This document shows, in pieces, positions 1-64,000 of a DNA stretch of 64,000 bases. The stretch lies in assembly GCF_038396675.1 (NCBI RefSeq), contig NC_088921.1, positions 48,056,001 through 48,120,000 on the forward strand. Reading direction: 5' to 3'. The stretch comes from Hydra vulgaris (lineage: Eukaryota; Cnidaria; Hydrozoa; Anthoathecata; Hydridae). Position 1 is the first letter of the stretch. Every line of letters starts with the position of its first letter. The translations under genes were made by a program, and so were the position numbers. The notes beneath the pieces are model-generated. The model saw nothing but the letters and a program-made list of their open reading frames with translations, searched no databases and had not been told where the DNA came from.

Positions 1-224
1 GCATTTGTTATTCCTATTTTCAAAAAATTTTATATAATAACGGGTGTCTCAAAAAGAGTTTAGCGTTTTTATTTGTTAACTTTCTCCTCAAAGATTTGTG
101 ATAACTTTTGTAATAACTAATTTCTTTTATAAAAGACTCAGTTTTCTTTTCTCTCTACGCAGACTTATACGCCGTTCATACTGACGATAAAACAAGTTTT
201 ATTTTAAACACAAGCATTTTGCTA

Positions 225-560
225 AGTTGGACTTGCTCTTGCACCCAACCTTCAATAAATGTCCAATCGTTGTCATGTTGTTTATCTTTCTCTTTTCTAT
301 GAGTTAAATACTATGATGGGCGCTGCTCTGATGAGCTAGCGTCTCTTGTACCATATACTGAAATTTATTCTCGTGTTACTCGTCATTCAATTACGTCTCA
401 CCCTTTTACTGTGACTTTTAGAAGTGCTTTGAAAAAACTTTTTTTCGTCTAGTTTTTTTACGCGAACATCAGTTCTTTGGAACTCGCCCAATGGAATCTT
501 TTAAGTCGTCTGTTAACTGTTATCTTGCTTAATAAACTTCATCTTTTAGTTACTTCAAAT
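225..560 (+). pseudogene. LINE reverse-transcriptase C-terminal relic
   Basis: Frame-shifting translation gives the tail typical of jockey/CR1-group LINE polyproteins. The order is a DELASLVPYTEIYSRVTRHS-like stretch near 320-400, then SHPFTV, then a FF/WNSLP-like block recognisable as QFFGTRPMESFKSSVN just before 520. Several stops and frame changes are present, so it is dead. It appears to be the 3' end of a 5'-truncated copy on the plus strand. The clade resembles the element at 20.1-22 kb. The assignment rests on remembered LINE tail motifs, and the 5' limit is uncertain. Confidence 0.45.
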
Positions 561-1300
561 TCTCATAGTAGTTGCTTGCAGCCTTGTTTTAAGCGAAGAT
601 GTTTAATAAAAACTGACCTTTTCATTTGGCGACGTCATAATTATCTTGTTGTATCTCCACATTTTTGAGTTTGGAGATTTAAAAAAGAAAGACTTTAGGA
701 GACGGCATAAAAATTTTTTTTAAACTTATGTTTTCTCTGCAACTTTTTAATTTGTAACTTAGGTTACAATACAGTTGAAAAACATCATTCTGAGGTACAC
801 AACACTATCAATAACTCAATTTTTTTAAAAAGTGGAGATAGAACAAGATAATTCAAACGTCGCGATTTGTGGACAATTTGATAAAAATTTCGTACTCTAT
901 ATCTTTTTAAGATATTCCGTAATTTTTGATTAAAGTTAATGAAAATTATTCACTTTCTATGTATTGTTTTATTCGTCTCAAAACGTATTTTATTTTGAAT
1001 CGCTATTTAACATTGTTATAAAAGTATAGTATACCGTTATATTACATAGTATTCACATAAGACTTTATTTAAATTAAAATAATTTTGGTCAGCTAAATCT
1101 CTTTCATTTACAACAAAATGGGTGCTTTTAATTTTTTTGCTCCCGTGAACTTTAATCTTCAAGTTTAAAGTTGCCTAAGGGTACCAATCACCCCGCATAT
1201 TTTTTTTTTTGCGTATAAATCATATCATTGCATTTACATGCACAAATTGATTCTTATGCACATAACTGCACTTTAAAATCATTATAAGTTTAGGAATTTT
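561..1300. other. AT-rich stretch, nothing recognised
   Basis: A short open frame overlaps the LINE tail and ends near 668. The rest has homopolymer runs and no coding, RNA or terminal-repeat signal that I can support. Confidence 0.5.
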
Positions 1301-1396
1301 ATTCTGTTTATTGGAATCATTATGTAAAACATCGTATGCATGTGAATTATTCTGTTTATTGGAATCATCATGTAAAACATCGTATGAATGTGAATT
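1301..1396. repeat. Tandem duplication, 48-bp period
   Basis: Two adjacent copies of a unit beginning ATTCTGTTTATTGGAATCAT start at 1301 and 1349. They differ at only a couple of bases, which suggests a recent duplication. Confidence 0.85.
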
Positions 1397-3652
1397 ATTA
1401 TTCCATTTTTAAAAACTTGTAAGTGATCGACCTCAAAAAATAAAAAATAAAAACGCATCAAAATCGACTAAAGTTGAGCAGAATTTATTTAATAAAAAAT
1501 ATTCTTTTTACAATCCAAACTATAGTTGATAGAGCTAATTTTGGACTAAGATTTAAAATTGCCACAATCCATTCGCAAGTGACAAGATAAAGCATTTTTC
1601 CATTCGCAAGTGACAAGATTATCTAAACAAATAAGAAAGACTTAAATTATATAATTTTAAGTTTAAACTTAAGTTATAAAAAGTTTAAATTTAATTCATA
1701 AAAATTACTAAAATAACTTCAAATTAAAAAATTATCCGTTAAATATTGCAATAGACGTTCCCATAAAAACACAGCATGGATTTGTTTATGTTATAACACA
1801 TTTAACATTAAGTAAAAACTTTAATCTAAGATTTAACTCAGTTCTAGTTACCCAAACCGAGGTCTAACCCAACTTTAATTACCTGGACAGGGCAACTAGT
1901 TAAGATGATGTAAGGTACAAGTTAAAAAATAAATTTAGAACTCACCATGGTTACCATTCAATATTATCATTAGTCTTCCTTACATTGCTGTTTGTTTTTT
2001 GTATTATATGATGTTTGGTAGAAGTTACTGAATAACATAAACAGTGTTACCATATAAACCAAATGAATCCAAAAGAATATCACACGCGTACCGTGTTGGC
2101 ACGCGTATATAGAGTTAGCACAAAATGCAAAAATAAGAATAAACTGGCCCTAAATATAAATAAAATTATTTAAAAAACAAAAACAAAACAAAACAAGAAA
2201 TTAAATAAGTAACCTAATATACATATGTATACACATAAACTATGTATACATTTATAATAGTTATATAATAAGGTATATAATACTATATATACATATATAT
2301 ACATGTATAATGGCCTACTTAAGTATACAGCCTTATAATCTGAATTTTTACCGAAAAAATAGGTTTTTTTTTTTGCAGTTTTGAATAAAAGTGTTATAAT
2401 TGTACAATGTAAACTAAAAGTCCTGTTAGTAGAACAAACAATATTGAAAGTTGTCTTGTTGGCTATTTATTAAGCGATTTAAAACAAAATGTAGTGACAC
2501 TATTTTTATTTAATGTCAATGAAGAATTACAAACCATAAGAAGTTACAAAAAGTTTTGTCATTATCGATAAATACTTACGAACCATAAAAAGTTAAATGA
2601 TAAAGATTTGTAAATATGCTAAACTGTATGCCAACTAACTCATCTATTATATGTGCAAAACATTTTCAAGCAAAAAATACTTTAAAAAATTGAAAGCAGG
2701 CTAAAAGATCTTGCTTAATAAAACAATGAGAACTGGCGAAAAGATCCTGCCTAATAAAACAAGAATAGCATGCTAAAAGATTCTGTTTAATTAAAGATTA
2801 TAAACAATATCCACTCTACATCCAAGTATTGTATTAATGTATTTAATATATATTTAAGAGATTCTTGTAATTAGTGATCTGGTCATTTCTGTTTCAGAAT
2901 GTTTAACATTGTAAATACTAAAAAAATATTGAGCACGCAATTTTAAATACATAGCTGGTATGGTATGTAGCTACCAAATGTTAAAACTTAATTATCATGT
3001 TGTATTTTACAAGTTATTGTTTAATACCAGAAGTTATTGGGATACTTAATACCACATTGAGTTATTTAATATCACAAGTTATTGTTTACACACCAGAGGT
3101 TATTGAGAATATTATACAAGTTGCTGAGAGCTTATATAAAAATAGTTTACAAAAGTTGTCTACTATCTTTACACAGTATTTTTTTATAGTCATAAAATGT
3201 TCTGCATATGTATGTTTAAACACTTTCCTACTTATGTACAAAATCATGCAGAATCTTTTTATTTTTGGTTTGATTTAGTTTTTAAAGAACTTACAAAAAA
3301 TAAACAAATAAAGTATACATTATACCACCATTAAAAATTCATTTGAAAGATTTTCCATTGCTTTCTTTATTAAAAATATGCAAAATTATTACTCAAAAGT
3401 GATCCAAATGTTGCAAGATATCTACTTAATATTTGAAGAAATGTATATACCGAAATATATAAGATATTCTGGTGAAACAGGTCTGAACTTTTCGAAAATG
3501 GTATACGATAGAAAATTTTTAAGAACATTCATTGAATAACAATAACATTCCGTACATAATAAAAACTGCCTCAGTATAAAAATTTATAGTAATTGATTGA
3601 GAAATGAAATCATTAAAACATTGACTATATTTTTTTAACAGTGCTGTTGGTG
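1397..3652. other. AT-rich stretch, nothing recognised
   Basis: It holds poly-A/T runs, a TA-rich block near 2217-2310 and a 16-bp local duplication near 1568-1620. An open frame at 2997-3278 has no recognisable domain, no splice context and strongly biased composition, so I do not call it a gene. Confidence 0.5.
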
Positions 3653-3742
3653 TGCAAGCTTATTGTGCAATAATCATGCAAGAACATTCATTAAATAATA
3701 AGAACATTTATTGCAAGCTTATTGTGCAATAATCATGCAAGT
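3653..3742. repeat. Direct repeat pair, 59-bp spacing
   Basis: A 30-bp block beginning TGCAAGCTTATTGTGCAATA occurs at 3653 and again at 3712. A smaller repeat, AGAACATTxATT, lies between them. Confidence 0.8.
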
Positions 3743-4445
3743 AATTTTAAAAGATTTAATAGTTGCTATTAGAAGATAAAAATGACTTTAAAAAAGCTTA
3801 TTTTATTGAGTTGTGGATTCACTTTAAAATGTGATAAACTATCCAGACTTCCCCCATTTGGGTATACTAAGTTCAAAGATGATGTTACAGTTAAATAGGA
3901 AATTATTTTAACAGCAGATTTATATAAAACCTCAAAACTTACAAATAAATTTATGTTAAATCCAGGAAAACTTATTATTATAATTAATAATCAGTAAGTT
4001 CGAACAGCATCAGTAGATGATTAACTTTTGTTTACTTAAAAGATGTTTTGTGCTCCAAATGAGTTACTAAAATAAAAAGTCTATTAAAGAATGATGATAT
4101 CAAATAAATTAGCAATTAATTTTGGGGCTTAATGGTAAGACTAATTTTGTCTTCTTCTAGCCCCAGTCATGTAAATTTTTCTTTTATTAATTACGATTGT
4201 AAAATTTTTTTACTAACTGGCAAATACATAACATTATTATTAAAAATATTTTTAACAGTCATACTCTTTGAAGATATCTCTGTCAAAAGTAGCAGAGAAG
4301 GCATCTTCCATATCCATATCACAGGTTATATAGCCAAAGGTTTAAAGAAGGTTTAAATGTTAGCAGATAAACAATATATTGACAATTTACTTTTGTGAAT
4401 CTTTTTCAATTTTATATTTTATTTTTATGTATACTTTTAATTAAT

Positions 4446-4552
4446 ACTGGTTTGTCATTCTGAACAACTGCTCAGTTTGTTTTGAATTTATTTTGCTTAA
4501 TAAAAACTGTTCTGAGCATCTGATACTGAGAATAAATCTCTAACAAACCAGT
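4446..4552. mobile_element. Short inverted-repeat element, possible MITE
   Basis: ACTGGTTTGT at 4446 is the exact reverse complement of ACAAACCAGT ending at 4552, and AAT flanks both ends as a possible 3-bp target duplication. Weaker inner complementarity (GAACAACTGCTCAG against CTGTTCTGAGC) would let the 107 bp fold on itself. There is no coding capacity. A chance palindrome in AT-rich DNA is possible but less likely given the two nested matches. Confidence 0.4.
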
Positions 4553-5242
4553 AATATATTACAATAATATATTTTACATATAACTAGTATATTTTTTAGT
4601 ATTAAAAAAAAGTAATTACTTATAAAAGTTGTGTGGATATTATAGTTAGTTTGAAGTGTACTTTTTTTTTAGAGTTATTATAAATATAAAGTTAACATAA
4701 GATGTTTTAATTAATGCAGATTATTTGACAACAACATGCAATATTTTCATAGATTTTTCTAACATATTTAACATATTAAAAAAACTTGGCTCTTTTTTGT
4801 TTGCATAAGTACTCTCTTATATTTGGCAATTAAAGTTTGCAGTAGAATCAACCAATAATCATAAAGCTCAGAACATTTAAGAACTTTACTTTGTCATTTG
4901 ATAAAATTATATTCATCAAAAATGTAAGGTTTTCAGTTTGCTCAATTACATTTATTTCATGCTGTCTAATTGGAAAATAGGATTTGATCTTCTAGCACCG
5001 GATGTAACCAAGTTTGGTAAAATAAATGTTTACACAGTAATAATAATATGGACCACTGAAAAAATATGAACCACTATGGACCACTGAGTGTGAAAATGAA
5101 GAAAAATACAGGCACAAAAAAATTACTTATTTAAAAAAGTATAGAAAACTTTTCTTCTTAAAAAAAGCCCATCATTTTTAAAAGTTAAGAAACTTATTGA
5201 ACATCGTGTATATAATTATTAATAAAGATAAAACAATTTTAC
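4553..5242 (-). other. 3' side of the elongase gene; terminal exon not found
   Basis: The elongase exon at 5243-5370 ends in phase 0 with a GTAAAA donor, so at least one more exon must follow at lower coordinates. ELOVL proteins normally continue with a hydrophobic helix pair and an NFYxxxY-like segment. I scanned 2.9-5.2 kb on the minus strand for this and found no convincing match. The exon may be diverged, outside the scanned part, or lost. Confidence 0.4.
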
Positions 5243-5370
5243 CATTTGCATTCTAGTAAGATATTTTTTCCACCATAAATATTTTTGCATGTGTGGACCA
5301 ACAGCAGCCAACATGTAGTAGGTATACATAACAGCATGTATGAAAGTGTTAAAAATTGGACCAATTGTAG
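5243..5370 (-). CDS. Very-long-chain fatty acid elongase, core exon
   Basis: This exon encodes 42 residues of the conserved ELOVL core, with [19 protein letters not shown] followed by [14 protein letters not shown]. The family signature here is N-S/T-x-x-H-x-x-M-Y-x-Y-Y, part of the active-site helix bundle of the ER condensing enzyme that extends acyl-CoA with malonyl-CoA. The acceptor is CTTTAG before 5370 and the donor is GTAAAA after 5243. Phases match the histidine-box exon upstream: that exon ends with one base of a codon and this one supplies two. It is intact with no stops. The minus-strand order with the other two exons supports one gene. Confidence 0.85.
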
Positions 5371-5735
5371 CTAAAGCGGTAAAAATAATCAGAAAATATA
5401 ATCAGAATAAAAATTGAACAAAAACACTAATGCTCCTTAATTATATTCTCTTTAACAATAAATTTAACCAAAGTTATCATTATGATATAAATTTATTTGC
5501 AACAACTGCAATAATATCATATCACAATGCACTATTATCATATTACAATGCACTATTAAATAATTCATATTTTCATCATTAAAAAGTATGCCATTATCAA
5601 AGTAAAAAATCTAGTGCAATGCAACCAAGGCTGTTGCTGAGGTTCATTCACTAATGGACTACTACTAACTTAATTATGGTTAATAGCAGCAGGTTAATTA
5701 CAACTCTAAACTAAAATTTCTTATAATGAACTTAC
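5371..5735 (-). other. Elongase intron
   Basis: A short AT-rich intron with GTAAGT donor and TTTAG acceptor. It contains a degenerate tandem of ATCATATxACAATGCACTATT near 5505-5555. Confidence 0.75.
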
Positions 5736-5850
5736 AAGCTCCTCCAGGAGCAAACTTAATCAAGCCCCATTGAAGAAGTAACATTGAAACATGATGGTAT
5801 GTGTGTAGAAATGATATTTGGTTATTCTTCTTTCGGACCACGAAGAAAAA
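5736..5850 (-). CDS. Very-long-chain fatty acid elongase, histidine-box exon
   Basis: This exon carries 38 codons plus one base. It starts with FFFVVRKK, equivalent to the D-T-V/I-F-F-V-L-R-K-K block of the family. It then has FLHTYHHVSM, which contains the diagnostic H-x-x-H-H box, and W-G-L-I-K-F-A-P-G-G, matching the P-G-G that follows the box in ELOVL proteins. The three histidines are intact, so the exon could encode an active enzyme. The acceptor AAAATAG precedes 5850 and the donor GTAAGT follows 5736. The protein would be a multi-pass ER membrane enzyme. Which ELOVL subtype (saturated, monounsaturated or polyunsaturated substrate) cannot be decided from this fragment. Confidence 0.9.
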
Positions 5851-6746
5851 CTATTTTTTCAAAAAAATTCAGAAATATAAAAATAATAAAAAATCCATAT
5901 ATCACAATATGAAAAGAAATAAAAAACAACATAAAAACACTAACAAAGAGCATTAAAATGATTTACTGTGTCAATAAATTCTAAAAACTTCGAAAAGAAA
6001 TACCACCAATGAACATCTATTAGCTAAAAAAAAAAAAAAAACAGCTCAAATAAAGATCTATTTTATAAATGATTAATATTATTATTATATTACAAATGTA
6101 TTCTAATGTGTATATACAATTTTTTTACACAACATTATGTCAAGATGGCAGGTGCACTTTTTTCTACTTTTTCTTAATTTTTCTTTATAAATCTAGTTAT
6201 TAATAAGTAGCAGTCGATAAAAATCTTCTTTAGAATTTTCCATAAGAACTAACCATCTTTTTGGCCATGAAAATTTAAATTAAGAAGACAAACTTCAAGT
6301 TCTGTATAAACTTTAAATCTATAGAAATCTATAGAAAGCATAATAAAACATAGTAATTCATAAAATATTTGTTATTTTCTTTAAATTTCAAAATATTAAG
6401 TGATTTAATAAATTTGTTGTTAGGTACTAACTGTGTGGTTGAGTCAACCAAATCCACTATATTTTAGAGAAGGATAATAACTTAAATATATTTAGTAGAC
6501 TTTCTAAAAACAACAAGAAAAAGAGCAAAATAAGATTTTTCAAAAGAACAAAACTATTTGGGTTAAATTTAGTCTAACTTTTTTGGACTTAACCTGCATG
6601 AACTGAAACTGTCAAATCCAATAAAAAATGAGTTAAGAATGTATCTTAATAAACCCAGACATATCAGAACCTGTTTAAGTTTGTTATACAAAATTATACA
6701 ATCTTTTAGCATATACTAAAATAAGTATGTACTTAAAGATTTTGAA
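5851..6746 (-). other. Elongase intron, lower part
   Basis: AT-rich, with a poly-A run near 6030. An internal elongase exon encoding the W-Y-Y-F-S-K-x-x-E-F-x-D-T region should lie between 5850 and 10185. I could not find it here. Confidence 0.4.
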
Positions 6747-6905
6747 ATGCGTTGACTCCTTAATTTGAAATATGCAAGTAAACTCCTTAATTTTAAAACG
6801 TGATAGTTAATTCCTTAATTATGAAATGTTTGAAATGTGCAAGTTAACTCCTTAATTTTAAAATGTGAGAGTTAACTCCTCAATTTTGAAATGTGAGAGT
6901 TAATG
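6747..6905. repeat. Degenerate tandem repeat, about 33-bp unit
   Basis: About five imperfect copies of a unit containing TTAACTCCTTAATTTTGAAA and TGTGxxAG follow one another. Divergence between copies suggests an old array. It lies in the large elongase intron. Confidence 0.7.
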
Positions 6906-7039
6906 TCAAAATAAAATGCAGAAAATCAGAACTTAAAGTTGCTATCAATCAATCAAAAAATAAAAAGTAATAGAATTTTAGTTTTTAATAAGTAAACACT
7001 TTGATTTGTAATAAGTTGCCATAATCTAATTTAGTTTTA

Positions 7040-7350
7040 GTACTTTATAGGGAGTTTAAAGAACAATAAGTGAATCTGGTAGAGTGTGTCTAAAAAGATT
7101 GAGGTGGTTTAAACATGTAGAGCATAAAGATGCAGATGATTGGGTATCATCTGCATCTTTATGCTCTACATAGAGAGCCATTTTAGGAGATAGAAGTAAG
7201 AAAGAAGGTGGAGGAAGAAGTAGGAAAACTTGTAGAAAGTGCATTACAGGTAATGAAAAAAAACACTTCAGTTAAGGAAAAAAAAAATGCTTCAAGATGG
7301 AGAAATGGCATTATGAGAAACACCAAACTAGTGCAAACAAGAAAACAAGG
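7040..7350 (+). pseudogene. LINE 3'-end relic with inserted palindrome
   Basis: The plus strand reads RVCLKRLRWFKHVEHKDADD, then, after an interruption, GGGRSRKTCRKCI, and later RWRNGIMRN. These match in order the LINE tail of form R-R-W-x-G-H-V-x-R-x-D-D, G-R-x-R-x-x-W, and W-R-x-x-I. The interruption is a perfect 24-bp inverted duplication (7116-7139 against 7147-7170) that copies the 'EHKDADD' coding segment backwards. The copy is dead and sits in an elongase intron. Confidence 0.55.
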
Positions 7351-9001
7351 AAATTACCTTTTATTAGTTATTTAAAATTTTTACAAACATGTATTTCGAA
7401 ACAACCAGGTGTATTTTGAAAATACTAAATATTCATAACTTCTAAAATATTTCAGACTAATATATTTTGAAAAATGTCTAAAATATTTGTATGGTTTATA
7501 ATAAGCTACTTTATTCACTTTGTCAACACATCAACGAAGGGAATAAAGTAGCCTATTATATAAGTAATTTATAATCAATTTTATATAACGTAAGCTATAT
7601 CTTCATTTTTTACACATTTTTAGTTTCACTTTACAGTAAAATGGTTGCCTTACTTTTTTTTATTATTTTCTCTTGTTAATTAAAAGCATTTTTTTCGAAG
7701 TGTTTTTTTTGTTTGTTTAATTTTTATTATTGAAATTTTTTTATTAAATTTTTTTAAAACCTTTAGAAATTTTGCCAATATTTATGAAGTCATTTCAATG
7801 AATAAATCTTAGTAACTCGTTTAACAATTTAAATAAACTATAATTATCATTAGCACATTTTTCTGTTGAGTTATCAAGAAAACAGTAATTTTTATTGTGA
7901 CATTTTATAAAACAGCAGTCTTCTTGTATTAAATATTCAGTTTCAATTATCGTAACTTTTTAGTGCTAAAAATAAACTACTGTACTAGATAAAACTTTAT
8001 ATCATCTTTGCTAAAATTTCTTACTTTCTACAGCTACACTTGGTTTCTATTTTAAACATGATTCCTTGAACTTGGTAATAAAATTTAAAAACAGGAACAT
8101 TTTTGTGCGCTGTAAAGCATAAGTGAATCAAAAGTATTACTTTTAAAGCACAAAGTATTTTTTTATTTACTAAGTTCATTAAGTATGAATCAAAAATTGA
8201 CTGAAACTGAAAATGAAAATTAAACTAAAAGTTTTTTTTAAATTGACAAGTCAATACAAACAGTTTTTATTTTGTGCACTGATTTAAAATGTAAGGTGTG
8301 TTTTAATATTTAAAACTACTTTTGGGAAAAAATTAAGACATTTTAGGTTAGAGGAATAACAAACTTTTGAGTCCGGGAGCCTATAATGTATAGCATACAT
8401 TTCCAGGCTTAAAAATAATAGGCACCAAGTCATTAAATCTCATGGACTATTTTCTTATTGCAGATCATATGTCTACAAACATTATTTACAACTCCTGGAC
8501 ACCAGAGACCAGGAAAAATAGAGATTAAACGCCACTGGATAATCTTAACAACAATTTGTTTTTAATTTGCTAAATTACTTTGCAAAAATTTAGGACCTTT
8601 TTCTTTTTGGATCTTTCATTAGCTATGGGATCAATGATTCACTCCTACAGGTAACTCACTCCTGCTCATTCCTCTAATAATTTAAAGTATTTAATAAGCT
8701 TACTTTGTCTTATCTAAATTTTCTTTTATTTAGTTAAAAAAAAAACTTTTATAATTTAAGTATATACTTAAAAATAATTTTGAAAACATTTAAACTTTTG
8801 AAAAAAGTCTGTTTTTATCCACTAAATGTGTTCTGTATAACAAATAGTAAATTTTTAAATTTAGCTCATAAGAATTAAAATTAGGAGTTGCCGAAGACTG
8901 CTGAACATTTGATGGGTCATACAAAACATAGGTATGGAGTAGTAAAATTTTATTTTAAAATATATAAAGTATAATGTATTTCACCTTTTATTTTATTTTA
9001 A
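7351..9001 (-). other. Elongase intron, no recognisable element
   Basis: AT-rich. Motif AGGAGTGA/TCACTCCT recurs here (about 8640-8670) and again at 10548-10740 in the opposite orientation, which may mark a decayed element pair. The missing internal elongase exon could be in this stretch, but I could not find it. Confidence 0.4.
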
Positions 9002-9274
9002 TTTTTTTTTTTTTGTTATTCACCTCCTCAAGGCCGAGAAGGCCACTACAGATGAGGAGGCTACTTAATAGTGGTTATAACCCTCTCTCAACTCTATAAC
9101 TCCGAAACATGAACCTTGACAAACAAGGCCGCTGCGTGGAGAAACAAGTTGAGCGTGGTACTACCAGGGACGTGGTGGGGATCGAACTCGGAACCCCTCG
9201 CTTATGAAGCGAGTGCTTTACCACTACCGCATTACCTACTAGCGAGTGCTTACCACTTACACCACTACCGCACC
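9002..9274 (-). mobile_element. tRNA-derived SINE, family A, with duplicated head
   Basis: Read on the minus strand it starts with GCGGTAGTGG-type A-box sequence, a clover-like anticodon arm with loop TTCATAA (CAT), and a B box around GAGTTCGATCCCC. It continues through a body shared with copies at 12.1 and 46.2 kb (CTCAACTTGTTTCTCC, CAAGGTTCATGTTTCGGAG, GGCCTTGAGGAGGTGAATAA) and a poly-A tail, seen as T-run 9002-9014. The head is partly duplicated: a second A-box-like block lies at about 9225-9274. It is transcribed by RNA polymerase III if active and mobilised by a LINE. It lies in the elongase intron. Confidence 0.8.
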
Positions 9275-10051
9275 TGTTTTCAAAATAAAAATATTCATTT
9301 AAAAAAATCTCATAAAGAATTGTCGAAAACTTACACGAATGGTCAACAGTCTGGTGTCATTTTCCTCAACATGCTGACACAATAAATTAAAAGTTGTATT
9401 CAAAAAGATACTGACTAAAAACTAAAAAAAAAATTAAATTAAAAAAGATGCTGGTTTAAAACTAAAAACAAAAAATAAATTAACACAAAAATATTAACAA
9501 ATTCAAAAAAAAAAATACTGGATTTCACTTCCTTTTTTTTTTTTATTTTTATTCATTTATTTTACCATAAAATTAAAAATTAAAAAGTTAATTACAATTT
9601 AAAAAATTAAGTTCACTGCTCTTTATTTATAGTTTTTTTTTCTTTTCTCAATTTTTAAATTAACACCTCCACCATTTACAATGCCATTACAATAGTTAAA
9701 GTTTTCAATATTCAAATTTAATTAAGTTTTCAAATTTCATCAAAAAAAAAGTTAAGCTTTCAAATTTCATCAATAGGCTTTGTGTATAGCTATAATTCTT
9801 TTATTATACATTTTATTTTCTTAAGTTGTTTTAGCATTTATAATAATTTTAATTTGTACAAAATTTTATTTATTTTCTCTTACACTAACTATACTGTGCC
9901 AGTAATCACATTAAGTATGCAATTTGTCATTTTTATTATAAAAACAAATAATTAGATGAAATTTTAAAACTACTTAAAAAAATGTTTTATGAAGAAAATT
10001 TTATTTTATTTAGTCAGTAATTAATATTTTTTTAAATAATTGCTACTACAC

Positions 10052-10095
10052 TTATTATTATTATTATTATTATTGTTATTATTATTATTATTATT
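10052..10095. repeat. (ATT)n microsatellite
   Basis: About 14 ATT triplets with one G interruption, inside the elongase intron close to the first exon. Confidence 0.9.
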
Positions 10096-10184
10096 GAATA
10101 TAACTATTAGCAATTATCAAAATTCACAATGTGTTCATTAATAAATAAAAATTCCTCTTAAAAAATAAATAAAATAACTTATAC

Positions 10185-10424
10185 CTCCCATAGCATCCAG
10201 ATAGAAAATAAAACAGAAAGAAAATTATAGATAATTAGCACCATACGTAGATTTAAAGCTTTTCTATTTCTCATAAACTTGGGTCCAGCAAAAACCATTA
10301 TTAAATAAAAAACTATAGAAATCATTACGAACTTAGGGTCTCTAACAAACAAATAGTTGGCTGTTCTAGAATCTCCGGCATCAAGAACATTAAAATAATA
10401 TTGCCTAAAATGTTGGACTAACAT
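10185..10424 (-). CDS. Very-long-chain fatty acid elongase, first coding exon
   Basis: The 80-residue reading starts at ATG 10424. It holds the typical ELOVL N-terminus: R-T-A-N-Y-L-F-V-R-D-P near residues 20-30, a first membrane helix (VMISIVFYLIMVFAG), then G-P-K-F-M-R-N-R-K-A-L-N-L-R, matching G-P-x-x-M-x-x-R-x-P-x-x-L, and a second helix ILFNF-like (VLIIYNFLSVLFSIWML). The exon ends in phase 0 at a GTATAAGT donor. Upstream, TTGTTTACAG (about 38-47 bases before the ATG) is a good acceptor, either of a 5'-UTR intron or of spliced-leader addition, which Hydra uses. The substrate is acyl-CoA in the ER membrane. Confidence 0.85.
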
Positions 10425-12097
10425 TTCAGAATAAAAACCACAATGCTATGATTCTTTTTCTGTAAACAAAATTAAAAAAAAGCATTATTAAGTGAATTCA
10501 AAATAACTTAAAGAAATATAGAACCACAATTAAATTAAATATAGGAACACAGGTAGGAGTGAGCCAATTTTTTAAAACAAATATCAAGAAAACCAAAAGT
10601 GAGAAAAATATTCATAAAAGCAATAAAAGAAATTATCAAAAAATCTTTCAATTTTTATAGACTAAACAATAATGCACATGTACCTACTGATTCACTCTGA
10701 CCCATACACATTTAGGAGTGAACCAAACAAATGATAGGAGTGAGTAATTAATTTTATTTATTTAAAAGTTAAAGTTAGGTGTTGTCTTCATTAGGTAAAT
10801 AACAAATAATTGAAAAAAATGTAAAATACACTAAGAACTAGTGAGCCACTGTTCTAACCACAAATAAATTGCTCATTCCTTCCCAAGCTGTGTAACTATA
10901 TTAAAATATTAAATGTACAATAGATATGTAGTTTATGCATTAAAAAACACTTTGTTTTAGATACTATATTGTTTATTACTTAAATGATTATAAAACATTC
11001 TGGTCACTTGCATTCAAAATTTAACATAATAAACTTGTTAAACTCTTTCGATCAATAGACAAACCAAGTTTAACATTTTTGTCTAAATGTAATCCTCTCA
11101 CCCCCTAAAGGGAAAAGAAAGGGGGGAAAGGAGTCCTAATAAACAGGTGGGTGGGAATTTTTAATTTTGAGATACATTTTCTTTGTTTATAACAAGTAAA
11201 ATTTGATAAGTAGGGGGAGAGGGTCTTAAAAAGCTCAAGGTAACCTCATGGGAAAATTTTTGAATATCAATGTCCGTGTATTAAGCACCTAAGAGTTGTA
11301 CTCTTTTTTTTTTGATTTTTTATAATTCCTGTTTTACAAGTAGCAAATTTTAGTAAATTTGACCTTTTTTTTTTCTGTTAAAGAAAAGACCACTCTTAAA
11401 TTTTATTTTAACAACTCTAACTAAACTGTCCAGGACAACATCTAAAAATATATGTATATTGAGCTACATCAGCATTTTTGTAATTAAACTTGCCCCAATA
11501 CAATTTCAGTAAAGGTTAAACTTTTAGATTTTAGGTTTATTTTTAAATTTTTTAAGTTGTTTTATTGGATTCCTTGCCTCAAAATATATAAGCGTACAAA
11601 TTTTTCCGTTGTACACGGAATAGAAACAAAGACCAAAGCCATTTTTTAAAATAGCAGGCTTTTGTTGGTTCAAGGCAAAGTATCTTTGAAACCATTTGCA
11701 ATTAGATGATGAAATTTGGGGGATCTTGATAGCTTATTAAAATCTTTGAGTTGTGTAAAAATTAGCAAAATCTAATACTTAGGGTTGCATGTCCTTGATG
11801 TTTTGATATGGGTATTGCCCTTTTAAAAGAAAATTTTAAAAACTAGAGAAATAAGCATATTTTCTGTTATTTCAGAAAAATATTTATAATAACAAGTTGG
11901 TAAATTTAAGTTTTGATAAAATAGATCTGAGAAAAAGCAATCATAAAAAGTAGTAGTTGGTTCATTGATTATGCTATTGTCAAAGAGGTAAAGATGACTT
12001 CAGAAGCTTTTGTTAAAAGAGTAAAAAATATTTTTTTAACTTTAAGTATTTTATAATTTTAAGCTATAATTTTATACTTTTATTTTAAATTTATTTT
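10425..12097. other. Upstream of elongase; AT-rich, no gene seen
   Basis: This would hold the elongase 5' UTR and promoter region. It contains several AGGAGTGA motifs (10548-10740) and a short purine/G-rich patch near 11100-11230. No coding signal or clear core promoter element could be supported. Confidence 0.4.
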
Positions 12098-12318
12098 AAT
12101 TCACCTCCCCAAGGCCAAGAAGGCCACTACAGTAGAGAAGGCTACTTTAGCTGTGGTTACAACCCTCTCTCAACTCTATAACTCCGAAACAGAAACCTTG
12201 ACAAACAAGGCAGCTGTGCGGAGAAACAAGTTGAGCATGGTTCTACCACGGACGTGATGGAGATCTAGAAACTTCTCGCTTATAAGGTAAGTGCTCTACT
12301 ATTACACCACCACCGCAT
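12098..12318 (-). mobile_element. tRNA-derived SINE, family A, diverged copy
   Basis: Same order as the 9.0 kb copy on the minus strand: GCGGTGGTGGTG A-box-like start, degraded anticodon arm (TTATAAG), B box mutated to AAGTTTCTAGATCTCC, and the same body ending in GGCCTTGGGGAGGTGAATT. It is more diverged than the 9.0 and 46.2 kb copies. Confidence 0.75.
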
Positions 12319-13576
12319 TATTTATTACTTATCTAAATCATAATGATAAACAAAATTTTACATTAATACAATAAGCTAATGAAACATCATGAAATATGAT
12401 TTTAGATGTCATGCAATCAAATAATGAATGAGATGTTTCTTATTTGGAGACTCAAGGGTCCTGATAAAATGATGATTATCTGACACTTAACCTGGTAGTC
12501 TTTTTTAAAACTTCCAATTACTGCATGAACAATGCATTTCTTTATTTTTTAACCTTTTTTGTTGCATTCAAACAAAAATTTTGAATAATTAAAAATTAAG
12601 GGAGGAAGTTATTATTTTCAGGCAACATTTTCTCATTTTTTATGCCATTAACATCGCTTACAACTTCTGGATTAAGGCTTTATTTGATCACCAATCTATG
12701 GATAAGTTTGAATTTTCTCATCTTGTTCTGTAAAAAATATTTATATTTAATAAAGCTGATCATATTAAGAAGATGATGTAACAAGCACAATAACACAGAA
12801 TTTAAAATTAAACAGCAATTATTAGGATTTTTATTTTCAACTCAATATTAGAGCAACTTCAACTACTTTCACTTATAATTTCTTTTCAGACTTTATACAA
12901 ACGAACAGCTTTTGGTATCATTATTTGCCACAGTTTTTACCAATTTCTCTTAGAGCTTTTTTTAGTCTTTTTATCAACTTAAATTAGGGTGTCATATTTA
13001 AATATATTTCTTTAAAAATACTTTTTCAAAACAGAAATTTAAAAAAAAAGAAAGAAACAACCTTATTGATCTTTTTCCTTTGAATGCAAATGCAAAACAA
13101 TATGTGCCAGATTTAAAAAATAGACTTTAGATGAGAAGGAAGAGGTTCTAAATAGGTCAGTTTTACAAGTAGAACAAAAATTAGTTTATTGAAAAATTTA
13201 TATGAGTATTTAAATGGTACTTGATATAAACTTTTTTTCTAAAAAGTAATTAACATGATATTCTTAAATTTTTACTTGTTTAGCATAACTTACGCAATTT
13301 AAATTTTTTTTTTTCAAAATAATGAGTTTGAAACCTTTTTAAAGTTTAAATATTCTTACCAATATTTTTAACTTTTAATAATTCCATAATTGAATATCTA
13401 ATTTTCCATTTGATTTTCATTTCATGCAGTATAAATAACTCATTCAATAAACGTTTAGAATATTTTGCAATATGCATGGAAATCGCGACCGTCATGTTTA
13501 CATTTTTATTATGCTTTCGGACTGAATTGAGAAAAGAAGTTGTGAATTATGACTTTTAAAAACTGGATTCTAATTA
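12319..13576. other. AT-rich stretch, nothing recognised
   Basis: No reading frame, RNA gene or terminal repeat that I can support up to the CACTG-ended element. Confidence 0.45.
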
Positions 13577-14736
13577 CACTGGTCAACAATGAATTCTCCA
13601 GCTTTAATTTCAGGCTTACTAGATGTAGTTTTTCACGCGGATTCCAAATCTGTGTTTAGTTTTTCTCCAGCACGTCTGAATCTTGAGATAATGTATGTGT
13701 GTTTTTTGCACTAATATATAATTTCAGTGTGAAATATACTAATGTTTCTTTATTTTCAGGGTAATTATTTCAATAAAATTAACTTATATAATGCCTAGAA
13801 ATTGCAAAAGTTCACCAGACGCCTTTTGTTACATTTGTGGGCAATTTACATTGTCAGGGCAGCGAAAAAAAATTACTCCAGAAATCTCGAAAATTTACAA
13901 GCTGTATTTCGGTTGTCCTTTGGGAGATCAAGATAAAACTTGGGCACCGCATGTGGCTTGTTATAATTGTTGCAGCTTATTACGAGATTGGATCAACAAA
14001 CGAAGGTCTTCTTTTCGATTTGTTATTCCGATGATTTGGAGGGAACCAAAAGATCATTACAATGACGGCTATTTTTGCGCTGTTAATACTGCTGGATTTT
14101 TGTCGAAAAATAAGCACCAAATTGTGTACCCGAATTTGGATTCGGCCATGAGGTCTGTTCCTCATAACAGCACCCTGCTCATTCCAGTACCACCAGCTAA
14201 TGGATTAGACTCCATTAGCTGGTGGATTTGGCATTTTTTCCTGAAAATTTGGGCGCTGTGAGTGATGAACAAGGTGAACAATTCCACCAATATATTCAAG
14301 TGGTGGGAAAGCGTTACCAAGGATTCTGGAATGAAAGCATGTTAGCTGACTACTGTTGGATGCTTTATAGTGATGAACCAGCAAAATTCTACAAAAGGAA
14401 GTTATATTCACAGAGATTTTAAGTGATTTATATGCTTTAGTCAACAGTCTTTTAAACTATTAAATGTGTATAAATGTTTACGAATAAACCTAGTCACAGA
14501 GACTTTGACTTGTTTGTATAGAAACATAAGTGGTGCTTGAAATATTGATTGTTTATCAATGTTTATGTATAGGGATAAAGTACAGAATGTCCAAAAATTA
14601 AAATTTCAAATATCTCAAGAACTAGTCGTGCTGGAAGAAAACTGAAAGCAGATTTGAAATCAGCGCAAAAAACTGGTTTAGAAAAAGCTATTTAGATTCA
14701 TGGTGCATTCAAAAAGTATTTTTTTGTTGACCAATG
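13577..14736 (+). mobile_element. CACTG-ended DNA transposon, deletion derivative
   Basis: The left end is CACTGGTCAACAA and the reverse complement of the right end is CATTGGTCAACAA (12 of 13 match). Both ends are flanked by TTA (13574-13576 and 14737-14739), a 3-bp target duplication. CACTG termini with 3-bp duplications fit the CMC (CACTA/EnSpm) group. The 1.16 kb body carries only the N- and C-terminal parts of a protein, so it is an internally deleted copy that would need a partner's transposase. Some other superfamily with similar ends is possible. Confidence 0.6.
13791..14422 (+). pseudogene. Broken transposase-like protein: Cys-rich head plus E-motif tail
   Basis: The first frame (ATG 13791) encodes about 140 residues with C-Y-I-C-G near residue 18 and Y-F-G-C...H-V-A-C-Y-N-C near 40-60, a zinc-finger-like spacing. 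It then has PMIWREPKDHYNDGYFCAV. A 15-bp inverted duplication (14190-14225) follows, with a frame change. The second frame reads FFPENLGAVSDEQGEQFHQ, then KRYQGFWNESMLADYCW. I recall this two-part protein as a recurrent unnamed family in cnidarians and arthropods. The middle, which would hold the catalytic core, is absent. The G-A-V-S-D-E-Q-G-E block resembles the third acidic motif of CMC and Transib/RAG1-type enzymes. Function is inferred from that and from the terminal repeats. Confidence 0.6.
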
Positions 14737-16420
14737 TTATATTTATATTTATAATCTTTACAAAATTTAATATTTAATGTTAAGGGATATTATGTAATGT
14801 AAGGGGTATTATGTGCTATAAGAGTATTAAATAGAGTCCTTTAGAAAGGTTAGTAATCATTTCATAGGAATTTTTTTTTTTACATGTTTACATATAATTA
14901 GATTTGTCGTATAGAGCTTAAGACGACTTTGAAAATGAAGTCTTTCAGCTTCAAAAGCTTAGAGGGTTCAAAGTTATTGATTTTTTTGTACTGGAAAAAT
15001 TAATGATATTTTGAAAAAAAAACATAGTACTTTCGCAATTAAAGTTTGATGTATTATGACATAAAAAAAAATATTATCGAAAAACCTGTAAAAATGCACT
15101 TTTTTTATTTTTAGTTAAAAAAACCATTAGTTATTATGCAATAAAAATCAAAATAATAATTTTTAACATAAAACAGATATTATTTTCGAACATTTTATAA
15201 AATTTTGCTTCTTTTGAGTACCAGGTTGACCGACTTTTGTAGAACTTTTTTTTCCAAAATATTAGAGAGCCTGTAAATGTTCAATTGACTTGGGGCATCT
15301 CTAAAAATATTTTTTATTCCAAAAATTTTTTAAATCCAGTGATAATTTATTATATCGCATATATTTAGAGCTATTACAAGACAGTTTTGAAAATTTTCTG
15401 TTTTTCAATTTTTTATATCTATTTCACAAGTTTTTATATTTATTACACAATTTTTTTATTATCTATTACACAAGTACTCGATGTACTTAAGGATGTATAA
15501 ATAGATGGACGTTTAACGCTTCGTTATAGATCAAAGGCGCCGCCAATAACTGAAATTAGATGTGGGTTTGAATTTTTAGCGTAATTTTTTGAAATAATTT
15601 TACAAAATAAACCGACATATAGCCAACATTTTTGCTTCGCAAACTTCTTTTAGTAAACATTTTATTACCCGTAAAACACTAACTTTTGGGAAATGTAAAC
15701 GCAATTTATGTAATTAAGAATGTCTCATGTGAGAGTAAATATTTTAATCGGTTTCGAAGCTTTGTTGGATATTAACTTATTTTCAAAAAAACTTCAAAGA
15801 CGTCAAAAATAATATTTTTGTAAAAATGCAACGTGATGTACTAAAATGAATATTGTAAAGTAAAAAGAATTTGTATAGGTATCATAAGATCATTTATTTC
15901 ATATCGTAGGTCATTTATATCATCGATCAATCGTAGATCATTTATATCATATCATAGATCATTTATATATTGAACTAGAGATTGTTGGCAACCATTACTC
16001 CCTACATTTAAGTTTCGCTAATCTCTTAAAGATTTAAATTTCTCTTTTTTAGACGGAAATCAAATCAGTTTTCGTCTCACAACTTTGTTTTATTATTTTT
16101 CGGTATTTGAATTTTTTTTACAAGTAGAGTTCTAGAATAATCATTTGATTAAAAACTTTTTGTTATATAGATATGCAGGAGTTATACAAGGGTCATTGAA
16201 TATATAGAATATTTTCTAACAAAATAGTTAAACATATTAACCACAATACTTTACGCGATAAAGTTTTTTTTATTTAATTGGATAGATTATCATTTCGTTG
16301 TATAATCGTATAAAAGTATTTCCGCGTGACGCAAATATTTTTTATTGTTTGGCTATCGTTATTTATAATAATTGCTAGCGCGCGTATTTTGACTTTTAAA
16401 CAATGAGTTAAACACCCACC
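14737..16420. other. AT-rich stretch with one degenerate repeat
   Basis: No gene recognised. A degenerate tandem of about 20 bp (ATCATTTATATCATATCATAG) lies at 15888-15970. Confidence 0.5.
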
Positions 16421-19400
16421 CACTATGTGTTTTTGGGTGGCCAAAATACGAAAAAAAGTTGTCTCAGATTTTTGAAAACTAAATTCCTACTGCTTTAAAA
16501 TACTCAGTTTAAGGAAAATTTAAAATATTTTTACTCTAGTGGTAGTAATCCCAGAGAAAGTGACCATCAAAGTCAAAAATGGTTGCCAAATTTAAGTTTT
16601 AAAAAAAAATCACGTTTTTGTTTTTCTTGCAGTGTTTCGCGAATAATTTTTATTTTTCTGTTAATTTATATATTAAAGAGTATCAAATTATATAGGTCTT
16701 AAGATGTTCAAGAATTTCAAAAATTGAAAAAAAAAATTTCTTTTTCAATTTTCATGATGTTCTAAGCTGAAAAAAAAAGTTTAAATCACAACTTCCAACT
16801 TCCGTGAACTCGCAAAAAATATAGTATCAAAAGGTATCAACCAAAGTATTATTAAATAACGTGGAATTGAGTCTATTTTTAAGAAGATAAAAAATTAGCG
16901 GCGACTTTTTGCGACTATGAGAGAAATTTCTATTTAAAGTTTGCGCTACCTGGATTTTAACCAATTTTCAATTTTTTGTTTTCCCAAGTGATAATTGATC
17001 AAGAGTTTACATAAGACTTTGTATTCAATAATGAATTGAAAATGATAATTGAATACAAAGTTTGTTATTGATAATTGACATTTAACTTGGTAATCGTTTG
17101 CATATATGTTATTATTTTATGCTTAAAATTAACATGCTTGAAATTGACATAATTAAAAAAAAAATAATTAAAAAGTTATTTATTGTACTAAAATTAAAAG
17201 CAATGGATTTTACAACTAAAGATATTATTAGCTGTTTCAAATATTCAACAAAAGAAGAAAATATAAACAATGCTTTACTTTTCGTAACTTCTAGAGTTTG
17301 TATAAGTGATGGTAAAAAACAAAACTTGGTACAAAAGTTATATGGAGTTGAATCGAATAACCAAAGATTTTGAAGAGATTCATCAAGAAATACATTTGAA
17401 AAGAAACATCGAAAATGGATAAATCAAAAGTTTGAAATAAACTTTTCGTCATTGGAATTGGCATATAATATAAACGGCCGACCAAAAAAAGATTTCGATG
17501 ATATGAGTAAGAAAAGTAAACGTCGGATAATCGCAGGAGAGCATACAAATTCAAATTTTGATTCAATTAAAAAATCATTTCTTGTAGCCCGTAGAAAAGC
17601 ATATAATCAAAAAGATTTTTCTTTATTCAATGAGTTAACACATGTCGTCAAAAATCATAAAGATTCACATCATATGTTTGTTCAGTTGATAAATGACAAC
17701 GATGACAGGGACAGCTGAAAAAAGCCGCTGCAATAATAATTGACGTAGATCTTAGCGTATCTGGCTATAAACGAATCCAACAGGCATCTAAAATAAGATC
17801 CTTCTTATTCAACAGTTGAAAAAGCACTTAAGTTGTGTGGTCAACAGGATAATCACTTGGAAGTCGGTGATTTAAGAATTAAAGTAGATTTACAAGCACT
17901 TATGAATAATACCACTGAAAGAATTGTAAAAATTAGGCAAAAAAAAAAAAAAGGATTATTTGGATACCAGTAACAAACTAAGTGAAAATATGTTGCTTTT
18001 AAACAGTTGGGGTATGGATGGATCTACTGGGCAGGCTTTGTACAACCAAGCGTTTTCTGATTTTGTTGACAGTCAAAATTCAAGCATGTTTGCAGTTGTA
18101 ACAACCCCTTTGAGGCTTAGTACGTCAAATTAAAAAAATGACTTTTTGTGGACCAAATTAATGCCTCTTAGTGTTAGATTTTGTAGGCCATTTGAATTTC
18201 ATCAAAGAAATTGCCGTAGTTGTTTTAGGAAAAAAACGTCAAATAGAATATCAAATTTTGGATTTGCATTCAGTGAATATTGAATTGGTTAATGGAAAGT
18301 TTGTTATAATTGATTTCAACTTTATTTTGTGCATGATTGATGGAAAGGTTTTAGCAATTAAATCAAACACATCATCAATACAGTGCTGTTGTATTTTTGG
18401 AGCTACACCAACTGCAATGACTTGTTTAAAGAACTTTCTAAATGGATTTACATCAAAAAAAGGTACACTTATCTATGGGATATCTCCGTTACTTGCTTGG
18501 ATAAGTTTTCTAGAGTATCTTTTTTATATTTTATACCGACTCGAATTCAAAAAATGGAGAGTAACCAAAGAATTCAAGACAGTATACGACAGCAAAAAGA
18601 AATTTATCCAGCAATTAATGTTCAAAAGGAAGCTTCTCCGAGTTGATTTTCCCGCAGTTAGTGGAGCAGGAACATCTACCACCGGAAATGTTTTCAGAAA
18701 AGCGTTCTCTTACCCAAAAGAACTAAATGAAATATTAGGGATTGATAAGACAATTATTAAAATATTCAAAAATAGAGATCATCCGATCCTCTTATTTGTT
18801 CCATCTCCTTGGAATCTATACGGACGAAGAAAGTTGTGCTCAAACTTCCAAAATAAGTAAAGAGTTTTTAATTTTAGAAGTGGACAATAAGGAATCAATA
18901 AAACTGACAGAACTAGAATTCTCAGACAGAATTATCGGAACCAACAGAAATTATTAATTTAGAAGATGAAGTAATGAACAATTTAGAAGCTACTAATGAA
19001 GATTATTTAGAAGATGAAAACATTGACGTGTGAAATAAATATAGCAATGTTAAAAGTAAAATTTGTGAAAAATTATTACTTTAAAGAAAGCTTTTTAAAT
19101 ATTCTCTTTTTAAAAATTAAAACAAGTTTGTAACCTTTTGTAGAAGTACCAGTGTCCTCTTCGGTATTTATGACCTACTACACAGTTTACTAATTAGGTC
19201 TGTAAGGGTAATGGGTTATCTTTACAAGTTACCTGCTCCAACGAAACAATATAAATAATAATAAAATAATACAATCAGTGGCGCGGCTAGTTGTTCGGAG
19301 TTGTCCCCTAAAATAACAGTGATTAGGGCCCAACAAATCTTAAAAATTTTTCCTTCATTAAGTTTAACTATAACTAAAAAATAAAAAAAATTTAAAATTT

Positions 19401-19579
19401 GTACTTTATAAAAAAACTCCTAAAATTGGGTCAAAACGCAGCGCTGTCCAGGTGTTTGAACTAAATAAGTTAATAAATTGTTAGTTTAAATGACATAAAG
19501 ATAAAAAAATTAAATAAAAGTTATTACTTTCTTTGAAACTATTTTTGGCCACCCATTTGTATAAAATTACAACATTGTG
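16421..19579 (+). mobile_element. Transib-like DNA transposon
   Basis: The left end is CACTATG and the reverse complement of the right end is CACAATG, both fitting the CACWATG terminus of Transib, the relatives of the RAG recombination signal heptamer. Further in, both ends contain GGGTGGCCAAAA in mirrored orientation. Flanks are CCACC on the left and CCATC on the right: a 5-bp target duplication with one mismatch, the length expected for Transib. The element is 3.16 kb. It carries a decayed plus-strand transposase with RAG1-like motif order. I see termini, spacing and motifs. Superfamily assignment is by recalled consensus. Confidence 0.65.
17098..19035 (+). pseudogene. Transib/RAG1-like DDE transposase, multiply broken
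   Basis: Pieces appear in order in three frames. An N-terminal part includes NGRPKKDFDDMSKKSKRR (from about 17473). The first catalytic Asp candidate is in WGMDGSTGQA (18017-18019). Then comes a FILCMIDGKV block with the second Asp (18339-18341), followed at once by a C-x-x-x-G-A-T-P stretch (QCCCIFGATP), like the Cys pair after the second Asp in RAG1. A linker holds EYLFYILYRLEFKKWRV. Last is LLGIYTDEESCAQTS with the Glu candidate (18826-18831). At least two frameshifts and several stops make it non-functional. The match to RAG1 is by order and local motifs only. Confidence 0.6.
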
Positions 19580-20109
19580 CCATCTATTATTAAGTCCTTC
19601 ATGTACTCAAGGACAGCTCTGTAAAATACGCGATTTTCAAAAACTTTAAAAAAACGATAAATTATACTTTTATTTTGCCAGGTTCAAAATAAAATACTTT
19701 AAAATTTTTAACAAATCCAATTAAATTAGCTCCCCTTAAATTATATTGCGCTTGTAAAAAAACAACTAAAATTGAAATTTTTGAATATTTTAAGTTGCAC
19801 GAGAAGTTGCTAAAAACGCTCATATTTGTCTATTTTTTTCAAATTTCTTTTTTCAACATCTTCGCTTCCAAAAATGCTTCAAGCAACCACTATTAGAGTT
19901 GGAAGTTATTGGAAAAGAAAAGATGAAGTTTATAGAGCAAGATAACGATTAACAAACGACTTAAAAGATTACAAATTACATAAATTAGGAAAACAAGATG
20001 AAGGAAGCGAATTCTAAACAACTAATGTTTGAGGAAAAAAACAAGTGGAAGAGTTTTTAGAGCACTTAGGAATAGTCACAAAAAAGAATGGTACTTAATT
20101 GAATGACGA
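19580..20109. other. Right flank of Transib element
   Basis: AT-rich with no recognised gene. Confidence 0.4.
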
Positions 20110-22000
20110 GTAATACGAGACTGACCTTTAGTAGATGGCACATACGCTAGCTCTTTACAGCATTGCCCGTTATTGTATTTGTAGAAAATTGGGTATATTA
20201 TCTGAATTAAAGATCACCAGCCACTGTGAGCCCCATGCTGTAGCAGAAATGAGATCCTTTTCAAGCTCACATTGCCCCTCCAAGCAACCAGAGAGTGTTG
20301 GCTTGTTATAAAAACAAGAATAAATGGTAGTATCGTCAGTGAACAATGCTTTAGATATGAGAATATCTAGAAGATCGTTAGTGTAAATTAAAAAAAGTAT
20401 CGGGTAAGAATAAAACCTTAGGGACCCTCTGAAATGATAGGATCTAAAAAAGAGTGCTGTCCATCGAGGACAACTTTTATACTGTGATTAGTGAGGAAGG
20501 ATTCTATAATCTTAAAGATGTAACCTGATACACCGTAAAAAGAAAACTTAAGGGGAAGACCAACATGCCAAACTATATTAAACGCTTTAGAAACGTAAAT
20601 AGCCTTAACCTCTCCACCTTTATCTAATGCACAATAAAACCTATCAGTTATTACTGTTAGCAAATCAGCTGTAGAACGAGAAGATCAAAATGATAAGAAA
20701 GTAAGATAGTAGATTCAAGATGAGAGATTAAATACTTGTTAATCAAAGATTCAAAAACCTTGCTTATGGTAGGAAGAAGACTAATGGGATGGTAGTTAGA
20801 CGAGTCAGATTGCTCTCTAGAACCTTTGAAAATAGGGAAAACAGATACCGCTTTCCAGCATACTGGAAAACAAGACTCCGATAAGCACTTGTTAAATAGT
20901 TGTGAAAGTCTGGACAACAACTCCGGAGAACATTTATGCAATATTACAATAGGTATGCTATCTAGACCACAAGCTAAAAAAGAGTCTTAGCAGGAAATTA
21001 CTTTAGATACGGAAGCTGGAGTGATACGAATGTCAAGCAATGAATCAACCTGTTTATTGACTATATTAGGTTGAACGCAACTAGTGTAATTAAGAGAAAA
21101 TATCGATGAAAAGTTCTTAGCAAACAATTTAGCTTTGTCGTTAGATGAGGTGACAAAATCTGCACCATAAATGAGAGGTGGAATAACAGATTTGCCCTTA
21201 TTATTGATACTGTTAAAGAGGTACGATGATAGGGGATTCTGATGATAAAGAAGAATTAGATGATATTTTTAGAGAGATCAGACCGTGATCAGAAGAACCT
21301 AAGGGTGAATGTGAGAAAATGAGCACGGACTTGGATTAGAAACAAGACAAAAGTCGAGTGTAGAAGGTAAATGATTCAAGTTGTCTGGAAAACAAGTTGG
21401 AAAGTTGGCTATTTGAGTTAGAGGTTTAGAAAGGCAAAAGTTGTGGGCTTTATATCCTGCAGAATCACTGACACTAAAGCCAAGCCCTTCATTACAACAA
21501 TATAGGCTGAAAGATGAATAGAAAGGGCTTGGTCAATTTGATCAGAAACAACATTGAAAAGAGTGCAGTCTTGAGATGAAGGAGAGCGATATAGAACAAA
21601 AAGGAAGACAATCAAGTTAAATGGTGCTAAACCAAAGCACATAAAAGAATAGTCGGTGGATTCAAACTTAGTTTCGCGAAAAATTAGTGAAATCTTACGA
21701 ATGTAAATGCCCAGGCAAAGCATGTGACTGTTGGAGTCTTTACGAACTAAAGGAAGATAACCATCAACACTAAGATCACAAGATGAGACAATTGAACTCA
21801 AATTAGTCTCACAAAAAGCAAGTAAGTCTGGTGAACTTTGTAAGAGATAAGACTCAACAGAACAAAAGTTTCTTTAAAAACCATGGTTATTAGTGAATGA
21901 TAGGTTTAGAGAACTTGGTGGTGTTAATGGTTTTTTGTGTCTTACAATTTTTAGTACTTTAATCATTTTTAAATTTGTTAAAGAACTTGACTCAAAGCAT
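20110..22000 (-). pseudogene. Jockey-group LINE, endonuclease and reverse transcriptase relic
   Basis: Read on the minus strand, the endonuclease part is at about 21418-21900 (LYRSPSSQD, a common EN motif). A linker follows, then reverse transcriptase at 20940-20170: FPIFKGSREQSDSSNYHPIS (motif 1), VSKAFNIVWH (motif A; the usual Asp of S-K-A-F-D is Asn), then a jump over the G-V-P-Q-G motif into TDDTTIY (motif C, near 20325-20345). Stops and frame changes are frequent, and motif A has lost its catalytic Asp. The extreme C-terminal tail is not seen. Confidence 0.75.
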
Positions 22001-22724
22001 AGATAGTGCTCAGTACACTATTTAGTAGTCCAAACTATTGCCTTATAACTATTAATAAACCCTAAGCTGTAACAAAGGGCTCCAGTTGTGGTCTCGAAAA
22101 ATCAAAAAAAAGGGATTAACAGGGACACCATCCATGCGCAACATGGCACTGTTAATACTCTGATATTTTACAGTTGTTGATTGAATCAGCCACTCTGAGA
22201 CTTACTACAGAGAAATCTGACTACCAGCCGGCCTTAGAACCATAAAACTGAGTTTTAGAGCTGTACCCTCATTAGGAGATAATAGAATGAGTTGCCTAGT
22301 TATAAAAATAGAGAAACAAGCAAAACCCATGCATTTAGTCAAGAAGATCAAGCATTCAACATCTTAAACTAGAAACAATGTATTATAAATGCATCTGCAT
22401 CAGCCTAATAGATGAAGAAAGGGTGCGAGGCTGGTCAGCAGATAGAATCTGTTTACCGCTTAAGTCTTTGCCTAGGAGGCCTTCTACAAGACAGTAGCCG
22501 GATAAGTTTAACATCTGCCCAAGATAAGTGTTTTTATTGAGACACTATTGCTAACCTTTTTTCAACCAAGAGCCCAAAGGGGGTGTTTTAAGTTGGAATT
22601 GGCTTCTCCTAGCCTTTGCCTTAAAAAGCGTATCATACAAGACAGCAGAATATGAAGCAGGTTGTAATGGGTTACATTTTACCAGTCGCAGGATAACCTG
22701 ACCTGACCTTGGAATCGCCACGAA
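22001..22724 (-). other. Probable 5' region of the adjacent LINE
   Basis: It has a higher GC content than its surroundings and no coding frame I can follow. It may be the 5' untranslated or first-ORF part of the 20.1-22 kb LINE, but nothing diagnostic was seen. Confidence 0.3.
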
Positions 22725-22866
22725 ATATGTATGAGAGGTACATGCTGCCCATGATGATCTGTACTCGTAAACGAATGAAGCCAGAATTTATGGATGGAGC
22801 ACCACCAGGTGCCTGGGCTGAATGTCACTCAAGTGGGTGGATACAAAAAAATAGTTTATTGTTTGG
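22725..22866 (+). pseudogene. pogo-type transposase fragment
   Basis: The plus strand reads TRKRMKPEFMDGAPPGAW, then ECHSSGWIQKN. This matches the DDE_1 segment F-P-R-x-R-M-K-x-x-x-M-D-G-A-P-x-G-S...H-x-x-G-W-I seen more fully in the pogo element at 45.8-45.9 kb. Only about 45 codons survive and no terminal repeats were found nearby. Confidence 0.75.
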
Positions 22867-23663
22867 TTAAGAAAATCTTTTTAAAGAAAAAATATTTCGC
22901 TCAACGAGGAAAAAGTTTTCCTTTGCCATACTTTCCAATGTTCGTAACCTATATTAAGCATTAGAAAAGAGTGGCATGTCAAAAATTTTCTTATTATAAA
23001 AATATTTTGACCTTTATGATTGTTTCCTGCTGCTATATATGAATAATTCGGTTATAAATCAACTTTAACTAGTTTATTTAAAAAATTATTCGAATACACG
23101 CATTGCAATTCAAAAGTATAATTCTAATTTTACATTTCTAGTTTAATGAAAAAAGCAACATGTTTTATTATAAACCAAGCTAGCGAAAAGTATTCTGAGA
23201 AAGGACTAAAAAAATTAGTTTGAGTCAAGTCTGCAAACTAAAACATTTTCACTTGATGTTTTTTTTTTTCTCGGATGTCTATTTTAATAATCATGCTTTT
23301 ATATAATTAAGATTATAAAACTAATAATGCTTGGGTAAACACTTTGCTACTCCATAGAAAACAATTTAAAATCTAACCATCAAATGTATATATATTTGAT
23401 AAAAGTTATTGAAATAAAGTGACCATATAAAGGATAAATATAATATGATGTGGAACAGACTTACGTGACCTTTTTAATGGTTCCCGACAGCTAGTTTGTT
23501 ATTATTTTCAAAATCGTATTGGCAATAGTTGTTTTTAAATAGATATAAAATGCGCACCAGATATGAATCGTATTACTCGAAAAATTTCTTTTGTTCTTAT
23601 GCGATGGCGAGTAAATGTTTAAATCTACAAGAAAATATAAAAAACCGTCCTTAAGTATATCGA

Positions 23664-24800
23664 GTAGTGATCGAACGAAATTCTGTTTCGGTATCGGTTT
23701 TGGCCAAAACTTTAGTTTGAACCGATACCAAAATTTCTGTTTCGGTACTTTTTATAAATTCGTTAAAAAGTAAAACTTCGAAAGATATTTTGACAAATGT
23801 TATATTGACAAATAACAAAACCGCAAACAATCAGACCATTGCTGTGCGCATAATATATTGAATCTTTCACTGATAACGTTTTGTTTAAAGAAAACAAGTT
23901 TCACAGGCCAACACAATTTTTTTTTCACAGAGATTTCAAAAATAAAATTAGTTTCTAACTAAAATGAATACTTTTAAGTTTATTGGTAAAAACATTTTTT
24001 TTTAGTTTATTTTTATACTTTTTAGGGTTTTTTACCATTTTTTTTTTTTTTGCCAATAATTTTTAAATAAAATGTTTATCTAAAATAAATTTTAGTTTAA
24101 ATAAAAATGTTAATTTAAACAAAAGAGTAAAGTTTAAATAAAAATGTTTAAATATTTATTACCAATAATTTAAAAAAAAAAATGTTAAATTTTCAAATTC
24201 AATTTTTAAATCTTTGTAAAAAAACGCTTTTTTTGAGACCCAGGTTGACATACTTTTGAAGTTTTTTTTGACAATATTAGGGATTTTACCCTAAATATTA
24301 GAGATTTGAATACTAATATCTTTAAAACTTGACGTGATAGAAAAAAAAAGGATTGTATATTTGAAATCAGAATGAGCAATTCTATAAGAAAAACGTTTTG
24401 TTGGCCCGTGTTTGGTTAAATAGAATAAATAGTTAAATAGAAAGTGAACAAGGAAAATATTTTGTGGATGTAAGCTTTTATTTATTTCAAAAGATTTTTC
24501 TATGAGTAATTTTATTTTTCTTATCATTTATTTATCACTATTAATTTACAATTATTATATAAGATGGAAAGAAGTCGTCAAAAAAAAAATAATAATAGTA
24601 ATAACAAATCAAAACAAACAACAAATTTAAAATAGCGATTTTAGATAACATTTTCTAATGAAACTCATTTTTTTAGCCGAAATTTCGGTTTTCTTTTTAG
24701 TACAATGTTTGCCAAAATGTCGGTTTCGGTTTTGGTATTAAACTAGTATACCCGAAATTTCGGTCATTTTCGGAGTATTTTCTGTTTCGATCGATCACTA
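23664..24800. mobile_element. hAT-like non-autonomous element
   Basis: Left end TAGTGATCGAACGAAA; right end read in reverse is TAGTGATCGATCGAAA. Inside each end lie several copies of TTTCGGT and its complement, giving long imperfect inverted ends (23664-23760 and 24675-24800). No transposase is seen in 1.14 kb; an open frame at 24291-24527 (minus) has no known domain. Flanks are not a clean 8-bp duplication, so the superfamily is tentative. Confidence 0.5.
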
Positions 24801-25551
24801 TACGTAAGGCCCAAGAAGACGGGTTTAGTAGTTTACTGGATCCGAGACCCCAATATTACTTATATCAACTGAGCCGAAGTCTAAAAGCAGATTCTCTCAA
24901 GTACAAGAGGAGAGTTTATTAACATTTAACATCCGTCATTGATAGATTACTTTAAAAAGTCTGGGCATTAAAGGGGTACAAAAAAAAAGTCTACGTTTTG
25001 AACCTCTATCAGCTGTCACAGACCTCATTTTACATCTGCTTTATAACTGTTTTAGTACCAGTCAAAAGACGGTTAGAAACCGAAAAAATAACAGATAATT
25101 ATTTCTTAACCATTGGGCAGAAAAGCAACAATTTGAACCGTTATTACATATAGATAGAAATTTTTCAAAGTGATTTTATAACTTCAGAAAAATTAAATGT
25201 TTTTTGTTTAATTGTTCGAATTGCCAAAAACAATCAATTTTTCGGACTAGAAGGTTTTACTTGCTTTTACTCGCATAAAATTTGAGGTTATACTACATTA
25301 ACTCTGTGCACATATGCATAAAGAAATCATGAATTCCAGTAGGTACACCTTTTTGAAAATTATTTTATAATTTACAGACCATTGTGTCACACATTGACTC
25401 TTTTGAGCCGTTATTATATTTGAATTGAAATTTTCTATGATGAAAAGTAGACAACAACTATAACAAAATCCTATGCGATAGTTTTTTTTTTAATCTGTAA
25501 AGAGGTATTTTTAATCAATAATGTTTATAACGACAAGTTTGTTCTCTGAGA

Positions 25552-25599
25552 GTCTAATAAAATATTTATGAAAAATTTCTCATAAATATCTTATTAGAC
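25552..25599. repeat. Inverted repeat, 20-bp arms
   Basis: GTCTAATAAAATATTTATGA pairs with TCATAAATATCTTATTAGAC with one mismatch and an 8-bp loop. There is no T-run or gene context to suggest a terminator. Confidence 0.75.
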
Positions 25600-26642
25600 A
25601 ATCAGAAAATGATGTTAACTTCAATAAGGATTAAATAAACTTGGAGATAATCTATACTTTGTATAAAACATGATGCTTTGTTTTAACATATTAATACTTG
25701 TTGAATATTTAGATTATAACTATTTAATACCCCAAGTATACGCTATTATTAAGAACTGCGTGATTATAAATCACATTGTGACGTTTAACACACGTAATAG
25801 CAAGCATATTGCGAAATCACGCAAGTATACTTTTTTTCACTGAGATTGTTTTTAAATGTAGCACAATCATTACTTTCCCAGTCAATATTACAATAAATGA
25901 TAGTTGTATAAAATACATTGAGCAAAATGAGGACAAATCAAACAGCAATAAAATAGAAAAAATTTTTAAGTTGTGAAAAATTTTGAGCTGTATTTAAATA
26001 TATAAAAAACAGACAATTTTTTTTTGTGCAAGTTTTTCAAAAAACTTTATTCAATTGAAAAAAAAGGTAATAATTTTATACTATCCTTACATTGGGGAGA
26101 ATGAAATATGCAAGTTGAGGGGTGGTTTAAAAAACACTTAATTGAAATAAAAAGAAAAAATCACTTGATAAAAACTTTATTCTTGTAATGATGTTGAGCC
26201 GCTAAAATTAGAAAGGCCATGTGCAATTTGTGTTCAATATCAAGTTCACTTGATAAGAACTGTTACGTGTAAAGTTTTGCTTAATTTACGTAACATCCAT
26301 CCGTTAGTTTATTATTTTAATTAAAAGCCCCAGTTACCACGTTAAAAATAAGGTTACTTTATTCGACCACACAGTTTGTCACTTGCGGTTTTAACTTATA
26401 AGTTTTTACCAGGTTAATATTAATTTAAAAAAAAGATTCCTGAAAGGCGTTCAAGAAAAAAGAAAGTCGTTCATTACAACCACTATTTCATTCTACCCTG
26501 TTTAATTAATTATTAAGAAATGGCACGTCCAATGCTTACACTTAGGAACGACACAATTTTTGATTAAAAGTAGTTATTTTGAATTTTTTTATTAAGTTAA
26601 TAATTAACGTCATATTCGACTACTTTTTTTACTATTTGGTAT

Positions 26643-26680
26643 TCGGTCAAATAATGCATTACTATGCATTATTTGGCCGA
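26643..26680. repeat. Inverted repeat, 16-bp arms
   Basis: TCGGTCAAATAATGCA pairs with TGCATTATTTGGCCGA with one mismatch and a 6-bp loop. A second outer pair (TTGGTATT with AAATACCA) lies around it. Confidence 0.75.
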
Positions 26681-28225
26681 AAACTATTCTACAGAACACC
26701 AAATACCAGATTGAAGCAAAAAAATTCATAAAAAAGGATTACATATAACTTTTTTTTTAACAAATAATTAGCATTTGATGCTTAAAATCTATAGGAGGGA
26801 AGTTATGATAAAAACACTTTCATCGTTTGATGGTAGCAAATGATTGCATATTTCCTCATTAGCTATACATACTTAAAAAATAGCCGTTCACGATGTACAC
26901 TGCCACCGGAAAATAATTATACAATTTAAGTAAAGTCTGTTGGGATAGTTTTTGTGTTTGCTGAGCACCTCTTTAATGGTTTGCTGCCCAACCTAAGCAA
27001 ACAGTTTTATGTAAAAACCCATTTATTTGCAATTACACTTTTCTTTTCCACATCTTCATATACTTTCTGTAGAGGTTGGTGTGATCGTTTTCATTTACAT
27101 TTTTCTCATGGTTCATCGGTGTCAAGCAGCTTTTCACTGAGAAAAATTAACCTTTTACAGACCTAATCTTTCACGGAGAAAAGTTTATGATGTGTGTCAC
27201 ACATTACATTTTTTTTCAGAGCATTTAAATTTTTTGTTTGTCTTCACAGGAAAATAATTTTCGAAAGGTGAATCAATAAAATATTTTTCGAAAGGTGAAT
27301 CAATAAGGAAGGAAACCGTATAATTGTCATTTTCATTAAAGTTGCTGTTTGGCTTTTTGTTGTTGTGAAAATATTATTTTTAGTTTTAAAATTCTTTTTG
27401 CTATACCTATCTATAGCAACTTCTGTTCAGAAATGCAAGATATATCGGAGGTGGTTATTTTTGTAATATTTATGAATGGTTTGAAGAGTATGATACATTA
27501 TAAATGTCTTTTGTGTTCGTTTTAAAATCAAACACAAAAGGACTGGTATAAAGCTTTGCGAAATCTCGAAATTTTAAAATTTTTAATTCAGAAAACCTAT
27601 TTTGGATATTAGATTGTAAAGAAGAAAATGTCATAATTTTTATGGATGTAGGCTGTAAACTGTTTATACAATTTAATGGAAAACTTCCATTTTGACCCTA
27701 AACAAAGCAACACTAGCTTAGATGGGAGTAGAACAAGGAATAGTATATTGATATCAAAGTAAAAAGGGAACATAAGGTGTATTAAAAAAAAAATACTATT
27801 GGCTCATGATAATTTTTTATTTAAATGAATTAGTTGATAGTACCATGGTAGGTTTTTATCAAAAAATTACATAGTTCTTTTTTTAATAAAGGCCATTTGG
27901 AAAAAAATAAGTTTTATATTTCATAAACAAAAATGAAATATAAAGAAAGAAACAAGCTTGCGCTTTGTAAAGAGTTCTTTGATAACCTTTTTTTTTGTTT
28001 TCTTTTAGTTTATTTTGTCGTTAAAGAATGTTTACAATGCATGCACTTATATCAATTATTAATGGCCGAAAAAATTCACAGAACCATATCATATAAAAAA
28101 ACCATAAAAATGACTGAAAAACTCGCAAAAAATAAAAAACTTTATAAAAAATTTAAAGTCAATTTAATGATACAGAAGTGCTAAAATTGTTAAAATATCT
28201 ATCAATTGTTTAAACGTTTAAAAAA

Positions 28226-28322
28226 TTATCACTACATAGATTTCATTGAAGTTTATCACTACATAGATTTCATTAAACATTATCATTACATAGATTTCAT
28301 TAAACATTATCACTACATAGAT
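28226..28322. repeat. 27-bp minisatellite, about 3.5 copies
   Basis: The unit is TTATCACTACATAGATTTCA plus TTAAACA. Because 27 is a multiple of three, it gives an apparent repeated peptide (Y-H-Y-I-D-F-I-K-H) in the plus frame. I see no evidence that this frame is translated. Confidence 0.9.
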
Positions 28323-28519
28323 CTACTGTTAAGTGCTATAATTAAATCTATTTTAATTTCTATTTTTATTTTATTGCTATTATTAAATCTATTATTATTT
28401 AATTGAGCTTACTTTAAAAGAAGCAATTAAAAACTTATATTTTGAAATCCATAAATACTAAAAATCCATAAATAATAAAATAATAATAATCGTTTTGATT
28501 ATTAAGGTCTAGTGTGGTC

Positions 28520-28740
28520 TTTCTTTTTTGTTAACTATGGAAACATTTTCCATGAAACTGGTCCGCGGTATTTAATTAAGATATTTAAATAAGTAAATTT
28601 TAAATCATATTTTGGAACAACAAACTTGTTGTCTAAAAACTTTGTTAAATACTGATGGTGAATTTCACTCAAATAAGATTGAAATACGTAAGGAAACAAT
28701 CCCAATTTTGTTTTAAACATTAACTATAAAACTCAATGTA
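28520..28740 (-). pseudogene. LINE C-terminal relic
   Basis: The minus strand reads KTKLGLFPYVFQSYLSEIHH, then KYDLKFTYLNILIKYRGPVSW. The second part fits the R-G-P-x-x-W-N tail motif of the LINEs at 33.7 and 59.7 kb. Only the tail remains. Confidence 0.5.
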
Positions 28741-28879
28741 AATTTTGAATTTATGAACTTACATGAACGCAAGTAAATTATATGAACAATAAAACTTAGT
28801 GTTTTAAACAATTGCTGAAATTCGACTCTGCGAAGAAAATTTTAAATATACGCCAGTCTCATTACTGTATAGAACAACA

Positions 28880-29000
28880 AGTGGGCACGGGACGTAAAAA
28901 AGACGTCTTATAAACATCTTTTGAACATTTTGGACGTCCTTCGAACGTTTTGGACGTCTTTTAAACGTCTTTTGAACGTCTTTTTTAAGCCCACTGGGTA
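28880..29000. repeat. Degenerate GACGTC/AACGTC repeat with mirrored ends
   Basis: Six or so copies of (G/A)ACGTCxTTTxxAACxTTTTG-like words run between AGTGGGC and GCCCACT, which are reverse complements. The layout suggests a small element whose body is an iterated short word. The family is not recognised. Confidence 0.5.
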
Positions 29001-30149
29001 TACATGGCAATAAATACCAACATCTAACGGCTGCTAATGTGTGGTCAATTAGCTGTTAAGCAACTTAACAAGATATTGTTTTCGATGTAAATAAGTAAGA
29101 CCCGATAGGTAACAATTTTCAAGTATGCATCTAGAATTAAAATATGAATTATGAACACCTAAAATTAAAATTCGAATAAATCTGAAATTTTTAGGCGGAC
29201 GTCAATAAGCAACTGATCAAATTTCTTATGTTTCAAATGAGAAATCTAAATAACGCTGATAATGTTTGTTTGGCGAAAAAGAAAATCTTTTTTCATTTCA
29301 TTTTATTTGTATAAATTAAAATACAAAAAAAAATTTGTTACAAAAATTTTAGGTGTATTTTTCTGGACAAAAACATCACACGTAAACATATAAATTACAC
29401 CAAAATTTTTTAATTTTTAGCAAAACTTTGTTAATTATTTGATCATATATAAATTATGAAGTGCATCAAAAAATAGCCACTACATACTTCCTCATAGCTA
29501 GCAACCACACGTTACTTATATAATTGATCTAATATCTTGTTTTGACAACATCAAATAAACATCTAAAATCTAATATTATAGACACTGTTGATCAAAAAAT
29601 GAGACTTATCCTCAAACGGTAACTGACAGCCAAAAAGATAGAGAAAGTTGAGGCGGTGGTGTTGCAACATCTGTAATCATCTATTATGTATAAAATAGTC
29701 AATCCTCTTCCTGACTTCAGTTCTTCTTGTTTGCATTTATTTCCACTTAACTTAAGCTGGCATAAAAAAATGTATGACTAACTGATATGTGTTTTATTGA
29801 TGTTGAATCTGTACAACCTGATTACAAATCATAGCCCTATTTGGAAGTCTGGTGGAAGAATTTTGGCTAAAATATTGGTTAAAATATGTCGGTTCAATTA
29901 GTCTGAAAATATAATTGAATGTAAAAATCTTAAATACAAAGTTGCTAAAAATGATTAAACATTTTCAGATATTGTGCACAGTAAATGCTGAGACAGACGA
30001 TTAATAAAAAATCTTAACATTATGACATATATAGCATAATAAAAGTATGAAATATACGATCTACTTTTTCTAACAGCTCCAAAACACTTTGAGAAAATAT
30101 AGAATCTTTAGATAATTATTTTGAGCTTCAAAATTCAAAAAACAAATTT
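29001..30149. other. AT-rich stretch, nothing recognised
   Basis: No coding or structural feature that I can support. Confidence 0.45.
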
Positions 30150-30300
30150 GTAAATTGCATAACTTAAAATCAAATTTGTAACTCGCAAATTACAACTTTG
30201 TAATTTGCAAATTACAATTTTGTAATTCGCAAATTGCAATTTTGTAATTCGCAAATTACAATTTTGTAATTCGCAAATTACAATTTTGCAACTCGCGAAA
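30150..30300. repeat. 22-bp palindromic minisatellite
   Basis: About six copies of AATTACAATTTTGTAATTCGCA-like units. ATTACAA and TTGTAAT within a unit are reverse complements, so each unit can fold on itself. Confidence 0.9.
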
Positions 30301-30764
30301 CAAATCAAAAATTTGTATTGTTTTTCTAGTGATGAAACAGTTGTAAACGAAATCAACTTTTTGAATCAAAATTTTTAATTTGGTTCAAAGAGCAGCAATT
30401 TTCGCCAGAAATCGTTATAAAAAAACAGCATATAGAATTTGCAACAAAATACGATTTCAAAAAACGTTTTCATATAACTACAAAATGTCAATTGTCAATC
30501 CAGAAAAGGGAAAAGTACACTAAAATTTTATATATGTGTTTAAAGAGGTTTTCACAATTTCTACACATATAAGTGCTCACAATTCACAAACAAAGCATAA
30601 ATGTATTTTTATACAAGCTGTTATTAATTAAACATTTTTGGGTTTAATAATTTAAATGAATATTTCATCAATTTTCTTTGATTAGTTATAACTCAGCAAT
30701 CCGATTGACAATGTCCATAAAATTGCCTAAGCTATTTTATGGATATTGTATAGAATTACTCATT

Positions 30765-30929
30765 TAGAAAAACACTAAGGTCCAAAGAAAAACACTAAGG
30801 TCTAAAGAAAAACACTAAGGTCTAAAGAAAAACACTAAGGTCTAAAGAAAAACACTAAGGTCTAAAGAAAAACACTAAGGTCTAAAGAAAAACACTAAGG
30901 TCTAAAGAAAAACACTAAGGTCTAAAGAA
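30765..30929. repeat. 20-bp minisatellite, eight copies
   Basis: The unit AACACTAAGGTCTAAAGAAA repeats at exact 20-bp steps from 30771 to 30911. Only the first boundary differs (TCC for TCT), so the array is young or homogenised. Confidence 0.95.
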
Positions 30930-32849
30930 AAGTTAATATTTAAAGCAACAACAAACTACTAGTTTTTAATGGAAATAACTTCCGTTGGTAGCAAATCAAC
31001 TTTTATAAAAAAGTATACTTTTTTTTTTTAATTATTTTTAAAAAGTCAAAGACATTAAAAGGCATCGTGAATAAGCAGGTAAAAAACTTTTTTTTATATA
31101 AAAGCTTGATAAAAGAGCAGCAGACTAAAAAAAATGTTATAGAAAAGCGAAAAATATTTAAATATAATCAAAAAATCTTTTTAAAGTAACGCAGACATGC
31201 TGGAACGTTGACTTTTTTTTATGAAAGACACCATTGCATTTTATTACAATAAGAAAGGTGTTTCAGGAATAAGAAGGGCTTGAAGAAGGGAAAGTATTTC
31301 AGATAAAGCATTTGTTACAAAAAGAATTTTCTGCACCAAATTTTTTTTCGCTTAGAAAAACTATTTTAAGCAAATTTAAAAAATTGTGTTTGTCTTTGTC
31401 TTTTCTTTATAAAGCTGAGTCTTTTTCTTGTGAGACAAAATTTGTCTATTATAAAGAATAAACGGCTTTCCCCCAAGCGCCTTATTTCAAAAAGCATAAA
31501 TAAAACTTTAGATTTAGCAAAAAACGTTAAAGCAAACCGGATTATATTTTCTGACTAATTAAATAGTCTTTTGTTGTGGAAGTATTTACAGTCAACTGAA
31601 ATACCGTAATAAGTTATTTACAGAGGAGTAAACCTACGTTTTAAAAAAGTAACAAATTTACAACCTTTGGAGAGTATAAAAGTATATTTTTTATAATTGT
31701 TTACAAGTTGTTATAATACATTCAACCTGCATACCTCATTATTGCTCATGCAAACATAAGTATCAATGTTGATATAATGTACTTAAACAAAAAAAAAAAT
31801 ATACATACCAAATAACTATAAACTGTTTGCCTGAAATCTTTTAAGGCTTTTTTCAACAAATGATATGTATCTACAACTAGTTGGCAGCAGTAATGTTCAA
31901 AGAAGTATCAAACGCGCATTTTAAGTGCAGATGAATTAAGTTCAAAGTTCACTTAAAGATGTTTGAATAGATTCTTTAATTAAAGATAATAATACAATTA
32001 CAATAGAGGGATAAAGTTTAAACCTGATGATTAAAAAACTAATGGTTATTGCAAAAGTATTATGAAAGACTTAAATTATCTTGAACAATGTTTGTATATA
32101 CTTTACACTGCATAACTTTCAAAAAATGTTTAATATAATTTAAACTGTAGCTTGGTGAAATGCGAAAAAATGTTATGCATGAAATAATTTTGATTTGTTT
32201 TTTTAAATCGAAATAGCGTAAAAGAAAATCATTAATGCATCAGCATTAAACAAATTAAAACTTGCATGTTTTATAAAAAAACTAGGAAGAAAAGAAGTGA
32301 CAATTTTTTATATATGTTGCTAACTAACAATTTCATTGCAACAAGTATAATGACAACATCTAATAGCAATTATATTAAGTTTAATTCAAAAAAATTTTTG
32401 TTACATATAGTCAAAGTTTGAGGTAAAAAAAATTCCATCAAAATGGGTAAAAAATTTTAAATAAACATCAACAGCAAAATTTGTATACAATTAAAATTGC
32501 TATATCAACAAGTGGATGATCTCTTGTACCTCTTGTTTGTGTTTTTTTTTTTTTTCGGTGACGAAACCAGAATGGCGCTGTATGATAACTACAAATCATA
32601 ATAAAAAATACTTCAAATAGCTCAACACCATTTTAAAAAATCTTATTTTATTGCCAGTAATGACAAATTTGTATTAAGAATCAATTACAATTATTCCTCT
32701 TTATCTAAATGGACTTGTTTTGATTAAATTTGTTATTTTAAAAATTGTAGTATTTCAAGTTAGTATACTTATTTTTTAACAAAAATTTTATTCGAAATTT
32801 ACTAAACTATTAAGAGATTTAATACATACATTTTATATATTATATTATT
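30930..32849. other. AT-rich stretch, nothing recognised
   Basis: No gene, tRNA or terminal repeat supported. Confidence 0.45.
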
Positions 32850-33121
32850 ATATTATTATTATTCAGTGATCAAATACAAATACAATAATCTATTTATAAT
32901 TTGATGAAGAGGTGTTACACCAGGCCCCCCTATGCTGACGAACATGGAGATACAGAAGCTACAGACAAAGCAGCAATTGTATCTATAAAGTTACTTTCTT
33001 ATGTTGTTTTTGAAAGCGTTGATGGATTGAGCGTTCACCGCTTCTTGCGAAAGCGCATTCCATGGGGCGACAATTCTATTTGAAAAAAAGTTATACCGCT
33101 CCTCGCAGTTTTTTAACATCT
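32821..33121 (-). pseudogene. Older CR1/L2-type LINE, 3' end (split half)
   Basis: The minus strand reads CEERYNFF, then a WNALSQEAVNAQSINAFKNN-like tail, the usual end of CR1/L2-group polyproteins. Its 3' side runs into an ATT/AT microsatellite (32838-32866), typical of this group's ends. The upstream half lies at 36668-37330. The two halves join in frame across the inserted LINE, with ATCT at both junctions (33118-33121 and 36668-36671). Confidence 0.7.
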
Positions 33122-36100
33122 TTTTTTTTTTTTTTTTTTTTAGTATTGTATTTGCCGATTGAAAATAATTTACACTCGTAATTTATAAAAACAAATATTT
33201 ACATGACTGGGGCTTGAAGAAGACAAAATTCATCTTATCATTAAGCCCCCCCTAAAAAAATGCATATTCATCAAATAAAATGTTTTAACAAAATGCAAAA
33301 TATAAAATATATAACGTTTAAAATATTTAGTAATTCAAAGAGTATTTATATTTAAGAACTGATTAGTAAAATAAGATGATATATAAGTATTAATATTACA
33401 AAAAGAATTTACAATAACTTTTTTTAATAAAAATTGAAATTATAAAATTTTACAATATTTTTAGTAATTAGTATTTCAAATAATAAAACTTAAAAAAATC
33501 GTTTGTAAATTCAAAACTTATAAGATAAGAAATACATTTACAATAGCAGACTATTGTTTAGAATATTAAATATAATATTAAAGAGTAATTAGTAGGTTAA
33601 TTTTTGTTTTTGTTTGCTAGTTTAAAAAGCTTTTTAGAAGAACTTTAATTCATTTTCATGTATCATCAGTAATTGCTTAAGTTTTGTTTTAAACTGGTTT
33701 AAAGAATAATTAGATTTCAGCTCATTATTTAATATTGTATTCCACAGCTTAGGACCTCGGTTAGCAATTGAGAATTTGGTTGCTGAATAATGTGTTTTGG
33801 ATTGAATGTAATTGTTTTTTGAAAATCTGGTAGGGTATATGTGGTTTATATTTATGGTGATATTTTTTTATCAAGTTTAAACATGAAGATAAGAATATGG
33901 TAAAGGTTTAGTTTATATACATTTAGAATATTAAGTTTATTAAATAATGTTTGAGTGTGAGAGAAACGGTCTACGTTTGTAATTATCCTTATAGCCTGTT
34001 TTTGTTTACTAAACAGTTTTTTTACTTTTGTTGCGTTTGTGCTGCACCAAGCAACGTTTGCATAATTTAAGTAGCAATGAATTAAAAAAAAATATAAGTT
34101 TTTTAAACAAGATAGATTTAAAAACTGCTTGGCTTTATACAAAACACCTATATTTTTTGATATTTTATTTTCAATTAGACCTATGTGGTCCCTCCAGGTT
34201 AAATTTTCATCCAGAACCACACCTAAAAATTTTATTGATTGCTCTCTTTTTAATAATGCGTTATCAATAAAAAGATCAGGAAGTTTTAATGGAATATCTT
34301 GTTTTTTATGAAGACGATGGAACAAAGTGTATTTGGATTTATTGATGTTCAAAGATAGTTTGTTTGATTTGAACCATTGGGTTAATTTTTCAAGTTCTTT
34401 GTTTACTGTTTGAAATAATTTACTGATATCTTTACTAGAATAAAACAAGTTTGTATCATCTGCAAACAAAATTAAGTTTAAAATGTTAGAAAATTTATAT
34501 AAGTCGTTAATATAAACGAGAAATAAAAGTGGTCCTAAAATTGATCCTTGAGGAACACCACAGGTGATTGACTTATATTCCGTTTTTCCGCTATCATATG
34601 AAATAAACTGCTTTCTATTAGACAAGTAACTATCAAACCAGGACAAATTAGTATTTATTATACCATAACTTTTCAGTTTGGATAGAAGGATTTGATGATT
34701 TACAGTGTCAAAAGCTTTACTTAAATCGATAAATACACCTAGGGTATACTTGTCTTCATCAAACCCTTTAAATATATCATGAACAAGGTGAGTGATTGCA
34801 TGATCAGTTGAATGACCAGATTTAAATCCACACTGTTTATGAAAAAGAATATTATTAACATTTAAAAAGGAATATAGTCTATTATACATAACCCGCTCTA
34901 ATATTTTAGAAAAACAAGAAAGAATTGAGATTGGTCTATAATTCGTAACATCGGAAGGATCACCTGATTTTAACACTGGAATGACTTTTGCAATTTTTAG
35001 GTTATCTGGAAAAACGCCTTGTTTTAGAGATAAATTAAAAATATGTAGTAATGGAATTGTAATTTGTTTTATTGATTTGATAATGACATTACTACTTATA
35101 TCATCAAATCCTAAACTTTTATTGGGTTTTAATAAAGAGACTGCGTCTAGTAATTCTTTTTCTGTAAGTTTATAATTAGACATAACATTAAGGTTGGTTG
35201 AGGTTAAGTACGAACTAAAGTGTGATTGAGTAGTTGCTATATTAGATGATAAAGTAGGACCTATATTTACAAAAAACTGGTTAAGTGTTTCAGCGACTAA
35301 GGATTTATTTACAATTTGTTTGTTATTAAATTTAAGATTTAGAGGAAGTAAATTTCTGCATAAGCTTTTTTTTCCAATTACCTCCTTAATAATATGCCAA
35401 GTTTTTTTAGAATCATTTTTGTGCTTTATTAATTGTTCAGAATAGTAACGTTTCTTTGAGCGTTTTAAAATTGACTCAAATAGCCGTTTATAGTTTTTAT
35501 AGGTAGTTTCATTTTTAAGAGTTCTTTTTTTAAGAAACTTGTTATATAAGCGTTGTTTTTTTTTTGAAGATTTAAGAATGCCCTTCGTGATCCAAGGGTT
35601 TAAAAGTGTTTTTGTTTTGATTACTTTAGTAACTTCTGGGAATGCCTTGTTATAAAGATTAAGAAACTCTGTTAGAAAAATATCATACGCTTTATTGGCG
35701 TTTAGATTTAGTTTTAGGGTGTCCCAGTTAACACAGGATAGAAGCTTATAAAAATGACTAATAGAAGTGTCGGTTATTAAACGTGTTTTAATTATTTTTT
35801 CCCGTTCATTTTGGGCATTATATATGCATTTTTGCGATAGGATAAAAATCGGAAAGTGATCAGACACGTCAGTTGTAAATATTCCTGTTCTTATATTTTC
35901 ATTTATAAATTCATTTGTTATAATTTGATCTAGGGATGTTGAACTTTCCTTAGTTATTCGCGTTGGTTTATTGATTAGTGGAATATAGCTATTTTGAAAA
36001 ATGGTGTTAAAAAAGTTTTTAATATATATATTATTTTCATAATCTAATATATTGAGATTGATATCACCAATAAAATATACAGCTTTATTCATAGACGATT

Positions 36101-36667
36101 TATTTTTAATTATTTTTTTAATGTGGTTTTCAAATACCTTAATGCTTCCTGAAGGCGGTCTGTATAAACCATGAATGACGATATTTTTTGAGGTTTTGTT
36201 AATAATTTCAATACATAACGATTCGTAATCGGTAGTAGTTGAACTTAAATTTGGTTTAACTTTGAATAATATTGAGTTTTTTATGTATATACACAAACCC
36301 CCACCTTCCTTATTAGATGCTCTAACTTGATGAATTACTTTATAATTAGGTAATTGAAAATTAGAATTGTTTTCAATGTTTTTATCTTTACACCATGTCT
36401 CACTTAGACAAATTATTTGAAATTTAATGCCAATTTTATATAAAAGTTGTTTTAATGACTCAAAATTTTTTTTGAATACTTCTAATATTAATATGAAGCA
36501 TTGAAAAATAGTTATCCTCCATTCCATTAGCAATTTTTTTAGAATTTGGGTCATAATATAAAGGGTTAATATTTTTAATTATTTCATCATTATTATAAAA
36601 ATTAATATCAGGATCCGAATAGTTGTTTAATAGTATTGACTTTTTTGATACAAATGAATTAAAATTT
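33122..36667 (-). mobile_element. APE-type LINE inserted into an older LINE
   Basis: A 3.55 kb retrotransposon on the minus strand. It ends in a 21-base poly-A tail (T-run 33121-33141) and an AT-rich 3' UTR. ATCT is shared by both junctions, a target-site duplication of at least four bases that overlaps the tail. The 5' end starts inside the protein-coding part, so it is 5'-truncated. Two single-base slips in A-runs break the frame (near 36471 and 33867), so it is inactive, but it is far better preserved than its host LINE. Confidence 0.85.
33634..36667 (-). pseudogene. LINE polyprotein: APE endonuclease and reverse transcriptase
   Basis: The longest uninterrupted frame is 33852-36554 (900 codons). 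Order on the minus strand: endonuclease with LHINIRSIQK (before the first frameshift), CLSETW, GLYRPPSGS, GDINLNILD, SLDQIITN and SDHFPIF; a lysine-rich linker; reverse transcriptase with IPVLKSGDPSDVTNYRPIS, FIDLSKAFDTVNH (catalytic Asp present), GVPQGSILGPLLFLVYINDL and FADDTNLF (catalytic Asp pair present). After a second A-run slip near 33867 the tail continues with NRGPKLWNTILNNELKSN and a stop at 33634-33636. Catalytic residues are intact. Clade is CR1/jockey-group by motif; finer placement needs a tree. Confidence 0.9.
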
Positions 36668-37330
36668 ATCTGACGTTCTAGTTTATGGTTATGGCCTCTT
36701 AGAATATACTTATCTTTACTTTTTGAATTTTTTTGCGGGACAACAAAACTAACAAGCTCGAGTTTATGAGTGATTTTGAATTGCTCGATAAGATCTGCTC
36801 TTTTGCGGCGTTCTTCAAGAGTTGTTAAACCGAGCCGTTGGAGTCAATCTTCATAGGTCATGTGTTTAATAGTCGATATTGTTTTTGTTGTTCGATGTTG
36901 GACTTGCTCGAGAATGGCAATGTCTGATTTTAAATGCGGTGATCAGGCTTGTACAGCAAACTCAAGATGGGGGCGAATGTAAGTGAGATACAGAGTGCGC
37001 CATAAATAAAAACTGCGACTGCGAAATGTTTTTTTGAATCGCCCTAGCACTCTATTCGCTACTGATACGGCTGACTCTATTTGCGGTCTAACATTAAGGT
37101 CTTCGAGACCATCACACCAAGGTCTCTTTCGACTTTGGTTTCTTCGAGAGGACGACGGGTGCCGTTTCTAAAAGGTTTGATACACATCCCTTACGATGAA
37201 CAAAGCCATGCTGATTTGGAGAAATTAGACCATTAGCAACGCAGTGTTCCATTATTCTTTTTTGTAAAATATATATAGAGAGTAAAACAAAATATAAATG
37301 TATTACTAAGCTAAAGTTTTTCAAAAACAT
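36668..37330 (-). pseudogene. Older CR1/L2-type LINE, reverse transcriptase half
   Basis: Reverse transcriptase begins with RIMEHCVANGLISPNQHGFV. It then jumps, by an internal deletion that removes the catalytic Y/F-A-D-D region, into VANRVLGRFKKTFRSRS, TLYLTYIRPHLEFAVQA (followed by a stop), DIAILEQVQHRTTK and LGLTTLEERRKRADLIEQFK. This is the RGDLIE-type thumb of CR1/L2 elements. It ends at the insertion point, where codons for L-E-R-Q run on into the half at 33.1 kb. Confidence 0.8.
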
Positions 37331-37410
37331 TAAAAATTTAGAAACAACATTAAAACTTTTATAGACAATTTTAGAAATGTAATGTTACACGGACAGAAAA
37401 TTGTACAACT

Positions 37411-37660
37411 GGGGGTGTTACATACTATACACTTATAAAAGTGTACATATGGGGGTGTTATAAAAGTGTACATATGGGGGTGTTATAAAAGTGTACATAT
37501 GGGGGTGTTATAAAAGTGTACATATGGGGGTGTTATAAAAGTGTACATATGGGGGTGTTATAAAAGTGTACATATGGGGGTGTTATAAAAGTGTACATAT
37601 GGGGGTGTTATAAAAGTGTACATATGGGGGTGTTATAAAAGTGTACATATGGGGGTGTTA
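37411..37660. repeat. 25-bp G-rich minisatellite, nine copies
   Basis: The unit GGGGGTGTTATAAAAGTGTACATAT repeats exactly every 25 bp from 37451 to 37651, with a diverged leading copy at 37411. Each unit carries a GGGGG run and a TGTACA palindrome. Copies are almost identical. Confidence 0.95.
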
Positions 37661-37897
37661 CACAAAAGACATCTAAATAAATGTATAAGTAAATTTTGAA
37701 CTAAAAATAACCTGGCTACGAAGACGTACCGAAAAAAGTTTGTTACATATATGAAGCCAGAATGTTTTGTGTTCTAACTGAACTTTATAACCTGAAAAAA
37801 CGTTATTCTGGAAATAATATTGATGAACTAACTCGAATTAAAAGTTATGAAATGAATTCAAGTTACAGATGTTTAAGTATCTATATATAAACATATA

Positions 37898-39196
37898 CAG
37901 TATTGGACATAAAAGAAGCAACATTTTTAATATGTTAGATTAAATATTTCAATTGAAATTAAAGAAAGAATTATAGAAAGTGCCTATAAAAATGGAATAA
38001 AACAATGTAAAATCGGAGAAAGATTTAGTATTTCAAAATCTGTTGCTTCGAAAACAATAACAATTTTTAAGAAAAAAAGAATGGTATTTAATGTAAAAAG
38101 TCCTGGCAGGTCAAGAAAAACATCAAAAAGAGATGATTAAAGGATAAAGAGAATATCATTATTAGACCCTTTTAAACCTTCTACAAAAATTAACGCAGAA
38201 TTAGATAATGTAAATGTGTCTAACAGAACTATTCAGAGACGTCTTAGAGAGGCTAACTTACTTGCCAGCCGGTCAGCAAATAAAACTTTTGTTGAGAAAG
38301 AAAAATATAGATGCTAGAATGGTATTTGCGAGACGTCATAAACATCGGACTCCAAGAGATTTGAAAAGTTTTCTTCAGTGACGAATCTAAATTTTCTATA
38401 TTCGGAATTGATAGAATTCTTTATGTAAGTCGTTCTAAACAAGAGAAGCTCAATTTCAAATATGTATTACCAACAGTGAAGTATAAAGACAGTGAAGTAT
38501 AAAGGTCTGGAGTTGTTTCTCCGGTCATGGTATGCGCCCAATTCATAGAATTTAAGGCATTATGAATAAGCACAAGTATGCTGCTAAACTAGAAGTCATA
38601 ATGTTACCATATGCGGAATGAAACATGCCGTTGAGATTTATTTTTTAGCATGTCAATAGTCCCAAGCACACCTCGAAGCATGTAAACATCTGATTTGCAA
38701 TCAATAAAATTAATGTATTAAAATGACCAACCCAATCTCCAGACCTCAACCCCATAAAGAATCTGTAGGAAATAGTTAAGAAGAAATTAAGATTCAAAAC
38801 ATTTTCAATTACGACAGAATTGTTTGAAGAGGTTGAGAATATGTGGAAATCAATAGACGTCACTGTAATTGACAATCTCATATCATCTATGTTAAAAAGA
38901 TGAAAGGCAGATATTGAAGATAAAGAGCATTAGACAAAATATTAGTTTTTTTAATGTTTTCTTTTGTTTTAGTAAGAGAATTAAAAAAAATATATATATT
39001 TAGTTGCTTCCTTTTTGTCGCTCTAAAAAATGAATATATCTTTTAGTTTTATATTATTTTTATTTATACGTTTAAAATTATATTCATTATATAAAAATTA
39101 ATTAAAAAAGACATTTGTTTAGTAATTTTTAATTCTGGTTGAACAATTTGCTTAAAGAGTTGATTTGATTTTGTTGCTTTCTTTTGTCCAATACTG
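37898..39196 (+). mobile_element. Tc1-like transposon
   Basis: Left end CAGTATTGGACATAAAAGAA; right end read in reverse is CAGTATTGGACAAAAGAAAG. TA flanks both ends (37896-37897, 39197-39198), the Tc1/mariner target duplication. Length 1.3 kb is usual for the family. It contains a decayed transposase. Confidence 0.9.
37960..38935 (+). pseudogene. Tc1-like transposase, broken
   Basis: Translation across frames gives ERFSISKSVASKTI (first helix-turn-helix), PGRSRKTSKRDD (the G-R-P-R/K linker between paired-type domains), NVSNRTIQRRLREANL (second domain), FSDESKFSIFG (catalytic Asp motif) and QSPDLNPIKNL (last catalytic block, with N for the usual E-x-x-W context shifted). There are several stops, including just after K-R-D-D and in the catalytic region. 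Confidence 0.85.
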
Positions 39197-39203
39197 TATG
39201 TGT

Positions 39204-39460
39204 AGGGGAAAACGGGGCATGATGGCAAACGTTTTGAAAGCCCTAAGTTATTGCGAAACTATCGGACATGAAGCAGTAATGCTTTGTCAGTATGTTCATT
39301 TTATCATAATGATTCATTGCCTGCATGAATTTTTAGTTTAAAAGTAGAAAAACTGGAAATAAATATTAAAATAAAAAGTTCATAAATATCTGGTCACGTG
39401 ACCGGGTCAAGATGACTTATTATGCGATTTCTGACTCCAATTTCATAAAAATTCAAAAAC
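39204..39460. mobile_element. Solo terminus of a pogo-type element
   Basis: AGGGGAAAACGGGGCATGAT begins six bases after the Tc1 TA, with GGGTCAAGATGAC as a possible subterminal repeat near 39404. It resembles the GGGGAAAGTGGGGTAATATG end of the 44.6 kb element. No matching right end was found. Confidence 0.4.
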
Positions 39461-39771
39461 TACCAACTAATCTAACTAAAAAAACACAAAATTAACACGC
39501 GTCGAAAGAAAATATTCTTTAAAAAGTTACACTCAAAGGAGACCACTCGTTATAAATAACCCCTAAGTTAATTTAAACAGCATATGTACAAACCTATTAA
39601 TAAAGTCGGTATTCGTATAGTATACTAGTGTCAATCAATGTATTATTAATTATGATTTTTATAAAATAGAAAGTTTTCATTACACTAAAACTACTAGCTC
39701 ATACAAAAAAAAAAAATTTTACCTGATTTTTCTTCAATAACTTTTTGCTTAAAACAAGTTATATATATATA

Positions 39772-39880
39772 TATTTTTTTTTTTTTTGCGGGTCTTAAGG
39801 TACTCCCAGAAGTCCTAACGGTCTTATCACAGAGCACCGCGGAAAAGTATTAAAATAGAAACGCCTCCTTCCTTACCAAT
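39772..39880 (-). mobile_element. SINE family B, 5'-truncated copy
   Basis: On the minus strand it reads GGTAAGGAAGGAGGCGT, CCGCGGTGCTCTGTGA, AAGACCGTTAGGACTTCTGG and a poly-A tail (T-run about 39773-39787). This is the body of the 62.5 kb SINE without the tRNA head. Confidence 0.75.
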
Positions 39881-40364
39881 GTTGCATTTTAAATTTAAAG
39901 CAAAAATATTATGGATTTATTATTGAATAGATTAAACTGGGAGTGAACAGTTAAGTAATTTTTTTTTTTTGTATTAATTGTAAGTTAACCCAAAAAATCT
40001 TTAGATTGATGCTGCACCGTATTGCAGAGAACTTTTGACTCTATCTAAAGTGTAAAAAATATTTTGAAAGTTTTATTTTTTCTTATCAAACTTAAAAGTT
40101 TTCGTTATGACGATCAAGGTTCTCTTTTTAAAATAAAATATGCTTATTCTAGAAAAATGTTATGGGCAAAAATCAAGAAAATTTTTTTGGGGAAGAGTGA
40201 ACATGCTAATTTTATTTATTTTTTAGCTAATTTATATGTGGTTTGATATATATGTGGTTTAATTTGTTCTTAAAAAATACTTTTTATTTAGATTTTATTA
40301 AACTTACTTTAAAGATTTCAGGAGGTTGTTATACTTATACATTTTTATTTATTTATTTATTTTA

Positions 40365-40570
40365 GATGCCTCAAGAAGTACTTTAAGCCTTATCACAGAG
40401 CATTGCGATTTTTTCCTTTCAAATGCTCTTATCAAAGAGAATTTGAAAGGAAGTTTACGCCTTCTGGGTATCATCGGTAAGGAACCGATGATACCCAGAG
40501 GTGGCGTTGAACCACGGATCTCTAGCTTTTGAGGCAGGCGCGCTAGCCACTGCGTTATGGGTGCTCATGA
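40365..40570 (-). mobile_element. SINE family B with two internal snap-back palindromes
   Basis: The minus strand starts with a tRNA-like head (GTGGCTAGCGCGCCTG A box, B box around GTGGTTCAACGCCAC). The body contains a CTCTGTGATAAGGCTT block shared with the other family-B copies. The end lies in an ATTT run (about 40348-40365). It differs from its relatives by perfect inverted repeats at 40463-40499 (16-bp arms) and an imperfect one at about 40410-40446. Confidence 0.65.
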
Positions 40571-40739
40571 GATTTAAGTCGATAAGTATTTACTTGATTT
40601 ATTAAAGGTATAGTAAAGTTTCCCCGTTTATATTGTATTTAGTTCTGCAGGTATGCTTTTGTAGTCAAAGAGTTTTTTTTAAGTTTCGTTGGTTGACAAC
40701 TTTTCCATGTAATATTAACAAGTAATGTAACAATGAGTT

Positions 40740-41040
40740 AAGCTTAAGGTGAATTTATTTATGGGCGAATTCGATATGTTACACCAATGGTTCTATTAGT
40801 TTTTGATTGTATATATTTTACTTGTGGGATTCATGATAAATGTTCATCAACAAGAACTCCTAAAATTTTTATAGTATTTTGCTTTTTGATTAGTTCATTA
40901 TTTATAATAAGTTCTGATTATTATGGAGGAAGGTTTTCTTCTTGTGTTTTTTATTGAACAAAGTATATTTTAGTTTTTTAACGTTCGGAGAAAGATGTTT
41001 AACTTAAACCAATTATTTACTTTTTTTAACTTTTTTTAAT
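40740..41040 (-). pseudogene. LINE reverse-transcriptase thumb relic
   Basis: The minus strand reads, across frames, NNWFKLNxLS, LKYTLFNKK, NNELIKKQNTIKILGVLVDE and HLSW. This is the segment after the catalytic Asp pair in the same LINE group as 33.6-36.6 kb. Stops are frequent. Confidence 0.6.
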
Positions 41041-42039
41041 AACAGTTTAATAACACTTTTATTTATTTTTAATGATTTTCTGTTTTATATCTTTTAACTG
41101 AGAGTGTGTAGTTGGAAAAAAAAATTTAATGCCATATTTTGGCTTCAGGTTATAGAGCATCAATTGATCAGTTGTGTATTCCGTCAAGATATTTTTGCAT
41201 TCCGTCGGGATATTTTATTTTTATGCTTCATGTTTGATGTTACGTCAGAAGCTATTACCTTAAATTATATGATTGAACTCTTTAACTTTAGATAAAATAA
41301 AAAAATTTGTTATGATTATAATTCTAAGTATCTATTTATTTATTTTATCTAAACACTCATATTTATTCAATTATTTATTCATTCAATTATCTTATTTTCT
41401 GTTTTTTTTTTTTTACTTCGGTTTAGGCGAGAAAGGTGTTTATTACATTAATAAAATTTTTACTGCAATAAAAAAGTTAGTTAACATTTTCGTCATTTCA
41501 ACTAAGCACTGGCATTATCGCATTGGTGGTTAGCAGAAAGCGATTTTTTTGATTATGGGATAAAAAGCGATAAAAAATTGCATAAAATTGGACTCAATTT
41601 TTCGATAAAAACTCACAATAAATTGCCCAGCAAATCGATCTATAAAAATGACAGTATCGCAATGACCTAACTAAATATCACATTTGTAACTGAGTGCCCC
41701 CGAATTCTCATCTAGTAATCGAAATTTACTGCATCACCGAAATTAATTAAATTGCGGTGACGCCATTGCTTAATTTGACCTCTTAAAATTAACATCATTT
41801 CACTATTTAAAAATGGAATGAATATTATTAGAAAACTATGGTGAAAAAATTTCCCAAATGTGTTTGTTTTTTCATTTTGAATCTCATTTTTATTAAAAAT
41901 GTTTAAAACGCTAAAAAATTTTAAAACGCTAGAACGTTTGATTTATTCTAAACGCTTCGCGCAATACTGCGGAAATTAGAACGTTCTTAATGTGCGGAAC
42001 AAATTCTAAAAATATTTCAAACTTCGAGAATTAATGTTT
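41041..42039. other. No gene recognised; relatively CpG-containing patch
   Basis: From about 41690 to 42000 CpG dinucleotides and AACG words (GCTAGAACGTTTG, TAAACGCTTCGCG) are more frequent than around. Nothing functional could be assigned. Confidence 0.35.
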
Positions 42040-42230
42040 CACTTCCAACCAGAAATCACCGTGTATGCATCTTTTTATCCAATAATATTCTTTATTTTTT
42101 ACCCCGTAAAGTTTTTCTATGATAATACAGTGATCAATGGTGTCAAACGTCTTAGATAAATCGACACTTCAAGAGTAGATTTTTTTTGTCAAAACTATCA
42201 GTTATTTGGTTGACTAGTTCAATAATGTAA
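42040..42230 (-). pseudogene. LINE reverse-transcriptase palm fragment
   Basis: The minus strand reads LVNQITDSFDKK, then a broken version of the D-L-S-K-x-F-D-T-x-D-H motif, then KLYGVKNKEYYWIK, which matches the block after motif A. It may belong with the thumb relic at 40.7-41.0 kb. Confidence 0.55.
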
Positions 42231-42253
42231 TTATTAAACTAGTATGGAAGTTT

Positions 42254-42299
42254 AGTAAGGTTCAAACTCTAAATGATCATATAAAGTTTGAACCTTACT
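42254..42299. repeat. Inverted repeat, 15-bp arms
   Basis: AGTAAGGTTCAAACT at 42254 pairs perfectly with AGTTTGAACCTTACT ending at 42299; 16-bp spacer. It directly adjoins the LINE fragment. Confidence 0.85.
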
Positions 42300-42449
42300 T
42301 AAATTGAGAGGGCTCAAACTTTATATGGTTCAACCAATTAGCTAGTAGCGTACAAATAACTTGAACGCTTAGAGACTGTTCTATGAAATTTAAAATTTAT
42401 CAATAAATATTAATTTAGTAAAGAATAGTAAAAAAAATAATTTGTCGCT

Positions 42450-42640
42450 CTGACGTTTGGGGCTTTTTTTGCTCCCAGGCTCCAATCATTGTATTTTTTA
42501 CAAAGCATCATTATTTGTCATAAGTATGTAAAAGGTTCTCAGAAAAATTACTAAACTCATGAACAGATCGAGCATTTTTTGTTGTTTTAACTTCCAGATA
42601 TGGAGAAAACTCCAAACATTTATATGTTTGTTTCTAACTT
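42450..42640. repeat. Dispersed repeat shared with 58.3 kb
   Basis: GGCTCCAATCATTG, ACAAAGCATCATTAT and CTCCAAACATTTxTATGTTT occur here and, in reverse complement, at 58330-58430. Short blocks in the same order point to two diverged copies of one element. Confidence 0.5.
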
Positions 42641-43262
42641 TTGTTGCACCTGTAATAAATAGCTTGATTATTTTAAATACATTTTCTTGCATTATCAGGT
42701 TTTCTTTTTTTGTTTGTTTCTTATTGTGTACTGTACTTTCTTGTGCTATTATGTTTTCTTATGTTATTTGACTTTACATTTTATTGCTCTTAATTATTTA
42801 AAAATCAATAACAAAAACTATAATATACGCAAAATTTAAAAAAATGAGTTAACCAGAATAAATTAATAAAAAAACTAAGCAATAAATAATAAATATTTTA
42901 GAAGCGAAAGCATTGGTAATAGCGTTTAACAAAATTTTATATTATAACAAAATGTTATTTTGACTAAAGATAAGCAAACTAGGAAACATTTGCTTTTCTT
43001 ACCCCATACTGTTTCATCTGCGGAATCATTTATTTTGATATTTTAAACATTCGTATAAAAAATGAAAAAATATCAATTTTATTACATACAAAAAAAGAAA
43101 TCAAAAAATCTCCCATCGTATCATTGTATTTAATTTATTTATTTAATAAAAATAAACGAATTAGAATTAACAAAATAAATTAAAAAACCTTAAAAAAAGT
43201 TTACTTGACAAACAAAGTTTCCAGCTTTCGTAAGCTTAGTTATCAGAAAAATATTTTACAAA
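42641..43262 (+). promoter_or_regulatory. Upstream region of the secreted-protein gene
   Basis: AT-rich with no gene. No clear TATA or initiator could be chosen. CTTAGTTATCAG, 19 bases before the ATG, could act as a splice acceptor for a spliced leader, a use known in Hydra. This is inference only. Confidence 0.25.
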
Positions 43263-43392
43263 ATGTATGCTCTTAAGAAAAGCTTCCTCTTATGTATTTT
43301 TACTATTGGTTGTGTAGTAGTTTTAGCAACAACAGAAAACGAATACAAAAAAGCCGCTTGTCCTAGCAAATGCGGTCCGGTAGCTTGTCCAG
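43263..43392 (+). CDS. Secreted IGFBP-domain-like protein, exon 1 (signal peptide)
   Basis: The ATG at 43263 opens a 43-codon exon. Residues 1-24 form a signal peptide (K-K, then a hydrophobic run LLCIFTIGCVVVLA). The mature chain then begins around ENEYKKAACPSKCGPVACP, with the first three Cys of the domain at residues 33, 37 and 42. The exon ends one base into a Gly codon at a GTTGTT donor. Joined to exons 2 and 3 the product is 103 residues. The Cys pattern C-x3-C-x4-C-x8-C-x-C-x2-C-x7-C-x7-C-x5-C-x4-C resembles the IGFBP N-terminal domain, as in single-domain (SIBD) proteins of invertebrates. The function in Hydra is unknown. Confidence 0.8.
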
Positions 43393-43486
43393 GTTGTTTT
43401 TCTTTAAAAAAAAATGCATATATTTACTTATTTTAATAAATACAACATATTTTTTACAACTGGATGTTTTATGCTAATTGTAATCA

Positions 43487-43491
<5 letters not shown>

Positions 43492-43570
<79 letters not shown>
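43492..43570. repeat. (TA)n microsatellite in intron 1
   Basis: About 39 TA units lie 24 bp upstream of the exon 2 acceptor, close enough for length changes to affect splicing. Confidence 0.95.
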
Positions 43571-43572
<2 letters not shown>

Positions 43573-43593
43573 TTTTTCTTTCTTTGTTGTTAG

Positions 43594-43719
43594 GCAATTC
43601 TTACAGTGATAAATGTGGTTGTGTAAAATGTGCTAGTAATAGAGGAGGACCGTGTGGAGGTGTCGAAAATGCGCCTTGTAACTATGGTCTTAGATGCATT
43701 AATAATGTGTGCGCGCCTG
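43594..43719 (+). CDS. Secreted IGFBP-domain-like protein, exon 2 (Cys-rich core)
   Basis: This exon follows a TTGTTAG acceptor and ends at a consensus GTAAGT donor, both introns being phase 1. It encodes SYSDKCGCVKCASNRGGPCG, then APCNYGLRCINNVCAP. The D-K-C-G-C-x-x-C-A...G-x-x-C-G-G...C-x-x-G-L-x-C series is the core of the IGFBP N-terminal fold; one Cys of the usual C-G-C-C is Val here. No stops. Phase-1 introns at both sides make the domain a cassette that can be joined to different tails. Confidence 0.8.
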
Positions 43720-43841
43720 GTAAGTTTAACCAAAAATTGCATTTAAACTTGTATATCAAAATTTATTAAAGATTCATACCGAGTAAACTAGTTTCATTTT
43801 GAAAAATTGTATTAATTGGAATATTTTTATTTGAATTGTAG

Positions 43842-43897
43842 AAGCGGAGGAAGATGACAATGTTCTACGAAAGTTAAAAAAGCTATTCAAGTTTTAA
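43842..43897 (+). CDS. Secreted protein, last exon a (acidic-then-basic tail)
   Basis: The acceptor TTGTAG precedes 43842 in the matching phase. The exon encodes EAEEDDNVLRKLKKLFKF and then TAA (43895-43897). An acidic patch is followed by a short amphipathic, strongly basic segment. An AATAAA at 44130-44135 gives a plausible poly-A signal 235 bases on. Helical basic tails like this are seen in membrane-active or heparin-binding peptides; which of these applies is unknown. Confidence 0.75.
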
Positions 43898-44129
43898 GAA
43901 AACAGAGAAGACAAGAATTTAATTTATATGTTTAATTTTGAATTGTACATATGAAAATTATTGTAATGTCATTTCTTGTTAAAAAATTGTTGTTACGTAA
44001 GGTACATAAAACAAATGATTTTTTGTTGTCGTTTGTAGATAAACTGTTTTTTTGCCAGTGACTTTCATCCAATATTAACAATCAGTTAACTAAAATCGTG
44101 AATTGTAACTGCAAATTTTTAAAGTTCTG

Positions 44130-44135
44130 AATAAA
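44130..44135 (+). terminator. Polyadenylation signal AATAAA
   Basis: Canonical hexamer downstream of the stop in last exon a. Confidence 0.55.
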
Positions 44136-44511
44136 ACCAACTTGAATCGAATAGATTTCGATATTTTTGCAATCTTTAGTTAAAGATGGTAAAAAGCATA
44201 TGAATTACATTACATGGCCGTAGACAAGTGGGGGCTGGGGAGGGGGCAATTTCAGTTACTTTTATGCTTGAAATCTTTCAAGAACTTATTATTTAAAATT
44301 AAACATTATAATATAGTATTTATATATCAGTTTACATAAAAAAGCGGTGTCGGGATTGTTTTAAAAACGTTTGTATTGGCATTATTTAAAGCAATTATTT
44401 AAATGTTATTTATGCATTTCTTAGTTTTAAACTAGATTAAAACGAAGTTTGTTGTAGCTGTAGTAACAGTGTTTTCTATGATTTATTTTAGTGATATGTT
44501 TTTTAAAACAG

Positions 44512-44573
44512 ATTTTGCGGCAGGAAAGCGTCTTAGACGACTAAAAGAAAGGTTAGAAGAGAAGAAGAGGTAG
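44512..44573 (+). CDS. Candidate alternative last exon b (basic helix tail)
   Basis: An acceptor with pyrimidine-poor but T-rich tract (TTTTTTAAAACAG) precedes 44512. In the same phase as last exon a it would join exon 2 to give C-A-P-D followed by FAAGKRLRRLKERLEEKKR and TAG (44571-44573). The tail is 12 charged residues out of 19 and fits an amphipathic helix. Like tail a, it is short and basic. An AATAAA at 47951 would lie about 78 bases after this stop if the pogo element were absent. No transcript evidence is available; a decayed duplicate exon or chance frame are alternatives. Confidence 0.45.
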
Positions 44574-44956
44574 ATACAAATTGCACTATTAGGGGAAAGT
44601 GGGGTAATATGGGATACTTAATTTTAACGACTTATAAAAATGAAATTTCAAAAATTAATGTTGTTGCTAATAGTCAGTTAGTTTCAATAGTTATCAAATA
44701 TCATTTCTATAAAAGATGAGTCTAAAAGCTTCAATACACTTTGAGAATATTTAATAAACAGAAAATGTTTGGGTATCCCATATTACTCTCAAAGGTGGGG
44801 TAATATGGGACACCTGATCAATATCAGCTAAGGATGGTAATAAGTTATGCAAGATCTTATAAATCAATGAAACAAAACAAAAATTTATTAAAAAAAGTAA
44901 AAACAGCCTTAATATTACAAAAAAAAGAAAAGATTAATAAAAAAGAATTTCAATTT

Positions 44957-46916
44957 CTAATCGCTGTCAATGCATAAATCACATTTAAATTCGTCTTCAT
45001 CAGCCCCTGCACATTCTGTGTGGGCCCATTTCCTGCAAGTTTGGCACATGACCTATTGCTCTCCTTGGCCATCCTCCAAGAATAAGCCAGTACAGTATAT
45101 GCATGGAGTGTGATTATCAACCATTAACGCACTCGTCATTGTTGCGCCTAATTGTTTTTACTTTTTATTTTCGGCTGAAAAAAGTTTTTTTTTCAATTTT
45201 GATTTTCCTTTTGTTTTTTCATTTTTTTCAGGCTTCTCACTAAGCGATTGTTTGTAAGGGGAACTTGTCAGCACAGCAGTAAATCCCTTACGCCTTCTGG
45301 TTCAGTTCACTCTTTCTTTGGCTACGGGGTAAGGACTTATGTCACTAGCCAACATGGGTGTATCACTACCACTGGCGGATGTTGCAATTGAATGGTTATC
45401 TCATTTTCAGGGGCAGGCATTTCTGTTGTTTCTGCCGCCTTAAACTCCTACTCCTCAAATACATTCCTATTCACTGGCCAAATTTTAGTCTTTTCATATC
45501 TATTAACTGCTGTTGCGAGGCTGGAAGTGCGCAGATAGGCCATCGCAAATATAGAAGTTATTTGGAATTCTATGACGATTCGCCCAGGATGTGTGCGGAG
45601 CCACATCTGAATCTCGGAGTCATAATAAGTAGATAACGGCTTCATAAATGCAACATCAAGAGGTTGCATTCTGTGAGTGCAGTGCGGTGGGAGATATTTG
45701 TTATAAAATGTTTTCTAGCCAAATTATTGGCCTCCATATTCTTAGTATGTGAGGCATGACCATCTAATATAAGTAAAGCAGGGCTTTACACATTCAATAA
45801 AATGTCTGAGCCATTGGGTAAACAGTTCAAGTTGAATCCAGCCAGTCTTATGACAGGCATAAGTAGATCCTGCTGGTGCGCCGTCCATTAACTCCATTTT
45901 CATGCGCTGTCGAGGAAAAATAAACATAGGTGGGATATATGTCCCAGATGCACTCATGCAAAGTATTTTAGTAACCAACCGTCCTCTTTCAGCTGAAGAA
46001 AGGATGCCAACTTGTTTTTTCTCTTTCAGTGCTATTATTTTGGCATTATTGGACGGGACAGTGGTAATGCTCTTTACCACTGGTTTAAATTTCTTCTCAT
46101 CGATTTCCCTTTCCAAAAGGTCAAAAAATTTGCCCACATTTACTTTGTTAAATGCGGTAGTGGTGTAGTGGTAAGAGCGCTCGCTTTGTAAACGAGAGGT
46201 TCGGAGTTCGACTCCCACCACGTCCCTGGAAGTACCGCTCTCAACTTAGTTTCTCCGCGCAGCGGCCTTGCTCGGCAAGGTTCGTGTTTCGGAGTTAAAG
46301 AGTTGAGAGAGGGTTGCACCACGAATAATGACTAAAAAAAAAAAAAAAAAATATTTAAAAAAAAAAAAATGAGTATTCTCCTCGACTGTAGTGGCCCCCC
46401 TCGGGCCTTGAGGAGGTGAATAATTAAAAAAAAAAAAAAAAAAATGCTGTAGCTCTTGCAATGGAAGTGGATTCTGGGGTTTTTATAGATAAGTGTGAAT
46501 GTCGTCTTAAAAACGATGCTAGCCGGTCTTTTCCAGCTCTTTCTTTTGCAGAGTTAAAACGGTTGGGAATACCGTTAATTTTTAACCTTAATTTTACAGC
46601 TAAGCTGAAAGGCCAGTCTACGGACATTTAAGCTGGTAAGACCAAAAAGCCTGGCTTCCATTTCTACTATGTAATCAGCCATATCTGATTCAAATTTGGA
46701 AGAGAAAATGGGTTTTCGTCCAAGTGGGAGACTGGTCAATTCTTGTTCTGGATGATCGTTGCATTTTAATTTGCGTTCCAGAGATGACCGAGGGACATTG
46801 AAGACTTTGCTAGCTTTTAGATAGCCCTTTTTTTTTTCTAACGGCATTAATAGCTGCTGTTATAGCTTCTGCTGACCACTGTTGCCTCACTTTTTTTTTT
46901 CAAATGTTCTCGGCAT
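44957..46916 (-). pseudogene. pogo transposase with C-terminal PHD-like finger, broken
   Basis: Minus-strand order: start ATG 46916; a frame slip in an A-run; psq-type helix-turn-helix (AINAVRKKKGYLKASKVFNV, then SSLERKL); second DNA-binding part (SMADYIVEMEARLFGL-like, then RRHSHLSIKTPESTS); SINE insertion at 46152-46441; DDE_1 core with KIIALKEKKQVGILSSAERG, PPMFIFPRQRMKMELMDGAP, GWIQLELFTQWL, then after a slip LILDGHASHTKN (second acidic residue), and MQPLDVAFMKPL (third). The N-V-D-E block with the first catalytic Asp, expected between FKP and SITTVPSN, is missing. The end has C-I-Y-C, C-Q-T-C-R-K-W-A-H-T-E-C and C-D-L-C, a PHD-like zinc finger, with a stop codon where Trp is expected. 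Confidence 0.85.
46152..46441 (+). mobile_element. tRNA-derived SINE, family A, inside the pogo transposase
   Basis: Starts GCGGTAGTGGTGTAGTGG (A box), anticodon arm with loop TTTGTAA (TGT), B box GAGTTCGACTCCC, then the family body with CTCTCAACTTAGTTTCTCC and GGCCTTGAGGAGGTGAATAA and a poly-A tail. AAATGC flanks both sides as a target duplication. Removing it rejoins the transposase frame. An extra A-rich block (about 46334-46369) splits the body, unlike the other two copies. Confidence 0.85.
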
Positions 46917-47888
46917 CTAAAAAAATAACCATACGTTTTATTTTCTAGAATTTTAAACCTCTTAAGGGTTTATAAAATAAAAACATAAAAATGTAGTTTT
47001 TAAAAAAGAGTTGAACACACAAGAGTCTATTTTCAATGTGCTTTTCCTGAATGCGACCCCAATCAAAGATGTATGAAAGAAAAAATAACTAAAAATGATA
47101 AATTTTTTTTAGCGTAAAAAGAAATTTTAAAAATTAACAGCTTTATCATTATGACAAATAATATGACTTAAGGAAGTTGTTAGTGTCTATTTAATTAATG
47201 CACTTTAAAATTCTGAACATTTTTACAGAACTGTTGGATCTTAAGGTGGTTTATACTAATGAGAAACTGTTGTTGGTATTTTAGCTTTTTTTTATCATGA
47301 ATAACAAAATTGGTTATAAATTGTTTATTTTTCAATCTCAAGTTAATACTTAACACACCCAGACTAATAATTAATGTAAATGAAACTTCTGGCTAGCTCA
47401 ATACTGACAATACAATAAAAGCAAAATTAGCATTGAAAATATAATAAGATGAAAAGAAAATAATGGAAATAACGTGGGATAGTATCCCATTTTACCCCCA
47501 TTTAGGTATCTCATATTACCCCACTATATAGCACACTTCTAATTGTGTTTTTTTTTATGTACCACGTGGAATGGACAACCCTTAAAAGGTATTTTATGTT
47601 TAATAATTGGTCAGTTACTAATTAAATTCTGAATATAGTAAGATAGTTTACCATTTTATTTTGGCCTCCTGTAACAAAGTCGATGTTATGTAAGGTTCAC
47701 TGGTGAAAACTTGCAAGACTTTTTTCAGACGCAAATAATTCGAAAGAGAACAACTTATGCTTGCAGAAGTAACTTCCTGACCTTCGCCTCGTTTCCAATT
47801 CAACAAATATTTTATAGCACTGACCTATAAGTAGATAATAGGGGTATCCCATATTACCCACTATCCCATATTACCCAACTTTCCCCTA

Positions 47889-48779
47889 CATTTTTCTATG
47901 CAAGAACTGTTGTCTCATCAGCTTCTCTTAGCACTGCCTCCACTACTAAGAATAAATCTTTTGCTTGCCTTGCAACTACAAATTCTAGTAGTTTTGACAG
48001 TACTTTTACAAGTGCATCTCTTGCTGATCCTGTCACTACTGCTACTAATTAACTTTTGTTGATTCTGCATTTACTGTTATTTTGGCAATCTTTAGCTTGC
48101 TATAATGCTTTATAAAGATCTGATGCTATATAAATTTTGTTTAATAAAACCAAACTTTGTTTTGTACTTTCTGTAACTTTCCGTATCTCGTAGGCATTTG
48201 AAAATATTATATTTGAAGGCCATATCTGACTTCACATTAAAAAAACATTTTTAAATGATAAATTACTTCAGAAATCTTATAAAAATATAAGAGAAATTAC
48301 GTGAAAAAATAGGAATTGGTACCCAATCTGTTGAGTAACTTAAATTATATAGAAATGTTCTGAATACTATCAGATTTATGTTGTTGTATTTACATTATTT
48401 AAGCAATTTACATCCAATATACAGTAGGGTAGGTCATATTTTTAATTTTTCTGGTTTTTGTATCGTTACTAGTGGAAAAATTTACTGCACTATATAATAT
48501 GAAAAATATTAGCCTTTTTGAATTTAGTTTAAAGGGGGCAACTTTTGCTTATATTATATGGGTATGATATTCACTGTTATTCGCCTACATATCACCTAAA
48601 AGTAAGTAAAAACACCATGCAAAGGTCAATAGCTACACTTGTATACTAAAAAAAAAAAAGTGAAAATGCAAAATCCTTATATAAAATCCTTTTAGCTGTT
48701 TAATTTTGGATTTGCGTTTCGAGTTTGGATTCCACGGTGTTTTTCTTAGGTTGTTTTTTCATAGGATTTTGTATACTCT
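47889..48779. other. Right flank of the pogo element; possible exon b 3' UTR
   Basis: Begins with a stretch containing AATAAA at 47951-47956. A Ser/Thr-rich frame runs through it to about 48050 (STASTTKNKSFACLATTNSS) and stops; I do not call it coding. The rest is AT-rich with nothing recognised. Confidence 0.35.
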
Positions 48780-50940
48780 AGATACATCTTTGACTAAACG
48801 TTCAACATTTTGAAAATGACATGGAATTCAGGAACTTGAAGAATACCATTTGTAACATTGATTAAGATGTCTTTATTGTTTACTTCAGATCAAATCGGAG
48901 AGAGATCTTAACATTTGACCAGTCGATCATTTCCAAATATAAGGAAGCATGAAAATTGAGAGAAACCTTTTGTAGATAGAAAACACGTACATCATTAGTA
49001 TTCTCTTCTTTTCTACATGTAATAATTTTCTTTGCTGTATAGACTGCTTTTTCTTGCCTATATCCATTATGGCTGACAATAAAAGAATTTCAGGTCGAGC
49101 AAAATAGCAATTTCTTTTAATTTGCAATACTTTCAGGGTGATTGCTGTTGTATTAGGATGATTAAGAATCCGAACGCATTTCATAATCATGAAAAAATTC
49201 CGTGCTCCTTAAACGCATTTCCATTTTTTTTAAATTAAAAACCAGAAGAAGCAGTAAACTTTGATAATGTAATCAACAATTTTTAACAGACTTGTTGTGG
49301 GTGTTGTGGTATAACCGAAGCAGGTGATTGGCAAATGTGAGCCGCCTAGCATAATTGAGATTTCCGGAAGAAGTATTTGTGAAACATTTCTTCCTTTCTA
49401 CATCCAAATTTTAGAATTCTCGAATAACAGCATTACATGCTTTAAAAATTTCATGCTTTAAGGAGGTATTTCTGATCTTTACTGAAATCACGAATGACGT
49501 CATCAAGCATTCCAATGTTCACTCCATTTAGACTGGGCAACTATTAGTACAAATTTACTAAGTTAACTACCAGTAGAAAATGAACATCGAAAGATAGTTG
49601 TTCACCAAGAATGAATTTGAATGCAGTAGGAATAGATGTACCACAATCAAGTGCAGTAAAAATTGCTCTGAGAGGCAGCTCATTTAAATGAAGCAAACAA
49701 ATACACCATTGAAGAGGTCTGCCAATGCAAGTTTTAAGTAAACGAATGATACCATTTTTCGAACCGGTGTTTACATCGGTACCATCACAAACAACACTCT
49801 GTAAAGTCACAAGAAAATTTCTGTCATTTAAAACTGAAATGATTTCCTTCGCAACATTAACTGCTTTACCACTTTGTGGTCACAGTAGACGCAGTTGAGA
49901 TATGAGCAGATAATGTAATAATTTTCTTTGATGGAAGCGAGCCTGCTAACTTTACCATTGCCTTGTTCCACTAAACTTTTGTCTGTATGGCCATCAAAAC
50001 CAACTCCAATGATTTCTGTGGCCAATCCTGCATGTTCTTTGACATGTTTTTTGTCACAACAGGTTTCTTTGTCTTTTTAATTTTGCTTGATCCAATATGT
50101 AATGTGGTGAATCAAATTATATATCTTTTAGACAAGCGTACACAAATTTGTATATATCTTGGTTGCTAACTCCTGTTTGTTCCACTATTTGACAGAGTTC
50201 TTTGTACTGAAATAAATTGTGATATTTATGGATCATGTCCATTATACAAGCTGTCTTATGAATCTCGTGTAGTGAGCAAATCTTTATCACTCTTGCATCA
50301 CAAGTTATTGTCGATGACGAAGCTTTTCATGTTGCTGCATTCTTTTTCCAAACTGAATTTCCCGTTCTTTAAGAGTTTTCTGCTTTTGGAGCCGTTCTGT
50401 TTCTTCTTGGTCATTCTGGCCAATGTTCATTTTACAATTACTCTTTTGATCTAGCCAAAATTCATACTCCTTTAAAAGAACTTTTCATGAAACAATGGCA
50501 GTTTGACCGGTCCCTGATACCACAATAAACATATTTGCAACGACAAATGTTAAATACTTTATTTAACGAACCAAGTTGGCACTGAAACGTAGATGAATTC
50601 CTTTTTTCATTGACATATTTTTTCAACCTTTTTGTATTAGTAACCAATTTATCCAAGCTTTTCAAAATGTTGTTATATGAAATCGTTGAAAACCTCGCAC
50701 TCGACCATATGTTTAATAAATCATCAGCAACTATCTTATTTACGTCTCTGATTGATGGTTCTTCAGAGTTTAAGGATTGTGAGAAAATCTTTGCGTGTCA
50801 GATGTATAGATAATGCTTAAAGACTTCTGCTTTTGTTGGCAATTGGCTTTCTGGAAATTTACAAAGTTGACCAAATACTGAGTGTTCAGTGTCACTTGGT
50901 TTGGATAAACTTTTTCTCCGAGTTCATTATGCAATCTAAA
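48780..50940 (-). pseudogene. Pseudogene of an unnamed recurrent family (GCDGTxVNTG type)
   Basis: Minus-strand pieces in order: RHAKIFSQSLNSEEPSIRDV near 50.8 kb; SLDKLVTNTKRLKKYVNEKR; EIIGVGFDGHTDKSLVEQGN at about 50.0 kb; VVCDGTDVNTGSKNGIIRLL, then RPLQWCICLLHLNELPLRAI, at 49.7-49.8 kb; and a tail reaching 48.9 kb. I recall this set of motifs from many predicted proteins in cnidarians and arthropods without an assigned domain. Two Asp-containing motifs (F-D-G and C-D-G-T) could be part of an RNase H-like transposase fold; that is a guess. Several frameshifts. Confidence 0.55.
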
Positions 50941-51229
50941 AAGGGTAAAAAAGAAAAATTATTTAAAAAACAATAAATAAATAAAAAAGTATCATATTCT
51001 CTTGTAAATATCCTACAAATCAGTACACAAACATTCAAACAATCCTACAATGCGTTAAACTTTATTATTCACAACCAGCTTCATATGGCGTATATCTATG
51101 TCTATGTAAAAAGTTAATTTAAGTAAATTTAGAAATAATTTTTTTGCAATAAGCTTTGTAATTACTATTTTCACTGCTATTATATATATATATATTTACA
51201 TTTACCTTTTTTTTACTTTTTATATTTTT
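50941..51229. other. AT-rich spacer
   Basis: Short TA run near 51180; nothing else seen. Confidence 0.4.
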
Positions 51230-51400
51230 TATTTATTGCAATCATTTTTACAAACTAAGAATATGCAGCTTTGCTTGCCGTTTAAACGACGATATTCCAT
51301 TCAAGTCTTTTAATATTTGATTTTTCAAGTTTTTCCATGTTTTTGGGCCTTGTGACAAAATTGATAATTCAGAACACAGATTATTAGTTAAGTTTAGCGT
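51230..51400 (-). pseudogene. LINE C-terminal tail relic
   Basis: The minus strand reads LCSELSILSQGPKTWKNLKN, then QILKDLNGISSFKRQAKLHI. It matches the tail at 59.64-59.75 kb (GPSIWNRFQNKNIKDLKSIS). Only the tail is present. Confidence 0.6.
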
Positions 51401-52429
51401 TGTGTAAATTATGAACAATCCCAAATTAGAAATTAAAGTAATCGTAAAAAAATGCGCGATTTTTAACGCGCTTCTTTAGTGACATCTAACACGTACGAGT
51501 ATATTTCACCAACCTTACAGACCAGCGAGTGAGTAAAAATAAGTAAAGTAAAATTGAAGTTAGAAATTAGAACCAATATACCTAACTATGGATAAAGTTA
51601 ATTCAATAAAACTTGAAATATTCCGTTTGAATTAAGAGTGAGTTCAAACTAGTTAGAAAAGCATTATTTAAAAAGTTCAAAAAAAAGTTATCCCTCTAAG
51701 TGTTTAAGGAAGCTTGAATTTTCATCGTTTTCTTATTAATTTCATATTATAGCAACTTTTTGTAGTAGTGACAATAAATTATAAAATATAACACACCCTA
51801 ATGTACAACGTACTTATACATGGGGCCGTTGATAAACATATCTCCCACATAAAAATTTGAATCTCCGTATGTTTAAAGTTACTTTTTTTACTAGAAAGGA
51901 GTCATAGTAAGAACAATACAGCTAAGAATACAGGATAAGTGACACTCAAAAGTAAAATTGTGGAATCCATAAAAATCATTACTACAGAATCTTGAAAAGT
52001 TTTATTGTAAAGAGACAGATTGGTGCAACCCTCTTCTTGATAACCCCTTCCCCCTCCTAGTTTAAGTAAGTTGTCTATGTCCATGCATTACATGCCATTT
52101 AGTGTTTTTTGCATTACATGTTGTTAAGCGTTATTTAGATATCTTTATTGTTCACTCCGATGTCCACTCTAGCCTGAAAGAGCACCATTTGTGAGGAAAA
52201 CTATAAAAATCTATTTACTAAATACTTTTTTGATTGTGTTTATTTCAACCCGATAAATAGAATGATGAGGACTTTAATCAGGTATTTTGGTTAATATTGA
52301 ACAAAAATAACGTATGAAATGGAATTGTTTTCAATATATCTTTTATAACTTCAAAAAAAAAAAAAAACTGAGGCAAATATAGACTTATAACAAAAATGCA
52401 TGTATGGTTTATTAATATTCTTAAAGTCA
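51401..52429. other. AT-rich stretch, nothing recognised
   Basis: No gene or element supported. Confidence 0.4.
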
Positions 52430-52690
52430 CAAATTGTTAAAACCTCATTCAACATTTACCGACGGAACAGAACCAATACTCAACTGCTTTTGTAGACCAA
52501 AAACCTCCAATTACACCGGGAGTCTAATCAAATATACAAACCACAAATTAATCAATAAAATCTATATTAACCATTACTTCTGCCATCATACAATTTTTTG
52601 CTTGTCGTCTTTCCAATGTTGCTTTGAACCTTGAACCTCTTAGTTTTGAGCCAGAGCTCTAACCATTACGCCGCAACTGCTATAGTTTAC
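52430..52690 (-). mobile_element. Possible third tRNA-headed SINE
   Basis: On the minus strand GTTGCGGCGTAATGGTTAGA (A box) is followed by a weak anticodon arm (loop CTCAAAA) and GGTTCAAGGTTC in the B-box place. The body has a block CCCGGTGTAATTGGAGG. There is no second copy in the window, so family status is unproven; a tRNA pseudogene is possible. Confidence 0.4.
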
Positions 52691-54654
52691 CGTCATCTTT
52701 TTCATCACTTCAGCTTCAGTTATCTTAAATTTATAATTTGGTGAATCTCTTTTGCCATAATCAGATTTTTGATGAAGTTTACCCAATTGTTCATTCTTCA
52801 TTGCAATATAAATGTTTTTGGAGTTTGTCTAATGCCAGATAGTTAACTCAACCACCAAAATTTTCATTTTACGGGCATGTAGGTAAGTATTTATTTCGTA
52901 TATTATAAAGAAGTCAAAAGTAGTTTAAAGCATTTATTTAAAATAATATTTAATCTAAAAACTAAAACTAAAATTGACACCATTATGGCTCACTATAAAT
53001 TATCTCGTTTATCTCTCTTTCTTTTTTTTTTAGTTTTATTTCCTGAAACATACAGCGCTATGCTTACATTTAGTCTCTCTCAGTCGGAGGAGGTTTTCCA
53101 GCTTTTTTTTGTTTATGTATAAAATTAAAAAATTTAATTTTTTAAGTTTTTTTTGAAATTCTATGTTGCTCTTTGGCTTTTATTTCTTGGTGCAATACAA
53201 ATTTAGCCGAAATATTGAATAATTATTTTTAATAAATTATCATATATGATGAAACGTGAACTATTTTTTTTTTGTAAAAATATATAAGTGTTTTAAATAA
53301 AGACAGTTTAAGCCGAAATTTTTGAGCTATAGCTCCTAGATTTTGCAGTTTTTTCCATTTATTTTTGCTTGTGAAAATAAACAGTTAAACGGTTGTGAAA
53401 ACATAGACATAAAAACTTATTAAAATTATCAGTTTGGAGCATAAATTGATAGTATTTCCATGAGAATTGACAAGTATTGCTATGAAAATTGCTAGATATT
53501 TTAATATTTTTCCAAAAAAAAACTAAAGTATTCAATTTACATAGACAAGCTACATTTTTTTTAAATGAAGTTACAAATATTGAGTTGGTTTTTTACTATT
53601 AACTTTAAAGATGTCTTAGCAATTTGCAATCGTAAAACACTTGGGTTTTGGAAGTACAAATTTGAAAAAACTAAAGTAGATTAAAAATTGCTAACCTCCA
53701 TTACAGAGACAAAATTCAAACAGTAACACTCTTGAATTTTTAGAACTGATATTTTTCGGAACAGTCACAAATAAAATGCTTTTTCTAAAACAAAATTTTA
53801 TTTTCCGTCATTAAATGCTGCAAAACTTGTTTGATCACATTAAAATTAATAATTTTTTCTGCACGGGAAACCTATAGAATAGCTGGAACCTTTGCTTGAA
53901 ATTAATCAAAAGTCAACAATGTCAACAAACACAGCTTTCTCTTATAAATGGCTACAGTCAAGATGCGTTCACATCTTCCTAAAGGTGAATGTTTGTGTAA
54001 ACAATTATTTTCCTCTACATAAGTGGACATATCTTTACTGATAATGTACTTTAAATGTTTTGTTTAGTCGTCAAATGGGTAGTACTAGTATATGTTTACA
54101 AGCAATATAAAACTTGAAACAAGGTATTGTATAGGAGACCCATCCGTCCTGATTTAGACATTACAGTTACGTTTTTTGAACTCATGTCCACTGTGGATCT
54201 TTTAGGACAAAATGGACCGATATATCTGTAATAAATTTGATAAATTTTTGAGCTATAGCTCCTGGTTTATATAAACTTGATTTATCCATTTTAGTCATGT
54301 GACAGAAAACGGAACATTATTTTTTTTTCAAAAATTTCTTTTGTTATTAGTTAAGTGCGTTTTGTATGATACTTAAATGTGTTCAGTAATCAAATGTAAT
54401 TTTTTTTTTAAGCTTTCGCAAAAAAATTTCAATGAACTTTTGTTGTTCATTTATTTTTTTGTTTGTAGGTTTTTTATTTCCAAAAAGTCTTTATATAATT
54501 TAGTCTCTATATCACTTATAGTTTTGGACTATATTAACTTTAATGATAATATTAACATAATCCGCGACAATTTTTTTAAAACCTTTTACCAAGTGTATGA
54601 TTCTAATTTTTCTTTAATTGAAATAGTTTAATACACTACTTGAATTACAAAACG
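52691..54654. other. AT-rich stretch, nothing recognised
   Basis: A short phrase, GAGCTATAGCTCCT, occurs at about 53325 and 54250, each beside AAATTTTTGAGC, perhaps two ends of a decayed element. An open frame at 54377-54631 has no domain. Confidence 0.4.
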
Positions 54655-56300
54655 TCTCAAAAAATTGTAAAAAAATTAAGCAGAAGCTATACATTAAATA
54701 CTTAAAATCGAAATCAGAAAAACATAAACAAACTTATGAAACTTATAAAAATTTATTTAAAAAGCTTTGCAAAATGCAAAAACAATTACCACCCAAACTT
54801 GTTTAATAAATATAAGCACAACTCCAAACGCGTCCAGCAAATTATGAAAGAGGTGTCTGGAAAACTTTAACCAAATACCAATTCACTCCCAAATTTTATA
54901 CAGATTGACGAAAAATTAATAAATGACTCAAATGAATTCAAGTTTAACATTTGAATTTAACAAGTTTTTCACCACTTTCGGGACGAAATTAGGCAATAGT
55001 ATTTCATTCATTAAAGATAAATCTGTTGATGAGTTCGAAATACCAATAAACTTTTATCTAAATTTTACTGAGTTAACTTTTAATGAACTTGAAGTTGCGT
55101 ATAAGTCATTAAAAGGAAATAAAGCAACTGGATATGATGGTATTAAAACAAATATTTTGATTGGTTCCTACGATGTTATGAAAGATATTTTTTATAAAAT
55201 CTTCAGAACATCTATTGCACAAGGGTATTTCCATTTAAACTAAAAATAACTCCAATCTTTAAAACAGGGGATCGTAAAAATATAAAAAATTATCGCCCTA
55301 TTTCAGTTCTTTCAGTTTTTTCAAAAATTTTAGAAAGAATAATGTAAAACCGAATCTACTCATATCTTCTTGAAAATGAAATACGAAAACCAATTTGGTT
55401 TTAAAAATGAATAATTCAACCGAGCATGCCTTACGCGCATGCTCAGTTGAGTTATTCTTTTTTAATAACTGACTTATTTAAAGGCTCTTGTTTTACACTA
55501 GGAGTGTTTATTGGTTTGTCTAAAGCATTTGATACCGTCAATCATCAAATCCTGTTAAAAAAACCAATATCGTATGGTATTAAAGATAAAATCCTGTCAT
55601 GGTTCAAAAGTTATCTTACAAACCGTAAACAGTTTATTTATAATAAAGGTTCTATATCTCATCTATTAACGAATATAACATGTAGAGTCCCACAAGAATC
55701 CATACTTGGTCCACTTATTTTTTTGATATACATAAATGATCTTCATAAATCATCAAACTTATCAACAATAAATTTACAGATGACACAAATTTATTTTTGT
55801 TTCATTAAGATATTAATATGCTTTTTACTGATATGACAAATGAATTAAAAAAAGTTTCTGTTTGGTTTAAACAAAATAGATTGTCTCTAAATATAAAAAA
55901 GAACTAAATGGAGGTATTATCAATATGATTTCTTAAAGAAATCATATTGATAATACCTCCAATAAAATTGCTAAATGCATCGGAATTCTCTATAAAGCAA
56001 GAAATATATTAAGTAAACACCAGTTAACACAACTATATTATTCATTTATACATTGTCATAAAAATTACGCAAATATGAGGAAGCACCCATGGAACAAAGC
56101 TAAAATCTCTTTATTTTAATAAAAAACTAGCAGCTCGCGCAATAAATTTTAAAAGCCGTTTTTTTTCATACGAAACGACTTTTTAAAGAAACAAATATTT
56201 AAAATGTATATCAAAAAAAAAAATTCTGTTTAATCATGAATTATTTTTTGAAACCTTTGGTAAATCAGGTTGTATAGTAACTTTTAGTTGTTATTGTTAT
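54655..56300 (+). pseudogene. APE-type LINE, reverse-transcriptase relic
   Basis: Plus-strand order: linker KQTYETYKNLFKKL; MKEVSGKL; FNKFFTTFGTKLGNSI; KSLKGNKATGYDGI (fingers); a broken NYRPISVLSVFSKILERIM; FIGLSKAFDTVNHQIL (motif A, with Gly for the usual Asp of F-I-D-L); VPQESILGPLIFLIYINDL; TDDTN in a shifted frame; WFKQNRLSLNIKKN; then a perfect 51-bp palindrome (55910-55960); and a thumb remnant. It belongs to the same broad group as the 33.6 kb LINE but is much more decayed. Confidence 0.85.
55910..55960. repeat. Perfect 51-bp palindrome
   Basis: 25-bp arms (first arm starts GGAGGTATTATCAATATGAT) around a single A. It lies inside the reverse transcriptase relic and breaks the frame. 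A second, smaller inverted pair with one mismatch lies at 55417-55452 (CAACCGAGCATGC / GCATGCTCAGTTG). Confidence 0.95.
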
Positions 56301-56897
56301 TGTTTCATCATAAACAAAACAAAAAAACTTAAATTTTTTTTTTTGTAAAGTTTCAATATTAGGGTTGATTAGGGTAATATGTGATTACTATGCTTTGTTT
56401 TTATTCGAAAAGCAATTAAAACCACTGCTATTTTAGGACTTTAAACTAGGCAATTTCAATGAAAAACACTGGGTATTTTGAGCATGCTCATACTACACAA
56501 AAATGGCATCTTTAAATAATGTCAAAACTATATGCTTCTATGCATTGTTTTTCGAACAAAAAGGGATTGGATTTTTAGTTAACCTATTTTTCTATATGAA
56601 AAAATTGATTTTATTGTTTTAAAACCAAAATTTCGCCCCACAGATTTATTCATGCATGATGATATTATTTTAACAACGCAAAAAATTTAACAGCTTTTTA
56701 ATTAGATGATACCCACTAATTACTGCATATAGATTTACGCTAATTGTACTGATTCCTGTTATCACCACATCAAGTTGATTCAAAAAATGCAAAGCAACTT
56801 TAACTTTACTGCTTACATCTAAGAAATCTTTAAATATGCTCATATTACCAAGGTGCTCATACTAATCTAATCTACCCTATTTGCATTATGTTTGTAT

Positions 56898-57075
56898 TGA
56901 AGGGGTCGTCCATAAATTACGTCACGCTTTTTTGTGGAGAAGTTATTGGTTTTGTGATGGCTTATACAGAACTTATTACTTTTGTTGTTAATTCTTGTTA
57001 CTTTTGTTGTTAACCCTGAAGAGAAAAGGGGCGGGGAAGGATCTAAACGGTCAAAAATTGCGTGACTTAGTTTGT
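56898..57075. mobile_element. MITE-like element, GTCGTCCATAAATTACG end
   Basis: GGGGTCGTCCATAAATTACG followed by TCACGC on the left; AAAATTGCGTGACTTAG on the right. GTCACGC and GCGTGAC are mirrored. A related left end occurs at 62.32 kb. About 180 bp with no coding capacity. Confidence 0.5.
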
Positions 57076-57559
57076 ATATTGAAAATATCTGTGTGAACGT
57101 ACACAACAATGAAAATGAGGGCATATATTTTTGCGCAGTCAACGTGTTAACAACCCTTAATGTTATTTTGATAAAGTAATGATATTTATTTGACATATTA
57201 TGATAATTTAATGTTAATTCTTAAATAAGACTAGGGAACACATTGAAATAATTTTTCTGTTGACTTTTTAGTACGTTGATTCCAAATTTACCATAACTTT
57301 TTTCCAGCATGTAAAATAGTTTTTGAACAGCTTATCTACAGATAAGAAAAACTCCATTGTTTAGCTGTAATAAGGCCTAGTTTACATTAAACAAGTTTAG
57401 CTGTCTTTTGAAAAACAAAACGTTGCTATATCTTTGGCTGCTTCACGATTCAAAGTCAGAGGAAAAACATCAGTGCATTTGTCAAACAAGCATATTTTGC
57501 ATATTTTAAAATAAAACTTGGCAATCAAGACATGCTAAAATATGCAAGCAGTTTAAAAT
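57076..57559. other. AT-rich spacer
   Basis: Nothing recognised. Confidence 0.35.
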
Positions 57560-58260
57560 TCTTGAGCGTTCAGTTCAGGGGATTTGATCAGCATAAGTTA
57601 AACAATTTGACACTTAAAACTCACTTGAAAAAGAAGTGAAGGTATCATACTTTTGAACTAGAATAAGTCTAAATTTCTGCAGTACTTTAAAAGTAACAGA
57701 AACTTTGTATTTTGCAATAACATTCTTGGGCTACTAATGAAATTAGAGCTTTCAATCTACAACCCAGATGAATGGAGATTGTTTATTGATGGCTCGAAGT
57801 ATAGCTTGAATTATGTCTTTTTGAAAAATGGCAATTTATATGGCTCAGCCCTTACTGGGCATTTAATCATTCTTCGTTAAGAATATGGAGATGTATAGCT
57901 AGTCATTGTGCCATTGCAATACAGCTGGATTGACTAACTGGATTATCTGTGTTGATCTTAAAATGGTGGGCTTCCTTCTGGTCTAGCAACGTAGATACAC
58001 AAAGTATTCCTACTTCCTATGTATGTAGGGTAGCAGAGCCTGAGAGAAGCATACGATTGAGATAAATTTGCCTCCAAAACCAGATCTTAAACATGGAGAT
58101 CTTGACATTAAACATCAGCTATTTGTTGACAGAAAAATAACATATTCCCCCCTCTAGACATAACACTAGGTTTCATTAAGCATTTCCAACTGATGGTGGC
58201 TGTTTCAAATATATTAACTTGCAACTAATGGTGACTGTTTCAAATATGTTATCTTGCAAC
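57560..58260 (+). pseudogene. Pseudogene of an unnamed recurrent family (EWRLFIDGSKxSL type)
   Basis: Plus-strand pieces in order: LKFLSVQFRGFDQHKLNNLT; YFKSNRNFVFC-like; LGLLMKLELSIYNPDEWRLF, continuing I-D-G-S-K-Y-S-L-N-Y-V; KNGNLYGSALTGHL; a reading of V-D-L-K-M-V in a later frame; and NIFPPLDITLGFIKHF. I recall predicted proteins in cnidarians and arthropods with R-L-F-I-D-S-S-K-R-S-L-K, L-L-H-N-G-N and P-L-H-I-K-L-G-L-M-K in this order, with no named domain. The copy has many stops. The end holds two tandem copies of a roughly 36-bp block (58185-58262). Confidence 0.55.
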
Positions 58261-58302
58261 TTCCTGGACTTTTAATTGAAAAAATCAAGGCTGGTGTGCA
58301 GT

Positions 58303-58430
58303 GTCGGATCCAAAAATTTTTGATGTTTGAACAAACTCCAAACATTTGTATGTTTATGCTTATATCAGATAATGATGCTTTGCAAAAAAATGGCGATGAT
58401 TGGAGGCTGGGAAAAAAACCTTTACCATAA
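58303..58430 (-). repeat. Dispersed repeat shared with 42.5 kb; hAT-like start
   Basis: CAGTGTCGGATCCAAAAATT opens a block whose reverse complement matches 42450-42640 in several short words. The CAGTG start is compatible with hAT termini, but no second end was found. Confidence 0.45.
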
Positions 58431-59298
58431 CTATCTGCTGACAATTATCATAACATTAGCTAGGTTCTTTGTAAAAACATTATAGTGTTAAATAAACATT
58501 GCATTCTTGCCTGTTTCTTATTGATTTTCTTGTATTTAGATATTTGTATTTTTTGTAAAAAGCAAGCACATTTTGTAATTAGTACAAAACTTTTCGTATT
58601 TTTTCAAAAATAAAGATTCTCTGATTAAAACTCACCTTATAGAAAAATATTGAGATCAGTTTTGGATTACCCAACCAAAAATGAGTTAAATACGACCGTC
58701 AGACCTAAGTCAACAAAAGTAATCCTTAACGTAGTTTGAGGTTAATCTCAATTTAAATCCATTTGTTGATTACTTTTTTTGTGCTATGTTTTGTCAAAAA
58801 TTTATTTAACTTTGGAATATAGGATATATTTATTTGTATATATTTATTAATACTCAAGTGGTCCATTTATTAAAATAATTGACCCCGTTTTTAAAAATTG
58901 CATCATTAAAGTTTTTAACTTTATGGTCATTATAAAGAAACCAATTTATGATTAAATCTCTGATTAAAACTTTTTTAATGGTTTCTAGTAAAAAAAAACA
59001 GGCTCAGGTATTCGCTCACGCCATAAAGAGGCCAATAAAATCAACAATATAAATATTTTTTGGGTCGTTCGTTATTTAAAAAGATGTAAATTTTAGATTG
59101 CTGTCAGATCAAATCTAATCGTTTCTAAAACAATGCTCAAATCGTTAACTCCGCCAAGGCGCTTATTTTTTTCCCGCACCATGCAAGTTTTGTTAAAATA
59201 AGGAAGATGAAAATTTATTATAACTATTTTATAACTTTTATTTCGCTGATTAAGCAATTTTCATACCATCATGTAATAAAATAAATAATATTGTAAAC
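58431..59298. other. AT-rich stretch, nothing recognised
   Basis: No gene or element supported. Confidence 0.4.
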
Positions 59299-59493
<195 letters not shown>

Positions 59494-59629
59494 ATATATT
59501 ATAAAAAAATAAGTTCAATAACACAAAGCTCAAATTTTTTTTTTATTCTAAAATCGACAACAAAAATATAAAAACAAGTAAGAAGAAAAAAAATTCAAAA
59601 ATCTGAAAACAAATACTATAAACTATAAT

Positions 59630-59750
59630 ATATATGTCAGATTAAGAAGATGCATTTTAGTTTGCCGTTAAACGATGAAATGCTTTTTAGGTCTTTAATA
59701 TTTTTATTTTGGAAACGATTCCATATTGATGGACCACGGTTTGTAATAAA
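59630..59750 (-). pseudogene. LINE C-terminal tail, split by a younger LINE
   Basis: The minus strand reads FITNRGPSIWNRFQNKNIKD and LKSISSFNGKLKCIF, a LINE tail. It is cut by the poly-A end (T-run 59751-59769) of the LINE that follows upstream. Confidence 0.65.
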
Positions 59751-60626
59751 TTTTTTTTTTTTTTTTTTTGTTTTGTTTATTTAACAATATTCTCTGGTAA
59801 AAGTGTCGTTGGTACATAATATATGAAGAACACGGAAACTCGAAGAAGATCATAAGATCCTGTCACCGAGAACCGTTTAACAATACAAAGATTATAAACC
59901 AACTATTTCAAAAAAATATAAAATAAAAAGTAAATACCGTTTAAGAAAACCTTCATACAAATAAAATAACCTCAATTATAAAACACCGTTTAACTAAACA
60001 ATAAAAAAATAAAATCAAATATTTGAAATTAGTAAATACCGTTTTTATGAAAACCGTCATACAAATAAAATAGCGATTAAAAAAACAATAAAAAATAAAA
60101 ACAAATATTTTAAATTACATTTAGAAACACTTATAAAAGAGAAACGAGAACAGAAGAACTCGAAAATATTTTCTATTGAGAAAATAACTTTTTTCAGTTT
60201 GTTTTTGAAAGAAGAAAAATTCCAACTTTGGGAAAAATCAAAATTTTTTAAAACTATTTGGTTCCACAAATAAGCTCCGCGATAAGATACAAAAGACCTT
60301 CCAAAATTTGTATGCGAATAATGTTGATAAATAAAATTGTCATTTCTTATATCATATTTGTTTTTGGGCTTTATTGCATATAAATTTTGAAAAGGTATTG
60401 GAGCTAAGTTTAAGTCTAAGTTCTTACATTTAAATATAAAGCAAAGAGTGTTAAAAACATTTAGTTGGTACATATTAAGAATACTCATTTTGAATAAAAG
60501 TGGTTTTGCACGAGTAAAACGATCTTTAAAATTTATTAGTCGTGCTAGATGCTTCTGTTGCCGATAAAGAGGATCTAATTGACTTTTTTTTAGCACTGCC
60601 CCATGCGATATTTGAATAATTTAGAT

Positions 60627-60628
<2 letters not shown>

Positions 60629-60701
<73 letters not shown>
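60629..60701. repeat. (TA)n microsatellite
   Basis: About 36 TA units within the LINE, next to the hAT-like block. Confidence 0.95.
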
Positions 60702-60703
<2 letters not shown>

Positions 60704-60850
60704 GAGCTTTAATCGAGCCTATATGAACGAGCCTATGATGTTCAAGCCCGGCTCGTTTACCATTCGAGACGAACATGAACGAGCTCTTCTCGAGCCGATC
60801 ACCGAGCCGTTCACGAACACGAGCCCGGATTTACAGCCCTACCTATTACA
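60702..60850 (-). mobile_element. GC-rich hAT-like terminus inside the LINE
   Basis: On the minus strand it starts TAGGGCTGTAAATCCGGGCT, then iterates CGAGCC/GGCTCG words. The start resembles hAT ends (C/TAGGGxTGTAAA). Base composition is strikingly unlike its surroundings. Only one end is present before the TA array. Confidence 0.5.
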
Positions 60851-62317
60851 GAGGACACCTTTGTTTCAAGAAGACCAATATGGTTTCTCCATGACAAATT
60901 TTCATCAAAAAGTAATCCCAAAAATTTTGTTTATTTTTTACGTTTAACTTTATTTTTATTAATAAGCAGTTTAGGCAGCTTTAACGGAAGATTAATTTTT
61001 TTTTTTTTTTTGAAAAAGAGTAAAGCTAGTTTTTTCACAATTTAGGGATACTTTATTTGCTATGAACCAGATCAGAGGTTAAAATTTTTGAGTTCAATAT
61101 TCATAGTATCAAACAAAGTCTTTGCATCAGGATGATTAAAAAATAAATTTGACTCGTCAGCATACATAATTGTAGATATTTGTTGGAAAGCTTTATGCAT
61201 ATTGTTAATATATATTAAAAACAATAATGGACCTAGGATTGAACCCGGAGGAACTCCACACTAATATCGAGGGCCTCTGACTTTTCTAGTAATACAAATT
61301 GCTTTCTGTTAGACAAATAGCTTTGAATCCACTTAAATGCCTATTATACCGTAATATTTTAGCTTGGAAAGTAAAATACTGTGATCGACTGTATCAGAGG
61401 CCTTGGAAAGATCAACAAACATTCCTTTTACTAGTTCATCACTATCTAACGACTTATATATTTTGTCAGCAAGTTTAATAATAGCATGTTCAGTAGAGCA
61501 ATTGCTTTGAAATCCAAACTTGTTTTTGCATAATAACTTGTTTAACGTAAAGTAATTATTAACTGTAATTAAATGTAAACTTTAGATAAGTTATCAAGAA
61601 ATAATTTTTTCTAATTTACTCCTATGCTTTTTATGAAAAATTTTATAAATGATTAGTATATACTTTCTCAAAACTTTTTAAACGTGATTGCCGTTTTTTC
61701 CCGTGTACTCTTAATTTTGAAATGTACCTGAGAAATTATCAAATGCAAAATTAGGATCGGTTGATGAATAAACTCTATCCCGTCGTTCTACTTGCTGTTT
61801 GTTTTTGAAATTATTCAGGTTTTTATTGAAAGATTTCTGTAAGTTACAAAGCATTTTTTATTGTCAATATTAAAAAGTACTTCGCGTGTTATATGGAAAA
61901 CCGGAAAATGATCAGAAAAAAGTCTGCAATAAAAAGGCCTGATTCAAACTTAGTATTTAGGAAACTGTTTGTTAAAATATTGTCAATCACAGAAGATAGT
62001 TGGTTAGTAATGCGTGTGAGCTTAATTATGGTGGGTATTATTAAATTCAAATAGTAAATTGAAAAAGTTTTTTTATGTTTGCAAACTTTTTATAACATAA
62101 TGCATCTATATTTATATTTCCCGCAAAATTTCTATTCAGTTTTTCTAATGTAGTCCAACTTTCTGTTAAAAAGTTATGTTAAAAACATATTTTGTTTTTT
62201 CTAATAGACTTGAGTTTTTAAAAACTGCGATTCAATATTCTTATGAGTTGGAGAATTTCAATTTGATTATTAACTTCTTCGCGGTCATTCTTGAAAGAAA
62301 ACCTTTAAAGCTGGCTA

Positions 62318-62500
62318 AGGATCGTCCATAAAATTACGCAACGCTAAATTTATTCTTATAACAAACGTAGGAGATTATTTGCTCTTTCACGCGTGATTTT
62401 CATAGAATTTAAAGCGCTATTTTACTTTTTGGACTAAGTGAGGGAAAATTTGCGATCCCATTTATTAAGCTGATTAGATTTAGCGTTGCGTAACTTTTTG
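62318..62500. mobile_element. MITE-like element related to 56.9 kb
   Basis: AAGGATCGTCCATAAAATTA then CGCAACGCTAAAT on the left; ATTTAGCGTTGCGTAA on the right, 16-bp mirrored arms. It shares GATCGTCCATAAA with the 56.9 kb element. Confidence 0.6.
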
Positions 62501-62512
62501 CATAATATTCAC

Positions 62513-62700
62513 TGCGGCCGTGGCGCAATGGTTAAAGCGCTTGCTTTTTAAGCAGGAGATCGAGGTTTGAAACGAGCTTTGGACATATTTTCGCGTCACG
62601 GTAAGGAAGGAGGCGTGAAGTTCCTGGTCAAATGCACTTCCGCGGTGTTCTGTGACAAGACCGTTAGGTCTTCTTGGGGCACCTAACAAAAAAAAAAAAA
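62513..62700 (+). mobile_element. tRNA-derived SINE, family B, full-length
   Basis: Head: CGTGGCGCAATGG (A box), anticodon arm CTTGC-TTTTTAA-GCAGG with anticodon TTT (Lys type), B box GAGGTTTGAAACG. Body: CACGGTAAGGAAGGAGGCGT, GGTCAAATGCACTTCCGCGG, ACCGTTAGGTCTTCTTGGGG. Tail: poly-A from about 62687. Fragments of the same family lie at 39.8 and 40.4 kb. Confidence 0.85.
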
Positions 62701-63280
62701 AATTCATTTAGCGAAACAATTTTACAACAAGTATCGCCTTTGATTTATTTCGGCAAATAATTTTTTTCGAATAGCTGTCTTAAACACTGATACCTTCGTT
62801 AATAAATCTTTTTTTAACAAAGGTATCTGCATTTTTTAGACAACACGATTTTTTTAATATTCTTGTTTTCCCATGGTATTTTTGTTAGTTAAGCACTATT
62901 TTTACTTTTTTAAGTTTAGTATTAATTTCATGACTTTATCAAAAATATATAAGAACTTTGCATGAGGGCTTTTGATAAAAATAGTTTTTTTTTTCAAAAT
63001 ACACTTGCCATTTACATTTTATCGCTAACAATTTACATTTTTTTTATTTGATGATAAAGTTTGAATCATTTAAGCTCGAAGATGCAGAAAAAACAATCCG
63101 TATGTTATACAGAAACAAATTTTGAATATAAAACTTATAAACATATCAAGATCTAAAGTATTCCCTCTTGACATATCGAAGCAAATATTAAGACCTTTAT
63201 TTTTTATAATCCTTCAATAAAAAAAAAAAAACTTTTTTTAATCTATTAAAACTAACCATACCCCATGAGTAGCTAAACAT
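62701..63280. other. AT-rich stretch, nothing recognised
   Basis: No feature supported. Confidence 0.4.
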
Positions 63281-63388
63281 TTCAACGGTTTTGAATAAAT
63301 TCAACGGTTTTGAATAAATTCAACGGTTTTGAATAAATTCAACGGTTTTGAATAAATTCAATGGTTTTGAATATATTCAAAACCGTTG
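63281..63388. repeat. 19-bp minisatellite ending in an inverted copy
   Basis: About five copies of TTCAACGGTTTTGAATAAA at 19-bp steps from 63281, the last with T for C. The array closes with TTCAAAACCGTTG (63376-63388), the reverse complement of the unit. Confidence 0.95.
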
Positions 63389-64000
63389 CAAAAAAATTTG
63401 TCAACGAGGTTGCAGACCAAAGGTTTGCGCAACCTGTTATCTGTTCCGATATCTTGTGTGAGATTAAACATTCTGATTTTACATTTAACATTTTATATTT
63501 AACTTTATTTATATTTATTTGTTATTTAATTTTTTAAATCAAATCTCATTACTAGTAAAAAAAACCCAATGAAAATAAATTTTCTTTTTAATGGCTTACC
63601 TTAATGATGTAAATCATTGCTATTAAATTGCGCATTTATCACGAATTACCCTTAGGACAATAAATTGATACAGCCAAGTAAAAAAAAAATTACAGCATCG
63701 CATCAACTTGAAACACTTAAGCGCATATTTTTGTTTAATGCATATAAACGAAATATTTAGTTAAACTTTAATTAAAGTTCATGAACCTTTTTCAAAACAA
63801 ACTTTCAAACTTTTGCCACAATGAGCCTTTAAAGTATAGGACAAAACATCAACTTTTTATTTAGACCCAAACAAACAAACAAAAAAATTTAGTTTAACTT
63901 TTAAGTTAATACTTTTATTGAAAATTATTTTATTTTTTTATTTTTTTTTATTTTTACTTTTATTGAAAATATTGAAAATAATTTTCTACTATAATACTGA
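63389..64000. other. AT-rich stretch, nothing recognised
   Basis: No feature supported. Confidence 0.4.

Follow-up and report, generated by a model that had tools for sequence, protein, structure and literature searches.

We found that the locus at 43263 to 44573 looks like a real, small three-exon gene for a secreted protein with a single IB-type domain, and that it ends in the short exon denoted here as tail A. A second candidate last exon, tail B, is very probably not an alternative exon but the start of a decayed hAT transposase, a reading based on sequence comparison across the genome. Positions refer to the window, by which we mean the whole stretch of 64,000 nucleotides analysed (C2:48056001-48120000), and the genome searched comprised 911.5 Mb in 15 contigs. 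The gene and the candidate exon are laid out as follows:

43263-43392, plus strand: exon 1, with the ATG at 43263, a signal peptide (judged by eye) and the first three Cys of the IB-type domain
43594-43719, plus strand: exon 2, which supplies the other seven Cys of this domain and closes on a phase-1 donor (exon G followed by gtaagt)
43842-43898, plus strand: exon 3, or tail A, reading EAEEDDNVLRKLKKLFKF and then a stop; likely the natural last exon
44130-44135, plus strand: AATAAA, which may serve the tail A transcript as a poly(A) signal, upstream of the transposon relic
44512-44573, plus strand: candidate tail B, ending in TAG

Splicing in silico yielded proteins of 103 aa with tail A and 105 aa with tail B, and ten Cys were counted in the core of the spliced reading. 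The signal peptide, ten-Cys core and phase-1 donor that the preliminary description assigned to exons 1 and 2 are present in the sequence as claimed. It had also proposed two downstream tails fitting this phase. Both read as quoted and have their stops, but tail B belongs to a transposon relic, and swapping between the tails was not supported. The transcript probably ends near 44150. Intron 1 holds a long (TA)n microsatellite (43490-43570), and an Rfam search of 42000-49000 returned zero matches.

The Cys framework of IB domains typically has 12 Cys and includes a GCGCCxxC motif. The corresponding motif here reads KCGCVKCA, with one Cys fewer, and the total is ten. IGFBP (PF00219) was the sole Pfam family matched in the spliced protein, with 20.1 and 20.9 bits (E 0.001 and 0.00056), which is under the curated cut-off of 28 bits. 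The same Pfam model matched 21 exons in the genome, 16 of them above the cut-off, and both exon 2 of the gene and its close copy on contig C6 (see below) were missing among these 21. In an alignment of 16 rows, with the C6 row cut four codons late and the other rows picked from the 21 matches, Cys 20, 28 and 34 of exon 2 were invariant and Cys 12 was nearly invariant. Exon 2 begins, after the acceptor AG, with two bases and six codons ahead of its first Cys, and the domain-internal intron lies at an identical residue and in an identical phase in nine IB loci compared by eye (L003, L007, L009, L010, L012, L013, L019, L021, L022). As a protein, exon 1 had no genomic match other than itself up to E 10. 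The predicted fold of exon 2 alone had a mean pLDDT of 57.4 and a pTM of 0.33, too low for fold comparison, and comparison with solved structures gave no significant match.

Besides exon 2 itself, the genome yielded a single close copy, at C6:13065967-13066053 on the minus strand (59% over 29 residues, or 61% over 28). The preliminary description had called for a search for paralogues sharing the core and differing in their tails; one close copy was recovered with exon 2 and none with exon 1, and the tail that follows the copy is related to tail A. The C6 tail, EIEDDSIFRKLKRIF..., sits 3.8 kb past the exon 2 copy and shares the splice phase and the acid-then-basic layout of tail A. It is preceded by AG in the same phase as tail A and reads EIEDDSIFRKLKRIFGKLVSIKKTKTC followed by a stop. 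A local search of 30 kb at C6 matched EDDSIFRKLKRIF to tail A with 23.9 bits (E 8.6e-4), and none of 1000 shuffled versions of tail A reached the score of the C6 tail. Genome-wide protein searches with tail A or with the C6 tail returned the query itself only, so the relation between the tails on the two contigs rests on the local search and the shuffle control. Across 41 codons of exon 2 and the tail, the gene and the C6 copy differ with a pS of 0.53 and a pN of 0.22 (Fisher p 0.0026, from rounded counts), and the changes in tail A are biased to silent sites. Of the earlier proposal, the part supported is a lone, secreted IB-type domain carrying one tail, tail A, which is amphipathic and acid-then-basic; a related tail follows the C6 copy of exon 2 in the same phase. 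Neither exon 1 nor the first codons of exon 2 were found in the 30 kb read at C6, and a stop lies just upstream of the exon 2 copy there; the C6 copy may thus have become a pseudogene. The two contigs also show upstream similarity (42361-42527, 67%), which may be a repeat and was left out of the argument.

Tail B lies in DNA of a different kind, for which the following features were delimited:

44213-44590, plus strand: left portion of the relic of a hAT-type transposon, with an approximate start, enclosing the whole tail B candidate
44496-44573, plus strand: decayed start of the transposase frame, MFFKTDFAAGKRLRRLKERLEEKKR, of which tail B (44512-44573) is part
44590-47888, no strand assigned: pogo-like DNA transposon inside the hAT relic, with 27-bp inverted ends including the flanking TA and DDE_1 pieces on the minus strand
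47889-48426, plus strand: right part of the hAT relic, resuming past the insertion

The DNA at 44380-44589 belongs to an interspersed repeat: it gave 45 matched pieces, counting the window's own, and 39 other places matched it at 70-89%. This is a lower bound, with 40 of 81 candidates scored. When tail B was searched as protein against the genome at E up to 10, no copy besides itself was found. Across the 39 copies compared, similarity spans approximately 44249 to 44590 and resumes at 47888. The left end of the relic is shared with L082 and L085 (44213-44243/50) and with L083 (44208-44244), while the right end and an 8-bp target duplication were not recognised within the window.

The repeat relatives indicate what this DNA once encoded. 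Of the 30 copies that align at the ATG of the transposase start, 27 retain it, and from it many relatives read MSLKRKLSGAEGKRLKRLKERLE or similar, often with stops or frameshifts. In the tail B stretch the window reads MFFKTDFAAGKRLRRLKERLE, and the likeness of the frames can be seen by setting VFSMIYFSDMFFKTDFAAGKRLRRLKERLEE in the window against VFSMIYFGDMSSKRKLSGAEGKRLKRLKKRLEE in one relative. Alignment of the window frame to the frames of six relatives, hand-picked for their long readings, gave BLOSUM scores of 63-98, none of which was reached by any of 1000 shuffles. Searched against the genome, the first 39 residues of one relative matched 88 places (E up to 10, self included), 45 of them below 0.01. 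The window copy was missing from the 88, as the decay of its frame put it beyond the reach of this search; the window is linked to the transposase by the DNA and frame alignments instead. Frames further downstream in the relatives matched Pfam DUF4371 in both copies scanned in that part, L083 with E 1.1e-13 (above the cut-off) and L088 with E 1.1e-6 (below it). The first frame of L083 (203 residues) matched no Pfam family.

DUF4371 includes hAT transposases that bear a TTF zinc finger at the N terminus (PMC3985635), and hAT elements of Hydra have been named (PMC3942097). The relatives resemble such hAT elements in their downstream DUF4371 pieces and in the left-end sequence that recurs among copies, whereas the window copy is decayed and split by a second transposon, with just the first transposase codons recognised. 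Judged from these alignments, tail B is the start of a dead hAT transposase frame. Its basic, helix-prone look stems from that transposase start.

The element that splits the relic is inserted 16 bases past the tail B stop. Its flanks both align in 35 of the 39 relic copies, where they lie one or two bases apart in 33. Pfam recognised two DDE_1 transposase pieces in it on the minus strand, one above and one below the cut-off, and we presume that the element is pogo-like. Within it, a tRNA-like stretch was noticed by eye at 46161-46330, perhaps a SINE; ARAGORN reported zero tRNAs over the window.

We suggest the following course of events. A hAT transposon inserted downstream of the gene and decayed, and a pogo-like transposon inserted into the hAT relic at a later time. 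The opening codons of the hAT transposase, which are basic and helix-prone, survive as an open frame, and changes in the window copy have brought an AG into a phase compatible with exon 2.

The tail B acceptor is itself passable, with 53% pyrimidine upstream and an open frame closed by a stop. Among 34 alignable repeat copies, AG was present at the acceptor site in four, and AG together with the frame was present in none; only copies with 40 or more of the 62 exon bases aligned were counted, by which five of the 39 copies were dropped (L055, L057, L070, L071, L074). The acceptor accordingly looks accidental to the window copy. In L038, one of the four AG copies, another frame would yield a short basic peptide, and this shows that such tails arise readily here. 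Within the window, 195 of 2304 frames of 12-40 aa that follow an AG in phase 1 were basic and had a hydrophobic moment of 0.5 or more, and in 70 of those 195 the bases just upstream were also at least 50% pyrimidine; these counts overlap, since several AGs may open one frame and nested frames are recounted. Frames of this basic amphipathic type are frequent behind an AG in the window, and tail B stands out from them no more than expected by chance. Its GC content is 42% where the local mean is 27%, and 7% of the window's 62-base stretches have as much. This GC content is what coding DNA should show, though old transposase coding DNA would look alike. Tail-B-like matches at C6 (rc 17037, 13221) were considered and rejected, as no convincing acceptor was seen by eye and the best score was reached by 22 of 1000 shuffles.

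Transposon pieces sometimes serve as exons, and it is conceivable that in some transcripts exon 3 is skipped, exon 2 is joined to 44512 and the end falls within the pogo-like element; the secreted IB product would then carry a basic tail of transposase origin. The fitting phase, the AG and the close stop would allow this, as would the AATAAA at 44753 within the inserted element, the next one after 44130 in a scan of 43891-44900. Since the AATAAA at 44130 precedes the relic, a tail B transcript would need an end beyond it. The frequency of basic amphipathic frames after an AG, the absence of acceptor plus frame from all 34 copies and the weakness of the C6 match also speak against such exonization, which we regard as highly improbable. 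The related idea that the basic start of the hAT transposase was captured as a rarely used second last exon, placing a new cationic tail on an IB gene, seems to us just as doubtful. Still more remote is a tail B that is specific to the gene and kept by selection, as in an effector with swappable tails, and we consider this extremely unlikely. The two tails are indeed both short, partly basic and helix-prone, with hydrophobic moments of 0.90 and 0.74. However, this likeness is compositional, the tail B DNA is a repeat, and its relatives read a transposase start, so that the repeat analysis largely contradicts selection for swapping. The repeat copies are homologues in which 44512-44573 is not such an exon, an outcome that the preliminary description had named as refuting its idea; with the transposase-start frame, the transposon inserted just downstream and the weak C6 match, they leave the idea of a swappable second tail without support.

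The doubt may also be extended to the whole locus, with tail A too being part of a pseudogene or a chance reading. The incompleteness of the close C6 copy would agree with this, but the signal peptide, the IB-type domain with its family-like internal intron position, and a tail A that has a same-phase relative and changes biased to silent sites all argue against it, and we find it very unlikely. The preferred reading remains a gene of three exons ending in tail A, downstream of which lies a dead transposon. As a tentative best guess, the disulfide-bonded IB domain may bind an extracellular peptide or protein, while the amphipathic helix of tail A might touch anionic surfaces such as a glycosaminoglycan or a membrane.

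Small secreted proteins of this general type have been described before. A 105-aa Hydra protein was modelled on the spider protein SIBD-1 and is reported to have 10 remote paralogues (PMC3509713). For cnidarian VP302 ('venom protein 302'), transcripts with a single domain are reported from one clade, along with isoforms whose 3' ends differ (PMC10972341), and IGFBP appears in a published table of domain counts (PMC7642931). The gene resembles SIBD-1, VP302-like and Hydra SIBD-like proteins in encoding a small, putatively secreted product with one candidate IGFBP-type domain. It differs from SIBD and VP302-like proteins in its ten Cys, in a CGCC motif that lacks one Cys and in its sub-cut-off Pfam score, and also, as far as they can be compared by description, in its acid-then-basic C-terminal tail. 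Among the literature titles and abstract openings listed, none names the gene. Secreted proteins with a single IB domain are already known in Hydra and other cnidarians, and the gene is best filed as a further member. The tempting case of tail swapping is hereby removed, and the locus illustrates that a basic, helix-prone transposase start can be mistaken for an exon of antimicrobial-like character. The finding left standing is a modest one, a gene with one IB domain and an acid-then-basic tail that is related to a copy on another contig.

Several observations were made beside the gene. Elsewhere in the window, 33855-36578 on the minus strand is a single open frame of 908 residues, which, from its motifs, we take to read like the endonuclease and reverse transcriptase of a non-LTR retrotransposon. 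A cluster of IB-domain exons lies at C1:62.7-66.5 Mb (L007-L016, L019, L022). In L012 and L014 the frame continues past the IB exon into a second cysteine-rich stretch, which is presumably antistasin-like. The IB exons L015 (C1:63519045-63519203) and L016 (C1:63528457-63528615) lie approximately 9 kb apart in opposite orientation; their printed readings are identical, and each has one stop within the matched stretch.
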